From Lysobacteraceae bacterium (GTDB lineage Bacteria > Pseudomonadota > Gammaproteobacteria > Xanthomonadales > BQJN01): a DNA stretch of 64,000 bases. Positions 1 through 64,000 of this stretch are shown here, in pieces (position 1 is the first letter of the stretch; each line of letters opens with the position of its first letter). The DNA lies in assembly GCA_021604725.1 (NCBI GenBank), contig BQJN01000006.1, positions 1 to 64,000 on the forward strand, in the 5' to 3' direction. The position numbers and the translations under genes were made by a program. Below the pieces are notes generated by a model, which made no database searches, was not told where the DNA came from, and saw only the letters and a program-made list of their open reading frames with translations.

Positions 1-471
1 AGTTTGCGGCTCAAAACCACCAAAGGAAACAACGACGTTGTCGTTGCTTGGGTTCGTGTCATCTTGGTGTTCCAAGAACACCAGCAGATCGAATTCGGGG
101 GTCAATCCCGGCAGCACACGAAACGCATACTCGCAGACCTGCGTCTCGCCGGGTTCCAGCTCTGGAATTCGAAATCCGAACCCTACAAACGCTCCTCTGG
201 ATTGAGCCATAAGCAGATGACACGGGTCGAATAGCCCTTCTGGTGTTTCGTGTACCGCTTTCTTGGGCAACTCAGACAAAACGACGTAAGCGCCCGTATC
301 GACAATGGGAATCACACCGGCACCTGCGAATTTCGCAGGGGCGATCCCAGGCCCTTCGTTTGTTACGGTAAGCTTGAAAATGCCTGTAGAACCTTCATAG
401 GCAGGGCTTGGATTTGTCTCGACTGAAATGGAGACGTCGAACTCAACTTGGCCCTTTTTGGTCGAGGGCAT
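1..471 (-). CDS. Partial protein with CARDB/DUF11-like beta-sandwich domain (runs off the left edge)
   Basis: An open minus-strand frame runs from an ATG at 471 to the window edge without a stop (157 codons). Its translation reads as an extracellular Ig-like fold: alternating beta strands, a TVTNEGPG motif near residue 37, 'ELEPGETQVCEYAF' in the middle and 'NPSNDNVVVSFG' at the end. These are typical of CARDB or DUF11 conserved-repeat domains in secreted bacterial proteins. No signal peptide follows this ATG. An in-frame TTG at 504 would overlap the end of the upstream gene (stop at 491) and is an alternative start. It probably shares a transcript with the gene at 491-1021. The function is unknown, and the domain call rests on motif recognition only. 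Confidence 0.5.
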   Translation of the reverse strand, partial: MPSTKKGQVEFDVSISVETNPSPAYEGSTGIFKLTVTNEGPGIAPAKFAGAGVIPIVDTGAYVVLSELPKKAVHETPEGLFDPCHLLMAQSRGAFVGFGFRIPELEPGETQVCEYAFRVLPGLTPEFDLLVFLEHQDDTNPSNDNVVVSFGGFEPQT

Positions 472-490
472 GTCGACGCTCTGTTGCTTG

Positions 491-1021
491 CTACGTTGAC
501 TCAAGTTTGGCGAGGCGGCTTTTCAACAAATCGATGCAGTCTCCCTCGGGATTCTCTTCCACAAGCGCTCGTAGACCACTCAGCCGAGCTGGCGATGAAA
601 TAGTTTCCAACGCAATCGCGAGAGCTTCTTGGCAGCCGCGTTCTTCGGGCACAGCGATACTTCGGTCGGGCCGAGTTTTTGAGTACAACGAAGCAAGTGA
701 GTTCCACAACTCGTCATTCTCAGATAGCTTGGGGATCGCCAAGGCTCGAGCAATTCCAGAAGTCGTCTTTGGATGATGCGCCTTGTTCAGATGTTTCAAC
801 AGGACCGGAACTGCGACGAAGTAGTCGTTCTTGGCGTTGACCAGATCCCAAACCGATCCAACCTCAATGCCTACTTCCGATAAGTCCTTAAGCAACTCCG
901 CCTCGTCCTCGCGGTAAATTTCGCCCAGAGCAATGAAGCGTTCGTTCTGGCGTTGCCTCATCTGTATGAATTCTGGCTTTTTCTCAAGCTCTGCCATCAA
1001 TTCCGCTGCTGTTTTGGTCAC
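491..1021 (-). CDS. Hypothetical protein, 176 aa, alpha-helical
   Basis: I do not recognise this family. The start is a GTG at 1021 with an AGGA sequence about 7 bases upstream; a nearby ATG is out of frame and stops at once. The protein is charged and rich in Leu, Glu and Ala, with predicted helical pairs through the second half ('ALAIALETISSPARLSGLRALVEENPEGD') that resemble HEAT- or TPR-like repeats. It has no signal peptide or membrane segment, so it is probably cytoplasmic. It lies just upstream of the partial beta-sandwich gene (19 bases between stop and ATG) and 66 bases downstream of the BRCT gene, so the three may form an accessory operon. Confidence 0.55.
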   Translation of the reverse strand: MTKTAAELMAELEKKPEFIQMRQRQNERFIALGEIYREDEAELLKDLSEVGIEVGSVWDLVNAKNDYFVAVPVLLKHLNKAHHPKTTSGIARALAIPKLSENDELWNSLASLYSKTRPDRSIAVPEERGCQEALAIALETISSPARLSGLRALVEENPEGDCIDLLKSRLAKLEST

Positions 1022-1087
1022 GCCATGTTCCTAGGTTGAGGCTGGTTTGATAGCGCAGGCGAGCGCGCTGGCCTGATTATTGATCAG

Positions 1088-1708
1088 TCAATCAACTCTA
1101 ATCGAGCCACAATTTGCCCAATGTTCTTCCGTGACGATCGCAATTGGGACACCACGGTTGCGGTATTCGATGGCCTTCTCGATCTTTCGGCCGAAGTTCT
1201 CGTGTGCCCAGGTGTCCGTTACATATGTTCCGAGCACGAGATAATTCAGGGACTTCGTGACGCTCTTTGCCACCGTGGCGCCTCGAGCCAAAATCGCTTC
1301 CTGACAATGTCGTCGAACCCCGAATGCGAATGTTCCGGTGAAAAGGAAAGACCGGCCTTCAAACGTTATGTTGGGCTCCGGCGTATCTATTGGCAGTTTC
1401 GTGGACTTACCGAGTTCGCCAACTTCAGAGTCGTCACCCGTAATTCGCCTTAGAATGGAAACTAACTCAGCAGACTCCTCACTATCCAGGATGTCATCTT
1501 GGAGCATCATTGTGAGTCTTTCGTAAAGGTTTACAACAACGGGCAAATCCGTTCGCTGCCGCGCCTGAATTAACCAGGTCAGTAGGAAGTCAGCTTCTTC
1601 CTTGCAGACCTTTCCGTCTGCCAACATGCCCTTGCTTAGCCCGATGAGTGTGTCGATTGTCCGGTCATCGATACCCTTTCGGTTGAAACGCCTGAACAAC
1701 TCGTTCAT
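1088..1708 (-). CDS. BRCT domain protein
   Basis: The C-terminal ~90 residues match the BRCT fold seen at the end of NAD-dependent DNA ligase: 'FEGRSFLFTGTFAFG', then 'AILARGATVAKSVTKSLNYLVLG' and a final 'IAIVTEEHW' segment with the conserved Trp. The N-terminal ~110 residues are helical and unrecognised; their acidic, Leu-rich pattern ('GLSKGMLADGKVCKEEADFLLTWL') recalls the TerB-like region found ahead of stand-alone bacterial BRCT domains. I chose the ATG at 1708 because a strong GGGAGGA Shine-Dalgarno sequence lies directly upstream; an earlier in-frame start at 1795 has none. BRCT domains bind DNA ends or phosphoproteins, but no partner is identifiable here. Confidence 0.7.
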   Translation of the reverse strand: MNELFRRFNRKGIDDRTIDTLIGLSKGMLADGKVCKEEADFLLTWLIQARQRTDLPVVVNLYERLTMMLQDDILDSEESAELVSILRRITGDDSEVGELGKSTKLPIDTPEPNITFEGRSFLFTGTFAFGVRRHCQEAILARGATVAKSVTKSLNYLVLGTYVTDTWAHENFGRKIEKAIEYRNRGVPIAIVTEEHWANCGSIRVD

Positions 1709-1802
1709 TTCTTCCTCCCTGTATTGTTGACGCAAAAAGTATACCTTATGAGGCAGTTCCAGGTTAAGGCGGTATAGGTACTGGTTCGCAACCAAAAATC
1801 CT

Positions 1803-1857
1803 GGGTGAGCGGGTCAATGGTCGAGTGAGCTAACCTCACTCGACCCCCGCGAACGAC
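1803..1857 (-). repeat. REP-like structured repeat, copy 0 (inverted, stem part only)
   Basis: Read on the minus strand, this begins GTCGTTCG and ends TCACCC, the two conserved flanks of the family. Between them are an outer stem GCGGG/CCCGC and an inner stem GGTCGAGTGAG/CTCACTCGACC with loop GTTAG, all perfectly paired. The arm sequences differ from every other copy in the window, yet pairing is kept. Confidence 0.75.
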
Positions 1858-1976
1858 TCGCCAAGGAAGGCGAGGCTGGGGGTATATGAAGGGCATGAGA
1901 TGCGTCATGGATGGCTGCTTGTGGTCGCGTACAAAGCACTCCGAGACGTTGTATTGGTATCGAAGTAGGTGAGTAT

Positions 1977-2083
1977 GATGGCAATAACCATCCATGGACC
2001 GCACCCAGCCCGCACATCCATGTGCGGTCGTTCGGCGGCGCCGAGTGCCATTCAAGGCACTCGGCATTAACGCCGCCTCACCC
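1977..2083 (+). repeat. REP-like structured repeat, copy 1
   Basis: Full-length copy with three hairpins: an ACCATCCATGG palindrome, CCGCACAT/ATGTGCGG at 2010-2027, then the nested pair GGCGGCG/CGCCGCC (outer) and CCGAGTGCC/GGCACTCGG (inner) at 2034-2077. It ends TCACCC at 2083, where it is fused directly to a 23-nt piece of tRNA-Ile. Confidence 0.8.
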
Positions 2084-2104
2084 AAGGGATTATGAGTCCC
2101 CTGC
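2082..2104 (-). repeat. tRNA-Ile(CAU) anticodon-arm fragment
   Basis: These 23 bases are identical to positions 2478-2500 of the intact tRNA gene, covering the anticodon arm, including the CAT anticodon, and part of the variable region. The rest of the tRNA is absent, so this is a non-functional fragment. On the minus strand it reads straight into the end of REP-like copy 1. Confidence 0.75.
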
Positions 2105-2158
2105 GTGCTGGCGTAGGAGGCCGCTGAGCGAGTTGGGGAGGAAGCAAAGTTGAGGAGC

Positions 2159-2171
2159 AGCAAGAAAATGG
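2159..2171 (-). repeat. Copy of the tRNA 3' end and flank
   Basis: AGCAAGAAAATGG here is repeated at 2438-2450, where the last bases are the encoded CCA end of tRNA-Ile (minus strand) and the rest its immediate 3' flank. Its position between two REP-like copies suggests an old segmental duplication of the tRNA locus. Confidence 0.5.
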
Positions 2172-2214
2172 ATTGTTGTTGCCGAGTGAGAGTTGGTTGG
2201 CATTGGGCAGGGAT

Positions 2215-2321
2215 GATGGCAACAACCATCCATGGACCGCCTCCAGCCCGCACATCCATGTGCGGTCGTTCGCCACCTGCGGCGTGACGTTTAGTCACCC
2301 CGCACTAACGGTGCCTCACCC
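2215..2321 (+). repeat. REP-like structured repeat, copy 2
   Basis: Same architecture as copy 1: ACCATCCATGG, CCGCACATCCATGTGCGG, then outer arms GCCACC/GGTGCC (5 of 6 pairs) and inner arms GCGGCGTGAC/GTCACCCCGC (9 of 10 pairs), ending TCACCC. The next bases (2323-2333, GTAGGACTTGA) equal an 11-nt piece of the TpsiC arm of tRNA-Ile (2459-2469). Confidence 0.8.
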
Positions 2322-2447
2322 AGTAGGACTTGAGGTCGGTGTTCCGCGAATGAATTCGCTCCACAGGTCTGTTGTTTGACGGTTCAAGTCTCCGACCAGC
2401 GGAGCACAAGCGAGGGAACGGAGTGGGAGGGGGTGCTAGCAAGAAAA

Positions 2448-2524
<77 letters not shown>

Positions 2525-2594
2525 ATTTTCGAGTGTCCGATAAAGAAAACGGACGTTTTCAGAGCTTGGTGCCAGCCAAGCCCTATCGCAATTC

Positions 2595-3062
2595 CTTCGC
2601 GAGAAACCCAACAGCGGATGCGCATTTCTCCAAACCTGGCGTTCAGCCAGGCCTAACTCTCTTTTCCTTTGCGCCTCTGCGCGAGACATTTCTTCCCGCG
2701 TCAGCGGCAATCAACGCTTTCTTTCTTCCTTCGCGAGCTTCGCGCCTTAGCGAGAAACCCAACAGCGGACGCGTACCATTCAATGCTGGCGTTTAGCCAG
2801 GCCTATATCTTCCTCTTCCTTTGCGCCTTTGCTTCTTTGCGCGAGACATCTCTTCCCGCGTCAGCGGCAATCAACGCTTTCTTTCTTCCTTCGCGAGCTT
2901 CGCGCCTTCGCGAGAAACCCAACAGCGGACGCGTACTATTCAAACCTGGCGTTCAGCCAGGCCTATATCTTCCTCTTCCTTGCGCCTTTGCTTCTTTGCG
3001 CTGAGACATCTCTCCCCGCGTCAGCGGCAATCAACATCTTTCCCTTCGCGAGAAACTCCTCC
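2595..3062. repeat. Tandem repeat of about 150 bp downstream of rpoD
   Basis: A unit marked by GAGAAACCCAACAGCGGA recurs at 2601, 2752 and 2912, with a decayed fourth copy at 3050 (periods 151, 160 and 138). Each unit carries 'CCTGGCGTTCAGCCAGGCC', a short hairpin, and a CT-rich stretch 'TTTGCGCCTTTGCTTCTTTGCGCGAGA'-like block. Frames through it are open on both strands but are repeat translations, not genes; the minus-strand reading includes the 'RAEAQRK' string often seen in spurious proteins from such repeats. It fills the space between tRNA-Ile and rpoD. Confidence 0.8.
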
Positions 3063-3090
3063 CCGCGGCAGCGCAAATCCGATGCGTACT

Positions 3091-4899
3091 TTACTCCAAG
3101 TCGAGGAAAGAACGAAGTTGTTCTGATCGGCTGGGGTGACGCAGTTTACGCAAAGCTTTAGCTTCGATCTGACGGATACGTTCGCGGGTGACGTCGAACT
3201 GTTTGCCGACTTCTTCCAGCGTGTGGTCCGTGTTCATGTCGATGCCGAAGCGCATGCGCAGGACCTTGGCCTCACGCGGGGTCAGCGATGACAGTACATC
3301 GCGGACCGTTTCAGACAGCCCGAAACCGGTGGCCGAGTCGACTGGGGAGTCGATGTTGGCGTCTTCGATGAAATCGCCCAGGTGTGAGTCTTCGTCATCA
3401 CCGATGGGTGTTTCCATGGAGATCGGCTCTTTGGCGATCTTCAGCACCTTGCGGATCTTGTCTTCCGGCATTTCCATACGCACGGCCAGCTCTTCGGGCA
3501 GGGCTTCGCGGCCCATTTCCTGCAGCATCTGGCGCGAGATCCGGTTTAGCTTGTTGATCGTTTCGATCATATGCACCGGAATGCGGATGGTGCGGGCCTG
3601 GTCAGCGATCGAGCGGGTGATGGCCTGACGAATCCACCAGGTGGCATAAGTCGAGAACTTGTAGCCACGGCGGTACTCGAACTTGTCGACCGCTTTCATC
3701 AAACCAATGTTGCCTTCCTGGATCAGATCGAGGAATTGCAGGCCACGGTTGGTGTACTTCTTGGCGATCGAGATCACCAGGCGCAGGTTGGCCTCAACCA
3801 TCTCTTTCTTGGCGCGGCGGGCCTTGGCCTCACCGATCGACATGGAGCGGTTGATTTCCTTGACCTCGGAGGTCTTCAACTGCACCGTGCCTTCGTTGGC
3901 CAGTAGCTTGCGCTGGACGCGGACGATTTCGTCAGCGACCTCGGCCAGCTTCTTGGAGTAGGGTGCTTTGGCAGCGACGTGTTCTTGCGCCCAATCCAGC
4001 TTGGTTTCGTTTTCTGGAAAGGTCTTCAAGAAGGTGCGGCGCGGCATGCCGGCGGTACGGATGCACATTTCCATGATCGCGCGTTCGTGCGTTCGGACCC
4101 GCGATACCGTGTAACGCAGCTGGGAAACGCAACCCTCGACCATGCGCGGCGACAGCTTCATTTCCATAAACAAGCCGCTCATTTCTTCGCGTAGCTCGTC
4201 AAGGCGATCATGCACCAGACCATGCTTTTCTACGATGGCCTGGAACTCTTCGATGCATTTGCGCATCTTGTCCATGTGTTCGGCGATCAGTTCAAGATCG
4301 GGCCCGGTATCAACCGGTTCTTCGTCCTCATCATCATCGTCGTCATCATCGGCACTGCGCGTCTTTGGCTGGGCGATGCCGAGGTCTTCGCCAACAAAGC
4401 CGTCGCCGGCGATGATGTCGGTGATGCGGTTGCCGCCGTCTACAAACAGCTCATATTCGCGCAGCAGCAACAAGATGGTGGCCGGGAAGCGCGAGATTGA
4501 GCGCAGAACCTGGTTCAAGCCTTCTTCGATGCGCTTGGCGATGGCAATTTCGCCTTCGCGAGTCAGCAGCTCAACCGTGCCCATCTCGCGCATGTACATG
4601 CGCACTGGATCGGTGGTTCGGCCAATCTCGGAGTCGACAGCGGCCAATGCGGCGGCCGCTTCTTCAGCGGCTTCGTCGTCGGTGTCCGAGTCGCTGGACA
4701 GCATCAGGGTGTCAGCATCGGGCGCTTCTTCAAGCACCTGTATGCCCATGTCATTGATCATGTTGACGACATCTTCGATCTGTTCTGGATCGACGATCTC
4801 GTCGGGAAGGGAGTCATTCACCTCAGCGTAGGTGAGATAACCCTGCTCCTTACCTTTGGTGATAAGAAGTTTTAACTGCGATTGTTGTTGCTGGTCCAT
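3091..4899 (-). CDS. rpoD: RNA polymerase sigma factor RpoD (sigma-70)
   Basis: Housekeeping sigma factor that directs RNA polymerase to vegetative promoters. The 602-aa length fits gammaproteobacterial RpoD. From the N terminus it shows region 1.1 ('[22 protein letters not shown]'), an acidic run of Asp and Glu near residues 185-197, and the non-conserved region. Region 2 follows ('[22 protein letters not shown]', '[19 protein letters not shown]'), then region 3 and region 4 with the helix-turn-helix '[20 protein letters not shown]' near the end. I chose the ATG at 4899 ([10 protein letters not shown]), the standard RpoD start; the frame is open further upstream but has no homology there. 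It lies 77 bases after dnaG and ends the macromolecular-synthesis operon. Confidence 0.97.
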
Positions 4900-4976
4900 T
4901 GGCCGTCCGAATCCGCCCACATTAGTGGGTCTTCGAAGTATAAATAGGCAATGCTGCCCGATGGCTTGACTCGATG

Positions 4977-6686
4977 TTAACGAGCGCTCGCCAGTTCGGT
5001 CAGACACGCCATGAGTTCGTGTTTTTCCTCGGCATCCAGGTCAGCGCGGGTTTGCTTTTCCTGCAATTGGGTGACGCGTTGTTTCAGATGTGCCTTGCGT
5101 AAGGCCTCTATCGCGTCGGTGAGTTCCGCGGCCAGGTCCGTCTCCTCATCGAGTAGTATTGATGCCGCCAACTTCACCAGATGTCTGGCTTCATCGCGGT
5201 CATCCCACAACTCAATCACGGAGCCGGTTTTAAGATTAGGTCGTTCGTGCAAAAAATCAACCAGTTTTAATAAAAGATTAACTCCTGGCATGTCTAATTG
5301 GGCCAAAAAGCCGGCATTTTCGACTTTTGCGGCCAATTCCGGCTGTGCCAACAGGCAGGAAATGGCGGAACGTACCAGGGTTCTTCGAGCAGGTGCCGAG
5401 CTTTGCCGAGTACGCTCCATCGGTGGCCTACTGATTTGACGCTCCATACGCGCGGTGCGTTGCAGGCGCTCAAACATCAGATCGCGGAAGCTGCCATCTG
5501 GAATCTTTTCCAGGGCCGGCCGGGCCAGGGCCACCAGTCGCGACCGTCCATCGAGTGAATGCAGATCGACCTGATCGGAAAAGTGATCGAAAAAGTAGTC
5601 GGACAAGGGCGTGGCGGCCTGTCGCAAAGCAAGGAAGGCTTCAGCCCCTTTGTTTTGCACCAGGGAGTCCGGGTCTTCGCCTTGTGGCAGAAACAGGAAG
5701 CTGGCCTGACGACCCTCACGCAAGCGGGGTAGCAGTGCTTCTACCGCTTTCCAGGCGGCACGACGGCCGGCGTTGTCACCATCGAAGCAGCAGATCACGT
5801 GGGGCGCAGTCCGAAACAGCAGCTCGGCATGATCGGACGTGGTGGCGGTGCCAAGCGTAGCGACGGCATCGCGAATGCCCGCCTGCGCCAGACCAATCAC
5901 ATCCATGTAGCCTTCGACCACCATCACCTCACCGCCATGGCGGCAGGCCGCCATCGCATTGCTGAGCCCGTACAGCTGTCGCCCCTTGTGGAATAGCGGT
6001 GTTTCTGGCGAGTTCAAATACTTGGGACCGTCGTCGTCACTGCCCAAAGTGCGCCCGCCGAAGGCCACCGGCCGACCGCGCCGATCATTGATCGGAAACA
6101 TCAAGCGATCGCGAAAACGATCGTAGGCGCGGCCTTTTTCAGTGCCGCTCAAGAGGCCTGCGTTGTCCATGGTCTCCTTGGAGAATCCCTGGTCGCGCAG
6201 ATAGTCCATCAAACCGTTCCAGCCCTTGGGGGCGTAGCCAAGACCAAACTCCTGGGCGGTCGCGCCGCTAATGCCGCGGTTTTTTAGATAGGGAACGGCA
6301 GGCGAGTTTTTTAGCTGACGGCGGAAAAACTGGTCAGCTGCGGCCACCACCTTGAACAGGTCGGTGTCAATTTTCGGTGCCGGCGCGCCTTCGCGCGGTA
6401 CAGGCAAGCTGATCGATCGCGCCAATTCTTCGATGGCGTCAACGAAATCGAGGCCATCGTATTCCATGGTGAAGCCAATCGCGGTGCCATGCGCGCCGCA
6501 GCCAAAGCAATGGTAGAACTGCTTCTGTGGGCTAACCGTAAAGGAGGGCGTCTTCTCGTCGTGAAACGGGCATAAGGCATGGAACTCGCGTCCGGCGCGT
6601 TTCATCTGCAGCCGAGAGCCAATCACCTCGACGATGTCGATGCGATCGAGCAAGTCGGCAATGAAAGACTCCGGAATACGGCTCAT
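4977..6686 (-). CDS. dnaG: DNA primase DnaG
   Basis: Synthesises RNA primers at the replication fork in association with DnaB helicase. The 569-aa protein has an N-terminal CHC2 zinc-binding domain (C39, H42, C60, C63), a catalytic core with the Toprim motifs '[18 protein letters not shown]' and '[14 protein letters not shown]' (acidic metal-binding residues), and a helical C-terminal region that would bind the helicase. Length is close to E. coli DnaG (581). It sits between yqeY and rpoD on the same strand in the classical gammaproteobacterial order. Confidence 0.97.
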
Positions 6687-6813
6687 GGGGATGCATCATA
6701 AGCCAATGCGAGGCTGCTGAAATAGCCCGGTGGCCGATCAATGAAACTTGCGGAGGCGATATGGATTGGAACACAGCTCTGGCTTGCAGAGCAGTTCGAA
6801 TCCGAGACTTTCC

Positions 6814-7257
6814 TTATGTCAGTCGGCCGCGGACTTGGCCACTGATCTGGCCCATGTCAGCGCGACCCTGAACTTGCGGCTTGAGCAGCCCCATCACCTT
6901 GCCCATGTCCTGCATGGACTGGGCGCCTGATTCGGCGATGGCCTGGTCGATCAGCTGACTGATTTCCTGTTCACTCAACTGCTCGGGCAGGTAGGTGGAT
7001 AGCACTTCCATCTCCGCCTTCTCTTGCGCTGCAAGATCGTCGCGGCCGGCCTGGGTAAATTGCTCGAAAGAGTCCTTGCGCTGCTTCAGCATTTTGTCGA
7101 CCAACGCCAGCACGTCGGCATCGGTCAGTTCGATGCGCTCATCAACTTCACGCTGTTTGATGGCAGCCAGCGCCATGCGAATGGTGCCCAGGCGCGACTT
7201 GTCGCCGGCACGCATAGCCGCCTTCATGTCATCGGTTAGACGACTCTTCAGGGACAT
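6814..7257 (-). CDS. yqeY: GatB/YqeY domain protein
   Basis: Small cytoplasmic protein of 147 aa, entirely covered by the YqeY domain, which is related to the tRNA-binding tail of the GatB amidotransferase subunit. The sequence starts 'MSLKSRLTDDMKAAMRAGDKSRL' and contains the usual 'YLPEQLSEQEI' and 'GAQSMQDMGKVMGLLKP' blocks. The biochemical role of free YqeY is not well established. It is 45 bases downstream of rpsU and 127 bases upstream of dnaG, as in many proteobacteria. Confidence 0.95.
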   Translation of the reverse strand: MSLKSRLTDDMKAAMRAGDKSRLGTIRMALAAIKQREVDERIELTDADVLALVDKMLKQRKDSFEQFTQAGRDDLAAQEKAEMEVLSTYLPEQLSEQEISQLIDQAIAESGAQSMQDMGKVMGLLKPQVQGRADMGQISGQVRGRLT

Positions 7258-7302
7258 TAGAATTTACCCGGTCAGGTGGATGCGGTGTAAGAGCTTGGAC
7301 TC

Positions 7303-7518
7303 TTAGTACAGGCGGCGACGGCGGGCGTTGTCGCGTGACAGGCGACGCAGATGACGCTTGACTGCGGCAGCTTGCTTGCGCTTGCGCTCCTGGGTCGGCT
7401 TCTCGTAAGACTCTCGGCGACGGCTTTCTGAAAGAATACCGGCCTTCTCGCATGAGCGCTTGAATCGACGCAGAGCATACTCTAACGGCTCATTCTCGCG
7501 AACTTTGATATTTGGCAT
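7303..7518 (-). CDS. rpsU: 30S ribosomal protein S21
   Basis: The 71-aa highly basic protein matches bS21 over its whole length ('[21 protein letters not shown]' at the start, an Arg/Lys-rich tail ending RRRRLY). S21 binds the 30S platform near the anti-Shine-Dalgarno sequence and helps initiation. It is first in the rpsU-yqeY-dnaG-rpoD operon. A Shine-Dalgarno-like AGGA lies 7-10 bases upstream of the ATG. Confidence 0.98.
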
Positions 7519-7534
7519 GAATTTTCCTAAAACT

Positions 7535-7550
7535 GACCCCCAAAGGGGTC
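7535..7550 (-). promoter_or_regulatory. Hairpin in the rpsU leader
   Basis: GACCCC-TTTG-GGGGTC (minus strand) lies about 17 bases upstream of the rpsU start, just before its Shine-Dalgarno sequence. It could modulate translation or early transcription of the operon; function is inferred from position only. Confidence 0.4.
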
Positions 7551-7569
7551 GGGCAAAAAAGAGCCGGCT

Positions 7570-7599
7570 ATTTTAGCGTGTCCTTTACGCCCAATGCAA
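7570..7599 (-). promoter_or_regulatory. Candidate sigma-70 promoter of the rpsU operon
   Basis: On the minus strand, TTGCAT (-35, 7599-7594) and TAAAAT (-10, 7575-7570) are separated by 18 bases and lie about 50-80 bases upstream of rpsU. Match to consensus is moderate. Confidence 0.4.
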
Positions 7600-7707
7600 A
7601 GGTGATTTTCGATAATTTCGTCAATTAAGGCTGCAAATGCGGAAAAAGCGGTCAGCCACGCCAGCAGTAGTGCGGTCAAAGCACAGCACTCAGTGGTTCC
7701 ATCAGAG

Positions 7708-7740
7708 GGTGTGCCATAGTCCGTCCTGCACTAGCAACAC
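7708..7740 (+). repeat. GTGTTGC/GCAACAC hairpin repeat, copy 1 (imperfect)
   Basis: Related to the copies at 14785 and 37710: GGTGTGCCATAGTCCGTCC...CTAGCAACAC. The left arm has diverged. It is followed by two other repeat modules at 7758 and 7829, so the whole rpsU-dtd interval from 7700 to 7853 is repeat-derived. Confidence 0.6.
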
Positions 7741-7757
7741 AACGCAACCCGAGAAGC

Positions 7758-7823
7758 GCGGTTATCGGGTTCCTTACATTTCAATGAGTTAAAACCCAGT
7801 GACATGGCGATAGGTCCATGTAT
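7758..7823 (+). repeat. Dispersed 65-bp repeat, copy 1
   Basis: GCGGTTATCGG, TTCCTTACATTTCAATG, GTTAAAACCCA and TGGCGATA align in the same order with 51562-51624, about 80 percent identical by eye. Both copies lie at the 3' end of a minus-strand gene. Confidence 0.65.
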
Positions 7824-7828
7824 CGCAC

Positions 7829-7853
7829 GAGGCTGTAGTTTCGCGACAGCCTC
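7829..7853 (+). repeat. GGCTGT/ACAGCC hairpin repeat, copy 1
   Basis: GAGGCTGT-AGTTTCGCG-ACAGCCTC is a perfect 8-bp stem ending two bases before the dtd stop codon. A related hairpin with a changed outer pair (CGGCTGT/ACAGCCG) is at 14821-14843. Confidence 0.6.
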
Positions 7854-7854
7854 A

Positions 7855-8316
7855 TCACGTCGTAGTGGGTGGTTTTACTTCGAGCCAGAAGGTGACCGGC
7901 CCATCATTAATCAGAGCCACTTGCATGTCAGCACCGAACTGACCGGTTTGCACATCGGGCAGAACGCCGCGGGCCTCATCAACGGCATACTCGAACAAGG
8001 CTTGACCAATGGCCGGTTCGGCCGCAGTAGAGAAGCCTGGGCGATTGCCTTTGCTGGTGTCTGCGGCCAGTGTGAATTGAGGGACCAGAAGTAGTCCGCC
8101 AGAGACATCGACAACACTTAGGTTCATTCGACCTTGCTCATCGGAGAACACACGGTAATTGAGCAAGCGCTGCACCAGGCGCTTCGCTTGTTGTTCGGTA
8201 TCGCCGCGGGACACACCGATCAGCGCGACCAGGCCGCCTTCGATCGAGCCGATGGTCTGACCGTGGACGTCAACACGACCGGTCTTCACCCTTTGGATCA
8301 GCGCAATCACAGCCAA
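7855..8316 (-). CDS. dtd: D-aminoacyl-tRNA deacylase
   Basis: Hydrolyses the ester bond of D-amino acids, and glycine, mischarged on tRNA, protecting translation. The 153-aa protein aligns along its whole length with E. coli Dtd: '[20 protein letters not shown]', the active-site block 'PQFTLAAD' (usual form SQFTLAAD; here Ser is Pro) and the chirality-checking Gly-cisPro motif in '[11 protein letters not shown]'. The C terminus is extended by a few residues (KPPTTT) and its stop codon sits 2 bases from a repeat hairpin. It starts at an ATG at 8316, divergent from the acyltransferase at 8492. Confidence 0.93.
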
Positions 8317-8491
8317 TGCCTTTCATTCAATGAGGGGCAGTCGATTGTCCAGTCAACGGCGCTGTCTTGCAAATCGGGCGGCGTGTCTGGGTTCGTTTGC
8401 CAACCGAACAGGGCGTTTCTTATTGGCGTCGACTTGCTTAGACTGGCAGTGCACATGCGCAAGCCAGGCCAGGACAGATTCTTTCAACACA

Positions 8492-9382
8492 ATGAAGCGC
8501 GTCACCCATGCGATTAAACAAACACTACTAACTGGTGTCGCCGCTTGCATGCGGATGCTAATGCCTGTGATGGCCGCCATGCCGCTGTCGGTGATGCGTG
8601 GTCTGGGCGATCTGACCGGTTGGCTGGTCTATGTCCTGCCCATCCGTTCCAGTCAGATCAGTCGTCGCAACATCGAACTTTGCTTTCCGGAAATGGACGC
8701 GACACAACAGCGCCGCCTGGTGCACAAATCGCTGCGCAACGATGGCCGGACCATGCTCGAGATGCCGCGGTTATGGCGCCGCCATCAAACGGTTGACCTT
8801 GATATCGGCAACTTCGATGAGGTGCGCCAGCGGGCAGAGACGGAAGGCAAGGGTGCTCTGATTCTGGCACCTCACCTGGGTTCGTGGGAGGCGTTGACGC
8901 CGGTTTTGCATCAGTTGCCAGGATTTGCCTACCTTTATCGACCGCCAGACAACCCAATGGTGGCACGCCTTATCGTCGGTCAGCGGGCGCAGTCGCAAGC
9001 CGAAGCGGTGCCGGCTGACAGCAGCGGCATGCGACGATTGTTTCGCATTGCCTCGGCAGGGCGGTGCATTGGCATCTTGCCTGATCAGAAACCAAAACGC
9101 GGTGGCAAGGGCGTCGACGCACCGTTCTTTGGCATCCCAACGCCGACCATGGTTTTGGTCGCAAAACTGATCCAGCGCTACCAGATGCCAAGTTACTACG
9201 CGGTATGCTTGCGCGAAGGTGGCCGCTATCGCGTGCTGTTCGAGCCGACACCGGCCGAGATAGCAGATCCTGACCCGTTGGCTTCGGCCAGCGCCATGAA
9301 CCTGGGAATTGAGCAACTGGTGCGACGCTGCCCTGAACAGTACCAGTGGAGCTACCGCCGATTTCCAAGAGCCCTTTATTGA
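8492..9382 (+). CDS. LpxL/HtrB-family lysophospholipid or lipid A acyltransferase
   Basis: Inner-membrane acyltransferase of 296 aa. It has an N-terminal hydrophobic anchor ('MRMLMPVMAAMPLSVMRGLG'), the family signature 'SRRNIELCFPEM', the HX4(D/E) catalytic motif as 'APHLGSWE', and 'GILPDQKPKRGGKGVDAPFFG' downstream. The family transfers a secondary acyl chain to Kdo2-lipid A or a related lipid; the exact acceptor cannot be told here. I chose the ATG at 8492 (MKRVTHAIKQ); the upstream in-frame extension lacks family similarity. The DsrE-like gene starts 25 bases after it, suggesting co-transcription. Confidence 0.85.
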   Translation: MKRVTHAIKQTLLTGVAACMRMLMPVMAAMPLSVMRGLGDLTGWLVYVLPIRSSQISRRNIELCFPEMDATQQRRLVHKSLRNDGRTMLEMPRLWRRHQTVDLDIGNFDEVRQRAETEGKGALILAPHLGSWEALTPVLHQLPGFAYLYRPPDNPMVARLIVGQRAQSQAEAVPADSSGMRRLFRIASAGRCIGILPDQKPKRGGKGVDAPFFGIPTPTMVLVAKLIQRYQMPSYYAVCLREGGRYRVLFEPTPAEIADPDPLASASAMNLGIEQLVRRCPEQYQWSYRRFPRALY

Positions 9383-9407
9383 ACTCGCTCACCAAGGTGA
9401 TCAGCCC

Positions 9408-9941
9408 ATGCGCAATCTTGCATTAATACTTTTGCTACTCACTAGCGGCCTGGCCTGGGCAGAAGAGCCTGAGCTCGGACCGCTAATCGAAGGCTATGGG
9501 CCGACATATTCAATCTCGGATAAAGATGTCGCTTTGCCCAAAGATCAGCATTACAAAGCCGTTTTCGACCTCGCCGACTACGCAGGTGCACCTGAGTCGC
9601 TCAATCGCTCACTGGAAAGCGTTGCCCGATTCTTGAACATGCATGTACGCAATGGGGTCAAGCCGGAAGCGATGGATTTGGCAGTCGTTGTGCATGGCGC
9701 AGCGGTCCAGAGCCTGCTGAATAACGACGCCTATCGGCAGCGCCATGGCCAAGACAATCCCAGTCTCGACCTGTTGACCAAGCTGCACGACGCTGGTGTG
9801 CAGGTCTACGTCTGTGGACAGTCCCTCGCTTTTCGGGGTGTTGCCAAGACCGAATTGGCTGAGCCTGTGCAATTGAGCCTTTCGGCGATGACGATGCTGA
9901 CCGTGCTGCAGTCGCAAGGGTATGCCTTACTGCCGTGGTAG
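9408..9941 (+). CDS. Exported DsrE/F-like protein
   Basis: The 177-aa protein begins with a clear signal peptide (MRNLALILLLLTSGLAWAEE), so it acts in the periplasm. The mature part reads as the DsrE/DsrF-like Rossmann-type fold: 'YKAVFDLADYAG', 'LNRSLESVARFLNMHVRNGV', 'LAVVVHGAAVQSLL', and 'LHDAGVQVYVCGQSL' with the single conserved Cys. Related proteins bind or relay sulfur, but the substrate of this exported group is unknown. The ATG at 9408 is preferred to an upstream start because it begins the signal peptide. Confidence 0.8.
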   Translation: MRNLALILLLLTSGLAWAEEPELGPLIEGYGPTYSISDKDVALPKDQHYKAVFDLADYAGAPESLNRSLESVARFLNMHVRNGVKPEAMDLAVVVHGAAVQSLLNNDAYRQRHGQDNPSLDLLTKLHDAGVQVYVCGQSLAFRGVAKTELAEPVQLSLSAMTMLTVLQSQGYALLPW

Positions 9942-9955
9942 CGCTTCGATCGAGG

Positions 9956-10819
9956 TCAATCTTCGACCAGGTCCTGTAGATCTTCCGTCAAATCGGCCAG
10001 TTCGTCCAACAGGTGATCTTTCTGCTTGGCATCGAGTGACGCTGCAAGGTCCACCGTAAGTTGGATTCGAAGCCGGTCGTTTGCCTTGTTGGCGCTGCGG
10101 TATTGCTCTGACCACCATTGTTCTGGCTTGATAAACAGCGCGTCGATTTGTGACTGGAAGTCAGCTTGGGGGCCATGGCGCATTTCCAATGCGGCTTCGA
10201 ATTTTTGCAGCCATTGTCGGCGGTGCTGCAGTTCCATCGCCGACAGGTCGATGACTTCGCTGGCTGTTTGTTCGATGCGTAGTTTTTGATCGTCTCGAAG
10301 CGACCCCCACCATTTGTCGAAGAAGTCTTCCAGATTCTCTTGTCGCTTTTCGATGCGCTCTTGCTGTGTTCGTTCGACCAAAGCTTCCTCATCATCCGCT
10401 ATGTCATCTCGCAGCTTTCTGAGCAGGTGGTCAATTTGCTCAGACCGCAGGTCTATCAATACATCAGCAGCAATTGGGCTGAGCTGGGCCATCGCTGACT
10501 GCCAAATCTGAATCAAATCTTGTGTCGTGCGATCAACCAGGGCGTAGTCCAACGTATCGGACTCAATCGCTGCACTGACCGCTTTCAATTGATTGATGTG
10601 CTGCGGAAGAACTTCTACGCGATGCCATTGGTGCAGTGTCTTGACCTGGTCCTTGAGCAACGCTTTTTGTTGCCGATCCAGGTCGAGGTAGCCATCGATG
10701 CGCCACATGATCATGCGGTCAACGAGGTTGTAGCCGATTTTTGTGCCGCAACTGGTGAGCAACAGGCACATGGCCAGGGCAGTGGTGGCTCGCGCCATCA
10801 TTCGCAATGGTTTATTCAT
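9956..10819 (-). CDS. DUF6279-type lipoprotein
   Basis: The 287-aa protein has a lipoprotein signal with lipobox LTSC (Cys24) and then an all-helical, Gln/Glu/Leu-rich body with repeated 'QQKALLKDQV' and 'DAKQKDHLLDELADL' segments. The opening 'GTKIGYNLVDRMIMWRIDGYLDLDRQQK' fits the DUF6279 family of envelope lipoproteins, whose function is not known. It converges on the DsrE-like gene (14 bases apart) and lies 51 bases downstream of the MATE gene's end region on the same strand. Confidence 0.75.
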   Translation of the reverse strand: MNKPLRMMARATTALAMCLLLTSCGTKIGYNLVDRMIMWRIDGYLDLDRQQKALLKDQVKTLHQWHRVEVLPQHINQLKAVSAAIESDTLDYALVDRTTQDLIQIWQSAMAQLSPIAADVLIDLRSEQIDHLLRKLRDDIADDEEALVERTQQERIEKRQENLEDFFDKWWGSLRDDQKLRIEQTASEVIDLSAMELQHRRQWLQKFEAALEMRHGPQADFQSQIDALFIKPEQWWSEQYRSANKANDRLRIQLTVDLAASLDAKQKDHLLDELADLTEDLQDLVED

Positions 10820-10870
10820 GGTCCCAATCTAACGGAGGCCGCGTTAACACCGCGTGAATAATTCGTTTGC

Positions 10871-12229
10871 TTACACCTTGATATTGGCCCATTTACCCTG
10901 GCGCCAGGACACTACAAAGGTCGCAGTTTGTGCGACGCGATAGATGGCCTGCCAAATCCAGACTGCGGTCAGGCCAAAGCCCCAGATCGGTCCCAGCAGA
11001 TAAGCACCCGGCAAGAAAAATACCCATTGTGCTACGACCGAGATAACCATCACACGGCGACTGTCACCAGCGCCAAAATGAGCGTGCATGAAAACCATGC
11101 CGAAGCTATCGATCCAGATCATTGATGCGGTCAGAAGCAGCGGGATAACCGCCAACTCCAGCGTGTTCGGGTCGTGCAGAAAGACGCCGAGTATAGGTCG
11201 GTGAAAGATGGCCAGGGATGCGGCGATGATGGCAATCAGACCCATCGACAGCAGGGCAACGTTCCACGCCCACAGTCGAGCATCGTCAACATCCTTGCGC
11301 CCCAGCGCGTTACCTATCAGCGTCGCAGCGCCAATGCCCATACCGAGCGCTGGCAGGACGCCGACCAATGTCAGGTTCATTAGCACATTGGCTGCCGCCA
11401 GTTCAGCGGTGCCGATACGACCGATGATCCAGAACAGCGCGACCATACCTGCGGCAAAGAAGAACTGTTGCACACTCGACGGTATCGACAGTCGAAGCAT
11501 CGTGGCCATGGTGTGTCGGCTAGGCAGGCCGGACAGAAAGCCTTGCGGTCGTGCGTGTCGAATGGCCAGCAGGAAATAGATGGCGGTGCCGACATAGATG
11601 GAGATAGTGGTGGCCAGCCCAGCACCAAATACGCCCAGTTTGGGGGCACCCAGGTTGCCGTAGATCAACACCCAGTTGAGGAATATATTCAGCACATGCA
11701 TGGTGACGATAGTGCGCAAATAAAGACCGGTCCTGTGAATTGCGCTCCAATAACCACGAAATGCGAAATTCATGCCGACGCCGACCATGGCAGCCAGGCG
11801 TATTTGCAGATAGGGCGTGCCGTGCTCGACGACCTTGGGATCGCCACTGAGCCAGGAGAAAATCTCGGGCGAAAACAGAATCAGGAATGCGGCCAGCGGG
11901 ACGCCAAAGCCAAACGCCATCAATAGGCCGCCGTCCAGTGGCACTGCCATTTCCGACTCACGTCCCTCGCCTAGACGCCGCGCCGCCATGGCTTGTACGC
12001 CGGTGGATAGTCCAAGCACAAAAGCAACGGCCATGAAGTTGGCAAAGCTGCCAATGCCAGTGGCGGCCAAAGCCGCATCCCCCAAAGACCCAACCATCGC
12101 GGTGTCGACCAGGTTCAGGACATTCTGCGAGGCCATGCCGCCGATAATCGGCAACGCAATGCCGAGAATTTTCTGACGGCGGGAAAGGTTTGGAAAAAGG
12201 TTGGCCCAGGCTTGACTGGACTGGCTCAC
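10871..12229 (-). CDS. MATE-family multidrug efflux transporter
   Basis: Inner-membrane cation-coupled exporter of 452 aa with about 12 hydrophobic segments arranged as two homologous halves. Typical MATE elements are 'LGIALPIIGGMASQNVLNLVDTAMVG' in TM1 and the matching 'LNLTLVGVLPALGMGIGAATLIG' in the second half. MATE pumps expel drugs or metabolites using H+ or Na+. Its start overlaps the speE stop by four bases, so the two genes are probably co-translated; this could hint at a polyamine-related substrate, but that is conjecture. Confidence 0.9.
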   Translation of the reverse strand: MSQSSQAWANLFPNLSRRQKILGIALPIIGGMASQNVLNLVDTAMVGSLGDAALAATGIGSFANFMAVAFVLGLSTGVQAMAARRLGEGRESEMAVPLDGGLLMAFGFGVPLAAFLILFSPEIFSWLSGDPKVVEHGTPYLQIRLAAMVGVGMNFAFRGYWSAIHRTGLYLRTIVTMHVLNIFLNWVLIYGNLGAPKLGVFGAGLATTISIYVGTAIYFLLAIRHARPQGFLSGLPSRHTMATMLRLSIPSSVQQFFFAAGMVALFWIIGRIGTAELAAANVLMNLTLVGVLPALGMGIGAATLIGNALGRKDVDDARLWAWNVALLSMGLIAIIAASLAIFHRPILGVFLHDPNTLELAVIPLLLTASMIWIDSFGMVFMHAHFGAGDSRRVMVISVVAQWVFFLPGAYLLGPIWGFGLTAVWIWQAIYRVAQTATFVVSWRQGKWANIKV

Positions 12230-13080
12230 GAGTTGTCGCCCGCGGCACCAATCCAGGCTTGTGGTATCGCCAGCGCGGCGCGATGAGTGGCCGCATTGTA
12301 ATACTGCGTTTTCAAGGGGGTGACATCAATTGACCTGAATGAGGTGAGATCGAGGCCGGTAGCCGCCAGTGTGCCGCTCCACCACCCGCTGGGGTAACAC
12401 GGTTGTGGAAACAGTACCGGGTGACGATCAACGAACCCTGCGTCACCCATGGCCTGGCGCATGTCGAGGTGCAGTTGACGGTGTATCAGCGGTGATTCTG
12501 ATTGTTGTATCAGCAGGCCGTTGGGGCGGAGTGCGCGGCGGCAATTGCTGTAGAAGGCGACATTGAACAGGCCTTCGCCGGGGCCAATTGGGTCGGTGCT
12601 GTCGACAATGATGACATCCAGCGAGTCTTCTTCGGCATTGGCCATCCAGGCCACAGCATCATCAAAAACAAACTGGGCCCGAGGGTCATCGTTCGCTTCA
12701 CACAACTCGGGGAAGTACTGTTCAGATAGCCGAGTCACGCGCTCATCAATTTCAATTTGTGTCACGGATTGAACAGAGCTGTGTTTGAGTACTTCGCGCA
12801 AGGTGCCGCAGTCGCCGCCACCAACGATAGCGACCGCTTGCGGATCGGCATGCGTCAGCAACGGGCAGTGCGCCATCACCTCGTGATAGAGATAATTTTC
12901 ACGGGTGGTCAGCATGACGCAGCCGTCGATCACCATCAGGTGCCCGAAATCGGTGGTGTCATAAATCTCAATGCGTTGAAACGGGGTCTGCTCATCATGC
13001 AGCAGGCCACGAATTCTGAAACTCAGAGCTGTGCCGGAGCGTGCGTCAATTTCCGTAAACCAATCGCTACCAAGTCCCAT
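12226..13080 (-). CDS. speE: Spermidine synthase (polyamine aminopropyltransferase)
   Basis: Transfers an aminopropyl group from decarboxylated SAM to putrescine. The 284-aa length matches E. coli SpeE (288). It has the N-terminal beta domain ('PFQRIEIYDTTDFGHLMVIDGCVMLT' region), the dcSAM-binding motif GGGDCGTLREVLKH, and 'DSTDPIGPGEGLF' with the catalytic acidic residue. One oddity is Cys in place of the usual Gly in GGGDGG. The start is the ATG at 13080. Its last four bases overlap the MATE gene. Confidence 0.93.
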   Translation of the reverse strand: MGLGSDWFTEIDARSGTALSFRIRGLLHDEQTPFQRIEIYDTTDFGHLMVIDGCVMLTTRENYLYHEVMAHCPLLTHADPQAVAIVGGGDCGTLREVLKHSSVQSVTQIEIDERVTRLSEQYFPELCEANDDPRAQFVFDDAVAWMANAEEDSLDVIIVDSTDPIGPGEGLFNVAFYSNCRRALRPNGLLIQQSESPLIHRQLHLDMRQAMGDAGFVDRHPVLFPQPCYPSGWWSGTLAATGLDLTSFRSIDVTPLKTQYYNAATHRAALAIPQAWIGAAGDNS

Positions 13081-13120
13081 TATTAATCCTAAGCCGTTGG
13101 TGAATTTGATCGACTGACAT

Positions 13121-13151
13121 CATACCGTCAATGCCGTGTGTCGACGGTATG
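13121..13151. promoter_or_regulatory. Inverted repeat between speE and the HD-GYP gene
   Basis: CATACCGTC and GACGGTATG are perfect 9-bp arms 13 bases apart in the 159-bp divergent promoter region. It may be an operator or an mRNA hairpin; there is no T-run. Confidence 0.45.
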
Positions 13152-13239
13152 TTACGTTGACTTCGGATGCGGCGTTTGGTTCCGATGGACTTCCGCCTGT
13201 GATTGCGTGTAGTGTATGAGTATCCGGTAGGAGGCTTAC

Positions 13240-14754
13240 ATGGCAGGCTTTTCCCTCGCGCTGGCCGAGGAGCAACCGGCAACCGAAGCACCAGGTTGGA
13301 AGGTGCTGGTGGTTGACGATGATGAAGCGGTTCACCAGGTTACACGCCTGGTGCTAGCCGATTTCGAGTTTGACCAACGCCCCATCGAGTTTGTCTCAGC
13401 GTATTCAGCCCGCGAAGCGCGCGAGCTGATGGAGCAGCACGAAGACATCGCCCTCATTTTGCTCGACGTCATCATGGAGACCGAGCAGTCTGGCCTGGAG
13501 TTGGTCCACCACGTTCGCGAAGTGCTCGGCAATCGCTCAGTTCGTATCGTGTTGCGTACCGGTCAACCGGGTCACGCTCCGCCTGAACGCGTCATTGTCG
13601 CTTACGACATCAATGGCTATCGCGAGAAAACCGAACTTACGGCGCAGCGGCTGTTCACCACGGTCTATGCATCACTGCGTTCTTATCGCGACATTCAAAC
13701 GATTCAAAAAAACAAGACCGACCTCGAGCGCTTAATCAACTCGTCAGCGAAAATATTTCGTCATGAAACCACGGGCGATCTGGCCGGGGCTGTCACCGCC
13801 GAGCTTGGTGGGTTGTTGAAGCTGGATCGGGGCTTGGTCGAAGCAAGGATAGTGGCTGAGGGTGAGTATGAGATCGTCCGTAGCACCGGTCACTACGCTG
13901 CAATGGATGACAGGCAGCTGCCGCTTTGCGTGACAAGGTTGCTCACTGAGGCGGCACAAGAGCGCACCAATGTTTTTAGCAAGCAAGCTTGCGCCTTGTA
14001 TGTGAAAAGCGGCGGTGGCGACAGCGCGACATCGTGCTATCTGCTTGCGGGCGAGACTGATCGGCCGCTGGATCAATGGCAACAACGGGTGGCTGAAATG
14101 TTCTGCCGCAATGTGTCCATTGCGCTGCGCAACACCGAGCTGCATCGCGATCTGACCGAGACTCAAAATGAGATGGTCTATTTGCTGGCAGATGCGGTCG
14201 AGAGTCGATCACAAGAAACGGGCAATCACGTGAAGCGTGTCGCCAAACAGTCCCATTTATTGGCTTCCGCCCTGGGCTTGAGTTCCGATTACTGTGAGCT
14301 GCTTGAACTGGCGGCGCCGTTGCATGACATTGGAAAAATCGCAATTCCCGATGACATCCTGGCCAAGCCTGGTGCACACAGTGAACAGGAATCGGTCATC
14401 ATGCGCACGCATGCCAAGTTGGGCTCCGACATTCTGAGCCGTTCAACTCGCCCAGCGATTCAATTGGCGGCAGAAATTTGCCGCTCGCACCACGAAAACT
14501 GGGACGGCACCGGCTATCCGGGGAAATTGAAAGCGGAGGCGATTCCAATCTCTGGACGGATCGTGGCCGTGGCCGATGTGTTTGATGCTCTTGGCAGCCG
14601 GCGCTGCTACAAGGAGCCTTGGGAAGAAGATGACATCAAACGTTTTTTTGCCGAGCAAAGGGGCAAAAAGTTTGATCCGAAGCTGGTTGATCTGCTGATG
14701 GAAAACTGGGACGAGGCCACGGCGATTCGCAACGAGTATCCTGACTCAGAGTAA
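13240..14754 (+). CDS. Response regulator with DUF3369 and HD-GYP domains
   Basis: Predicted cyclic-di-GMP phosphodiesterase controlled by phosphorylation. Residues ~20-150 form a receiver domain (acidic pocket VVDDDE; phospho-acceptor D76 in LILLDV). The middle (~150-310) fits DUF3369, a GAF-like sensor. The C-terminal HD-GYP domain has the HD pair in 'APLHDIGKIAIPDDILAKPG' near residue 362 and 'HHENWDGTGYPG' near 418, so the catalytic residues look intact. An AGGAGG Shine-Dalgarno sequence precedes the ATG at 13240. No cognate kinase is adjacent. A hairpin repeat begins 31 bases after the stop. Confidence 0.93.
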   Translation: MAGFSLALAEEQPATEAPGWKVLVVDDDEAVHQVTRLVLADFEFDQRPIEFVSAYSAREARELMEQHEDIALILLDVIMETEQSGLELVHHVREVLGNRSVRIVLRTGQPGHAPPERVIVAYDINGYREKTELTAQRLFTTVYASLRSYRDIQTIQKNKTDLERLINSSAKIFRHETTGDLAGAVTAELGGLLKLDRGLVEARIVAEGEYEIVRSTGHYAAMDDRQLPLCVTRLLTEAAQERTNVFSKQACALYVKSGGGDSATSCYLLAGETDRPLDQWQQRVAEMFCRNVSIALRNTELHRDLTETQNEMVYLLADAVESRSQETGNHVKRVAKQSHLLASALGLSSDYCELLELAAPLHDIGKIAIPDDILAKPGAHSEQESVIMRTHAKLGSDILSRSTRPAIQLAAEICRSHHENWDGTGYPGKLKAEAIPISGRIVAVADVFDALGSRRCYKEPWEEDDIKRFFAEQRGKKFDPKLVDLLMENWDEATAIRNEYPDSE

Positions 14755-14784
14755 TTGGCGTTTCGTTTCCCTTGTATCGCCGAG

Positions 14785-14843
14785 GGTGTTGCAGTAGCCC
14801 GTCCTGGACTAGCAACACCGCGGCTGTAGCTTCGCAACAGCCG
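14785..14843 (+). repeat. Composite hairpin repeat (GTGTTGC/GCAACAC plus GGCTGT/ACAGCC)
   Basis: GGTGTTGC...GCAACACC (14785-14819) is a perfect 8-bp stem enclosing AGTAG-CCCGTCCTGGA-CTA. It is followed directly by CGGCTGT-AGCTTCGCA-ACAGCCG (14821-14843). The first module recurs at 7708 and 37710, the second at 7829. It lies between convergent genes and could also act as a bidirectional transcription stop, though there is no T-run. Confidence 0.7.
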
Positions 14844-14885
14844 CCGCCCCCGAGGGAATCGGGGTTGAATCAACTGGCTCGAGAA

Positions 14886-15419
14886 TCAAGAGTCTGGGTT
14901 AAAGTCCAACGGTACGCCAAACTTGGCCGCTACCCGACCCAGTTGCCGCGGCTCAATTTCGCCCACAATGTTCATGAACACGGCATCGTCTCCGGCACCG
15001 CCGGCCATCATTACCGCCATACCAACGACGTTGCCATCGACCATCATCATGTACATGTGAACGACGGACTCTTCCTCACGCACGACCACTGCGCGTTCCC
15101 AACCTCGTTGTTCAAGCTGGTTGCCAACGCCCAGGATGTATTGCATCGCTTCATCGCCCTTCTCGGCGTCAACCTCGAACACATTGACTCGAATGGATTG
15201 CAGCTTGGACAGGGTGGACGCCAGTTCCGCATCTTCTTCTTCGGTTGCGGCACTCAAAAAGCCCAGCAGAGATGCGCCCAGCGAAATTTCAACCTTCGGG
15301 GGTTGGCTGGACAGCACGCCGAGGTCGCCAAATTCGACATATCCGGGGGCATTGCTGCCTTGAGCCAGCAGCGGACCGGCAAACAGCAACCAACACGCTG
15401 TGATCAGAGTCAGTTTCAT
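14886..15419 (-). CDS. DUF4252 family exported protein
   Basis: The 177-aa protein begins with a signal peptide (MKLTLITACWLLFAGPLLAQ) and continues as a DUF4252 domain: 'FGDLGVLSSQPPKVEISLG', 'LSKLQSIRVNVFEVD', and 'ERAVVVREEESVVHMYMMMVDGNVVGMAVMM'. The function of DUF4252 is unknown, but it is often encoded with an ECF sigma factor, as here. Its ATG overlaps the stop codon of the preceding anti-sigma gene, so translation is probably coupled. The mature part is expected in the periplasm or envelope. Confidence 0.85.
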   Translation of the reverse strand: MKLTLITACWLLFAGPLLAQGSNAPGYVEFGDLGVLSSQPPKVEISLGASLLGFLSAATEEEDAELASTLSKLQSIRVNVFEVDAEKGDEAMQYILGVGNQLEQRGWERAVVVREEESVVHMYMMMVDGNVVGMAVMMAGGAGDDAVFMNIVGEIEPRQLGRVAAKFGVPLDFNPDS

Positions 15420-15952
15420 GATGTTTCTCCAGTGTCCACGACCACCTTGCCCAGCCCGCGCTGTAGCGGCTCGACCATGCCGTCATGCAGCCAGTAATGT
15501 TCGACCTTGCGTTGTGCCTTGCTGGAAACCTGATCGAGTACCCCCAATGCCACCGCCAGCTCGGTTCGCGCTCGCTCCAATTCGGTAATGCTTGGTGCTG
15601 CGGTAGGCTCCGGGCTCTGGCTTACGCCTAATTCGAAGCCAACGCCGACGGCGACTAGCAGGCTGGCGGCCAAAGCCAGGGGGACCAACACACGTTGTCG
15701 AAGGTTTGAAGGTCGTTCACCTACTGATTGCAAGATGGCCTGTTCAAGGTGCGATGGACAGTTCAAGTCGGGGGCGCGTAACGCTCCGGCGATGGCACGA
15801 GCGCGATCCAGCTCACGCTGCAAAGTTTCATCCAGACGCAGCTGCGACTCAAATAAACGCCGCTCACCAGCTGGAAGCTCATCGTCGAGATAGGCCTCGA
15901 TGCGTTCATCGAACCAGCGTGTGCCGAGGTTCGGGTCATGTCTGTTATCCAT
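15416..15952 (-). CDS. Predicted anti-sigma factor (membrane-anchored)
   Basis: The 178-aa protein has a cytoplasmic N-terminal region ('FDERIEAYLDDELPAGERRLFESQL') of the type that clamps ECF sigma factors. One transmembrane helix follows ('VLVPLALAASLLVAVGVGFELG', about residues 95-117), then a periplasmic helical tail. There is no HxxxCxxC zinc motif. An alternative ATG at 15973 adds seven residues. The gene overlaps the sigma gene upstream and DUF4252 downstream, forming a three-gene operon. The role is inferred from topology and context. Confidence 0.75.
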   Translation of the reverse strand: MDNRHDPNLGTRWFDERIEAYLDDELPAGERRLFESQLRLDETLQRELDRARAIAGALRAPDLNCPSHLEQAILQSVGERPSNLRQRVLVPLALAASLLVAVGVGFELGVSQSPEPTAAPSITELERARTELAVALGVLDQVSSKAQRKVEHYWLHDGMVEPLQRGLGKVVVDTGETS

Positions 15953-16457
15953 CTGCTTGTTCTCGCAATTCATGGCGCAACATGCGCCTGGCGCGGTGCA
16001 AGTACACCTTCACTTGTGACTCGCTCAGATCCAGTGTCTGACCGACGTCGCGGTAACTGTGCCCTTGCACGTCCCGCAACAATATCAGCGAACGGTAGGG
16101 CTCTTTCAAATTGGCAACTGCCTCATTCAACGCGTCCTTTAGTTCTGACCGCTCAAGATCATGTTCTGGTTTGGTCTCGGTGATGCCCTCGATCTCGCCA
16201 CCACCGACAGCCAGCCAGGTGTTGCGGTGCTTGGTGCGCCGCAACTGATCCAGGCAGGCGTTCCGGGTTACTCGAAGCAACCAGGGCATTACCCGTTCGG
16301 CCTCGAGTGATTCCAGATGCTGCCACAGCTTGATGAAGGTATCCTGAACTACATCTTCTGCAGCCGAGCGCTCGCCAAGTAGCCGCACGGCCAGCGAATA
16401 CAGGCGATCCTTGTGCGTTTGGACCAATCGTCGATAGTTCGGTTGCAAAACGGGCAA
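15945..16457 (-). CDS. ECF-type RNA polymerase sigma factor
   Basis: Group IV sigma factor of 170 aa. Region 2 is present as 'LYSLAVRLLGERSAAEDVVQDTFIKLWQ' with 'PWLLRVTRNACLDQLRR', and region 4 as 'LKEPYRSLILLRDVQGHSYRDVGQTLDLSESQVKVYLHRAR'. It has the short linker of ECF factors and no region 1 or 3. It is first in the operon with an anti-sigma factor and DUF4252, and the promoter it recognises may lie in the 80-bp gap before the divergent VOC gene. Confidence 0.92.
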   Translation of the reverse strand: MPVLQPNYRRLVQTHKDRLYSLAVRLLGERSAAEDVVQDTFIKLWQHLESLEAERVMPWLLRVTRNACLDQLRRTKHRNTWLAVGGGEIEGITETKPEHDLERSELKDALNEAVANLKEPYRSLILLRDVQGHSYRDVGQTLDLSESQVKVYLHRARRMLRHELREQADG

Positions 16458-16537
16458 AATCCTTCAATCTTCAGCCATCATACGCGTGGCAGAGCAGAGA
16501 GTTACAAAATGACAGGAAAAAAACGGAGCGTTGGGCG

Positions 16538-16918
16538 GTGAACCTGAATCAGATCACCATTGGCTGTATTGACTACGCTGCATCAGTCGCTTTCTACAAG
16601 GCGTTGGGCCTGAATCAAATTGTCGACTCTCCGCCTCGCTATGCCCGATTTGAATGCGTGGAGGGTGGCACAACCTTGTCTATTCATCACGTTGAACCTG
16701 AGCGGCTATCGCCCGGTACCATGATCTATTTCGAGGTGCCTGATGTTGATCAGCGAGTGACCGAATTGGAACAGGCCGGGCTGGTGTTCTCATCACCGCC
16801 ACGTGACGAAAGGTGGTTGTGGCGAGAGGCTCGGCTGGCCGACCCGGCTGGTAACCCGGTATGCATCTACCATGCCGGCGAGAATCGCCGTAACCCGCCT
16901 TGGCGATTGTCGGAGTAG
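16538..16918 (+). CDS. VOC (glyoxalase/bleomycin-resistance fold) protein
   Basis: The 126-aa protein starts at a GTG. It has two beta-alpha-beta-beta-beta modules of the vicinal oxygen chelate fold: 'ITIGCIDYAASVAFYKALGL' opens the first, and 'IYFEVPDVDQRVTELEQAGLVF...REARLADPAGNPVCIYH' forms the second. Candidate metal ligands are His and Glu residues in 'LSIHHVEPE' and the end of the second module. Members range from glyoxalase I to dioxygenases, so the substrate cannot be named. It converges on the GST gene (8 bases apart). Confidence 0.82.
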   Translation: MNLNQITIGCIDYAASVAFYKALGLNQIVDSPPRYARFECVEGGTTLSIHHVEPERLSPGTMIYFEVPDVDQRVTELEQAGLVFSSPPRDERWLWREARLADPAGNPVCIYHAGENRRNPPWRLSE

Positions 16919-16926
16919 TTGGCGGC

Positions 16927-17571
16927 TCAGGCTTTGCTGGCGACCAAGGCCTCCCAGATCGGTGTGGCTTCGCGTAGTACGGCGGCATAGGAGCGGCGCT
17001 GGCATGCCTGGGCGTAGTAGCGCGCAAGGTTGCTGTAATCGCTGTATGGATAGACCTTCTGTGCGTAAAACAGGGGCGGGATTGCCGCGCAGTCGGCCAT
17101 GCTGAAGGTGTCGCCAGCCAGCCACTGATGGTCCGCCAGCGCCTGATCAAACTGTTTGTAGGTGATATCCAACAGGCGCTTTGCTTCATCTACCGCAGAT
17201 GCGTTGCGTTGCTCGGCAGGCTTCCATCCGTCAAACAACATGGTCACCACAGGGTTGTTCAGATAGAGGTCGGCGACCCGGTCCAGGTAGCGTACGTGCC
17301 TGGCCGCTTCGGGTTGCGTCGGAATCAATCGCTCGCCGCGGCCGTACTTGTAGTCAATGTACTCAATGATATTGCTTGATTCTGGCAACAGGGTGCCGTC
17401 GTCGGTCTCAAGCAGCGGAATCTTGCCGATTGGGTAGAGTTGGCGAAAGTCCGCCTTGACCTCATCGTCTAGCACACGAACGTGGACTGGAACGAATGCG
17501 ACGCCTTTGTCGAACAGCGCGATGAGGGCCTTTTGAGAGTAGGTAGAGATCGGGAAATAATGGTATTTCAT
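16927..17571 (-). CDS. Glutathione S-transferase family protein
   Basis: The 214-aa cytoplasmic protein has an N-terminal thioredoxin-like GST domain ('YHYFPISTYSQKALIALFDKG', 'YPIGKIPLLETDDGTLLPESSNIIEYID' with the cis-Pro and the Glu-Ser glutathione-binding pair) and a helical C-terminal domain ('LAGDTFSMADCAAIPPLFY'). I chose the ATG at 17571, which overlaps the stop of the upstream SRPBCC gene by four bases; an earlier in-frame start lies inside that gene. It is third in the ArsR-SRPBCC-GST operon. The substrate is unknown. Confidence 0.88.
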   Translation of the reverse strand: MKYHYFPISTYSQKALIALFDKGVAFVPVHVRVLDDEVKADFRQLYPIGKIPLLETDDGTLLPESSNIIEYIDYKYGRGERLIPTQPEAARHVRYLDRVADLYLNNPVVTMLFDGWKPAEQRNASAVDEAKRLLDITYKQFDQALADHQWLAGDTFSMADCAAIPPLFYAQKVYPYSDYSNLARYYAQACQRRSYAAVLREATPIWEALVASKA

Positions 17572-17993
17572 GCTGAAGGTTCCATATCTGGTTCGATGTT
17601 GGCGACACACATGTTCCAGCCGTCGCGGTGCTGGTCCAGGTCCTCGCTGGACGGGAACTCACGCTGCCTTAAGGTCAGGCGTGAAGCGCCAGAGTCAGCG
17701 CTAAAAAACTGGACATCGACCTCGTTGCTCCAATTATTGCCCAACCAACCCCAGGTAAAGCGCAAGCGGCGGTTCGGAACGATTTCAAGATACGTCCCGG
17801 TGACTGTGTGCTCTCCGCTTTGTGTTCGCATTGCAATCGTGTAACGGCCGCCAACAGTCAGATCAACCTGGCACGACAAGATCTCTCCAGCATTAGGGCA
17901 CATCCATCGCTTGAGGTTTTCGGCCGAAGTCCATTGGCTGAACAGTGTCTCGATGTCCATGTTGAACTGATACTCGAGCTCTAATACATGCAT
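17568..17993 (-). CDS. SRPBCC/AHSA1-domain protein
   Basis: The 141-aa START-like fold protein has the AHSA1 pattern 'FSQWTSAENLKRWMCPNAGE', 'DLTVGGRYTIAM' and 'NRRLRFTWGW', ending 'LDQHRDGWNMCVANIEPD'. Such proteins have a hydrophobic cavity for small ligands and are often paired with an ArsR repressor, as here. It has no signal peptide. It overlaps the GST gene at its stop and lies 38 bases after ArsR. Confidence 0.88.
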   Translation of the reverse strand: MHVLELEYQFNMDIETLFSQWTSAENLKRWMCPNAGEILSCQVDLTVGGRYTIAMRTQSGEHTVTGTYLEIVPNRRLRFTWGWLGNNWSNEVDVQFFSADSGASRLTLRQREFPSSEDLDQHRDGWNMCVANIEPDMEPSA

Positions 17994-18031
17994 GTGTTTT
18001 ACTCCAAGATCGAATGGGTACGGCGGTTGGT

Positions 18032-18337
18032 TCAGAGGTTTTCAAGTCGCGTCAGCCAGAAGTGACGATAGATGCTAATCCAGTCCAGAGCCTCAGTCAG
18101 GCTCTCGGCCAGCAGGGAACAGTAGTGGGTCCGCCCGTCGATACGCCGCTGAATAATGCCGGCCTGCTCCAGGACTTTAATGTGCTTGGAAACGGCTGCC
18201 AACGACATGTCGAACGGGGCGGCAAGGTCGCCGATGGATTTTTCTCCCTCAGCCAGAGCATGCACCAGATCGCGACGGGTCGAATCGGCGAGGGCGGCAA
18301 AGATAGCATCCAGGTGTTGTGTCGACATTGATGACAT
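18032..18337 (-). CDS. ArsR-family transcriptional repressor
   Basis: The 101-aa winged-helix regulator reads 'IFAALADSTRRDLVHALAEGEKSIGDLAAPFDMSLAAVSKHIKVLEQAGIIQRRIDGRTHYC'. The recognition helix is around 'SLAAVSKHIKVLE'. It lacks the ELCVCDL metal-binding motif of ArsR/SmtB sensors, as expected for the subgroup next to SRPBCC genes. It is first in the ArsR-SRPBCC-GST operon. Two perfect inverted repeats in front of it, one overlapping its start codon, are likely its own operators. Confidence 0.9.
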   Translation of the reverse strand: MSSMSTQHLDAIFAALADSTRRDLVHALAEGEKSIGDLAAPFDMSLAAVSKHIKVLEQAGIIQRRIDGRTHYCSLLAESLTEALDWISIYRHFWLTRLENL

Positions 18338-18355
18338 TTAACCAATGAGTTAAAT
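18336..18355. promoter_or_regulatory. Candidate ArsR operator, proximal
   Basis: ATTTAAC-caatga-GTTAAAT: perfect 7-bp arms with a 6-bp spacer, overlapping the ArsR start codon. Same layout as the distal site. Confidence 0.65.
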
Positions 18356-18380
18356 GTAGTTTACTTGCGTGCAATTAAAT

Positions 18381-18400
18381 ATTCAACCAAATAGTTGAAT
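18381..18400. promoter_or_regulatory. Candidate ArsR operator, distal
   Basis: ATTCAAC-caaata-GTTGAAT: perfect 7-bp arms with a 6-bp spacer, centre 45 bp (about four helical turns) from the proximal site. The AT-rich DNA between them would hold the promoter of the operon. Confidence 0.7.
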
Positions 18401-18487
18401 AATGAACTGGGTTCGATGTAAGGCAAGTAGCCAGCTATGGATGGTAGTCTTATACGTGGCATTCGTTGGACCCTTGGTACCACTGAC

Positions 18488-18754
18488 ATGACAGCACCGA
18501 TCAGCTGCGATCTGCATGACCATCTGGAGGTCGCCTGTCTGTACCGTTACCGCTTGCTGATTGAGTTGACGGATCGGACTCAAATCATTGCGCAGGCACG
18601 CACCACACTCACCGCTTCGGACAAGACCGAATACTTGATACTGGAGGAGTCTGGCCAGGTGCAGCGCATCCCCATGCATCTGATTGCCTGGATCGAGCCG
18701 TTGACCGAGGGGGCTCGATTCGGACGGGTCAACTTCACAAATCGCGCACGCTAG
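18488..18754 (+). CDS. rof: Rof-like Rho-binding antiterminator
   Basis: The 88-aa protein matches the Rof/YaeO pattern: 'PISCDLHDHLEVACLYRYRLLIEL', then 'QARTTLTASDKTEYLILEESGQVQRIPMHLIAWIEPL'. The compact beta-barrel of this family binds Rho and blocks RNA loading, reducing Rho-dependent termination. I chose the ATG at 18488, where homology begins; an upstream in-frame ATG at 18437 adds 17 residues without similarity, and neither has a strong Shine-Dalgarno sequence. It is divergent from the ArsR operon. Rho itself is encoded at 40202-41617. Confidence 0.8.
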   Translation: MTAPISCDLHDHLEVACLYRYRLLIELTDRTQIIAQARTTLTASDKTEYLILEESGQVQRIPMHLIAWIEPLTEGARFGRVNFTNRAR

Positions 18755-18858
18755 TCGGTAGCCCGCGGATCAGTGCGGCAAATTATTTTTTGAACTAGTA
18801 TAGTTGTTGGGGGCGCACAAGAGACGCTGACGCAATTACAAAAGAGGGGAGTAATCGA

Positions 18859-20364
18859 ATGAGCAACACCAACAAGTTGGACTGCTTTGATCATGTCGTG
18901 GTCTTGATGCTGGAGAACCGCTCGTTCGACAACATGCTGGGCTATTTGTCCAGCAAAGTCGATGGCGTTAAGGGCAAGGGCCTGTCCAACCCGCCACCCA
19001 CACGTGCCGACGGCAAACCAGTCGATGGGGCAGATCAGGGCAATATCGAGGTTAGCGCCGGGACCGTGATGGATAACCCGAACCCTGATCCCGGTGAGTA
19101 TTACCCACACGTCAATACGCAGCTGTTCAACTGTGTAGATCCGAGCAGCAACGCGTTTCAAAGCGACTACGCAAAATTTGAGGCCCCCTATAACTTGCCC
19201 AACAATTGTGACGCGACGATGCAGGGCTTTGTTCAGGATTACTACAACAACTACGTGGCGACTCAGGGCAAGGAGCCAACCCGCGCTGAATACAGCGTGA
19301 TCATGAATTGCTTCCCCACCGAGGTGGTTCCTGTTATCTCCGGTCTGGCCGAGAACTTCGCGGTCTTTGATCAGTGGCACTGCGCTGTGCCTAGTCAGAC
19401 GTTTTGCAATCGATCGTTCTTCAACGCCGGGACCTCCAATGGCCAGGTCGTCAACGCGCCGTTTGACAAGTGGTTGAGCTATGACGCCGAGACCATATTC
19501 AACCGTCTTGAGGACAAGGGCATCGATTGGGCCGTCTATTTCGATCCTGAGGACGTTTTTCCGCTGACACTGCTCATTCACTTCAAGAAGCTTTGGCCCT
19601 TCATTTTTTCCGATCACTTTCGGCACATGGACCGGTTTTATGAGGACGTCGAGAACGGCAAGCTTCCGGCCTATTCTTTTGTCGAGCCCAGGCTGTTTCT
19701 AAATCACAATGATCAGCACCCGCCGATTCAGATTTTCGGCGTGACCCAACCATCGACGGTGACGGCTGGTGAACTGCTCATGAACCAGGTGTATGACGCC
19801 ATTCGCACGTCGAACTGTCCAACCGGTAGCAACTCGAGCAATACGCTGCTGACCATCACCTACGATGAACATGGTGGGTGCTTTGACCATGTGGCACCGC
19901 CTGCAGCGACGCCGCCAAGCGCAACGCCTGGGCAAATGGGCTTCACTTTCGATCGATTGGGCGTGCGCGTGTCAACGGTGATGATTTCAGCCTGGATTGA
20001 GAGTGGTACGGTCATTTCCGAAAAGATGCAACACACCTCAATGCTGAAAACCTTGAGCATGAAATGGGATTTCGACGCTTTGACCCCACGTGATGCATCT
20101 GCCCCGGATTTTCTTTCCGTGTTTAACCGCGACACGCCGCTGCCGGGTGATCAGTGGCAGACGTTCACACCCTGTGAACAGCCGGCTGCGGCCGAAGGGA
20201 AGGACAATCGACAAGTGCCTTTGAACGAACTGCAACGGGCGATTGTAAATACCATCAACTCGATTGGGCAGGATCATCCACCGAAGCCAATCGGAGACGA
20301 CATGCTGGTCGGAGAGGCACTGGATTTCATGCGTCACAAATGGTCGACGATGAAGCTCAATTGA
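18859..20364 (+). CDS. Phospholipase C-type phosphoesterase
   Basis: The 501-aa member of the phosphoesterase (PLC/acid phosphatase AcpA) family shows the N-terminal signature 'FDHVVVLMLENRSFDNMLGYL', 'FDQWHCAVPSQTFCNRSFFNAGTSNG' in the middle, and the metal-binding block 'TYDEHGGCFDHVAPP' late in the protein. These enzymes hydrolyse phospholipids or phosphomonoesters. There is no signal peptide or Tat motif at this ATG, which is unusual because many relatives are exported. A GAGGGGAG-type Shine-Dalgarno sequence precedes the start. The exact substrate is not predictable. Confidence 0.85.
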   Translation: MSNTNKLDCFDHVVVLMLENRSFDNMLGYLSSKVDGVKGKGLSNPPPTRADGKPVDGADQGNIEVSAGTVMDNPNPDPGEYYPHVNTQLFNCVDPSSNAFQSDYAKFEAPYNLPNNCDATMQGFVQDYYNNYVATQGKEPTRAEYSVIMNCFPTEVVPVISGLAENFAVFDQWHCAVPSQTFCNRSFFNAGTSNGQVVNAPFDKWLSYDAETIFNRLEDKGIDWAVYFDPEDVFPLTLLIHFKKLWPFIFSDHFRHMDRFYEDVENGKLPAYSFVEPRLFLNHNDQHPPIQIFGVTQPSTVTAGELLMNQVYDAIRTSNCPTGSNSSNTLLTITYDEHGGCFDHVAPPAATPPSATPGQMGFTFDRLGVRVSTVMISAWIESGTVISEKMQHTSMLKTLSMKWDFDALTPRDASAPDFLSVFNRDTPLPGDQWQTFTPCEQPAAAEGKDNRQVPLNELQRAIVNTINSIGQDHPPKPIGDDMLVGEALDFMRHKWSTMKLN

Positions 20365-20463
20365 TGATAGTTGGCAAGGTCAACGTAAGAAATTTGCATG
20401 GGAGGTGAGATGAACGGTTGATTGATTGCACCCAAGAGAAGGCAAAACTCTGGGAGAAAACCA

Positions 20464-21150
20464 ATGAACCTATCCAACTCGACCAAATCCATACTAATGC
20501 TGACCACGGCCGCGCTGATGTCCAATGCTGGCGCACAAAGCCTGGAAGCTGACTACCCCTTGTTGACCGATCTTGCGGACGCCACGGGCAACCATGGCGA
20601 TATGATTTTGCAAGGAAATCCGGGGCCGCCCGCGCCACCATCGACCGGCATGCCGCTGTGCACAAATGGTATTTACATCAGCCTGATTGATGGCCAGGAC
20701 ATCCAGACGCCAATCCTCAACAATTTCACACTTGACTCGTTCATATTCATCGTTGATTTCAACATCACCGAATTGCCCGACGCCAATGACTCACCACCAC
20801 GCCAGCCGGTCATCATGGGCGGCTGGTTGTCGAGGTTCATTGGCTTGTACACCGACTTTGCCGGCACCATCGGCATCAAACACAACAACTCAAACTACGA
20901 ATGGTCCAGCACTAGCGTGGTAGAAGGGCAGTGGTACACCGGAGAGCTTCGGTACAACGACGGTCAGGTTGACGTCTTCATCGATGGGCAACATGTGATG
21001 ACTCGGACCGTTGGGCCTTTGATGGATTTTCAGGGTGACCACAATGTCACCATTACGGATTTCTCTGAAGGCAATGCGTTTTACGGGTGCATACGGGATT
21101 TGATGGTGATCTACGATGCCGACACCATCATGACGGGCAATTTTGAATAG
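20464..21150 (+). CDS. Secreted LamG/concanavalin-like protein
   Basis: The 228-aa protein has a signal peptide (MNLSNSTKSILMLTTAALMSNAGAQ). Its beta-rich body resembles the LamG/concanavalin A-like fold: 'TLDSFIFIVDFNI', 'EGQWYTGELRYNDGQVDVFIDGQHVM', and a closing 'YGCIRDLMVIYDA'. Two Cys (in 'MPLCTNG' and 'YGCIRD') may form a disulfide. GGGAGA lies upstream of the ATG at 20464. Such domains bind carbohydrates or proteins outside the cell. It follows the phosphoesterase gene on the same strand, 99 bases apart. Confidence 0.65.
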   Translation: MNLSNSTKSILMLTTAALMSNAGAQSLEADYPLLTDLADATGNHGDMILQGNPGPPAPPSTGMPLCTNGIYISLIDGQDIQTPILNNFTLDSFIFIVDFNITELPDANDSPPRQPVIMGGWLSRFIGLYTDFAGTIGIKHNNSNYEWSSTSVVEGQWYTGELRYNDGQVDVFIDGQHVMTRTVGPLMDFQGDHNVTITDFSEGNAFYGCIRDLMVIYDADTIMTGNFE

Positions 21151-21221
21151 TCTAAAAGACATTGCTTGAGAGATTGCCGCGTGCTCGTGTGACAGGCCGA
21201 GTCTGAGCACTTAAAGGTCGG

Positions 21222-21246
21222 CAGGGGCTGGTCCATACAGCCCCTG
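21222..21246. terminator. Hairpin between convergent genes
   Basis: CAGGGGCTG-gtccata-CAGCCCCTG is a perfect 9-bp stem followed by TTTG on the plus strand, 13 bases before the end of the convergent pepsin-like gene. The short T-tract makes it a weak intrinsic terminator. Confidence 0.5.
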
Positions 21247-21258
21247 TTTGACCACCCG

Positions 21259-22590
21259 TTAGAGCTTCAGCTTGTGCTGAATGAACATCGCTCTGAGCTG
21301 TTCAACTTTTCTGTGTACGGCCTCACCCAGGCAGTGCGGTTTGAATTCCTTCTCGGCGAACAACACCGCACCATTTTCTCGTTCCGCCCGATCGAAGATA
21401 GTGAAGTAATTGTTCATGAAGGGCAGCCCAAGGACAGACTGATCCGGCCACTTTGGCAGGTAAACAAACTGGAAGGAGATCTGGTTCGGCTCCGGCGCAT
21501 GGGTCTGCCAGTACGTTTCAGGCGTCATGGTCAACTCAACCGTCTCGCCATCGAAACCGTCAAATGTGAAATGCAACGATGGCCATTGCTCCAGGTCGAC
21601 CAACTGCATGTCGATCCCTTTCTCTACGCCCTCAAAGGTTCGAAAAGTCTCCAGCAGTGAGGCGAAAGAGGGGTTGTGTTTGATCAGGCCGTCGAACAGG
21701 CCATCAAAGAGCTTTTTCGGCAGAATCACCATGGATGCGCCGCTATCGACTATGGCATTTGACACGTAGCCTTTGACATATTCTGGCGCTAGCGCCGGGG
21801 CCTCGATAGGATCCATGTCACCCACACGCAAGCTTCGCAAATGCACGTTGTAGTATTTGTCATCCAACACCTTGACCTCTTTGAAATCCCCCTCATAGAG
21901 GTGGCCGTGAAGTTTCGGGTGGCCGAGGATGAAGACCCCATTGTTCAATGGGTGCTGTTTTAGTTCATCGATTGTCTTTTTTGTTTGCGTTTGATAAATG
22001 CTTGATCGGTGAATAATGAACGCGAACTGGTTGCCGACCACGCCGTTTTGTTCCAACTGGGTGAAATACGGAATGATTTCGTGTCGGGGAAACTGGCGCA
22101 GGAAGCTGCGGAACTCAGAGACGCTGTCATCGCTTTGTTCTTCATTTAAAAACCAGGGGTGCGTGACGGCCGGCTCGATACCGTTCTCGACCAGGTAACT
22201 CTCAAGGTTATAGGCTTTGTTAAGCTCACGGTAAGCTAGGCCCAACAGGCCATCGGCCAGCGCGAAGCTATTGGAGAGTTCCTTCTTTGCCACAGCAATG
22301 TGAACGTCGCGCAGACCCGCTTGAAAGAAGCCACTGCCGATATTGACCGAGGTCTTAACCACCGGTCCGTACCAGCCGCCCATACCGTAGGTCACATTCT
22401 GGGCAAAGCTGGTGGGGGCTAGATGCAGGTCCTGACTCGGGTCGTAGTCTTCATGTTGCACCACCATTGTGCTGCTACCGCTGTCGAGCACCAGGTTGGC
22501 CGCTTGTTTTTGGCTACCAATGTGGACCTGGGCTGTGTAGTCGCCCTTGGCGTAGACATTGGTGATCGGGACCAGAACGGATTTTGTCAT
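21259..22590 (-). CDS. Bacterial pepsin-like (A1-type) aspartic protease
   Basis: The 443-aa protein carries both halves of a pepsin-fold protease. The N-lobe active site is LVLDSGSSTMVV (D36) and the C-lobe site is AIVDSGASMVIL (D282). Further pepsin landmarks are the flap YG at Y68, 'ADGLLGLAYRELN' (compare FDGILGLAYP) and 'SVLGLPFMNNYFTIFDRA' near the end. Thr is Ser in both DTG triads (DSG), a substitution also seen in active family members. There is no signal peptide, so like the known Shewanella homologues (shewasins) it may be cytoplasmic, or it may be secreted by another route. A truncated antiporter remnant lies 10 bases upstream of its start. Confidence 0.85.
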   Translation of the reverse strand: MTKSVLVPITNVYAKGDYTAQVHIGSQKQAANLVLDSGSSTMVVQHEDYDPSQDLHLAPTSFAQNVTYGMGGWYGPVVKTSVNIGSGFFQAGLRDVHIAVAKKELSNSFALADGLLGLAYRELNKAYNLESYLVENGIEPAVTHPWFLNEEQSDDSVSEFRSFLRQFPRHEIIPYFTQLEQNGVVGNQFAFIIHRSSIYQTQTKKTIDELKQHPLNNGVFILGHPKLHGHLYEGDFKEVKVLDDKYYNVHLRSLRVGDMDPIEAPALAPEYVKGYVSNAIVDSGASMVILPKKLFDGLFDGLIKHNPSFASLLETFRTFEGVEKGIDMQLVDLEQWPSLHFTFDGFDGETVELTMTPETYWQTHAPEPNQISFQFVYLPKWPDQSVLGLPFMNNYFTIFDRAERENGAVLFAEKEFKPHCLGEAVHRKVEQLRAMFIQHKLKL

Positions 22591-22599
22591 TGACGGCTT

Positions 22600-22788
22600 T
22601 TAGTTTTTCAGGCGTTTTAGTAACGGATCGATGGTCAAGCCTTGTCCGATGATGGAGAAGGCCACAACAGTGTAAGTCATGCCCAGCAGCAGGTCGCGAT
22701 ACTCCCCGGGGCTCAAGGACAACACCAGCGCGATGGAAATACCGCCACGCAGACGACCACCCCATGTCACGATTAGTGCTGAAACTCG
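22600..22788 (-). pseudogene. Remnant of a CPA1-type Na+/H+ antiporter (C-terminal end)
   Basis: About 60 codons read TWGGRLRGGISIALVLSL, then 'TYTVVAFSIIGQGLTIDPLLKRL' and a stop. This is the conserved last two transmembrane segments of NhaP/CPA1 antiporters (WGGLRGG...VVLFSILVQGLTI). There is an in-frame stop just upstream, no plausible start, and the first ~350 residues are missing. It is therefore a 5'-truncated gene fragment. Confidence 0.8.
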
Positions 22789-22845
22789 CTACACTGAGTG
22801 ACACTGCACGAAACGAGCTACGGGTTCAATGATAAGGAGAAAAAG

Positions 22846-23277
22846 GTGCAATCGACCGGAATTTCAATAGCATCCATGCTGGTTTTGATCAGTGCTGGCA
22901 TCGTCGGCTTGTTGGGCCTTGCGCATCTGATACTGACGTTCAATGGTCCGAAGCTGCAGCCACGCGACCCGAAAGTGCGGCCGTTGATGGAGAGTGTTCA
23001 CCCGGGCATTACGCGGCAAACGACCATGTGGCGGGCCTGGCTTGGTTTTAATTCCAGTCATAGTTTAGGCGCTTTGCTTTTCGCTGCAGTCTATGGCTAT
23101 TTGGCCGTCGTTCAATCCACACTGATGTTCGATTCGATCTACCTGCAGGCACTAGGTGTGGTCGTTCTGACGGCTTACCTTGTTTTGGCGAAATTGTATT
23201 GGTTTAAGACGCCGTTAATCGGTATAGGCTTGTCCTTGCTTTTGTTCCTTGGCGCGATCGCAAGCCAAGTTTCTTGA
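22846..23277 (+). CDS. Small four-helix membrane protein, unknown
   Basis: The 143-aa protein has four hydrophobic segments (about residues 7-32, 68-88, 97-118, 122-140). I chose the GTG at 22846 because an AAGGAG Shine-Dalgarno sequence lies six bases upstream; an earlier GTG at 22798 has none. The loop 'LMESVHPGITRQTTMWRAWLGFNSSHS' between helices 1 and 2 carries several polar and His residues. I recognise no family with confidence. The next gene starts 13 bases after its stop, so the three genes 22846-24201 look like one operon. Confidence 0.7.
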   Translation: MQSTGISIASMLVLISAGIVGLLGLAHLILTFNGPKLQPRDPKVRPLMESVHPGITRQTTMWRAWLGFNSSHSLGALLFAAVYGYLAVVQSTLMFDSIYLQALGVVVLTAYLVLAKLYWFKTPLIGIGLSLLLFLGAIASQVS

Positions 23278-23290
23278 AGAGGTTTCAAAC

Positions 23291-23677
23291 GTGACGAATA
23301 CTTACTATTTCATTGCAGGGGTGCTAGCCATACTGATTGGGCTGGTCCATTCGGCGCTTGGCGAGCGGCTGATGTTCAGGGGTATGCGTGGCAGTGGAGA
23401 ACTCGTTCCACGCCAAGGTGGCCAACTATTGTTACCTCGACAACTGGGCATTATCTGGGCCAGTTGGCATGCTTTAAGCGTGCTGGGCTGGGGGATGGGT
23501 GCGATATTGCTTGGTATGAGTTGGGGTGGGCTAGTCGAGCCCTCGCCGCTGTTGCTTCACGCAATGGCTTGGTCAATGTTGGTCAGTGCGGCGTTGGTCT
23601 TGATTGGTACGCGCGGACGTCACCCTGGTTGGATTGGGCTGACAGTCGTGGCAGTTTTGATCTGGCTCGGGTCGTAA
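23291..23677 (+). CDS. Small four-helix membrane protein, unknown
   Basis: The 128-aa protein with four predicted transmembrane segments starts at a GTG preceded by GAGG. It shares with its upstream neighbour the pattern of an N-terminal helix, a short polar loop with a conserved-looking 'SWHALSVLGWG', and three more helices, so the two may be distant paralogues. It overlaps nothing and is 14 bases from the next start. Function is unknown. Confidence 0.65.
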   Translation: MTNTYYFIAGVLAILIGLVHSALGERLMFRGMRGSGELVPRQGGQLLLPRQLGIIWASWHALSVLGWGMGAILLGMSWGGLVEPSPLLLHAMAWSMLVSAALVLIGTRGRHPGWIGLTVVAVLIWLGS

Positions 23678-23691
23678 GCCGGAAAGGAAGA

Positions 23692-24201
23692 ATGATTATG
23701 AAGGCTACTTGGTTCGCAGCGCTGTTGACAGTTTTGGTATCGGTTGATCTGGCAGCGTCTCCGCTGTCATCGGAGGCTGCGTATGAGTCACTCAAGACTT
23801 TGGAAGGGACTTGGGTAAAGGACGATGACAGTGGCAAGGACTTCCGTATTGTTTTTGAATTGACAGCCAATGAGTCGGTATTGGTCGAATCCTGGATGCG
23901 AGGCGATCGTCGCCACTCCATGACCGTTTACCACCTCGATGGTGACCGACTGATGGCCACTCACTATTGCCCACAAGGCAATCAGCCGCGCATGGTCAGC
24001 GCCAGTTTCGAGCAAGCGAACGTGGTCGAATTTCACTATCAGGATGCGACCAACCTGGTCGACATGTCACACTCACACCAGCATTCGTTGCGATTGGACT
24101 TTAGTGCCGACAACGGGACCTTGGTGCGTGGGGAAAGTTATCTTGGCGACGGTGTCGAAGACCATTCAGAGTTGGTGCTGGTTCGCAACGTCCACGATTA
24201 G
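23692..24201 (+). CDS. Exported lipocalin-like protein, unknown
   Basis: The 169-aa protein has a signal peptide (MKATWFAALLTVLVSVDLAAS) and a beta-barrel-like body: 'LKTLEGTWVKDDDSGKDFRIVFEL', 'SMTVYHLDGDRLMATHYCPQGNQPRMV', and 'ELVLVRNVHD' at the end. The 'LEGTW' opening is common in lipocalin-like families. AAGGA precedes the start; ATG 23692 and 23698 are both possible. The last codons and the TAG stop lie inside a dispersed repeat (24190 onward), so the C terminus has been altered or defined by that repeat. Confidence 0.65.
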   Translation: MIMKATWFAALLTVLVSVDLAASPLSSEAAYESLKTLEGTWVKDDDSGKDFRIVFELTANESVLVESWMRGDRRHSMTVYHLDGDRLMATHYCPQGNQPRMVSASFEQANVVEFHYQDATNLVDMSHSHQHSLRLDFSADNGTLVRGESYLGDGVEDHSELVLVRNVHD

Positions 24202-24270
24202 CCATTCATGGCTAACGCGGACACGAACTTCCAGAAGCGCCAAGCGCGGTCATTGAAACCCCTCATTCGA
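24190..24270 (+). repeat. TTAGCCAT/ATGGCTAA structured repeat, copy A (partial)
   Basis: Matches the first ~85 bases of the two tandem copies at 25193-25506. It includes GTCCACG, the TTAGCCAT/ATGGCTAA hairpin, CGCGGAC and 'GCGGTCATTGAAACC', then loses similarity. It provides the stop codon of the preceding gene. Confidence 0.75.
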
Positions 24271-24320
24271 ACCAAGGCAATTGTTGTAACGACCTTGCAT
24301 AGTTTGGTTGTTTGATTAAT

Positions 24321-24336
24321 ACTTGAGTGCTCAACT
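24321..24336. promoter_or_regulatory. Candidate MarR operator
   Basis: ACTTGAGTGCTCAACT, 19 bases before the MarR start, contains TTGAG-tg-CTCAA. The site resembles the palindromes typical of autoregulated MarR genes. Confidence 0.5.
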
Positions 24337-24354
24337 ACTAAGCAAGTAAAGCAT

Positions 24355-24780
24355 ATGAGCACCACATCGCTGCCTTCTCAGTTCGTACTCGCCTTGGCAT
24401 CGTTGCAGCGCGTCGCCCTGAAACGCGTTGATCGACATTTGAATATTCACGGCATCAGTTTCACCGAGTTTATCGTGCTGCGGGCGTTGGCTGCAGAAGG
24501 CGATCATACCTTGCGACGAATAGACCTGGCCGAAGAGGTCGGCTTGTCGGCGTCGGGAATCACCCGTGTACTTGCTCCGATGGCCAAAATCGGATTGATC
24601 AAGAAAGAACTAAACCCCCGAGATGCGAGAGTTAGTCTGGTCAAATTGACGGCCGCGGGTCGGTCCATTTTCGAAGATGCATCGAGAACCTTTGAACAAG
24701 GTGCTCAGGCTTTGACATCTTCGTTAGACAGCCGACAGATGAAGGCGGTGACTGAAGCCGTTGCGCTTGTCGGCCGATGA
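24355..24780 (+). CDS. MarR-family transcriptional regulator
   Basis: The 141-aa winged-helix protein reads 'HGISFTEFIVLRALAAEGDHTLRRIDLAEEVGLSASGITRVLAPMAKIGLIKKELNPRDARVSLVKLTAAGRSIFEDA'. The recognition helix (SASGITRVLAPM) and the DxR wing motif (NPRDAR) are clear. It probably acts as a dimer and represses itself through the palindrome just upstream. A small lipoprotein gene follows 51 bases later. The ligand is unknown. Confidence 0.92.
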   Translation: MSTTSLPSQFVLALASLQRVALKRVDRHLNIHGISFTEFIVLRALAAEGDHTLRRIDLAEEVGLSASGITRVLAPMAKIGLIKKELNPRDARVSLVKLTAAGRSIFEDASRTFEQGAQALTSSLDSRQMKAVTEAVALVGR

Positions 24781-24831
24781 TGGGCGGCGATGTAGTAATC
24801 TACCGGCAGGTTCACTTTTAGGAGTAAAGAT

Positions 24832-25050
24832 ATGCGCAGCGTAACCATCCTCATGCTGCTCGCGTTCGTGGTCGCGTGTTCCAGCGAACCAGAGCCGTTT
24901 GAACCGGAGGAAAAACCACCGGCCAAAGGGTTGATTGTCAATGCGGTGGATTCTCAGAAGGCTGTCCTGGACAAGGCCAAACAACTGGAAGACGACATGC
25001 TGAAAGCAGCCGAGGAACGAAAGAAGAAAATAGACGAAGAATCTCAGTAA
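24832..25050 (+). CDS. Small putative lipoprotein, 72 aa
   Basis: Short gene with a strong AGGAG Shine-Dalgarno sequence. The product has a lipoprotein signal peptide with Cys16 in FVVACSS, a Pro/Glu-rich spacer ('EPEPFEPEEKPPAKG') and a charged C-terminal helix ('KAVLDKAKQLEDDMLKAAEERKKK') that could be a coiled coil. I recognise no family. It would be anchored in the envelope with its helix exposed. Confidence 0.65.
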   Translation: MRSVTILMLLAFVVACSSEPEPFEPEEKPPAKGLIVNAVDSQKAVLDKAKQLEDDMLKAAEERKKKIDEESQ

Positions 25051-25079
25051 TTCATATTGTCAGCGCGGTGATTCAGGGA

Positions 25080-25102
25080 CGGGTCGTAGGTCGCACGACC
25101 CG
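25080..25102. other. Hairpin downstream of the small lipoprotein gene
   Basis: CGGGTCGT-aggtcgc-ACGACCCG is a perfect 8-bp stem 30 bases after the stop codon, without a T-run. The remaining bases to 25192 hold nothing I can identify. Confidence 0.4.
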
Positions 25103-25192
25103 CCAAAGATGTGGACTGGTGGTCACATCCGAAGCGCAATCGTATGCACTTAGGACGACTTCAACAATTGGCGAACGAAAGGTTCTATTTAG

Positions 25193-25349
25193 AGGTCGTC
25201 CACGATTAGCCATCCATGGCTAACGCGGACACGAACTTTCAGAAGCGCGGTTATGAAAGTTCTTCATTTTCAATGGCTTGAAAATGCTGGCACTTCCGTG
25301 TGCCAGGGCGAGCGAGTCAAACACTTATCTGTGGACGCGCTCTAGTTCG
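25193..25349 (+). repeat. TTAGCCAT/ATGGCTAA structured repeat, copy B
   Basis: First unit of a 157-bp tandem pair. In order: the GTCCACG-ATTAGCCAT-cc-ATGGCTAA-CGCGGAC long hairpin, CATTTTCAA/TTGAAAATG, a CTGGCAC/GTGCCAG hairpin, and the closing block GTGGACGCGCTCT. Confidence 0.8.
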
Positions 25350-25506
25350 AGGTCGTCCACGATTAGCCATCCATGGCTAACGCGGACACGGGATTCAAGG
25401 AGCGCGGTCATTGAAACCCTTCATTTTCAATGACTTGAAAATGCCGGCCCATCCGTGGGCCGGTCGAGCTGGTCCAAAAACGTAAACTGTGGACGCGCTC
25501 TATTTA
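25350..25506 (+). repeat. TTAGCCAT/ATGGCTAA structured repeat, copy C
   Basis: Second unit of the tandem pair. The third hairpin is CCGGCCCA-tccg-TGGGCCGG, different in both arms from copy B yet perfectly paired. It ends at the stop codon of the TolB-like gene. Confidence 0.8.
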
Positions 25507-26451
25507 GTGTTTAGGGGCATCATCCACCCCTGACAACTCAACTACCGCCAATCCGCCGAATTCCTCTGATGCGCTTTCATAGAAGCGATAGGCCAGTAAG
25601 GTGTCATTACCCATCCACGCCGGTTGGACATGGCCCAGAGCGCCTTTACTGGTCTGAGTCAGCTGACTGCCATCTGGCCGAATCAGCCAGATCTGGCCGA
25701 CGCGCGGTGGGCCGGCACGATTCGACGCAAAGGCAATCCACTGTCCATCCGGAGACCAGATTGGCCAGCCGTCGAACGCCGTTGAATTGGACAGGTTGCG
25801 TTTTCCTGTTCCATCCAATGCTGCAACGAATACTTCCGAATTGCGATCCGTGCTGCCCAGGGCCCAATTGAGGCCTGGTTCATCAATGGAATGGCGATAG
25901 GCGACTTGTTTGCCATCTGGCGAGATTGAGCCGTAGGTGCAGATCCCTCGGCAGTCGGTCAGTTGCGACAGTTCGCTGCCGTCGATGTTCATGATGTAAA
26001 TGTCGTGCCAGCGTTCTCCCCAGGGGACGCTCAAGTCAGGCGAGTTTCGGTCAGAGTTGAAAACAATGCGACGACTGTCTGCGGACCAGTGCGGATGCCC
26101 GTCATAGCCGGGGGAATGGGTCAGCCGCTGCTGCCCACTTCCATCGGGTTTCATGATGAACACCTCGTTGTTGCCATCAGCAACGTAACGTGCAAAAACG
26201 ACCCATTGGCCATCTGGCGACCAAACAGGTGACTCTGAGCCCGCGCCCGCGGAGTGAGTCAGTTGTACCAGCTGATTGCCATCGCGCCCCATGCGCCAGA
26301 TTTCGTTGGTGCCGGATCGATTCGACTGAAAAACCAAAGCTGTTGCGTCGGGCGACGGCGAAGGGTAGGTGTCACGAATCGCGGTGAGCTGTTCGGCCTG
26401 TGCCGCGCCGGACATGATGATTGCCGTTATCAACGCTCGCATAGCTTGCAT
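25504..26451 (-). CDS. TolB-like WD40/PD40 beta-propeller protein
   Basis: The 315-aa exported protein has a short signal peptide (MRALITAIIMSGAAQA; ATG at 26451 or three codons later) and five to six PD40 blades. Each blade carries 'SPDG.W..F' or similar: 'SPSPDATALVFQSNR', 'SPDGQWVVFARY', 'SADSRRIVFNSDR', 'SPDGKQVAYR', and 'SPDGQWIAFASNR'. The fold is that of TolB and related periplasmic propellers, which bind protein partners. It is shorter than TolB (about 430) and lacks its N-terminal domain, and no tol genes are adjacent, so it is not TolB itself. Confidence 0.8.
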   Translation of the reverse strand: MQAMRALITAIIMSGAAQAEQLTAIRDTYPSPSPDATALVFQSNRSGTNEIWRMGRDGNQLVQLTHSAGAGSESPVWSPDGQWVVFARYVADGNNEVFIMKPDGSGQQRLTHSPGYDGHPHWSADSRRIVFNSDRNSPDLSVPWGERWHDIYIMNIDGSELSQLTDCRGICTYGSISPDGKQVAYRHSIDEPGLNWALGSTDRNSEVFVAALDGTGKRNLSNSTAFDGWPIWSPDGQWIAFASNRAGPPRVGQIWLIRPDGSQLTQTSKGALGHVQPAWMGNDTLLAYRFYESASEEFGGLAVVELSGVDDAPKH

Positions 26452-26580
26452 CCTGTTTGGTCATGTCCCTATCAGCCTATCACCTCGATCCAGTCCAATG
26501 CGTTCGGCTCAGCCTGCCAATGTATTCGGCATATCGCAGCGGTGGACGGGGTATCATGATTATCCAACAGGAGACCGCAA

Positions 26581-28089
26581 ATGAATAATACGAAACGGCA
26601 ATCGGGAAAGGCTTTCGTCATGCTAATGGCTGGCTGCCTTTGGCTCATCCTGGGCATAGCTCACGCCAGCAACAGTGATCTCAGCAAGCAAGTTGACCGC
26701 GGCATGCAACTTTGGAATGTGCCCGGCATGGCGGTTGCTGTGGTGCGTGACGGCGATGTCGCATTCCAGCAGGGGTTCGGAGCGACTTCGATTGATGGCG
26801 GGGCCGTTGTCGATGAACACACCTTGTTCGCAATCGCGTCCACAACCAAGGCGATGATTGCAGCCGGCATCCTGATTCTGGCCGACGATGGAAAACTCAG
26901 CCTTGATGATTTGGTGATCGAGCATATTCCAGAGCTTCATTTCGGCGATTCAGCCTTGAATCAGCAGTTGACGATACGCGACCTGCTGGCGCATAGAACA
27001 GGGCTGCCATCGACCAATCTGTGGGTGTTCATGCAGGGCATGGCCCTGGACGAGCAAATTCGCCGTTTGCGCCTGGTGGACTCGGCCTCACCGCCAAGAG
27101 CGCGGTTTATCTATCAAAACACCATGTACGAACTGGCTGGCCTGGTCATCGAAAGAGTGAGCAACCAGTCCTGGCATGAGTTCATCAAGGCACGGTTGTG
27201 GGATCGGTTGGAAATGCACGCAACCTTTGCGGCTCGCGGCATGATCTCCGACGACAAAGTTCATACCTTGCCGCACTACTACGTGCACGATGCTTTGGTT
27301 CTGGCGGACTGGGATCTGGCTGCTGATCACGCCGATGCCGCAGGTTCGGTGTGGTCGTCAATCCATGATATGACCCTGTGGGCGCAGTTTCTGTTGCGAG
27401 ATGGCGTCACTGCGAGCGGTGAGCGCCTGATCTCTGAGGCCGGTATGGCGGCGATGTTCGAACCTCAACACCTGGTCAGCCCTGGCGACTTCTATCCGAC
27501 GGTGGAATTGACCGAGCCCAATTGGCGCAGCTATGGCCTGGGCTGGTTTCAGCAGGACTTTCAGGGCCGGAAAATCGATTTCCACACAGGTAGTTTATCG
27601 GGATTGATCGCGTTGATTGGGCTGGATCGAGAAAACAAGGATGCTGTCATCGTCCTGGGCAATCGTGACCATGCGGAAATGCGCCACGCGCTGTTGTGGG
27701 AAGTAATGGATCATCGCTCTGGCCAACAGCGTCCAGACTGGAACCAAACAGTGTTCGATCTCTACCAAAACCGCGCTGAAATGGGTGATCAGGCGCGCGC
27801 AGAAATGGATGAAAAGCGCCTGAACAACACCTCGCCCGCTTTACCGCTGCAGTCATACGCTGGTCAGTACCGCGACGCCGTAGTGGGTGATTTTGCAATC
27901 GAACTGGTGGATGGGCAGTTGGTTTTGGTCACCGGAATTCTGCGCATCGATATGCGCCATTGGCATCTGGACACCTTTGAGGCCTACAAGGACGAGTGGG
28001 ATTTCAGGTCATTCCTGTCGTTCCAGATCGGTGCCGCCGGTACGGTCACTAGCATGACGGTGTTCGGGACGACCTTCCAAAAGCTATAG
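26581..28089 (+). CDS. Class C beta-lactamase-type serine hydrolase
   Basis: The 502-aa exported protein has a signal peptide (residues 1-30) and then a penicillin-binding/beta-lactamase fold. The catalytic SxxK is S87-T-T-K90, the YxN motif is in 'FIYQNTMYELAG' near residue 177, and HTG near residue 335 replaces KTG. The C-terminal ~110 residues ('YAGQYRDAVVGDFAIELVDGQLVLVTG') resemble the DUF3471 lipocalin-like tail. These are typically esterases or peptidases rather than true beta-lactamases. GGAGA precedes the ATG. The next gene begins five bases after its stop. Confidence 0.88.
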   Translation: MNNTKRQSGKAFVMLMAGCLWLILGIAHASNSDLSKQVDRGMQLWNVPGMAVAVVRDGDVAFQQGFGATSIDGGAVVDEHTLFAIASTTKAMIAAGILILADDGKLSLDDLVIEHIPELHFGDSALNQQLTIRDLLAHRTGLPSTNLWVFMQGMALDEQIRRLRLVDSASPPRARFIYQNTMYELAGLVIERVSNQSWHEFIKARLWDRLEMHATFAARGMISDDKVHTLPHYYVHDALVLADWDLAADHADAAGSVWSSIHDMTLWAQFLLRDGVTASGERLISEAGMAAMFEPQHLVSPGDFYPTVELTEPNWRSYGLGWFQQDFQGRKIDFHTGSLSGLIALIGLDRENKDAVIVLGNRDHAEMRHALLWEVMDHRSGQQRPDWNQTVFDLYQNRAEMGDQARAEMDEKRLNNTSPALPLQSYAGQYRDAVVGDFAIELVDGQLVLVTGILRIDMRHWHLDTFEAYKDEWDFRSFLSFQIGAAGTVTSMTVFGTTFQKL

Positions 28090-28094
28090 GTGTG

Positions 28095-28559
28095 ATGAGT
28101 CAACTCAGTGCACACCCCAGTGTCGAAGCCTTGTGTCGCCGCTATTTTGCCGCGGTAGACCAACCGTTCGAGGTGCTGCCATCCTGGTTTTTCAGCGACA
28201 ATGAAGCGGAGGCAAACGCTTTGCTGGAGCTCGTGCTGGTCGGCACCAAGCGCGCAACCTCGCCTTCCCTTTGGTGGTTTGAACTTCACGAGCAGCCGAT
28301 GATTCAGCCAGGAACATTGGAGGTGGTAACAGACTGGTTTGGGCGGGCGCGTTGCGTTATTAGGACGGTTGCGGTCGACGTCGTTGCATACAACCAGATC
28401 ACGGCCGAGTATGCGCGCATTGAAGGCGAGGGTGATCGCTCGCTGAGTTACTGGCAACGCGTGCATTGGGATTACTATCATCGCGAACTGGCGGGCAGTC
28501 GATTTCAGCCGAGCGAAGACATGCCGATCGTGTGTATTCAGTTCGATAGGGTGTTTTGA
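28095..28559 (+). CDS. ASCH domain protein
   Basis: The 154-aa protein contains 'FFSDNEAEANALLELVLVGTKRATSPSLWWFE', the GTKxAT motif of ASCH domains, and 'YARIEGEGDRSLSYWQRVHWDYY' toward the end. ASCH proteins have a PUA-like fold; some bind RNA and a few are amidohydrolases acting on modified nucleosides. The ATG at 28095 follows the serine hydrolase stop within a few bases and the next gene starts right after, so it is in an operon-like run. Confidence 0.88.
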   Translation: MSQLSAHPSVEALCRRYFAAVDQPFEVLPSWFFSDNEAEANALLELVLVGTKRATSPSLWWFELHEQPMIQPGTLEVVTDWFGRARCVIRTVAVDVVAYNQITAEYARIEGEGDRSLSYWQRVHWDYYHRELAGSRFQPSEDMPIVCIQFDRVF

Positions 28560-28560
28560 T

Positions 28561-29037
28561 ATGCAGGTCAGATGCGGCGTTTTCTACCTGTTGTTAGTTG
28601 CGATGGTATGTACTGTCGAAGCATCGGAATTGGCACCGTTCACTACGGACGGTTGCAGTTCCTTCCCGGACGGCACCTTTGAGCAGCAGGCGTTGTGGCT
28701 TGACTGTTGTACGGTTCATGACCTGGCGTACTGGCAGGGCGGTACGCGGGAGCAAAGAATGCAGGCCGATGAGGCCTTGCGCGAATGTGTAGCGAATGTC
28801 GGTGAGCCCACCATCGCCAAGTTGATGCTGGCTGGCGTCCGTGTTGGCGGAACGCCCTACCTGCCGACCCGGTTCAGGTGGGGCTATGGCTGGCCATTTA
28901 CCCGAGGCTATACGCCGCTGAACAATGCCGAACTGGAACAAATTGCGTCGGCTCTAGCTGCCGCTGGCATTGCCCGGCCGGGCGTTGAGTCTGAACAACC
29001 TGCTGTGAATAGTGAAACAGAAAATGGAAAAGAGTAA
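28561..29037 (+). CDS. Exported phospholipase A2-like protein
   Basis: The 158-aa protein has a signal peptide ([21 protein letters not shown]). Its core reads '[34 protein letters not shown]', where C49-C50-x-x-H53-D54 matches the CCxxHD catalytic and disulfide motif of phospholipase A2, with a following Tyr as in CCxxHDxCY. Another Cys (in LRECV) could complete a disulfide. The C-terminal tail is polar and low in complexity. If active it would cleave fatty acids from glycerophospholipids in the periplasm or outside. It overlaps the ABC ATPase start (TAATG). Confidence 0.75.
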
Positions 29038-29966
29038 TGAATGAAGCGGCGGTCATTTCGATTCGGCAGCTGAGCAAGACCTACGCCGGTGGTTTCGAGG
29101 CGCTCAAAGCGGTCGACCTGGATATCAAGCGGGGTGAGATATTTGCTCTGCTGGGACCGAATGGGGCAGGCAAGACCACCTTGATTAGCATCGTCTGCGG
29201 CATCGTCAATGCCAGTGGCGGCACGGTAACGGCGGATGGTCATGACATCGTCAAGGATTTTCGCGCCGCCAGGACGCGCATCGGTTTGGTGCCCCAGGAG
29301 TTGACCACCGATGCCTTCGAGAGTGTGTGGAATACGGTGAACTTCAGTCGCGGTCTGTTTGGCAAGCCTGCCAATCCCGATTTGATTGAGAAGTTGCTGC
29401 GAGACCTGTCGCTCTGGGACAAAAAGGACTCTCGCATCATGGCATTGTCCGGCGGTATGAAGCGCCGTGTCATGATTGCCAAAGCCCTGTCGCACGAGCC
29501 AACCATCCTGTTTCTGGATGAACCCACGGCAGGTGTCGATGTCGAGTTGCGCCGCGACATGTGGGACATGGTTCGAAGCTTGCGTGAAAGCGGCGTGACC
29601 ATTGTGTTGACCACGCACTACATCCAGGAAGCCGAAGAGATGGCCGATCGTATTGGCGTTATCAACAAGGGTCAGATTGTGGTTGTCGATGAGAAGGCAG
29701 CGTTGATGCGCAAGTTAGGCAAGAAGCAGCTAAAGATTCAACTGCAGGGCGCGATGGACGAGACCCCTCAATCGTTGGCGCAGTTTGATGTTGAGCTCAG
29801 TGACGATGGCCATTGCCTGGTCTATACCTTTGATGCGCAGCGCGAGACGACCGGTATCGCAGAACTGTTGCGGACCATGGATCGGGAGAAAATCGACTAC
29901 AACGACTTACACTCGAGCCAAAGCTCGCTTGAGGAAATTTTTGTCAATCTGGTGAAAAGCGCATGA
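29037..29966 (+). CDS. ABC transporter ATP-binding protein (ABC-2 exporter type)
   Basis: The 309-aa ATPase has Walker A '[10 protein letters not shown]' near residue 40, the signature 'LSGGMKRR' near 138, Walker B '[12 protein letters not shown]' near 160, and an H-loop in '[17 protein letters not shown]'. The C-terminal extension ('[33 protein letters not shown]') is typical of ABC-2/DrrA-type exporters. It overlaps the preceding PLA2-like gene by one base and the permease gene by four, indicating coupled translation. The exported substrate is not predictable. Confidence 0.93.
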
Positions 29967-30724
29967 ATTTCTACGCAGTAAAAGCGATCTACAAGTTCGA
30001 AATGGCGCGCACATGGCGGACCCTAATGCAATCCATCGCCTCGCCGGTGATGTCCACCTCACTTTATTTTGTGGTGTTTGGGTCGGCTATAGGCTCTCGC
30101 ATGGTAGAAATTGACGGCATCAGCTATGGCGCTTTTATCATTCCCGGGCTGATCATGTTGTCGCTGCTCAGCGAGAGCATTTCCAACGCTTCGTTTGGTA
30201 TCTACTTTCCGAAATTCTCTGGCACCATCTACGAGCTGTTATCGGCCCCGGTGTCGTATGTTGAGGTGGTGCTGGGCTATGTCGGTGCTGCGGCCACCAA
30301 GTCCATTGTGCTTGGAATTCTGATTCTGCTGACGGCTCGCTTGTTCGTGGACTACGAAATCCTGCATCCGGTGTGGATGATTTCATTTCTGGTGTTGACC
30401 GCAGTTACTTTCAGCCTGTTTGGCTTCATCATCGGCATTTGGGCCGATGGCTTTGAGAAGTTGCAAATTGTGCCGATGATGATTGTCACGCCGCTGACTT
30501 TTCTTGGCGGAAGCTTTTACTCAATCAAGATGCTCCCTGAGGTTTGGCAGACGGTCACCTTGTTCAACCCGGTGGTGTACCTGATCAGTGGTTTTCGCTG
30601 GAGCTTCTATGGCGTGTCAGATGTCTCGGTGACCGTGAGTGTCAGCATGACCGTGGGCTTTATGCTGCTATGCCTGATTGGTATCTGGTGGATATTCAAG
30701 ACCGGGTATAGGCTGAAGTCGTGA
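29963..30724 (+). CDS. ABC-2 type transporter permease
   Basis: The 253-aa inner-membrane protein has six hydrophobic segments and the ABC-2 motif region '[36 protein letters not shown]'. It pairs with the ATPase at 29037 to form a dimeric exporter, with start and stop codons overlapping by four bases. It lacks long periplasmic domains, as in simple drug, polysaccharide or lipid exporters. Confidence 0.92.
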
Positions 30725-30765
30725 CTTGATGTTTGTGTGGCCAGAATGTCCTCGCCTGGCTTGAT

Positions 30766-31017
30766 TTAGTAGATGAACAGAATATTCATCGAAAAGTCGC
30801 GAAACCCTGTAAAGGCCACTTTCGTATCGTCATTGATGCTGTCGTGACCATCGGCGATTTCACGCAGGATGTCCATCGCTTGCTGCCTCTTCTCAGGTGT
30901 CATGTCGTAGCTTAGGCCGGTCATCAATTCCAAACTGGGCTGCCCCGCCGACTCACTTTGTGGGCGAGCTTTCGAAGAAAAGGCGCCATTGCGAACTGCT
31001 CTGTAGGCCAGAGTCAT
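30766..31017 (-). pseudogene. Remnant of an MscS-family mechanosensitive channel
   Basis: The 83-codon frame contains 'GLSYDMTPEKRQQAMDILREIADGHD' and ends 'VAFTGFRDFSMNILFIY' with a stop. These match the cytoplasmic alpha/beta domain of MscS/YnaI-type channels (GLTYDTTPEKMxxA...FNDFSLNI). The membrane part is missing and the protein stops about 40 residues before the usual C terminus, so it is a fragment truncated at both ends. It lies between the ABC permease and selD. Confidence 0.65.
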
Positions 31018-31028
31018 GTTCGAATTAA

Positions 31029-32066
31029 TCAGAGCTTACTTAGGTGGACCTTTGGCTTACTTGCCTCGTCGCAGAAACGACCGATGACGGTCAGGCCTGG
31101 ATCACAGCCAAGCGCATCGTCAAGTGCAGCAGGGGCGACCGCGACAAGTAAGCCGCCGGAGGTTTGTGGGTCGCAAATCAGGTCTCGTTGCCAGGGCTCG
31201 GGAGGCTGGTCAAAGTGGTGGCTGACAGATTCATAATTTCGCATGGTGCCGCCCGGTACGCACCCGGCAGCGTGATACTGCTTTACACCGTCCAATGTAG
31301 GTAGTGAATCGATATCAATTTGCGCGGATACGTCTGAGCCGAGACACATCTCCGACAAATGGCCAGCCAGGCCAAACCCGGTGACGTCGGTCATGGCATG
31401 GACGCCAGAAAGTTTGGCCAGCGCCGCCCCTACTTTGTTTAGCTGGCACATGGTGTCCGTCAACAGGCGCGCATGCGCATCACTGATCAGGCCCTTCTTG
31501 CCCGCGGTCGACAATATGCCGATTCCCAGTGGTTTGCTCAGGCAGAGTACATCGCCGGGCTGCGCCTGATCATTGCGCTTGAGGTGCTCAATCATCACCC
31601 GACCAGTGACAGCCAAACCGAAAACGGGCTCCGGGCAATCGATGCTGTGCCCGCCAGCCAGAGAAATGCCAGCCTGCTCGCAAATATCGCGACCGCCCTC
31701 AACGACCTGCGCGGCGATCGAGGCGGCCAGCGTGTTCACTGGCCAGCCAAGTATGGCGATAGCGACCAACGGCGTTCCGCCCATCGCGTATATGTCGCTG
31801 ATTGCATTGGTTGCAGCGACCCGACCAAAGTCCCTGGGGTCGTCGACGATGGGCATAAAAAAGTCCGTGGTCGTGACAACCGCGCTGCCATCGCCGAGGT
31901 CAACAACGGCCGCATCATCTCGACTTTGGTTGCCGACCAGCAGGCGCGGATCAATTGCCCGCGCCTGCTCCGAACTTAGTATGGTGGTGAGCTCGTCGGG
32001 TCCAATCTTGCAGCCGCAACCAGCACCATGGCTGTACTGGGTGAGTCGGACCGACGAGCTATCCAC
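31029..32066 (-). CDS. selD: Selenide, water dikinase
   Basis: Makes selenophosphate from selenide and ATP, the selenium donor for selenocysteine and 2-selenouridine in tRNA. The 345-aa length matches E. coli SelD (347). The N terminus has '[11 protein letters not shown]' with catalytic Cys17 and Lys20; the residue is Cys, not selenocysteine. Glycine-rich ATP-binding segments follow ('[27 protein letters not shown]' near the end). No selA, selB, selC or mnmH is in the window. It is followed on the minus strand by the MscS remnant and lies 5 bases from the cupredoxin gene upstream. Confidence 0.96.
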
Positions 32067-32071
32067 TTCGA

Positions 32072-32863
32072 TTACGGTGCCGTCAGCGACAGGCAGAGGT
32101 CGGCATCGTCGGCAAAGGTGCGACCCAGCTCCCAGGATTCATTGATCTGACTATTGAACAGGTCGAATGAAATCTCGCCGCTGATGCAGTCGGCATTAAA
32201 CTCGAATGTTGCTGTGCCGACCTGCTGCGTCGTTCCGGCATTGATGCCCATGAAGTCGCCACCGAGCACTTGAAACACGGGCACAGTGGTGCTGTCAGAG
32301 GCCGGGTCATAGGTTCCCTGCACGGTAAACCAGCGGTTGGTGTCTCCGGCAAATTTGCTAACGTTGGAGTCGTCATGAGTGAAGATGGCACCAACGAAGG
32401 CATTTTCACCAAGCGGGTGATTTTCAGCCGGAACCACATCGATGACCATGCCGACACTTTGCACCACGCGGCCGTCGTCGGTGAATGACCAAACACCGTC
32501 CAGGCCACTATTGATAACAAAGTCATCACCACCACCGGTGCTGTCCACGACATTGATGCGGCCATTCATAAAAACCGATATCGGCCTGCCCGGGAGACTG
32601 TGCACCGTGCAGTGGTAGAACACTTCACCGACCTGATTGAAGGTGTGCGAAAAGGTCCAGCCAGTGCCGGCGGAGTTGCCAAATGAAGCGTCATCAGCAA
32701 CAACGTCATGAAACCCCTGGGAATTGATCCATTGAACGGTATCACCCACTTCAATGGTTAAATCGTTGGGTGTGAATACATTGTTGGTGACTTGAACCAC
32801 GTGGGTTGCCGCGGATGCGACACAGGTCATCAAAAATAGAATCAGGGCTAAAAGTCCGCGCAT
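32072..32863 (-). CDS. Exported cupredoxin-domain protein
   Basis: The 263-aa protein has a signal peptide ([18 protein letters not shown]) and a plastocyanin-like domain at residues ~20-110. The copper ligands are His in '[12 protein letters not shown]' and the Cys/His/Met set in '[18 protein letters not shown]' (H-C-x2-H and a downstream Met). The remaining ~150 residues are a beta-rich domain of unknown type ending with Cys pairs. GGAGG lies before the ATG at 32863; an earlier in-frame ATG at 32905 lacks one. It probably carries type 1 copper and acts in electron transfer in the periplasm. It is adjacent to selD. Confidence 0.82.
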
Positions 32864-32955
32864 GTTCAATCCTCCACTGTTTTGACTTGAATGGCGTGCC
32901 GACATGATGGACTCTGCATACCATTACATTCAGTGCAATAAGTGATGATAAGCCA

Positions 32956-33321
32956 ATGACCGACCATAAACACCCATTTGAGCAATTTGAGCAACGTCGT
33001 CAGCAAGGAAACGAACGCGTGCTCGATACACACAGCCTGGCGACCAAGCGATTCTTTGGGCTGGACAAGCAGGTTTATGCTGATGGTGCCCTGGATGCGC
33101 GCACCAAGGAACTATTGGGGTTGGTCGCGTCAGCTGTTCTGCGCTGCAACGACTGCATTGATTACCACGTGCAGCAATGTATCGAGCAGGGTGTAGGGAA
33201 GGAGGAATTGGACGAGGCGATGATGGTGGCCATGATGGTGGGCGGGTCAATCGTAATCCCTCACGCGCGCCACGCGGCTGAAACGATTGATTATCTAATG
33301 ACTGGTCGCCCGCCTAATTGA
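32956..33321 (+). CDS. Carboxymuconolactone decarboxylase/AhpD-like protein
   Basis: The 121-aa all-helical protein has the AhpD-type redox motif RCNDCIDYHV (CxxC followed by His), preceded by 'LDARTKELLGLVASAV' and followed by 'LDEAMMVAMMVGG'. The pattern fits the CMD family, members of which act as alkylhydroperoxidases or decarboxylases. The CxxC pair favours a thiol-peroxidase role, but substrate and partner are unknown. It converges on the RND pump gene (15 bases). Confidence 0.88.
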   Translation: MTDHKHPFEQFEQRRQQGNERVLDTHSLATKRFFGLDKQVYADGALDARTKELLGLVASAVLRCNDCIDYHVQQCIEQGVGKEELDEAMMVAMMVGGSIVIPHARHAAETIDYLMTGRPPN

Positions 33322-33331
33322 AGCGGGCGAC
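33305..33331. other. Hairpin at the end of the AhpD-like gene
   Basis: GTCGCCCGC-ctaattgaa-GCGGGCGAC is a perfect 9-bp stem spanning the stop codon at 33321, between convergent genes. It may act as a transcription barrier for both; there is no T-run. Confidence 0.4.
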
Positions 33332-33336
33332 GGTTG

Positions 33337-36300
33337 TCATTTAGGTGCCTTGGTCGGACCGCCGTGCACTTTTTCGCGAAGCGACTGCACCATGGCCCAG
33401 ATTACCGGCACCAGCAAAGTGGCCAGGATTGCGGCCGCCAGCATGCCGCCGAATACCGCGGTGCCCAATGAACGCCGACTGCCGGCACCCGCGCCGCTGG
33501 CAATGACCAGCGGGGCGACGCCGAGAACGAATGACAGGCCGGTCATCAAAACGGCTCTGAATCGCAGGTGCGCCGCTTGAATCGCCGCCTTGCCCACGCT
33601 CATGCCGTCGACTTCGCGCTGGGTCTTGGCGAACTCGACAATCAGAATGGCCGTTTTTGCCGCCAGGCCGATCAGCAGTACCAACCCAACCTGGGCATAC
33701 AAATTCAAATCCAACCCGGCCAGCTTCAGACCAAGAAACGCGCCGAGCAGAGCCAATGGCACTGACAGCATCACCGCCAGCGGCGTTAGCCAACTCTCGT
33801 ATTGCGCAGCAAGGAATAAATAAACGAAAACCAGTGCCAAAGCGAAAATGATCGGTGCCAGGTTGCCGGCCTGGATTTCCTGATACGTCACACCCGACCA
33901 CTCGAAGCCGTAGCCTTCCGGAAGCACCTCGGCGGCCAGCTTTTCCATGCTGGCGATGTTGTCGCCTGAGCTGTAGCCCGGGGCTTGTACGCCGTTGATG
34001 GTGACTGAGCTGAACAAGTTGTAGCGATTCACCAATTCCGGGCCAATAGTGGGGCCGAGGGTGGCCAAGGTCGAAAGCGGAATCATGTCACCCGCCCCGG
34101 ACCGCACATAGAACTGGTTGATGTCGTTCTCGTCGTTTCGAAACTCACCTTCGGCCTGCATCATCACTCGATAGACCTTGCCGAATTTGTTGAAATCATT
34201 GATATAGGCCGAACCCAGGTAAGTCTGCAGGGTGCCAAACACGCTGGACACTGGAACGCCCAGGTTTTTCGCCTTGATGCGGTCAACTTCGAGCTTTAGT
34301 TGTGGAATGCCTGCACGGTAAGTGGAGAAGGCACTGGCGATATCAGCTTGTCCGTTGGCTGCCATAATCAAACTTTGCGCCGCCGATTGCAGTTCCTGCG
34401 GCGAACGCCCGAGGTAGTCCTGCAAACGGAAGTCAAAACCACCGACGTTGCCCATGCCAGGCAAGGTTGGTGGCGAGAAGGCGATAACCATTGCATCCGG
34501 CATCGCCATCATTTTGCCTTGGGTGCGAGCGACAATCTGGTCTTGATGCAACGATGGGTCGGTGCGCTGTTCCCAGTCATCGAGAACGGCGATCAGAAAG
34601 GCACTGTTCGGCGACACAATGTTCTTGAGCAGGCTAAAGCCGGTAATGGTGACCACATGTGCCACTCCTGGCTCGGCCAACAAGTCGTCGGTGACGCGCC
34701 TGGTGATTTCTTTGGTGCGCGGCAAGGACGCGCCATCCGGCAACGTAACATCGACCATGAATGCCCCTTTGTCTTCGTTCGGCACGAATCCGGTGGGCAA
34801 TGACTTGGCAAACCATGCAGTGAGACCGAGCAGGGCCACAAAGGCTAGGGCGACGATGGCGCGGTGCCCAACCATCCAGGTCACGAAGTTGGAGTAGTGG
34901 TGCGTGGTGGCGGTAAAGCCGCGCTCAAATGCCGCGAAGAAGCCTTTTTCGCGCCGCTCGCCCTTGGGCTTGAGGATAAGAGCCGCCAGGGCCGGGCTCA
35001 GCGTCAAGGCATTCAATGACGAGATCAGTACCGCGACCGAGATGGTGACAGCAAACTGTCGATACAGCGTGCCACTGATGCCAGGCATCAAAGCAACGGG
35101 GACGAATACGGCCAGCAGAACCAATGTGGTGGCGACAACCGGGCCGGTCACTTCGCGCATGGTCAGAAGTGCTGCCTCGATCGGAGACATTCCATCCGAC
35201 AAATGACGGTCGGTATTTTCAATAACGATGATGGCATCATCGACGACCACGCCGATGGCCATGATCAGTGCGAACAAGGAAATGGTGTTGATCGACATGC
35301 CCATGGCCAGAAGCACGGCGAAAGTGCCAATCAGCGACACTGGAATCGCCAGCATCGGCACCACTGTGGCACGCCAATCCTGCAAAAATAGAAAAACCAC
35401 CGCGATCACCAGCACCATGGCAATAAACAGGGTTTCGATCACCTCAGCAATCGATATCCGAACGTATCGGGTGGTGTCATACAAAATGGCATGTTCCAGA
35501 CCGTCTGGAAAACGGTCCGCCAGCGTGTCCATCGCAGCCTGAATGCCATCGGCTACTTCCAGGGCATTGGCCTCAGGGGTCTTGTAGATGGCAATCACGG
35601 CGCTGGGCTGGTTGTCCAGTTCGCCGACCCAATTGTAGGCCTGTGAGCCCAACTCGATGCGTGCCACATCGCCGAGGTACACGGCTGACCCATCGTCCCT
35701 GGACCGCAAGACAATGGCGGCGAATTGCTCTGGCGTGTCGAAACGCCCTTCAGTTCGAATGCTCAGTTGGAACTGTTGGCCATCTGGTGCCGGTGGTGCC
35801 CCCAACTGACCGGCAGGCAGCTGCAGGTTTTGTTCGCGAACGGCGTTGGCGATGTCGTCGGTGGTGATGTTAAGTGCCGCCATGCGATCGGGGTTGAGCC
35901 AGATTCGCATGCCGTAATCCATGGCCCCCATGATGCGCACGTTGGACACACCGTTGACGCGGGCCAGGACGTCGACGACGTTGATTGATGCGTAGTTGGA
36001 AATGAACAGTGGATCGAACTGGCCATCGGGTGCCAACAGGTTCACCACCATCACCATGTCTTCCGATCGCTTCTCTACCGTTACACCTTCGCGGCGCACC
36101 TCTTCAGGCAGTTGCGGCAGGGCTTGAGAGACTCGATTCTGGACGTTGACCTGGGCCTGATCCGGGTCTACGCCTGATTCGAAGGTAATGGACAGCGAAT
36201 AACTGCCGTCATTGCCGGAGGTTGAGCCCATGTAAATCATGTTCTCAACGCCGTTGACCTCAGATTCGAGCACGCCAGCGACCGTGTCGCGAACCACCTC

Positions 36301-36465
36301 GGCATTGGCGCCCGTGTAGCTGGTGGTCACACTCACCTGCGGTGGCGCGATATCAGGAAACTCCCCGACCGGCAGCAGCGGGATGGAGATGGCACCGGCA
36401 ATCACCAATACCAGAGACAGCACCATCGCGAACTTGGGACGGTGGATGAAGAACTGGCTAATCAT
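33337..36465 (-). CDS. RND multidrug efflux pump, inner-membrane subunit (HAE1 family)
   Basis: The 1042-aa proton-driven exporter has the AcrB/MexB layout: TM1 ('[23 protein letters not shown]'), a large periplasmic porter domain, a TM2-6 block, a second periplasmic loop and TM8-12. The TM4 proton-relay acidic pair is visible in '[16 protein letters not shown]', and '[25 protein letters not shown]' is typical of HAE1 pumps. It is encoded 15 bases downstream of the periplasmic adaptor. No outer-membrane channel gene is nearby, so a TolC-like protein from elsewhere is presumably used. No dedicated repressor gene is adjacent. Confidence 0.95.
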
Positions 36466-36480
36466 GACTAGCGTCTCCGG

Positions 36481-37614
36481 CTATTGGCTGCTGGACAGTG
36501 CGGGCGTTTCCAGTTTGGCAGTGACCTCAACACCTGGCCGAACTTTCTGCAGTCCGGTAGTGATTACTTTGGTGCCAGGTTGCAGGCCCTCATCGACAAC
36601 ACGGTCCACCCCAATCCGTTCTCCAGCCTTGATGTTTTGCCGAACCACGATGTTCTGCTCGTTGACCACCAGTACGTAGGCACCTTGTTGATCTTCGAGA
36701 ATGGCCGATTGTGGCACCAACAGGACACTGCGCTTGTCACTGCGTTGAATCACCAGCGTGACGAACTGCCCCGGCAACAGCAGGCCGGAGTGGTTGGGGA
36801 AGGTCGCGCGAACCTTGATGGTGCCGGTAGTTTGGTCAATACGGTTGTCGATAAAGTCGATGACGCCGGGCAGCGCATACTCTGTGCCAGTCGATAAACG
36901 CAGTCGCGGAGTGAATTTCAGCTCTTCCAGGCCCTCTTGCTGGCGCTGAATATTGGTTTGCATGGCCTCGACCATGGAGCTTTCGGCGACCTGAAAGTTG
37001 ACCCACATCGGGTCCAGTTGCACGATGCTGACCAACTCGCCGGCTTGCGGCCCGACCAGGTCACCAATGCTGTATTTGCTGTTGCCAGCACGACCCGTGA
37101 AGGGCGCGACGATCTTGGTGTAATCGAGGTTCAGTTGGGCGCTGGCCAGCGCGGATTTCGCCTCGTCAATGGCGGCCGCTGCGCTGTCTCTTTTGGCGCG
37201 AAGCTCATCCATTTGTGTTTGACTGATATAGCCGTCACCCACCAACTGCTCGCCGCGCTCAAAGTTCCTTTCAGCAACAGTAAGGGCGCTCTCGGCGCTG
37301 GTTAGCAGCGCCTGTACTCGTCGTACTTCGGCCTGATACGGATCAGGGTCGATTTCAAACAACACCTGGCCTGCTTGAACTTCCTCGCCTTCAGTGAAGC
37401 TGCGCGAGATCAGCGGCCCCTCGACGCGTGCACGCAACCGGGCATCTTCGATGGCCTGAGTTCGGCCCACAAATTCGCGTGTGGGGGATATTTCCTGGGC
37501 GGTGACTTCGACCACACCGACACCTGGCGGCGGTGGTGCCTCAGCGGGTGCTTGTTGTTCCGAACAGGCCAGTAGCGCCAGCGTCAACGCGCCAGTCAAA
37601 CCAAGTCTTATCAT
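36481..37614 (-). CDS. RND efflux periplasmic adaptor (membrane fusion protein)
   Basis: The 377-aa lipoprotein has a signal with lipobox LLAC (Cys18), a beta-barrel and lipoyl half-motif ('VEVTAQEISPTREFVGRTQAIEDARLRARVEGPL'), and a helical hairpin ('QAEVRRVQALLTSAESALTVAERNFERGEQL'). The second lipoyl half follows ('LNLDYTKIVAPFTGRAGNSKYSIGD'), then a membrane-proximal domain. It links the inner-membrane pump (33337-36465) to an outer-membrane channel. I chose the ATG at 37614, which begins the lipoprotein signal; an upstream GTG at 37638 is in frame. Confidence 0.93.
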   Translation of the reverse strand: MIRLGLTGALTLALLACSEQQAPAEAPPPPGVGVVEVTAQEISPTREFVGRTQAIEDARLRARVEGPLISRSFTEGEEVQAGQVLFEIDPDPYQAEVRRVQALLTSAESALTVAERNFERGEQLVGDGYISQTQMDELRAKRDSAAAAIDEAKSALASAQLNLDYTKIVAPFTGRAGNSKYSIGDLVGPQAGELVSIVQLDPMWVNFQVAESSMVEAMQTNIQRQQEGLEELKFTPRLRLSTGTEYALPGVIDFIDNRIDQTTGTIKVRATFPNHSGLLLPGQFVTLVIQRSDKRSVLLVPQSAILEDQQGAYVLVVNEQNIVVRQNIKAGERIGVDRVVDEGLQPGTKVITTGLQKVRPGVEVTAKLETPALSSSQ

Positions 37615-37709
37615 TTTGCAGCGTCCCAACAAGTGCACGAATAGTGGGCGGATTATAGCAGTGCAGTTGTGTTGGGATTGGTCGGCTTGTGTTGAGCTGA
37701 TGAAACGGT

Positions 37710-37742
37710 GTGTTGCTAGCGCAGGACGGGCTACTGCAACAC
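37710..37742 (-). repeat. GTGTTGC/GCAACAC hairpin repeat, copy 3 (inverted)
   Basis: On the minus strand: GTGTTGC-AGTAGCCCGTCCTGCGCTA-GCAACAC, perfect 7-bp arms. The loop matches the copy at 14785 except at two positions. Confidence 0.7.
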
Positions 37743-37844
37743 CCTACACAACGGAAGCTCGCCAAAACTGCGCCCTTGCAGCCGCCCATTGCTGATGTGA
37801 GCTTTGGCTGGCGTCGGTCAGAAGCGTTGGCGATTGAGAGTCGC

Positions 37845-38089
37845 TAGCCTGCATTATTCATGAAGGTTTGCTGGCAGGGCGAATCTGGCTAAGCAGGTTG
37901 GGCTATCAGCCGCAGAAGCATAGCAATAGCTACGGTTCAAGGTTGATCGCTCAAGATGCAACGCCAGATCCGTCCTGGCAGTGAAAGCCCACGGTGGCGA
38001 TTTCCGGAATGCTCATGGTGGTTCTCAAGCATCTGTTTTTGCTGAAGTATTTGGCGATGGGTGGCCGCCTTCATGAGTGATGCAGGCTA
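37845..38089. mobile_element. MITE-like element with 22-bp terminal inverted repeats and TA ends
   Basis: The left end (37845-37866) reads TAGCCTGCATTATTCATGAA+GG and the right end (38068-38089) is its reverse complement except for two mismatches. Both ends carry TA, as expected of a TA target-site duplication made by IS630/Tc1-type transposases. The ~200-bp interior has no gene but contains a second imperfect inverted repeat (TGGCAGGGCGAATCTGGC near 37873 against GCCAGATCCGTCCTGGCA near 37966). The right end supplies the rhlB stop codon. The remaining gap from 37743 to 37844 shows nothing identifiable. Confidence 0.7.
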
Positions 38090-39328
38090 CCGCCGCCTGC
38101 GGCCGCCGCCGCCTCCGCTACCACCACTACGATTTTGCGGGCGTCCACCTCGGGGTGGGCGGCTGCGCCGAGCCACCGTAGTGATGTCTGCCAGCAAGGC
38201 CGGATCGACACTTTCAGACGGGATTTTACGGCCGACATAGGCCTCGATCTCCGGCAATGCGAAGGCGTAGTCCTCGCAGGCGAAGCTGATCGCATCGCCA
38301 TCAGCGCCCAGGCGTGCAGTACGGCCGATGCGGTGAACGTAGTCTTCGGCGTTGTCTGGCAGGTCGTAATTGATGACGTGACTGACGTCCGGAATGTGTA
38401 AGCCGCGGGCGGCCACGTCGGTGGCTACCAAGATATCGATCTCGCCGGCGTGGAACCGCTTCAACAATGATTGGCGCTTCTTCTGCGGAACATCGCCAGA
38501 CAATGCCGCAGCGTTCAAACCATTGGCATCCAGCGTTCGAGTGATCCGATCGACATTCATCTTGGTGTTGGAGAACACCATGGTACGACCGGGGTCTTTG
38601 GCGCGGATCAGGCCAATCAACAGGGGTAGTTTTTCGTTGTTGGCGGGAAAGTAAATGACCTGGCGAACACGATCGGCCGTGACATGGTCGCTTTCGACGG
38701 CGACCTTTTCTGGTTGATTCATGTGTTCGTAGGCCAGCTCCAGTACTTTGTACGACAGCGTGGCGGAGAACAGCAGGCCCAGACGTTGATCTGGCTTTGG
38801 CAATCGGCGAAGAACATAGCGAATGTCCTTGATGAAGCCCAGATCGAACATGCGGTCGGCCTCGTCCAGCACAATCGACTGAATGCCCTGCAAGTGATAA
38901 ACGCCTTGCTTGAAGTAATCGATGATCCGCCCGGGGGTGCCGATCAGAATATCGACGCCTTGTTCAATTTTTGATCGCTGTTTTTCGTAGTCGACGCCGC
39001 CATAGGCCAGCGCAAACTTCAGGCCGGTTTTCGACCCCAGCAAAATAGCGTCTTTTTCGATCTGAATGGCCAGCTCGCGCGTCGGCGCCAGAATCAGCGC
39101 GCGCGGTGCGGCCCCCTTGGGCTTGCGATCCAGTTGGCGAGGCGGCTCGGTCAACAACCTTTGCATGACCGCTACCAAAAATGCGGCGGTCTTGCCGGTT
39201 CCGGTCTGGCCTTGACCTGCGACATCGTGCCCTTTCAGGGCGATCGGCAAGGTCAAAGCCTGGATCGGCGTCAAGTATTCAAATTTCGTTTCTGACAGGC
39301 TATCCATGATCAAAGGATGCAGGTTCAA
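38087..39328 (-). CDS. rhlB: ATP-dependent RNA helicase RhlB
   Basis: DEAD-box helicase of the RNA degradosome, at least 413 aa (E. coli 421). It shows the Q motif 'TPIQALTLP', motif I '[11 protein letters not shown]', motif II DEAD in '[13 protein letters not shown]', SAT in '[11 protein letters not shown]', and '[23 protein letters not shown]' with 'HRIGRTAR' in the second RecA domain. A basic Gly/Arg tail ends it. Divergence from trxA and rho matches the E. coli locus. The open frame gives TTG at 39328 as the first standard start, but similarity ('TRFDSL') extends upstream to an in-frame ATT at 39355, so the true start is uncertain. The stop TAG lies in the end of a MITE-like element. Confidence 0.92.
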
Positions 39329-39665
39329 GCTGTCAAATCGGGTGTCCGTTAAAATAGTATCTAATCCTCTATTGCGCCCTCATTGCACCAAAGTCGGCCT
39401 CAGGGCTTGCATTACGCGGAGGTTTGGGCTCAAATAGGGTTAAGCCGTTTCGGCACCTCGCCCGCTTTCCGGCAGGCACTTCCGCGAATTTCATGCTTTT
39501 TTCGAACCGATCAAACCATCGGAACGCGCGAAGTGTAGCGTACTTGCCACGCAGTTTGATACATAAACGCGTGGGGGAAGCACTTACAGACCTATGCAGC
39601 AGGCGATGAAACCAGGCCAACTAATGGGCCTCAACCCCACCAACCTGCTTCCAGGAGCACCCAAA

Positions 39666-39992
39666 GTGAGTGAAAAAATCGTACACGTAACCGAAGACAC
39701 CTTCGCCGCCGAAGTGTTGAACTCCGACGGTCCCGTCCTAGTTGACTACTGGGCGGAATGGTGTGGTCCCTGCAAGATGATCGCACCGATCCTTGATGAA
39801 ATTGCCGATGAGTTTGACGGTCGCGTCAAGGTCGTCAAAATGGATGTAGAGTCCAATCAGAACACGCCGATGAAGTACGGGGTTCGAGGCATACCGACGT
39901 TGATGATTTTCAATGGCGGTGATGTTCAAGCCACCAAGGTCGGCGCCGTCAACAAAGGGCAGTTGACGCAGTTCATTGAAGGCTCCATCTGA
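39666..39992 (+). CDS. trxA: Thioredoxin 1
   Basis: The 108-aa protein-disulfide reductase has the active site W-C33-G-P-C36-K and the cis-Pro in 'GIPTLMIFNGG'. Length matches E. coli TrxA (109). I chose the GTG at 39666 because AGGAG lies eight bases upstream and the protein then aligns end to end with TrxA; the open frame runs 24 codons further upstream without similarity. It lies between divergent rhlB and co-directional rho, as in E. coli. Confidence 0.95.
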   Translation: MSEKIVHVTEDTFAAEVLNSDGPVLVDYWAEWCGPCKMIAPILDEIADEFDGRVKVVKMDVESNQNTPMKYGVRGIPTLMIFNGGDVQATKVGAVNKGQLTQFIEGSI

Positions 39993-40201
39993 CATGTTGA
40001 CGACCGCCGCCATGGGGGTCGCAACACCACCGAAACCTGTGAACAGCCTGCCGTTCAAGCACTAATGGCTGTTCCAACCAAGAACCGAACCTGTACAGAA
40101 GCCGATTCGCTCGGCTGCCAAGACAAAATACGACCGGTTCAATCCATGCGACGCGCTCATGCCGAGCCAACCGCCACAACGCAAGACCTAGGGTATAACA
40201 C

Positions 40202-41617
40202 GTGAGAAGCCACGGCAGGGGACCATCCCGCAACAATCGACGCCGGCGAGACAATCGTGATTCACGCGATAATCGTAACCAGCAAAAACCCATCCATGAC
40301 GTCATGGATGATGAGGATTATGTAGAGGACGATGACAATTCGCCGGATGACGGAACGGGCATGAATCTGTCCGACTTGAAGCGCAAGACCGCGACTGAAT
40401 TGATGGATCTGGCGCGAGAGATGCAGGTTGAAGGCGTCTCGCGAGCGCGCAAACAGGACCTGATCTTTGCCATCTTGAAACACCATGCGCGAAGTGGCGA
40501 AAGCATATACGGCGATGGCGTACTCGAGATCCTGCAAGACGGCTTTGGCTTCTTGCGCTCGGCGGACATGTCGTACCTGGCCGGGCCAGATGACATCTAC
40601 GTTTCGCCCAGCCAGATTCGTCGATTCGGATTGCGCACCGGCGATCAGATCGCAGGCAAGATTCGGCCGCCGAAGGATGGCGAGCGCTATTTTGCATTGC
40701 TCAAAGTGCAGACCATCAATGAAGAGCCGCCAGAAAACGCCAAAAACAAAGTGCTTTTCGAAAACCTCACGCCGCTGTTCCCACGGCAGCGCTTCGCGCT
40801 GGAACAAGGCAACGGCAGCACTGAGGATATCACCGCGCGCATCATTGACCTGGTGTCTCCTGTAGGTAAAGGTCAGCGCGGCCTGATCGTTTCGCCGCCA
40901 AAGGCCGGCAAGACCATGATGTTGCAGAACATCGCCACCTCGATCAGCCTCAACAACCCGGAAGCGAAGTTGATCGTGTTGCTGATCGACGAGCGACCTG
41001 AGGAAGTGACCGAGTTTGCCCGTTCGGTGCGTGCTGAGGTCATTTCATCGACCTTTGACGAACCTGCCAGTCGACACGTCCAAGTGGCTGAGATGGTCAT
41101 CGAACGAGCCAAGCGCCTGGTGGAGCACAAGAAGGATGTGGTCATCCTGCTCGATTCCATCACGCGACTGGCGCGAGCATATAACACCGTAGTGCCGTCG
41201 TCCGGCAAGGTATTGACCGGTGGTGTTGACGCCAATGCTTTGCAACGACCCAAGCGGTTTTTCGGGGCAGCTCGAAATGTAGAGGAAGGCGGCAGCCTGA
41301 CCATTCTCGCAACTGCGCTGGTCGATACCGGTTCGCGCATGGATGAGGTGATCTACGAGGAGTTCAAGGGCACCGGTAATATGGAAGTCCATCTGGACCG
41401 ACGCATAACCGAGAAGCGTATTTACCCTGCGATCAACATCAACCGTTCAGGTACCCGTCGCGAGGAACTGCTGATCGATCCGGAACCGCTGCAGAAGATA
41501 TGGATACTGCGCAAGCTGTTGCATCCGATGGATGAACTGGCCGCCATGGAGTTTATGCTGGACAAGCTCAAGGCGACCAAGACCAACGACGAGTTCTTTT
41601 CGTTTATGAAACGATAG
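40202..41617 (+). CDS. rho: Transcription termination factor Rho with N-terminal extension
   Basis: Hexameric RNA-dependent ATPase that releases transcripts. The canonical protein begins at residue 54 ([18 protein letters not shown]). It has the RNA-binding cold-shock-like domain ('[18 protein letters not shown]'), P-loop '[10 protein letters not shown]', Walker B '[16 protein letters not shown]' and the R-loop region '[22 protein letters not shown]'. Ahead of it is a 53-residue extension rich in Arg, Asn and Asp ('[19 protein letters not shown]', then a D/E run), starting at a GTG. From memory, Xanthomonadales Rho has similar low-complexity extensions, so I take the longer start (471 aa), but the ATG at 40361 is possible. 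A strong terminator follows. Confidence 0.93.
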
Positions 41618-41624
41618 GCAGAAC

Positions 41625-41657
41625 GAAAAAAGCCCCGGCTAGAACCGGGGCTTTTTT
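41625..41657. terminator. Bidirectional Rho-independent terminator
   Basis: AAAAAAGCCCCGG-ctagaa-CCGGGGCTTTTTT: an 8-bp GC-rich stem flanked by A6 and T6, so it can serve both rho (plus) and purD (minus). It lies 8 bases after rho and about 26 bases before the purD stop. Confidence 0.92.
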
Positions 41658-41682
41658 GTGGCTGGAGCGCATCTGAACGCGC

Positions 41683-42978
41683 TTACTTTGCCCTCGTAGC
41701 GTCTGTCTCCCGGTGTACCGCGCGGTAGCCGATATCTCGACGGCAATAGACGCCTTCCCAACTGATGTGATCGACCAGTGTGTAAGCGCGACTTTGTGCA
41801 TCGGTCACTGAGTCACCGCTAGCGCAGCAGCACAACACCCGGCCGCCGCTGGTCACGATCTGGTCGTTCTCGATCGCCGTGCCGGCATGGAATACCTTAC
41901 CGTCGACGGGCGCGTCCAGACCACTGATGGGGAAGCCCTTGTCGTAGCTGTCTGGATAGCCGCCGGCTGCAAGGACCACACCCAGGCAGGCTTGATCACT
42001 CCACTGGCCGGCATCTGGGTCGACCTGGCCAGCAACCGCATCCAGGCAGTGCTGCACCAGATCGGACTGCATTCGCATCAATATTGGCTGCGTTTCCGGG
42101 TCACCGAAGCGGACGTTGAATTCCAGTACTCTGGGCTGACCATCGTCGCCGATCATCACCCCAGCATACAGAAAACCGGTAAATGGCGTACCGTCCTGCC
42201 GCATACCGTCAATCGTTGGCTGAATGATGGTGTCTAGAATGGATTGCTTCATGGCGCTATCAACCACCGGCGCCGGCGAGTACGCGCCCATACCGCCCGT
42301 ATTCGGGCCAGCATCACCCTCGTCGCGGGCCTTGTGATCCTGAGAGCTGGCCAGGGGCAGGCACTTGTTGCCATCGGCGATCACAATGAAGCTGGCTTCT
42401 TCGCCAGCCAGGAATTGCTCCACCACCACACGGTGTCCTGCTTCGCCGAAGCGGTTGCCCGCGAGCATGTCATCGATGGCGGCAAAGGCTTCGCTTTCGC
42501 TCTGCGCCACGATGACACCCTTGCCGGCGGCCAGGCCATCGGCCTTGATGACGATAGGTGCGCCATGTTCGGTGACGAATGCTCGCGCCTTGGCAATGTC
42601 CGAAAAGACGCCGTAATGCGCGGTGGGGATGCCGTGACGCTGCATGAAGTCCTTGGCAAACGCCTTCGAACCCTCCAACTGAGCAGCTGCGGCACTGGGG
42701 CCGAAACATTTCAGGCCGGACTGGCTAAAACGGTCGACGATGCCTGCCACCAGCGGGGCTTCCGGGCCAACTATGGTCAGGTCAACGGCCTCGGCTTGAG
42801 CCAACTGCAGCAAGCCGTCTATATCTTCCGCCCCGACCTTAACGTTGCGAATCGATGGCTCGCTTGCGGTTCCGGCATTTCCGGGCGCGACCAACACCTC
42901 CGTGACTTGCGGCGATTGTGCACATTTCCATGCCAGAGCATGCTCACGACCGCCGCTGCCTACAATCAAAATCTTCAC
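41683..42978 (-). CDS. purD: Phosphoribosylamine-glycine ligase
   Basis: Second step of de novo purine synthesis: ATP-dependent joining of glycine to phosphoribosylamine. The 431-aa ATP-grasp enzyme matches E. coli PurD (429): '[23 protein letters not shown]' at the N terminus, '[13 protein letters not shown]' for ATP binding, and '[22 protein letters not shown]' as the family signature. It is 22 bases downstream of purH on the same strand, forming the usual purHD pair, and shares a terminator with rho. Confidence 0.97.
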
Positions 42979-43000
42979 TAAATTACCCTGACGGTATCAA

Positions 43001-44542
43001 TTAATGTCTGAAGTGGCGCATGCCGGTGAACACCATCGCAATATCGTGCTCATCTGCCGCAGCGACGACTTCTTCATCGCGCATCGATCCGCCCGGTTGG
43101 ATAACGGAACGAATACCTGCTTCTGCAGCCGAATCGATACCATCGCGAAACGGAAAGAAAGCATCTGAGGCCATCGCCGAACCAGGCACCACCAGTTCGG
43201 CATCGTTGGCTTTGATGCCGGCAATTCGAGCACTGATAACGCGACTCATCTGGCCGGCCCCGATACCAATGGTTTGCGCATCTCGGGCGTAGACGATGGC
43301 GTTGGACTTCACGTACTTGGCGACGCGCCACGCGAATTTCATGTCTGCCATTTCGTCATCTGTGGGCTGTCGTTTGCTGACCACACGCAATTCGACCTGA
43401 TCAAGCGAGCCCAAATCGGCCTCCTGTACCAACAGGCCATCGCCGACACGCTTGAAATCCCACTGCTCAGTGGTGTCATGTTCCCACGGCCCAGTTTGCA
43501 GCAAACGCACATTGGGCTTGGCCTTGAACGCCTCAACCGCTTCGGCACTGATGCGCGGGGCGATCACCACCTCAACGAACTGGCGCTCCAAAATGGCTTT
43601 GGCCGTCGCTGCATCGAGAGACTGGTTGAACGCGATGATGCCGCCGAATGCTGAGGTCGGGTCAACTGCGAAGGCGCGATCATATGCCGTCATCAGGTCA
43701 GAGGCACTGGACACCCCACAAGGGTTGGCATGCTTGACGATGACGCAGGTCGGCGCTTCCGGGAAGGCTTTCACGCACTCCAACGCCGCATCAGCATCAG
43801 CGATGTTGTTATACGACAACGCCTTGCCATTTAGCATTCGTGCCGCAGCAATGGTTCCTGAACGGCCTTGCCCTTCGGTGTAAAACGCTGCTTGCTGGTG
43901 TGGGTTTTCGCCATAGCGCAAGCTGGCGTTTCGCTGAAATTGCATTGACAGCGTCTCCGGAAACTGCGCGTTTCGCGCCGGGCCCGTTAGCCAGTTGGCG
44001 ATGGCACCATCGTAGGCGGCTGTATGGGCGAACGCCTTGGCCGCAAGGCGCCTTCGCAAGCGTTCGCTGGGGTCGTTCAATGCATCGACCACGGATGAGT
44101 AGTCACTCGGGTCGACAACGATCAACACATCTTGGTGGTTTTTTGCTGCTGCGCGCACCATTGCTGGGCCACCAATGTCGATGTTTTCAATGGCATCTTC
44201 AAAGCTGCAGTCGGGTTTGGCTACGGTCTGCTGGAACGGGTACAAGTTGACGACCACCAGGTCGATCGGCTCGATGCCCTGCTGCTCCATCACTTCATCA
44301 TCGGTGCCGCGTCGGCCCAGGATGCCGCCGTGGATCTTGGGGTGCAGTGTTTTGACCCGTCCCCCCATGATTTCCGGGAACCCGGTATGACTGGCTACCT
44401 CTGTGACATCGACCCCGGCATCGGCCAGGGCCTTGGCGGTGCCACCTGTAGACAGCACTTCAATGCCGCGGGCCTTGAGTGCCAATCCCAACTCAACAAT
44501 GCCTGTTTTGTCCGAAACGCTTAGCAGCGCACGCTTGATCAT
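43001..44542 (-). CDS. purH: Bifunctional AICAR transformylase/IMP cyclohydrolase
   Basis: Catalyses the last two steps to IMP. The 513-aa protein has the N-terminal IMP cyclohydrolase/MGS-like domain ('[35 protein letters not shown]', '[19 protein letters not shown]') and the C-terminal transformylase domain ('[15 protein letters not shown]' with the Lys-His pair, and '[18 protein letters not shown]'). Length is close to E. coli PurH (529). It is first of the purHD pair. No fis gene or obvious PurR box is adjacent. Confidence 0.97.
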
Positions 44543-44571
44543 TTGACTACCTTAAGTATTCCGACGCGGGC

Positions 44572-45162
44572 TTATTCGATATAGCCAAAGCGACGTAGTT
44601 CTTCCGAAGCAACGGCAGCCATTTGTTTGACTGTGCTGCGTACTGATTCGGGCCGATCCGTTCTTGATGTGGCCGACCAGACCATCTTTTCGCTTTCCAG
44701 GTCATAAAGGACCAGCTTGATGTTGACAAAATCAGCGGTCGTCCATGTCACCATCGAACGAGGGCCGTATGGTGTGGCGATAGCAGTCATGTCGGAGTAG
44801 GCCGATGGATGTTGGAAGTTGACCAGAAAGGCACCTAGGACCGCATCGTAATTGCCATCAACGGCCAGCTTCTTGAGCTTTTCGCGGGGAATCGGGTTGA
44901 TGCCGACGATGTCTTTGTAGGTGACACCGGTCTGCGTCGTCTGGCCTTTGAGCGTATGAGCCAGCCCGTCTTCAATCACGCCACGATTCTTGTGCGAGCT
45001 GGCGCGACTGACCACCAGGATGTTTTTGAACGGGATTTCAGCCTGTTGGTCTTCGATACGGACGTCGCGAAGAACGGTCTTGGAGCTGACACAGCCGATC
45101 AGTACCAGCAGCAAAGTGGTTACGATCAGGCTCTTCAGCACGGGGTAAATTCGATGAGTCAT
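44572..45162 (-). CDS. Putative envelope lipoprotein
   Basis: The 196-aa protein has a lipoprotein signal with lipobox LIGC (Cys24). The mature part has an alternating alpha/beta pattern ('FKNILVVSRASSHKNRGVIEDGLAHTLKG', 'GNYDAVLGAFLVNF', 'VNIKLVLYDLESEKMVWSATSRT', 'SEELRRFGYIE') like DUF4136 and related lipoproteins. The same plan is seen in the next gene upstream (45214), so the pair may be paralogous. It lies 29 bases before purH on the same strand. Function is unknown. Confidence 0.65.
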   Translation of the reverse strand: MTHRIYPVLKSLIVTTLLLVLIGCVSSKTVLRDVRIEDQQAEIPFKNILVVSRASSHKNRGVIEDGLAHTLKGQTTQTGVTYKDIVGINPIPREKLKKLAVDGNYDAVLGAFLVNFQHPSAYSDMTAIATPYGPRSMVTWTTADFVNIKLVLYDLESEKMVWSATSRTDRPESVRSTVKQMAAVASEELRRFGYIE

Positions 45163-45213
45163 TGGTTTGTCTCCAGACAGAGTGAGTTGCCGGTTGCGGC
45201 GAGCGATGGTTGG

Positions 45214-45822
45214 CTAGCGAATGAAACCGGCGACTTTCAAGCGCGCGATGACGCCAGTGGCTACGTCTTCAATCAGTTGTGACGCGCTCTTCGGGTCGCT
45301 GCTTTTGGAGTGCACCAGCCAGCGCGGCTCGCCACTGCTGGCGTCGTACAAAGAGGTCTCGAGATACACGTCTTCCTGTTGTGTGTAGTAGCCGGCACTG
45401 TGCACGTAGTTGAAGACATACGAGTAGTAGCCGTACAGGCCATGATAGTAGGCCGGAATCGCGTTCACCGAGGCGGGGTGATACGTTTCGGTTCGCTCTG
45501 CGCCTTTGAGGTGAGTCACGATGGCGCTGTCGTAGCCGCCTTCGGCGAAAGTCTGCTCAAGCGTCTCGCGAGTCGGCCGCGCTGTGCCTTGCATGATGGT
45601 AAAGGCCGCATCGGCATCGACGCCTTGTGCTTTCAGCGCCCGCGCCATCAGTGTTTCCATCTGCCGGCGACTGGATACGGTATCAGATATTCCAATGACC
45701 AAGACCCGTTCAACAGGTTTGATTTCACTGGCTGGGTCGTACCACTCTGAGTCGAACTGGGTACTGGGCGCACAGGCTGCAACAAGCAACAGGGCGCACG
45801 CGATCAATGACATTCGTTTCAA
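45214..45822 (-). CDS. Putative envelope lipoprotein, DUF4136-like
   Basis: The 202-aa protein has a lipoprotein signal and lipobox VAAC (Cys16). It then has 'WYDPASEIKPVERVLVIGISDTVSSRRQMETLMARALKAQGVDA', a Tyr-rich middle ('YYHGLYGYYSYVFNYVHSAGYY') and 'YLETSLYDASSGEPRWLVHSKS'. The plan (nucleotide-like first half, then 'LYD..S....W' strand) matches the following lipoprotein gene. The Tyr-rich segment is unusual. Function is unknown. Confidence 0.65.
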   Translation of the reverse strand: MKRMSLIACALLLVAACAPSTQFDSEWYDPASEIKPVERVLVIGISDTVSSRRQMETLMARALKAQGVDADAAFTIMQGTARPTRETLEQTFAEGGYDSAIVTHLKGAERTETYHPASVNAIPAYYHGLYGYYSYVFNYVHSAGYYTQQEDVYLETSLYDASSGEPRWLVHSKSSDPKSASQLIEDVATGVIARLKVAGFIR

Positions 45823-46023
45823 TGGACTTCCCCGGATGTGTTAGGAACGCGCACACTTTACCGGCTAGCGCTCTGGCGGGAAAGCAAAAATGGCTCCTGG
45901 TTACTGAAGTTTTTTGGTCATGACGTTGCTCAAATGGCCAACGGCGAGTTCAAAACAGTCCGATACAAGCGCCTGAGTGATGCATTCCAGCGCCGAGCCC
46001 AGCGTTCACCGGGGGCTTTATCT

Positions 46024-48726
46024 TTAGCCGAATACACGTTGCCAGGCGCGTTCCACAAACGCCATCGCTTCGGCCAGTACCGGCTCATTCGAGATAACGC
46101 TGCCTTGCAGGGCTGTGCGCTGGCTGTGCGCCTGCATATCTTGTGCCGCTGCGATCAACGGCCGTGGGTCAAAGCCAATGCTGGGGCAGTGGCTGAGGCG
46201 TTCAAGCAAATCGACTGTGTCGCCGGGTTCTGCCAGGGTTGGCGTATCAGCAGAAAGCGTCAGCACCAGATATTGCAGGACGAACTGCAAATCGATCAGA
46301 CCACCGGCGCCGCGCTTGGTGTCGTTGCGGCCTCGCGAGGGGTGGCTGGCGCGCATCTTGTCACGCATTTGTCGGACTTCCTGGCGAAGCAACTCCGAAT
46401 CGCGAGTGCGGCCGAGAATGGCCGAGCGAATCTCCAGGTATCGATTTTTCAGTTCAGGCGGTCCGCAGACCCAGTCGGACCGCACCAGGGCTTGATGCTC
46501 CCAGGTCCATGCCGTTGTTTGCTGATACGTTTCGAAGTGATCGATGGCGCTGAACAAAAAGCCGGCTTGCCCGTTGGGTCGCAGGCGCATGTCTACCTCG
46601 TACAATCGGCCTGCTCCGGTCAACGTGGTGATCACGTGCAACCATCGCTGAGCCATCCGCATGAAGTAACGCCCGGCATCCAGGGGGCGGTCACCATCGG
46701 AGGTCTGGTCGGGAAGCAGCGGTTCGTGCAGCAGCACCAGATCAAGGTCGGAGTCGAAATTCAGTTCTCGAGCCCCCAGCGTACCGTAGCCGATGACACC
46801 CAGTTCGGCAGGTTCACCTTGCAGGTTACGCAACACGCCGTGGCGCGCGACGATGTCACGTCGGGCCAGGGTGCCAGCCGCTTCGACCAGAACACAGCCC
46901 AGAGTGCTTAGGGCATGACCAGTCTGCCGCGCACTGAGTTGGTCGCCCAGTCTGGCCGCGGCAATGCGCAGGGCGTTTGACTGTTGATAATGCCGCAGAG
47001 CATCCATCTGCAGTTCAAGGTCGCGGCCGTGCCCGGACAAAAGTCGGCCAATTTGATCGGCATGCTCATCACGCTCAAGGCGTGGCGCCACCAATCGACC
47101 GTCGATCAACTCGTCCAACAACGCCGGCTGTCGCGATAACGTTTCTGCGATCCAGGCACTCTTGCTCACCAGGTCAACGAGCAGATGAAGCGAGGCCGGA
47201 TGTTCGTTGAGTAGCGCGATATAAGCGCTGCGGCGAACAATGGTTGCCGCCAGTGTAAGGATGCGATCGAGTGCTACGTCGGCGCTGGGGACTCGCGCCG
47301 CAATTGCCAAAAGGCGAGGCATGAATTTCTCAAGGCGCTGCCGACCGGTGGCATCCAGCGCGCGAACAGCGGCAGAGGAGGCGAACGTTCGCAGCCGCTG
47401 CACGATCGCCTGGCCATCGGAAAAGCCAGTTGCTTGGGCATGGATCAGCGCCTGATCTAGCGAGACATCGCGCCACAGCAACACCGGTGGGCCATCGGCA
47501 GTCACCTGTTCGCTGCGCAGAAAAAGGCGGTTAAAGATATCGGTGACAAGCGACTGGTGTTGGCCCAGTTTGTTTTCCAGTGTCGCCCAGTCCGGCAAGT
47601 CAAGCAGGGTTAACAGGCGCTGTTGCGCCTCGGCGTCGGTAGGCAAGCGATGGGTCTGTCGGTCATCAATCGACTGCAAACGATTTTCAACGATGCGCAG
47701 GTCGAGATAGGCCTCCCGCAATCGCTCGACCACCGGCTCCGACAGCAGCTCCAAACGTGCGACCTCGTTCATTGCTTGCAATAGGTGGCGAGTCCGCAAA
47801 GCCGGCACACGGCCACCGCGAATCAGCTGAAAAGTCTGCACGATGAACTCGATCTCGCGAATGCCGCCAGCACCGAGCTTTAAGTCGTCGCAGACCGAAT
47901 GCGCGCCCGATTGTTGCCGCACCTGTCGGTGCATTTCGCGGATCGCTTCGTACGCGGAATAGTCAAGATAGCGGCGATAGACGAAGGGTCGCAGGGTGTC
48001 GATCAGTTCCTCACCACCGGCCAGGTCGCCAGCAATCGGTCGTGCCTTGATCCAGGCATAACGTTCCCAGTTGCGTCCTTCGCGTTGATAGTAGTCTTGC
48101 ATCGCATCAATGCTCAGCGCCAGCCGCCCGGCATCGCCATAGGGTCGCAAGCGCATGTCGACCCGATAGCAGAAACCGTCCGGCGTGCGTTGATCCAATA
48201 GTTGAATCAGCGTCTGGCCGAGGCGGTTGAAGTACTGATTGCTGTCCAGTTGACGTGCGCCATCGGTGACGCCGCTGCCGTTGAATGCCAGCACCAAATC
48301 GATGTCGGATGAAAAGTTGAGCTCCCGGCCGCCGAGTTTGCCCATGCCGATCACAATCATGCGCTGTTTGCGCTCGCCACAAAGCGGCGTTCCGAATCGG
48401 CGCTGCAGCTTGTGCTCTGCGAATACCAGCGCAGCTTCGCACAGTTGATCGGCGGTCTCGCTCAACAGGCGCAGAATGTCGGGTTGCTCGGTACCGGCCA
48501 GGTCGCGACGCATGATGTACAACATGGCGTGGTGGCGGTAGGTTCTGAGCAGTCGCATGGCTTCTGCGTCGTCATCACACATCGCCAAGGCTTTAGTCAG
48601 TGCATCACCATTTGGGGCTTGCTCGCTAGCCGAACCGAGCTGTGGAAACCTGGCCAACGCCCATTGTGCGTAGCGACTGGGTTGCAGTTTTTCGAGACTC
48701 GCAGTTGCGGCCTTAACCTGACTCAT
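46024..48726 (-). CDS. glnE: Glutamine synthetase adenylyltransferase/adenylyl-removing enzyme
   Basis: Controls glutamine synthetase by adding or removing AMP in response to PII and glutamine. The 900-aa protein (E. coli 946) has two nucleotidyltransferase domains, each with GxGxLG...SDxDLV: 'GMGKLGGRELNFSSDIDLVLAF' in the N-terminal deadenylylase half and 'GYGTLGARELNFDSDLDLVLLH' in the adenylylating half. Both have 'EVDMRLRP' or 'RVDMRLRP' partners. The 46-residue shortfall is at the N terminus. It lies downstream of an NtrC-type two-component system, but the two are separated by 54 bases. Confidence 0.96.
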   Translation of the reverse strand: MSQVKAATASLEKLQPSRYAQWALARFPQLGSASEQAPNGDALTKALAMCDDDAEAMRLLRTYRHHAMLYIMRRDLAGTEQPDILRLLSETADQLCEAALVFAEHKLQRRFGTPLCGERKQRMIVIGMGKLGGRELNFSSDIDLVLAFNGSGVTDGARQLDSNQYFNRLGQTLIQLLDQRTPDGFCYRVDMRLRPYGDAGRLALSIDAMQDYYQREGRNWERYAWIKARPIAGDLAGGEELIDTLRPFVYRRYLDYSAYEAIREMHRQVRQQSGAHSVCDDLKLGAGGIREIEFIVQTFQLIRGGRVPALRTRHLLQAMNEVARLELLSEPVVERLREAYLDLRIVENRLQSIDDRQTHRLPTDAEAQQRLLTLLDLPDWATLENKLGQHQSLVTDIFNRLFLRSEQVTADGPPVLLWRDVSLDQALIHAQATGFSDGQAIVQRLRTFASSAAVRALDATGRQRLEKFMPRLLAIAARVPSADVALDRILTLAATIVRRSAYIALLNEHPASLHLLVDLVSKSAWIAETLSRQPALLDELIDGRLVAPRLERDEHADQIGRLLSGHGRDLELQMDALRHYQQSNALRIAAARLGDQLSARQTGHALSTLGCVLVEAAGTLARRDIVARHGVLRNLQGEPAELGVIGYGTLGARELNFDSDLDLVLLHEPLLPDQTSDGDRPLDAGRYFMRMAQRWLHVITTLTGAGRLYEVDMRLRPNGQAGFLFSAIDHFETYQQTTAWTWEHQALVRSDWVCGPPELKNRYLEIRSAILGRTRDSELLRQEVRQMRDKMRASHPSRGRNDTKRGAGGLIDLQFVLQYLVLTLSADTPTLAEPGDTVDLLERLSHCPSIGFDPRPLIAAAQDMQAHSQRTALQGSVISNEPVLAEAMAFVERAWQRVFG

Positions 48727-48780
48727 CTGAGGTCACCCCTGGCCGCTGATTGACGAGCGCAGCTATCGACGGTTGCCACC

Positions 48781-50142
48781 TCAACCAGACTCCGTCAGGC
48801 CGTATTTCTCAAGGCGGTACAGGAAGGCCTTGTACGGCAGTTTGAGCAGGCGCGCTGCTGCAGCTCGATTATGGTGCGCCTGCTCCAGTGCTTGCTTCAG
48901 GGCGTCTTTTTCATGCTGATGCCAGTCCATTCCACCAACCGGCAATTCGAATTGCTGGCCGCCGCTGGGCACCGAGCCGAAATCATGTGGCAGATCTTCA
49001 GCATTGGCTATACCGTCATCGGCCAACAATATTAGCCGTTCAACGACATTGCCCAGCTCGCGCACATTGCCTGGCCACGGGTGATCGAGAAATCGCCGTG
49101 TTAGCTGTTTGGAAAACGGTTTGCACGTGACTCCATGCAGCCTCTCCGTTCGTTTTGTAAAGTGGCGAATCAATAACGGGATATCCTCGCGGCGGTCGCG
49201 AAGGGGAGGCAGCTCGATCGGTACAACGTTTAGTCGGTAGTACAGATCCTCTCTGAATTCACCAGATTGCACCGCTTCTTCGAGCCTGCGGTTGGTTGCC
49301 GCGATGAGGCGCGCGTTGGTCTCGATTTCTCGGCTACCACCAACCCGCGTGAACTGTCCCTCCTGCAGTGCTCTGAGCAGTTTTGGCTGAATCGCCAGGG
49401 GCAGCTCACCGATTTCGTCCAAGAACAAGGTGCCATCTTGCGCCTGTTCGAATTTGCCCGGACGGGAGCGATCGGCACCGGTGTAAGCCCCTTTCTCTGC
49501 GCCGAGAAACTCCGATTCCATCAGCCCCTCCGGTATGCCGCCGCAATTGACTGCAACGAACGGGCCGTCCTTGCGAGCCGATAAGCGATGAATGGCGCGG
49601 GCAACCAACTCCTTGCCGGTACCGCTCTCACCTTGCAGTAGAACAGTGGCTTGAGTATTGGCCAGTTTCTCGATGCGTCGATACAGGCGCTGCATTGATG
49701 GTGCTCGACCAATCAGGTCGACCAGGCTTTCTCGCTCAGTCAGCGCTTCGTTGAGGCGGCGGTTTTCCGCTTCCAGTTGCGTCGATCGCAATGCCCGCGA
49801 AACGCTCAGTAGCAGCGCTGGCGCCTCGAACGGTTTAGGCAAATAGTCGTCAGCACCCTTTCGCAACGCGTCAACCGCGTGGCTGATTGTGCCGTAAGCG
49901 GTAACCATGATGAAGGCAGCGGGCAAGGACAGCTGTTTACAATGGGTCAACAAATCCATGCCGTCACCATGACCCAGCTGCCAGTCTGAGATCACCAGAT
50001 CAATGTCGCCCGCTTGCAGGTGAGCTTTGGCCTCGTCGACCGTGCCCGCCTCACGAACCCCATAGCCCTCCTTCTGCAACAGGCCGGCGACCAGTTGGCG
50101 CTGTGTTGTATCGTCTTCTACCAATAAAATCGATGCCTTCAC
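48781..50142 (-). CDS. Sigma-54-dependent response regulator (NtrC family)
   Basis: The 453-aa protein has a receiver domain (phospho-acceptor D53 in 'VISDWQL'), an AAA+ domain with Walker A 'GESGTGKE' and the sigma-54 contact loop as GAYTGA (usual GAFTGA), Walker B 'GTLFLDEIGEL', and a Fis-type helix-turn-helix C terminus ('NRAAAARLLKLPYKAFLYRLEKYGL'). It activates sigma-54 promoters when phosphorylated. Its start overlaps the stop of the histidine kinase gene by four bases, identifying the partner. The targets are unknown; the proximity to glnE is suggestive of, but does not prove, a nitrogen role. Confidence 0.95.
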   Translation of the reverse strand: MKASILLVEDDTTQRQLVAGLLQKEGYGVREAGTVDEAKAHLQAGDIDLVISDWQLGHGDGMDLLTHCKQLSLPAAFIMVTAYGTISHAVDALRKGADDYLPKPFEAPALLLSVSRALRSTQLEAENRRLNEALTERESLVDLIGRAPSMQRLYRRIEKLANTQATVLLQGESGTGKELVARAIHRLSARKDGPFVAVNCGGIPEGLMESEFLGAEKGAYTGADRSRPGKFEQAQDGTLFLDEIGELPLAIQPKLLRALQEGQFTRVGGSREIETNARLIAATNRRLEEAVQSGEFREDLYYRLNVVPIELPPLRDRREDIPLLIRHFTKRTERLHGVTCKPFSKQLTRRFLDHPWPGNVRELGNVVERLILLADDGIANAEDLPHDFGSVPSGGQQFELPVGGMDWHQHEKDALKQALEQAHHNRAAAARLLKLPYKAFLYRLEKYGLTESG

Positions 50143-51512
50143 GACGGCTCCTGTTCGCGGGCTTGAAAAGACATACTTACCTTGGAACCGCCACCGGCTC
50201 GGTCACTGATCTGGATATCGCCGTTGTAGCGGTGACAGACAATACGTTGAGTAATAAACAGCCCCATGCCAGAGCCATGTGCTTTGGTGGTTCGGTGTGG
50301 CTCAAAAAGCCGACCTTTGATCGCTTCCGGAAAGCCGGGGCCGCGATCCAGTACTACAACTGTAGCTTGACCTGCGTCCGCGCAAACGGTCACTTCAACC
50401 TGGCCCGACGGGTCGGCTTCTACGGCGTTGACGACGACCGCCTGAATTGCGGCTCTAAGCTCTGCCTCGACGCCTCTGACATATACGCTCTCGCCTGCAG
50501 TGAGCTGCATTGTTGCGCACGTATCGCCCTGGCTGACCTCCAAAAAGATGTCGGAGACTACTGAACGGAGGTCGACGTCGGTATGGTCCGCGGCGGTGCC
50601 TGCGAGCACTAGAAATGAGCGCAGGGAGCGGTCTATGCGCTGGATTTGCAAACGCGCGGCACTGGCCAGCTCGGCCTTTGACTCAGGCTTGTCGTCGTTG
50701 GCGGCCAGCCGATCAATGGTCAGCCCGATCACATTCAACGGGTTGCGAAGGCTGTGGGCCAGCCCTCGGGCGACCTCGCCCAACTCGTGCAGGTGCTTGC
50801 GCGCACGAAGCCGCTCAGCGTCTTCACTGAGCTTTTCCAGCTGACTCGACATGCGATTGAAGTCGCGGATGGTGGCGACCACCTCCGGCGCGCCGTGTTC
50901 GTTAACTTGATGGCCCCATTGGCCAGCGCCGACCTGACGGGCAGCCAGCTTGAGCTGTAGCAGCGGTTTCGATAAGCGGTTCGCCGCCCAGGCCGCAGCG
51001 AGCAGGCCCACGACCAGCAGCAACCCCAACAGCAGCCACATCTGGCGAGAGTAGCGCTGCAGCACCGTCTGTACCCCGTCGCGTGGGATATTGATGCGCT
51101 GCAGGTGGTCGCCTAGCAGCAAGGCACGATTATCGTCGTCAAGCTTGAAGTGCAGTGTATCGAGGTTGCTGACCCAGGCGTGCTGATCACTTGCCGGAAA
51201 ATCAAAGTCATCGATCTGCTCGCCATCAACGAAAACGCTGACACTGACGACCTGGCCATCGACCCGATGTTGGCGAGTGATAACTTCACGATCTTGATCG
51301 GTTACGGTGCGTTCTATGACCAGCTCAGCGACCGATGATTCGTCGTGCGGCTGCTCAATCACCTCAACCACCTGTCGTCCGACCGCCACCGCGACCTGGC
51401 CAACTTCTGCCGCGACCTGGTCGGTCAACCAGCGCATACCCCACCAGGCCAGGGCGAACAACACCAGCATGGCGGCGACCAGCGAAACAAATAGGCGTAG
51501 GCGCAGCGACAT
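50139..51512 (-). CDS. Membrane-bound sensor histidine kinase
   Basis: The 457-aa inner-membrane protein has TM1 near the N terminus, a ~120-residue periplasmic sensor domain, TM2 ('LLLGLLLVVGLLAAAWAANRL') and a HAMP-like linker. The HisKA phospho-acceptor is in 'GLAHSLRNPLNVIGL', and the ATPase domain has an N-box ('VVVNAVEADPSG') and G-box ('DRGPGFPEAIKGRLFEP', 'GSGMGLFITQRIV'). It phosphorylates the NtrC-type regulator encoded next, with overlapping start and stop. I use the ATG at 51512; an in-frame GTG at 51530 adds six residues. Confidence 0.93.
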   Translation of the reverse strand: MSLRLRLFVSLVAAMLVLFALAWWGMRWLTDQVAAEVGQVAVAVGRQVVEVIEQPHDESSVAELVIERTVTDQDREVITRQHRVDGQVVSVSVFVDGEQIDDFDFPASDQHAWVSNLDTLHFKLDDDNRALLLGDHLQRINIPRDGVQTVLQRYSRQMWLLLGLLLVVGLLAAAWAANRLSKPLLQLKLAARQVGAGQWGHQVNEHGAPEVVATIRDFNRMSSQLEKLSEDAERLRARKHLHELGEVARGLAHSLRNPLNVIGLTIDRLAANDDKPESKAELASAARLQIQRIDRSLRSFLVLAGTAADHTDVDLRSVVSDIFLEVSQGDTCATMQLTAGESVYVRGVEAELRAAIQAVVVNAVEADPSGQVEVTVCADAGQATVVVLDRGPGFPEAIKGRLFEPHRTTKAHGSGMGLFITQRIVCHRYNGDIQISDRAGGGSKVSMSFQAREQEPS

Positions 51513-51561
51513 ACTGACAAGAATAGCCACATATTCACCAATGACAAAGGAACCTGAGAGT

Positions 51562-51624
51562 GCGGTTGTCGGCTTCCTTACATTTCAATGGGTTAAAACC
51601 CACCGAATTGGCGATACGTCCCTA
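51562..51624 (+). repeat. Dispersed 65-bp repeat, copy 2
   Basis: Aligns with 7758-7823 (GCGGTTGTCGG, TTCCTTACATTTCAATG, GTTAAAACCCA, TGGCGATA). It fills the gap between the histidine kinase start and the dehydrogenase stop, and the dehydrogenase stop codon TAG (51622-51624) is at its right edge. Confidence 0.65.
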
Positions 51625-52554
51625 GTAACCCAGCTGGCGATCGACTGTGTTTTGGATTGGACGGTCGTTGGCCAATGCAATCAACGCATCGTGGATCGCC
51701 GCAGCGGCCATATCAGGTGGGGTCAGTGCTGAGATGTGCGGCGTAATAGCGACGCGGCCGTGTTGCCACAGTGGGTGATTTCGAGGTAACGGCTCAGTTT
51801 CAAATACGTCGACACAAGCCATCCGAAGTCGTTGACTGTTGAGCGCCATGATCAGAGCATCGGCGTCGAGCTGCTGACCACGGCCAACGTGAATAAGCGT
51901 CGTGTTCTCTGCAGTGAGCTCAAACAAATCCTGACCCAGAATCATTTCGGTTTGTTTGGTGGCAGGTAGCAGGCAAATCAGATAGTCGCAGCTGGCCACC
52001 TCGGCCAGTCCGTCCTGGCCGGTGACTGATGTTACGCCACTGATACGATGACGACGGCGGCTCCAGGCAGTCACCTTGAAGCCCAGCTGGCTGAAATGTC
52101 GCATGGCCGGTCGGGCTGTTGCACCAGCACCAAGAAAGCCTATGTGCGGTTCGGCATTGTCACTTTCGGGTTGCCATCGGCGACTCTTTTGATCCTGCGC
52201 GTATTTGCTGAGATTTCGGCAGTCGGATAGCACTGTGGCCAGCAAAAAACCGGCCATGCGCTCAGCCATGGGACCACCGGCGATTCGTGCAACAGGTAGG
52301 TCGGCGTCTATCGAGGGGTCGGCAAGAATAAAGTCGACGCCGGCACCGAGCGACATTACTGCCCGCAACTGCGGCAGTTGCGACAGGGCATTGGCTGGTT
52401 GATTCCAAAGCACCGCCAACTGCGCATCACCGTTTTCGATATCTGGCCAAACAGAGACACGTTCGACCCCCCTGGCGCGCAGGGCGCTATGCAGTCCGGA
52501 CAGGTCACGACCGGGGGCAATCAAAGTAACGGCGGGGAGTGTTTCAATGGTCAT
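51622..52554 (-). CDS. D-2-hydroxyacid dehydrogenase (glyoxylate/hydroxypyruvate reductase type)
   Basis: The 310-aa NAD(P)-dependent enzyme resembles GhrA. It has the N-terminal catalytic half with 'LRAVMSLGAGVDFIL', the Rossmann motif 'IGFLGAGATARPAMRHFSQLGFKVTAWSRR' (the usual GxGxxG is GAGATA), 'LLPATKQTEMILGQDLF', and the catalytic block 'LIHVGRGQQLDADALIMAL...VFETEPLPRNHPLWQHGRVAITPHISA' with Arg, Glu and His. It probably reduces glyoxylate or hydroxypyruvate. I chose the ATG at 52554 (MTIETLPAV); the longer frame lacks similarity. Confidence 0.88.
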   Translation of the reverse strand: MTIETLPAVTLIAPGRDLSGLHSALRARGVERVSVWPDIENGDAQLAVLWNQPANALSQLPQLRAVMSLGAGVDFILADPSIDADLPVARIAGGPMAERMAGFLLATVLSDCRNLSKYAQDQKSRRWQPESDNAEPHIGFLGAGATARPAMRHFSQLGFKVTAWSRRRHRISGVTSVTGQDGLAEVASCDYLICLLPATKQTEMILGQDLFELTAENTTLIHVGRGQQLDADALIMALNSQRLRMACVDVFETEPLPRNHPLWQHGRVAITPHISALTPPDMAAAAIHDALIALANDRPIQNTVDRQLGY

Positions 52555-52637
52555 TTGAGTGTTTGCAAAATCGGGTAACTGATGGCCGCGGATGCGCATC
52601 GTATCGAAATTTTGTCCGATGAATCAGAACATTGCCG

Positions 52638-52661
52638 AAACATTACGATTTGGTAATGTTT
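52638..52661. promoter_or_regulatory. Inverted repeat upstream of the dehydrogenase gene
   Basis: AAACATTAC-gatttg-GTAATGTTT: perfect 9-bp arms with a 6-bp spacer in an AT-rich region about 85 bp before the dehydrogenase start. A candidate repressor operator for that gene or for divergent transcription. Confidence 0.5.
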
Positions 52662-52759
52662 GAAAGATTATCGTAATTGGTACTTGCGTAATAGTTTTAG
52701 CCAGACTAATGTTCGCCTCCATAAAATCAACAATAAACAACAAATAACGATGAATTCGT

Positions 52760-52910
52760 GCACTTAGGGGAAGGGTATACGGCAGGTCGTAACGCTTAAT
52801 CGACTTAAATCCTTGATTAGGCTGGGCACTGCCAGAAAAACACGAAGGCTTAAAGCACCCACCTTCAACGCAGCACGTCAAAATGACCCGCCCTACCGGC
52901 GGGTTTTTTA
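52760..52910 (+). ncRNA. Candidate small RNA or structured leader
   Basis: The 460-bp gap between the dehydrogenase and the VOC-soeABC operon holds a plus-strand stretch that looks structured. GGCAG...CTGCC encloses TAATC...GATTA (around 52780-52832), GAAGG pairs with CCTTC (52843-52868), and an intrinsic terminator follows. The operon starts about 100 bases after that terminator, so it could be a free sRNA or an attenuating leader. I do not recognise a known riboswitch, and no clear promoter is visible. Confidence 0.35.
52886..52910 (+). terminator. Rho-independent terminator ahead of the soe operon
   Basis: CCCGCC-ctacc-GGCGGG followed by TTTTTT on the plus strand. No protein gene ends here on the plus strand, so it must terminate a non-coding transcript or attenuate the downstream operon. 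Confidence 0.85.
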
Positions 52911-53014
52911 TTTGTACGTTATTCATCGCGAAATCCGCTTTGTTGGCGATGCGGTGCTGTCCGCAAGGGGCTCCGGGTAGGTTACCATTGCGTTTTTTGT
53001 GCGGGTCTTCAAAC

Positions 53015-53428
53015 ATGTCGCCGTTTCACCTGGCCTTCCCCACCACCGACCTGCCTGCCACGCGGCAGTTTTTTACTGAGGTAATCGGCTGTGAAGTTGG
53101 TCGAGAAGCCGACCGTTGGGTCGATTTTAATTTTCAGGGCCATCAGATATCGGCGCACAAGGTTGACGTTGCGACGGTGCATCAAGGTTGCGATGTGGAC
53201 GGTCGGCGGGTACCCCCATTTCACTTTGGGTTGGTATTGGATCGCGATCAGTGGCAGGCCACTCGCGAGCGGTTGGAGAGGGCCAACGCAGAGTTTCTGA
53301 TCGAACCGACAATTCGCTTTAAAGGCAAACCCGGTGAGCAGGCAACAATGTTTGTCAAAGAGCCCGGCGGCAATGTGCTGGAGTTCAAGTCGATGCGCGA
53401 TCCCAAGCTGTTGTTTGCCGCGCAATGA
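53015..53428 (+). CDS. VOC-fold (glyoxalase-like) protein
   Basis: The 137-aa protein has two vicinal-oxygen-chelate modules: 'SPFHLAFPTTDLPATRQFFTEVIG' opens the first, with candidate metal ligand His4, and 'PPFHFGLVLDRDQWQATRERL...TMFVKEPGGNVLEFKSM' forms the second, with His and the final Glu. The pattern resembles small glyoxalase-type or dioxygenase-like members. I chose the ATG at 53015; the frame is open 44 codons further upstream without similarity. Its stop overlaps the start of the molybdopterin oxidoreductase by four bases, which is an unusual partner. Confidence 0.85.
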   Translation: MSPFHLAFPTTDLPATRQFFTEVIGCEVGREADRWVDFNFQGHQISAHKVDVATVHQGCDVDGRRVPPFHFGLVLDRDQWQATRERLERANAEFLIEPTIRFKGKPGEQATMFVKEPGGNVLEFKSMRDPKLLFAAQ

Positions 53429-56181
53429 GCAAGCTATCCAAACTCGAACGCTTCGCCGATGCGCCCGGCGATACGATGAAGACCACGACCTGTTATATGT
53501 GTGCATGCCGCTGTGGCATACGAGTGTGGCTGAAAGACGGCAAGGTGAGGTACATTCAGGGCAACCCTGACCATCCGGTCAACAAAGGCGTGATCTGCGC
53601 CAAGGGGTCGGCCGGCATCAAGCACCTGTATTCGCCGGCTCGACTGACCCAGCCTCTGCGTCGAGTCGGGCCGCGCGGCTCGGGTCAGTTCGAGACCATC
53701 ACCTGGGAGCAGGCATTGCAACAAGCCGAGGATTGGTTGCGACCGATTCGCGAGCGGGACCCGAACAAATTGGCTTTCTTCACGGGGCGTGATCAATCTC
53801 AGGCGCTAACTGGCTGGTGGGCCTCGCAGTTTGGTACTCACAATTATGCGGCACATGGCGGGTTCTGCTCTGTAAACATGGCCGCTGGCGGCATCTACTC
53901 TATCGGTGGGTCGTTTTGGGAATTCGGTGAACCTGACTGGGAGCATAGTCAACTGTTGATGCTGTTTGGCGTCGCCGAGGACCACGATTCCAATCCACTG
54001 AAGATTGGCTTGGCGCGAATGAAACAGCGCGGTGCCAAAGTGGTGTCGGTGAACCCGGTGCGCACCGGCTATTCAGCCATCGCTGACCAATGGGTGCCGG
54101 TCCGTCCCGGAACTGACGGCTTGTTGATTCTGGCACTGCTGCATGAGTTGTTGCGTGCGGGCAAGATCGACCTTCAGTTCCTGAGCCGCTATACCAACGC
54201 GATCTGGCTGGTGATCGATGATGAAGATCACCCCGACCATGGCTTGTTTGCTCGCGATAGTGATGGACGGCCCTTGTGTTTCGATACCGCCACCGGCGCG
54301 GTGGCCAGCGCAATGAATGTCGATGTTCAGGGCGCGTTGAAAGGTCGCCACGCTCTGGATGATGGCACCAAAGTCGTTCCAGTCATGCAACTGATCGTAA
54401 CGCGCTACCTTGATCCGAAGTATGCGCCGGCCGCAGTCGCAGATCGGGTCGGCCTGACGGCGCAGGCTATTGAACAATTGGCTGCGGACCTGGCTGAGGT
54501 GGCCTTCGAGCAGACTATCGAGATTGAGACCGAGTGGGTGGACTGGGCAGGGCGCAAACATGACCGCTTTGTTGGCCGACCAGTGAGCTTTCACGCCATG
54601 CGTGGCATATCGGCCCATGCCAATGGATTCCAGACCTGTCGCGCGCTGCATTTGCTACAGATGGTGCTCGGTGCGGTGGACTGCCCTGGTGGCTATCGCT
54701 ACAAACCGCCGTTTCCCAAACCGATTCCGCCGCACCCAAAGCCTGGTCGCAGCACCGGCCCGAATTCGCCCAGTAGCGGTCCTCCGCTAGGGTTCCCTCA
54801 GGGGCCAGAGGACTTGCTGGTTGATGAGGATGACCAGCCCCTGCGTATTGATAAAGCATTTAGCTGGGACTACCCACTGGCCGCCCACGGCTTGATGCAC
54901 CTGGTCATTCGAAATGCATGGGCCGGCGACCCCTATCCGATCGACACCCTGATGATGTTTATGGCCAACATGAGCTGGAATTCAGCCATGAATACCACTG
55001 AGACCATAGACATGCTGACCGACACCGATGCCAACGGTGATTACAAGATACCGCACATCATCTATACCGACGCTTTTGCCTCGGAGATGACCGAGTACGC
55101 CGACCTCGTTTTGCCCGATACCACTTATCTGGAGCGCCATGATGCGATCAGTTTGCTGGATCGGCCCATTGGTGATGCCGATGGTGCCGGCGACAGCATC
55201 CGACAGCCCGTAGTGCCGCCGCTGGGGCAGTCGCGACCATTCCAGGATGTGTTGCTGGAGATCGGCAGTCGCCTCGGCTTGCCCGGCATGGTGGACGAGG
55301 CGGGCAATGCAAAGTACCCGGGGGGCTATCCCGATTACATTGTCAATCACGAACGAGCCCCCGGCATCGGCACTCTGGCGGGTTGGCGCGGCGCCGATGG
55401 CGACAAGTCAGGGCGCGGTGAGGTCAACCCCAAACAGCTGAGCCACTACGTCGACAACGGCTGCTTCTGGTACGGCGAGCTCGAGGAAAATCAGCGCTAT
55501 TTCAAGATGGCCAATCGCGATTACCTGAACTGGGCCAAAGAAATGGGCTTCATCGCTGCGGCCGAGCAAATCATCCTGCAACTCTACAGTGAGCCGCTGG
55601 CCAAGTTTGTCCGCGCCGCTGACGGACGGGGCGACCATCTGGCTCCGGCGTCGCATCGTCAACGGATCAAGCAATACCTTGACCCATTGCCGGATTGGAC
55701 GGCACCGTTTGGTTGGGACGAGGAATCGATTGAGGACTACCCTTTGTCCGCCATTACCCAGCGCCCCATGCACATGTACCACTCATGGGGCGGCCACAAC
55801 ACCTGGCTACGTCAACTAACCAGCCGCAATGTGCTTTATGTGCACCACCAAACAGCGGCTGACCTTGGCCTTGATGATGGTGCGATGGCCTGGATAGAAA
55901 GCATCAATGGTCGAGTCAAAGTGCGCATTCAGTGCATGCAGGGCGTCAGCCCGAACACGGTCTGGACCTGGAATGCGATTGGCAAAAAGAAGGGGGCATG
56001 GCGCATGAGCAAAGACTCACCGGAAGCAAACGAAGGGTTCTTGTTGAATCACTTGATTGGCGAGATGTTGCCCGACAAACAATGGGGCAATGCCGATCCG
56101 GTGACCGGTCAGGCCGCCTGGTATGACTTGCGTGTACGGTTGCGCCCTGTGGGCGACGACGAACAGGGAGCAATCAAATGA
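53425..56181 (+). CDS. soeA: Molybdopterin oxidoreductase catalytic subunit, probable sulfite dehydrogenase SoeA
   Basis: The 918-aa enzyme of the DMSO reductase superfamily has an N-terminal [4Fe-4S] site C23-x2-C26-x3-C30 and C58 (with an extra C28). It continues with 'LAFFTGRDQSQALTGWWASQFG' and 'AAHGGFCSVNMAAGGIYSIGG'. There is no Tat signal, so the active site should face the cytoplasm. The long C-terminal part contains 'DPVTGQAAWYDLRVR'. These stretches match SoeA of the cytoplasmic sulfite:quinone oxidoreductase SoeABC as I know it; formate or other substrates are the alternatives. No in-frame TGA selenocysteine is seen. It overlaps the VOC gene upstream and soeB downstream. Confidence 0.72.
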   Translation: MSKLSKLERFADAPGDTMKTTTCYMCACRCGIRVWLKDGKVRYIQGNPDHPVNKGVICAKGSAGIKHLYSPARLTQPLRRVGPRGSGQFETITWEQALQQAEDWLRPIRERDPNKLAFFTGRDQSQALTGWWASQFGTHNYAAHGGFCSVNMAAGGIYSIGGSFWEFGEPDWEHSQLLMLFGVAEDHDSNPLKIGLARMKQRGAKVVSVNPVRTGYSAIADQWVPVRPGTDGLLILALLHELLRAGKIDLQFLSRYTNAIWLVIDDEDHPDHGLFARDSDGRPLCFDTATGAVASAMNVDVQGALKGRHALDDGTKVVPVMQLIVTRYLDPKYAPAAVADRVGLTAQAIEQLAADLAEVAFEQTIEIETEWVDWAGRKHDRFVGRPVSFHAMRGISAHANGFQTCRALHLLQMVLGAVDCPGGYRYKPPFPKPIPPHPKPGRSTGPNSPSSGPPLGFPQGPEDLLVDEDDQPLRIDKAFSWDYPLAAHGLMHLVIRNAWAGDPYPIDTLMMFMANMSWNSAMNTTETIDMLTDTDANGDYKIPHIIYTDAFASEMTEYADLVLPDTTYLERHDAISLLDRPIGDADGAGDSIRQPVVPPLGQSRPFQDVLLEIGSRLGLPGMVDEAGNAKYPGGYPDYIVNHERAPGIGTLAGWRGADGDKSGRGEVNPKQLSHYVDNGCFWYGELEENQRYFKMANRDYLNWAKEMGFIAAAEQIILQLYSEPLAKFVRAADGRGDHLAPASHRQRIKQYLDPLPDWTAPFGWDEESIEDYPLSAITQRPMHMYHSWGGHNTWLRQLTSRNVLYVHHQTAADLGLDDGAMAWIESINGRVKVRIQCMQGVSPNTVWTWNAIGKKKGAWRMSKDSPEANEGFLLNHLIGEMLPDKQWGNADPVTGQAAWYDLRVRLRPVGDDEQGAIK

Positions 56182-56879
56182 CTGATTTGCCAACCACTAC
56201 CACCCGACGCCTCGGCCTGGTGATTGACCTCGATACCTGCGTTGGTTGTCACGCCTGCGCAGTTAGCTGCAAGGAATGGAACGATGGCGGTGCTGCCGGG
56301 CCTCTGCCGGACAGCAACGACGCAAAACCCGATGGCGTTTGGTTCAATCGCGTGCACAGTTATGAGGTGGAACGCGAGGGAACATTTAGCACACTGAACT
56401 TCCCCAGGTCGTGCTTGCATTGTGAGGACGCAGCCTGCGTTACGGTGTGCCCGACCGGTGCCTCATTCAAACGCGCAGCAGATGGCATCGTGCTGGTCGA
56501 TGAGGACAAATGCATCGGCTGCAAGTTGTGTTCCTGGGCCTGCCCGTATGGGGCGAGGGAGTACAGTGAATCACGTGGGGTCATGCAAAAGTGCACCTTG
56601 TGCGTAGACCGTATTGACAATCCATCCCTTGCTGAAGCCGACCGAGTTCCTGCCTGCGTCGCTTCCTGTCCCGCCGACGCGCGCCATTTTGGTGACCTGT
56701 CAGACCCTGACTCGGCGGTATCGAAACTGGTCGCCGAGCGCGAAGGTGTCGACCTGATGCCAGAGCTGGGATACAAACCAACCAACAAGTACTTGCCGCC
56801 AAGGCAAGTGCCGCCGCCATCGCAATCCGCCTTGCCCGAGGCCACGCCCGATTGGCTTGACCAGGTGTTTGGTCGATGA
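56178..56879 (+). CDS. soeB: Iron-sulfur subunit of molybdopterin oxidoreductase, probable SoeB
   Basis: The 233-aa ferredoxin-like electron-transfer subunit has four cysteine clusters: 'CVGCHACAVSCKEWN', 'CLHCEDAACVTVCPTGA', 'CIGCKLCSWACPYGA' and a split fourth set 'CTLCVDRI...CVASCPADAR'. This is the DmsB/NrfC arrangement of four [4Fe-4S] clusters. It has no signal peptide, consistent with a cytoplasmic complex. It passes electrons from the catalytic subunit to the membrane anchor. Overlaps of four bases on both sides indicate coupled translation. Confidence 0.82.
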   Translation: MTDLPTTTTRRLGLVIDLDTCVGCHACAVSCKEWNDGGAAGPLPDSNDAKPDGVWFNRVHSYEVEREGTFSTLNFPRSCLHCEDAACVTVCPTGASFKRAADGIVLVDEDKCIGCKLCSWACPYGAREYSESRGVMQKCTLCVDRIDNPSLAEADRVPACVASCPADARHFGDLSDPDSAVSKLVAEREGVDLMPELGYKPTNKYLPPRQVPPPSQSALPEATPDWLDQVFGR

Positions 56880-57775
56880 ATCCAGCACTGTCGGTCATTT
56901 TCTTTACGGTGTTTTCAGGCGCCGGCCTGGGCTTGTTGCTGGTGGGCGCTGTAGCCACCGCAGCAGGGCGGATCGGTTCGCCAAAAGCCGTGCTTGTGGT
57001 GGCTGTTATATTAACCGTCGCCGGGCTGCTGTCCTCGACACTGCACTTGGGGCAGCCGTTGCGAGCCTGGCGCGCCTTTAGTCAGTGGCGCACATCATGG
57101 CTATCCCGTGAAGGAGTAGCGGCGGTGGCAACATTGATCCTGGCGATGGTGACCTGGTGGTTCCCAACGGCTGAAGCTCTGTGGCTATTGCTGGGATTGG
57201 CCGCTGCCATCACGCTGCGCTGTACAGCCGGCATCTACACCTCGCTAAAGACCGTTCCGGAATGGCACAACCGGTGGGTACTGCCCGTGTTTTCCGGCCT
57301 CAGCATTTCGGCTGGCGGACTGTTGTGGTTGACCATCACCAGTGGGCCAAATGACCTGGACTTAAGCGCATGGGCCTGGGTGGTTTCCGGGGTGGCGCTG
57401 GCCTGGGTGCTGAAAAGCCTGTACTGGCGCTGGATTCGCAGCGCTGCGCTGCCTGTGAGCGCTGCCAGTGCCATCGGTATGCCTGAGGGTACGGAAGTCA
57501 AAGGCCTATTCAAACCGCATACCGAAACCAATTACCTGATGCGGGAAATGGGGTATACAGCAATCCGTCGACATGCCGAATGGCTGCGGTGGGTGGCTTT
57601 GGGGCTAGGTGCGTTGCTGCCGATTGGTCTGTTGGTGTTGGTGCAAGCCAAACTGCTGCCAATATGGCCGTCACTGCTTGTCGCCTCGTCACTGATGCTG
57701 CTGGGACAGGTGGCTGAACGCTGGCTGTTTTTCGCAGAGGCGCGGCATGTTGTTCAGCTTTACTATCGGCCCTGA
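56876..57775 (+). CDS. soeC: Membrane anchor subunit, DmsC/SoeC type
   Basis: The 299-aa inner-membrane protein has about eight transmembrane segments. The start 'MNPALSVIFFTVFSGAGLGLLLV' and the block 'STLHLGQPLRAWRAFSQWRTSWLSREG' are typical of the DmsC family, with the His in LHLGQP a likely quinone-site residue. It anchors the catalytic and iron-sulfur subunits and exchanges electrons with the quinone pool. It is last in the operon and converges on the CRTAC1 gene with 20 bases between stops. Confidence 0.85.
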   Translation: MNPALSVIFFTVFSGAGLGLLLVGAVATAAGRIGSPKAVLVVAVILTVAGLLSSTLHLGQPLRAWRAFSQWRTSWLSREGVAAVATLILAMVTWWFPTAEALWLLLGLAAAITLRCTAGIYTSLKTVPEWHNRWVLPVFSGLSISAGGLLWLTITSGPNDLDLSAWAWVVSGVALAWVLKSLYWRWIRSAALPVSAASAIGMPEGTEVKGLFKPHTETNYLMREMGYTAIRRHAEWLRWVALGLGALLPIGLLVLVQAKLLPIWPSLLVASSLMLLGQVAERWLFFAEARHVVQLYYRP

Positions 57776-57795
57776 ATAAGCGCGAGTGGCCGTGC

Positions 57796-59397
57796 TTAAT
57801 CAAAACTACTGATCAGAATACGATCCTTGGTGACCAGCAAGCGCTGGTTTGTGGGCACGTTGGACAGTGTTTGTTCGAATCCGTCAGGCCAGGTCACAGT
57901 CAGCTCATTAACCAGGCTATCGCTGGCCAGGCCGAAATGGGCTTCAGCGGCATTTTGTGAGGCGAAATTGCTGCCGGCTCGAATGCGCCGCAACTGATCA
58001 CCGCCAGGAGATGCCACGCGCACTTCAGCTCCAATCCCCGCCACATTAATGACCGGATCGGTGGCGATGACCGTTAGCCATTGGCTGCCGGTCAGTTGGT
58101 TGGCATAGACTCGAGTCGGGCCCGCGTTATTGGCCACCAGGATGTCCTGGTCACCATCGTGATCGAAGTCGAAACACGCCACGCCGCGTCCCTGTTCGGT
58201 ATCAATCAGCCCGACGGCTGCCGCAGACTCGGTAAAAGTGCCGTCACCATCTGACAGGAACAGCCGAGACGGGTCATGGCAAAAACTCGGATCAATCAGG
58301 CAGCTGTCAGGCGGTGGAGGGTTGGGGTTGCCCAGGTGGAAGCCGTTGGTATGGAAAATGTCGAGGTGGCCATCATTGTTGAAATCGGCGAAGCATGCGC
58401 CCCAGCCCCAGTCGCCCTCTCGAACTCCGGCGACATCGGTCGCGTCAACGAATACGCCGTTATCATTCCGGTACAGCCTGTTTCCGCTGATGCCCCAGTT
58501 GGCCTCGGCCACGCCGTCTTCATCGAAAATGCTGGTCACAAACCAGTCATAGTCTCCGTCATTGTCATAGTCGGCAACGGCCGCGCCCATACCGTTCTCG
58601 TCGGTAATGACCAGCGGGTCAGTCATGTCGGTAAAAATGCCGCCCTGGTTTCTCAAGACCTTGCTGTATCCAAAGTCTGCCGCAATCAGCAAGTCGAGCT
58701 GTCCATCACCATCAAAATCTTCAAAGTTGGGAGTAAACGTGAATCGCAAGTTAATGTCGTCGAAGGCACCGACTGTGCGATCAACAAAGCTGCCGTCAAG
58801 CGTGCCCTCAAACAATTGTGAGATGAAACCGTCTGAGGACCATCTGCCGAGAAACAGGTCCAGCCGCCCATCATCACTGTAGTCCGCCGCGGCGACGCCA
58901 ATGGTAGCGCCTGTTGTCGGTAGCTGGCTGCCGACCGTGTCGTTGGTCCAGCCGTTGGCTGACCCAGCGGCCAATACGGTGCAGTTGTCTTCAAACCCGG
59001 GAATCAACAAATCCAACCAGCCATCATGATTGAAGTCGGCAAACAGCGGACCTGAGTGGGTGCAATCGTCTGGTCGCATGAAAGCAGGCAATGATGCCGA
59101 TACAAAGCTACCGCCTTGATTCAAGAACAGTTGATTTGGGGTCGGATGCGGAAACAGAGGGTCGGGGTTGTACCCGCCCACCAGGAAAACGTCGGCATAG
59201 CCGTTGCCATCGACGTCACCAACGGCCACGCCGCCACCAATGAAATACCGCTCGTGATGGATGCCGGGTCCTGTCCCTGTGTGTTGGTGCACAATGCCGC
59301 TGTTCAGGACTTCGCTAAATTGCAGGTCGCCGCCAGTGCCCACCGCGCTGTAAAGCGCCGTCAACAGGGTTACTGTCGAAAGAACCGGGGCATTCAT
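57796..59397 (-). CDS. CRTAC1-type exported protein with FG-GAP/VCBS repeats and an ASPIC/UnbV domain
   Basis: The 533-aa protein has a signal-like N terminus (MNAPVLSTVTLLTALYSAVG). It carries a series of calcium-binding FG-GAP/VCBS beta-propeller repeats, each with DxDxNGxxD-like loops ('GDVDGNGYADVFLVGG', 'DFNHDGWLDLLIPG', 'DYDNDGDYDWFVTS', 'DFDHDGDQDILVANN'). It ends with an ASPIC/UnbV domain ('NELTVTWPDGFEQTLSNV'). This combination defines the CRTAC1 family, probably an adhesin or matrix-type surface protein. It lies five bases after the GNAT gene on the same strand. The ATG at 59397 is preferred over one 45 bases upstream because it begins the signal. Confidence 0.85.
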   Translation of the reverse strand: MNAPVLSTVTLLTALYSAVGTGGDLQFSEVLNSGIVHQHTGTGPGIHHERYFIGGGVAVGDVDGNGYADVFLVGGYNPDPLFPHPTPNQLFLNQGGSFVSASLPAFMRPDDCTHSGPLFADFNHDGWLDLLIPGFEDNCTVLAAGSANGWTNDTVGSQLPTTGATIGVAAADYSDDGRLDLFLGRWSSDGFISQLFEGTLDGSFVDRTVGAFDDINLRFTFTPNFEDFDGDGQLDLLIAADFGYSKVLRNQGGIFTDMTDPLVITDENGMGAAVADYDNDGDYDWFVTSIFDEDGVAEANWGISGNRLYRNDNGVFVDATDVAGVREGDWGWGACFADFNNDGHLDIFHTNGFHLGNPNPPPPDSCLIDPSFCHDPSRLFLSDGDGTFTESAAAVGLIDTEQGRGVACFDFDHDGDQDILVANNAGPTRVYANQLTGSQWLTVIATDPVINVAGIGAEVRVASPGGDQLRRIRAGSNFASQNAAEAHFGLASDSLVNELTVTWPDGFEQTLSNVPTNQRLLVTKDRILISSFD

Positions 59398-59402
59398 GTT
59401 GC

Positions 59403-59903
59403 TCAACCGCTCACCAAAGGCAATTCGTACCAAGCATCGCATCCAAAATGGCCGGTTGCCCCCAGCGGCTTGTTGATGCGCTTGAAGCCATTCGCCTCGT
59501 ATAGCCGCCTGGCGGAGGTCATGTGATCCAGTGTTTCAAGATAGCAGCGTTGATAACCATCCTGCCTGGCACCCTCCAGGCATGTTTCCAACAAAATGCG
59601 GCCCAAACCGGCGCCGCGGCCCCCCTCAATGAGGTACATTTTGCGTAGCTCGCAAATGTCCGTATCGGCGCCCGCCAGCTGGGCATAGCCTGCGCCTCCC
59701 ACCAACTGGCCAGAAGAGTCTTCAATCACAAAGTATGCGGCTCTATCGTCGCTGTAGGCAGCCGTCATGGCGTCGACTTCTGGGTCCTGTATGGAATATC
59801 CTTCGCCTACCGCATTGAACTCCGTCATTACCTGGCGAATGATCCGGCCCATCTGAGGGTCATCTTTAGCCTCAATCAGGCGCATTTTGAAGGAATTACT
59901 CAT
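59403..59903 (-). CDS. GNAT family N-acetyltransferase
   Basis: The 166-aa protein has acetyl-CoA binding motif A in 'MYLIEGGRGAGLGRILLETCLEGARQDGYQRCYLETL' (Q/RxxGxG/A), 'AAYFVIEDSSGQLVGGAGYAQL' before it and 'ARRLYEANGFKRI' after. The acceptor is unknown. The start is either the ATG at 59903, which overlaps the divergent thioesterase ATG by two bases, or 59885; neither has a good Shine-Dalgarno sequence. Its promoter must lie inside the thioesterase gene. In E. coli YiiD (FabY) a GNAT domain and a thioesterase of the neighbouring gene's type are fused, which may be relevant. Confidence 0.85.
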   Translation of the reverse strand: MSNSFKMRLIEAKDDPQMGRIIRQVMTEFNAVGEGYSIQDPEVDAMTAAYSDDRAAYFVIEDSSGQLVGGAGYAQLAGADTDICELRKMYLIEGGRGAGLGRILLETCLEGARQDGYQRCYLETLDHMTSARRLYEANGFKRINKPLGATGHFGCDAWYELPLVSG

Positions 59904-60378
59904 GAACACAATAGTAGCCCGAGCCAGCGTCGAAGGGCCAGCCGAGCGCCTGCAGGACTTCATGCAACGCCACATTCCAATCACCACAGCCATGCAGTTG
60001 CAGGTGGTTAAGGCTGATCGCGCTGCAGTAACAATCACGGCTCCGTTGCAGCCAAACGTCAACGACAAAGGCACTGCTTTCGGTGGCAGCATGGCCTCGG
60101 TTGCGACGCTCGCGGGTTGGGGCTTGGTCTGGGCCAACTTAAACGACGAAGATGGCTACGACATCATGATTCGCGATACCCAGTTGCGTTATCGTCGACC
60201 GGTGTATGGGCAGATTGAAGCCAATGCATCAATCGAAGCCGACGCTTGGCGCGACTTTATGGATAAGCTGTCTGCGCGCGGTCGGGCACGCATCGAGATT
60301 GGCATTACAATAGCCGGGGAAGATGGTCCGGCGATGGACATGGTCGGGACCTACGTTGCGCGACGTCGCGCTGACTAA
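59902..60378 (+). CDS. YiiD-C-type thioesterase
   Basis: The 158-aa hotdog-fold protein reads 'LQDFMQRHIPITTAMQLQVV', 'ITAPLQPNVNDKGTAFGGSMASVATLAGWGLVWANL', and 'LRYRRPVYGQIEANASI'. The NxKGTAFGGS stretch is the hallmark of the YiiD C-terminal thioesterase family. I chose the ATG at 59902 because AAGGA lies seven bases upstream. The substrate is likely an acyl-CoA or acyl-ACP. Its start codon overlaps that of the divergent GNAT gene. A lipoprotein gene follows 26 bases downstream. Confidence 0.87.
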   Translation: MNTIVARASVEGPAERLQDFMQRHIPITTAMQLQVVKADRAAVTITAPLQPNVNDKGTAFGGSMASVATLAGWGLVWANLNDEDGYDIMIRDTQLRYRRPVYGQIEANASIEADAWRDFMDKLSARGRARIEIGITIAGEDGPAMDMVGTYVARRRAD

Positions 60379-60404
60379 TACCACCTCATGAGGATCACAA
60401 ACGA

Positions 60405-60842
60405 ATGAATCAGAGACTGCGAGTCAAAAAATGGGCCAACGTTGCTGTTGTCCTGATGATGGCCATCCTTGTGCTGGGTGGTTGCGCGTCATCGAAGAAA
60501 TCCATGTCGCTCACCGACACGCTGGCTGCCTACGGCAATGCCGTGCGTTGGGAAGACTTTCCAAGCGCCGCTCGATTTCTTGACCCCAAGGTGGCAGCGG
60601 AAATCTCGGAACTGGATCTCGAGCGGTATCGCCAACTGAAAGTGTCCAGCTACACCGAACAGCAGATCAATCCGGATCGCGATGAAGAAACGGTGCGGCA
60701 AACCGTTGAGATTGGCATCGTCAACCGACACACCGGCGTCGAGCGCCGGGTGATTGACCGCCAGGTCTGGCGTTGGGAAGAAGCAACTGAGCGCTGGCTG
60801 CTGATGTCCGGGTTGCCGGATGTGACGCAGGAGCGGTATTGA
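60405..60842 (+). CDS. Putative envelope lipoprotein
   Basis: The 145-aa protein has a lipoprotein signal (positively charged start, hydrophobic core, lipobox LGGC near residue 27). The mature part is a small alpha+beta domain: 'TLAAYGNAVRWEDFPSAARFLDP', 'RYRQLKVSSYTEQQINPD', 'VEIGIVNRHTGVERRVIDRQVWRWEEATERWLLMSGLP'. This resembles NTF2/SnoaL-like folds in its helix-then-sheet order, but I cannot assign a family. GAGGA precedes the start. A REP-like repeat cluster follows. Confidence 0.65.
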   Translation: MNQRLRVKKWANVAVVLMMAILVLGGCASSKKSMSLTDTLAAYGNAVRWEDFPSAARFLDPKVAAEISELDLERYRQLKVSSYTEQQINPDRDEETVRQTVEIGIVNRHTGVERRVIDRQVWRWEEATERWLLMSGLPDVTQERY

Positions 60843-60897
60843 GGTGCGGGGTGCCTATGGGCACGCCGAGCATGACCGAAGTGGGCTAGGAATGGAG

Positions 60898-61014
60898 CTG
60901 CCATCCATGGCGCAACGTTAGAGCTTCGTATGCAGCCCCAGCCCGCACATCCATGTGCGGTCGTTCGCCGGCACCGAGTGACGTTAAGTCACTCGGTATC
61001 ACGCCGGCTCACCC
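60898..61014 (+). repeat. REP-like structured repeat, copy 3
   Basis: Contains GCCATCCATGGC, CCGCACATCCATGTGCGG, outer arms GCCGGC/GCCGGC and inner arms ACCGAGTGAC/GTCACTCGGT (perfect), ending TCACCC. Bases 60932-61014 are identical to 61417-61499 of copy 7. Confidence 0.8.
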
Positions 61015-61076
61015 ATGTGCAGTCGTTCGCCGCCTGCGGCGTGCCTTGAGGCACCCCGCACCAATGGCAGCTCACC
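61015..61076 (+). repeat. REP-like structured repeat, copy 4 (5'-truncated)
   Basis: Begins within ATGTGCagTCGTTCG and keeps outer arms GCCGCC/GGCAGC (one mismatch) and inner arms GCGGCGTGCC/GGCACCCCGC, ending TCACCC. The sequence from 61077 to 61194 shows no gene; it has a 'CTTCTCCCAGCGTGGGAGAAG' hairpin (61089-61109). Confidence 0.75.
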
Positions 61077-61194
61077 CGCACGAACAAATCCCTTCTCCCA
61101 GCGTGGGAGAAGGTGGCTGCACGTTAGGTGCAGACGGATGAGGGTCCAATCTGGTTGTGGCACCGATTGAGGCCGGTCGAGAGCGGCCGTAGGA

Positions 61195-61307
61195 AAGTAG
61201 GATGGCAACAACCATCCATGGACCGCACCCAGCCCGCACATCCATGTGCGGTCGTTCGCCACCTGCGGCGTGCCATTCAAGGCACCCCGCATTGACGGTG
61301 GCTCACC
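61195..61307 (+). repeat. REP-like structured repeat, copy 5
   Basis: Full copy closely matching copy 2 at 2215: GATGGCAACAACCATCCATGG, CCGCACATCCATGTGCGG, outer arms GCCACC/GGTGGC (perfect here), inner arms GCGGCGTGCC/GGCACCCCGC, then TCACCC. Confidence 0.8.
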
Positions 61308-61350
61308 CATGTCGGTCATTCGCCGCCCGCCGAGTGCCATTCAAGGCACT
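61308..61350 (+). repeat. REP-like structured repeat, copy 6 (degenerate)
   Basis: A partial copy with GTCATTCGCC and inner arms CGAGTGCC/GGCACTC; the outer stem and the TCACCC end are lost. Confidence 0.55.
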
Positions 61351-61388
61351 CTTAGGCGTGGCCGAAGTAGCTAGTAGAGGAGTCGCCA

Positions 61389-61499
61389 TCCCTGGCGAGA
61401 CGATTGATCTTTGTAGGCAGCCCCAGCCCGCACATCCATGTGCGGTCGTTCGCCGGCACCGAGTGACGTTAAGTCACTCGGTATCACGCCGGCTCACCC
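61389..61499 (+). repeat. REP-like structured repeat, copy 7, overlapping the hppA end
   Basis: Near-identical to copy 3, with GCCGGC/GCCGGC outer and ACCGAGTGAC/GTCACTCGGT inner arms. Its terminal TCACCC (61494-61499) contains the hppA stop codon (TGA on the minus strand) and the last Gly codon. Confidence 0.8.
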
Positions 61500-63539
61500 C
61501 AATAAACCACCGGGGTTGGCGGCTAGGAGGGGGGCGATAACCAGGGAGACGATGGCCATGACGTTGATCAGGATGTTCATCGCGGGGCCTGAGGTGTCTT
61601 TGAACGGGTCGCCTACGGTGTCGCCGACGACGGCCGCTTTGTGGACGTCTGAGCCTTTGCCACCGAAGTTGCCTTTCTCAACAAACTTCTTGGCGTTGTC
61701 CCAGGCGCCACCGGCATTGGCCATGGTCAGAGCCAACAATACACAACAGACCAGTGCGCCACCGAGCATGCCGCCCAGCGCTTGCGCGCCGAGACCGAAG
61801 CCGACCACCATCGGGGCGAATACGGCCAGGGCACCAGGTAGCACCATGCGTCGCAGTGCAGCACGCGTGGCGATGTCTACGCAGCGTGCATTGTCTGGCT
61901 TGCCCGTGCCTTCCAGCAGGCCTGGAATCTCTTTGAACTGGCGACGGATCTCTTTGATCATTTCAAACGCCGCATCGCCCACTGCGCGCATGGTGATGGC
62001 TGACACCAGGAACGGGAAGATGCCGCCCAGGAACATGCCCATCAGAACGCGTGGGTTCTCGATGCTTAAGGTGAAGCCGGGGACTTTCGCTGCGATGGTT
62101 TCGATGAATGCAGCGATAATGGCCAAGGCTGCCAGGCCGGCTGCGCCAATGGCAAAGCCCTTGCCGATGGCCGCAGTGGTGTTGCCCACCTCGTCCAGGC
62201 CGTCAGTGATTTCACGAACCTCTGCGCCCATTTCCGCCATCTCAGCAATGCCGCCCGCGTTATCTGCAACCGGGCCGTAAGCATCAATCGCCATGGTGAT
62301 TCCCACCGTTGCCAGCATGCCGACAGCGCCGATACCGACACCATAGACGCCTGCGCCTTCGGGCAGCAATGCGCTGGTCGCGAAGATAATGGCGGCGATG
62401 GTCAGGACTGGAACGACGACCGACTCCATCCCTGTTGCCAGGCCGGAGATCATCACGGTTGCCGGGCCAGTTTCGCCGTCTTTGGCGATTTTGCGAACCG
62501 GCTCGCCACCCGTGTAATACTCAGTGACCAGTCCGATTATCATACCGCCAGCAGCGCCGCAGACTACACACCACCAAACGTTTGAGGTGATGCCAAGATT
62601 GGCGACGACGAAGTAGGCTACGGCGATAAATATAACGGTCGCGCCAATGGTGCCGATGCGCAATGCTACCGCCGGCGCCTTGGCTGCAAACACCTTCACG
62701 ATAACGATGCCGGCGATGGAGCAGAGTAGTCCAGCAGAGGCTAACGCCAACGGCAGGAACATCAGTTGTTGCTGATCACCACCCAATGCCGCAATGGTCG
62801 CTCCGCTCATGGTCGCCGCCAATGCCAGGCAGGCGATCATCGAGCCGCAGTACGACTCAAAGATGTCTGAGCCCATGCCAGCCACGTCGCCAACGTTGTC
62901 ACCAACGTTGTCGGCAATCACGCCCGGGTTGCGTGGATCATCTTCAGGGATGCCCGCTTCGATTTTGCCGACCAGGTCAGCTCCGACATCGGCACTCTTT
63001 GTGAAGATGCCGCCGCCGACGCGTGAGAACAGAGCGACGGTCGACGCACCCATGCCAAAGCCGTGAATGGCTTCAGCGTGCGTCGGGTCAGAACCGAACA
63101 TCAAGTACAGCCCGCCAAGTCCGAGCAAGCCCATGGAGGCGACCGCCATACCCATGATGGAACCGCCGTAGAAGGCGACAGACAATGCCGCAGGGGCACC
63201 GTCAGTGGCTGCGGCGATGGTGGTTCGTACGTTGGCCTGGGTTGCGGTATACATACCAATGTAACCGGCAATCGCAGAACACAGTGCGCCGGTGACGAAC
63301 GCCACCGGTGTGTGCCATGACTGAAAGCCTATGAACAGGCCAACGGTCAAGACCAGAGCAAACATTGCCAGGATCGAATATTCCCGGCGCATAAACACCA
63401 TGGCCCCGGAATGAATCGCCTCGGCGATTTCGGCAACAGCGCCTTCCCCTGATGGATATCGACGAACCAGTCGATAAATAATGAAGGCTACGATCAGCCC
63501 GAACACCCCTAGCGCGGGCGGCCACATGCTCTGTGTCAT
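61494..63539 (-). CDS. hppA: Membrane-bound pyrophosphatase (ion-translocating)
   Basis: The 681-aa polytopic protein (about 16 helices) couples pyrophosphate hydrolysis to H+ or Na+ pumping. The PPi/Mg-binding motif is '[31 protein letters not shown]', followed by '[21 protein letters not shown]'. A second acidic motif is '[19 protein letters not shown]', and the C-terminal motif is '[17 protein letters not shown]'. In '[14 protein letters not shown]' the position that is Lys in potassium-independent enzymes is Ala, predicting the K+-dependent subfamily. Whether it pumps H+ or Na+ cannot be told by eye. Its stop codon lies inside a REP-like repeat. The 360 bp upstream hold its promoter and that of groES. 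Confidence 0.95.
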
Positions 63540-63776
63540 AGTTAACCTCTTTGGTATCCCTGTTTGACTTTAAATATCAGTCCAGCGGACCCACCTTTGA
63601 CAGGCCGGTCGCGATAGGCTGACGGCTTTTTTGGTCGGCACGCCCAACGGCAATTTTTGAAGTCCGCCGTCTTGGCTATGCTCGTGTCGACGCGCGATTG
63701 TAGCAGACACTCGCCTTTAGCGAGTTGCAGGGCCGGCCGACCGGCTCATGAAAGCCAAAAAAAATTGCCACCCGCC

Positions 63777-63804
63777 CTTGAAAGCGTCCAAACCGACCCA
63801 ACAT
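63777..63804 (+). promoter_or_regulatory. Sigma-32-like heat-shock promoter of groES
   Basis: CTTGAAA (-35 like) at 63777-63783 and CCCAACAT (-10 like; consensus CCCCATnT) at 63797-63804 are 13 bases apart, about 100 bases before groES. The -10 abuts the CIRCE element. The rest of the 63540-63776 gap shows no gene. Confidence 0.6.
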
Positions 63805-63830
63805 TAGCACTCGCCGACAGAGAGTGCTAA
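63804..63830. promoter_or_regulatory. CIRCE element (HrcA operator)
   Basis: TTAGCACTC-N9-GAGTGCTAA is an exact match to the CIRCE consensus, located 73 bases before groES. It implies repression of groESL by HrcA, encoded elsewhere. Confidence 0.95.
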
Positions 63831-63903
63831 CAACGCGCTTCGCGACTGGCACCTCAACAAACCAAACAACTTGTAGACAGCTATCTTTTAGGAGAGGCAA
63901 AAC

Positions 63904-64000
63904 ATGAATATTCGTCCATTGCACGATCGCGTAATCATCAAGCGTATGGAAGAAGAGCGCACCTCACCGGGTGGGATCGTCATTCCGGATTCGGCTACCG
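63904..64000 (+). CDS. groES: Co-chaperonin GroES (start only)
   Basis: The first 32 codons read '[20 protein letters not shown]', then [12 protein letters not shown], matching the N terminus of GroES, the heptameric lid of GroEL, up to the window edge. GGAG lies 10-13 bases before the ATG. The CIRCE operator and the heat-shock-type promoter upstream fit a groES-groEL operon; groEL is expected just beyond the window. Confidence 0.96.

Follow-up and report, generated by a model that had tools for sequence, protein, structure and literature searches.

Pepsin homologues have been described in seven bacterial species by Rawlings and Bateman (PMC2761423). The pepsins of Shewanella and Colwellia have no signal peptide, carry Ala and Leu at pepsin positions 218 and 303 respectively and are closest to BACE, and one of them, shewasin A, is a protein of 445 aa with D37, Y69 and D282 (PMC2761423, Table 2). 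Shewasin D is active at pH 3.5–4 and inhibited by pepstatin, is inactive as the D37A variant, and is expressed in its host, where it is found mainly in the cytoplasm (PMC4814920).

The window, by which we mean the whole stretch of 64,000 nucleotides that was analysed, contains at positions 21259–22590 a gene that an earlier note, made from the sequence, had taken for a pepsin homologue of 443 aa. This was borne out, and the gene was placed on the minus strand, where the open reading frame runs from an ATG at 22590 to a stop at 21259; the plus strand of the same interval is interrupted by stops. The start codon agrees with those of relatives. The product matches PF00026 of Pfam with an E-value of 1.2e-18 and a score of 68 bits, where the cut-off is 19.9; this is far beyond chance, and in the profile search of the genome the N- and C-lobes were each matched separately by the family profile. 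The same family is matched by 26/26 aligned bacterial sequences, the window's protein counted in, and the best PDB sequence matches of the protein, in which both catalytic regions align, are BACE2 and BACE1. A scan for promoters and terminators around the gene gave nothing above chance. The features of the locus are as follows.

21259–22590, minus strand: 443-aa pepsin homologue of peptidase family A1, bacterial shewasin type, with a start that matches the starts of relatives L003 and L004
22477–22485, minus strand: first catalytic motif, residues 36–38 (DSG), followed by S39
22387–22389, minus strand: flap tyrosine Y68 in TYGMGGW
22240–22248, minus strand: first psi-loop hydrophobic-hydrophobic-Gly, residues 115–117 (LLG)
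21739–21747, minus strand: second catalytic motif, residues 282–284 (DSG), followed by A285 (pepsin position 218)
21427–21435, minus strand: second psi-loop hydrophobic-hydrophobic-Gly, residues 386–388 (VLG), followed by L389 (pepsin position 303)
22600–22788, minus strand: remnant of the C-terminus of a Na+/H+ exchanger, 62 codons and a stop (PF00999, E 3.4e-5)

Two D-[ST]-G motifs are present in one chain (D36-S-G-S and D282-S-G-A), the flap tyrosine of family A1 (pepsin Tyr75) is Y68, which is invariant among the relatives, and a psi-loop hydrophobic-hydrophobic-Gly is found in each lobe (LLG 115–117 and VLG 386–388). Two further stretches pointed out previously, DGLLGLAY and the closing LGLPFMNNYFTIFDRA, were likewise found in the translation, as residues 113–120 and 387–402 respectively. 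The marks of the shewasin group are also present, with A285 at pepsin position 218 and L389 at position 303; Ala218 is not universal in the bacterial pepsin group. The disulphide cysteines of pepsins are absent, the single Cys in the protein being C420. With 35 residues before D36 and a polar N-terminus, as judged by eye, there is neither a signal peptide nor a pro-segment, and the sequence together with the published layout supports the likeness to the described bacterial members that had been proposed in this respect. The last 28 or so residues form a C-terminal tail that is predicted to be helical and is missing from the near relatives compared.

The catalytic aspartates are invariant among the homologues. 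All of the complete sequences (30/30) have D-[ST]-G-S as their first motif and D-[ST]-G-[ASCT] as their second, and they keep the YG of the flap and the psi-loop Gly. Both triads of the window's protein are DSG, as the note had remarked, but since the relatives carry DTG or DSG at either site this is normal variation of the group. With the motifs complete and conserved in this way, the sequence agrees with the proposal of an intact enzyme that is probably active.

Of the expected bilobal fold, the C-terminal lobe could be supported by modelling. Two AlphaFold2 runs with six sequences each gave a mean pLDDT of 46–47, with the confident regions confined to parts of the C-terminal lobe, approximately residues 235–413. 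This lobe in the first model matches porcine pepsinogen and BACE with an E-value of about 1e-9, but the N-terminal lobe was modelled with pLDDT below 40 in both of these six-sequence runs.

A scan of bacterial genomes gave five close homologues with 48–59% identity, all of them bacterial, and one of them from the cultured Pleionea mediterranea. Counting the source genome in each case, homologues are present in 27/399 sampled genomes of the order, in 2/369 genomes of the class sample and, over the Pfam cut-off, in 7/399 genomes of the phylum sample, and by the order and phylum counts the group is commoner than the seven species first reported. The genomes G456 and G765 have two pepsin copies each. 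Around the homologues L052, L058, L061 and L062 the open frames are longer than the protease, 569–829 aa, possibly as fusions or as start-codon artefacts. In the relatives search none of the genomes shares the family or genus label of the source genome (G000), which appears to be the lone representative of its label there.

The truncated antiporter that had been reported alongside the gene is the 62-codon exchanger C-terminus listed above. It lies directly upstream of the protease on the same strand, with its stop ending 9 bases before the protease ATG, and its PF00999 match covers positions 318–374 of the 375 in the profile with 23.3 bits, under the cut-off of 26.2 bits; five full Na+/H+ exchangers are located elsewhere in the genome. 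The remnant was not found beside any other homologue locus fetched. The other flanking genes encode a phosphoesterase, a laminin-G-like protein, a MarR regulator, a beta-lactamase-like hydrolase, a spermidine synthase, a MATE transporter and an ABC transporter. At 22798–23274, in divergent orientation to the protease, there is a gene whose product, a small membrane protein, belongs to the LIC_13387 family (NCBIfam, E 9.1e-31). Among the near-clade loci there is no conserved neighbour gene or operon partner.

In genus g4 of family f3, four loci have the pepsin gene clustered on one strand with ECF sigma factors (PF07638), and three of these four clusters also include TPR-containing Ser/Thr kinases (PF00069). 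The ECF sigma factor clusters have the following positions.

L050, 1358–9359
L051, 7420–13211
L053, 4270–10553
L055, 8379–10576

This clustering suggests that pepsin expression is regulated in genus g4. In other subgroups (L054, L056, L057, L058, L061 and L063, and also L041–L045) a GNAT acetyltransferase, a tetrapyrrole-methylase-like protein and a TPR-GGDEF protein are encoded near the pepsin gene.

The accessory setting had been taken as consistent with horizontal acquisition, and this suggestion was not supported. The GC3 of the pepsin gene is 0.667, and ten further genes in the window have values of 0.62–0.70. Within one order, the protein tree clusters by taxonomic family with 8 changes compared to 16.5 when the labels are shuffled. 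Because the GC3 equals that of the neighbours and the tree clusters by family, a gene long resident in the order, with some losses and an early duplication behind the two copies of G456 and G765, is favoured over recent capture. A recent transfer into an accessory island, whether from a eukaryote or from another bacterium, would be compatible with a protease function and could draw on the patchy presence in the order and on the exchanger remnant, which as a decayed antiporter end marks a local rearrangement. It is nevertheless unlikely, as the composition is that of the neighbouring genes, the tree follows the families for the most part and the nearest relatives are bacterial, with 48–60% identity, no homologue was found in the plasmids, phages or viral contigs searched, and the flanking genes examined include neither an integrase nor a transposase; on composition, tree and the absence from these mobile elements recent transfer was rejected. 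Old transfers between families are possible. More broadly, and tentatively, the bacterial A1 pepsins might be an old group, passed on mainly vertically in several families of a single gammaproteobacterial order and present as two paralogues in some genomes, and constitute native cytoplasmic proteases, one subgroup being under the control of ECF sigma factors and Ser/Thr kinases, rather than scattered eukaryotic captures.

As to function, the protein is very probably a complete bilobal aspartic endopeptidase that belongs to the bacterial pepsin (shewasin) group, and like shewasins A and D it should be cytoplasmic and sensitive to pepstatin. While its sequence, motifs and family are direct observations, we infer activity, pH optimum, localisation and specificity from the characterised homologues. 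Both catalytic aspartates, D36 and D282, are supplied by one polypeptide and would activate a water molecule, with the flap tyrosine Y68 closing over the substrate. If the analogy with shewasins A and D holds, there would be no zymogen stage, the protein would be mostly cytoplasmic, and cleavage would occur between hydrophobic residues with an optimum near pH 4 and be blocked by pepstatin; the likeliest role would be limited or scavenging proteolysis within the cell. Weak secondary matches to TAXi xylanase-inhibitor models could instead point to a pepsin fold that has lost protease activity and serves as a binding protein, like the pregnancy-associated glycoproteins or the plant xylanase inhibitors, but this is quite improbable, given that the protein has intact copies of both DSG motifs, the flap Tyr and both psi-loop Gly motifs, all conserved in the complete relatives, and that the characterised homologue shewasin D is an active protease. 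Contamination of the assembly by a eukaryote, conceivable in a fragmented genome of 210 contigs that is 89.6% complete, can practically be dismissed with an intronless frame that lies among bacterial genes (spermidine synthase, MATE transporter, MarR and ABC transporter) and with the closest homologues in bacterial genomes, that of the cultured Pleionea mediterranea included.

The protein is thus a genuine but ordinary addition to a small group of enzymes already described and biochemically tested in marine bacteria such as Shewanella. Bacterial pepsins bear on the origin of the two-lobed eukaryotic enzymes, and a new sequence is here added from a lineage without close relatives among the searched genomes. 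The homologue of Pleionea mediterranea (L007) shows 59% identity to the window's protein and has both motifs and Ala218 in common with it, but both of its triads are DTG instead of DSG, and the neighbouring genes differ. BACE-1 and BACE-2 (memapsins) have the bilobal A1 pattern in common with the window's protein and are its best solved-structure matches, but their identity to it in the structural match is only about 20%. They are eukaryotic secretory membrane proteins with a pro-segment, disulphides and a transmembrane anchor. With shewasins A and D the window's protein has in common the length, the positions of the D/Y/D residues, the Ala218 and Leu303 equivalents, the lack of a signal peptide and pro-segment, and BACE as nearest eukaryotic kin. 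Compared by its published description, shewasin A has 445 aa and D37/Y69/D282, against 443 aa and D36/Y68/D282 here, but the hosts of shewasins A and D are Shewanella amazonensis and S. denitrificans respectively, and the window's protein comes from a different bacterial lineage.
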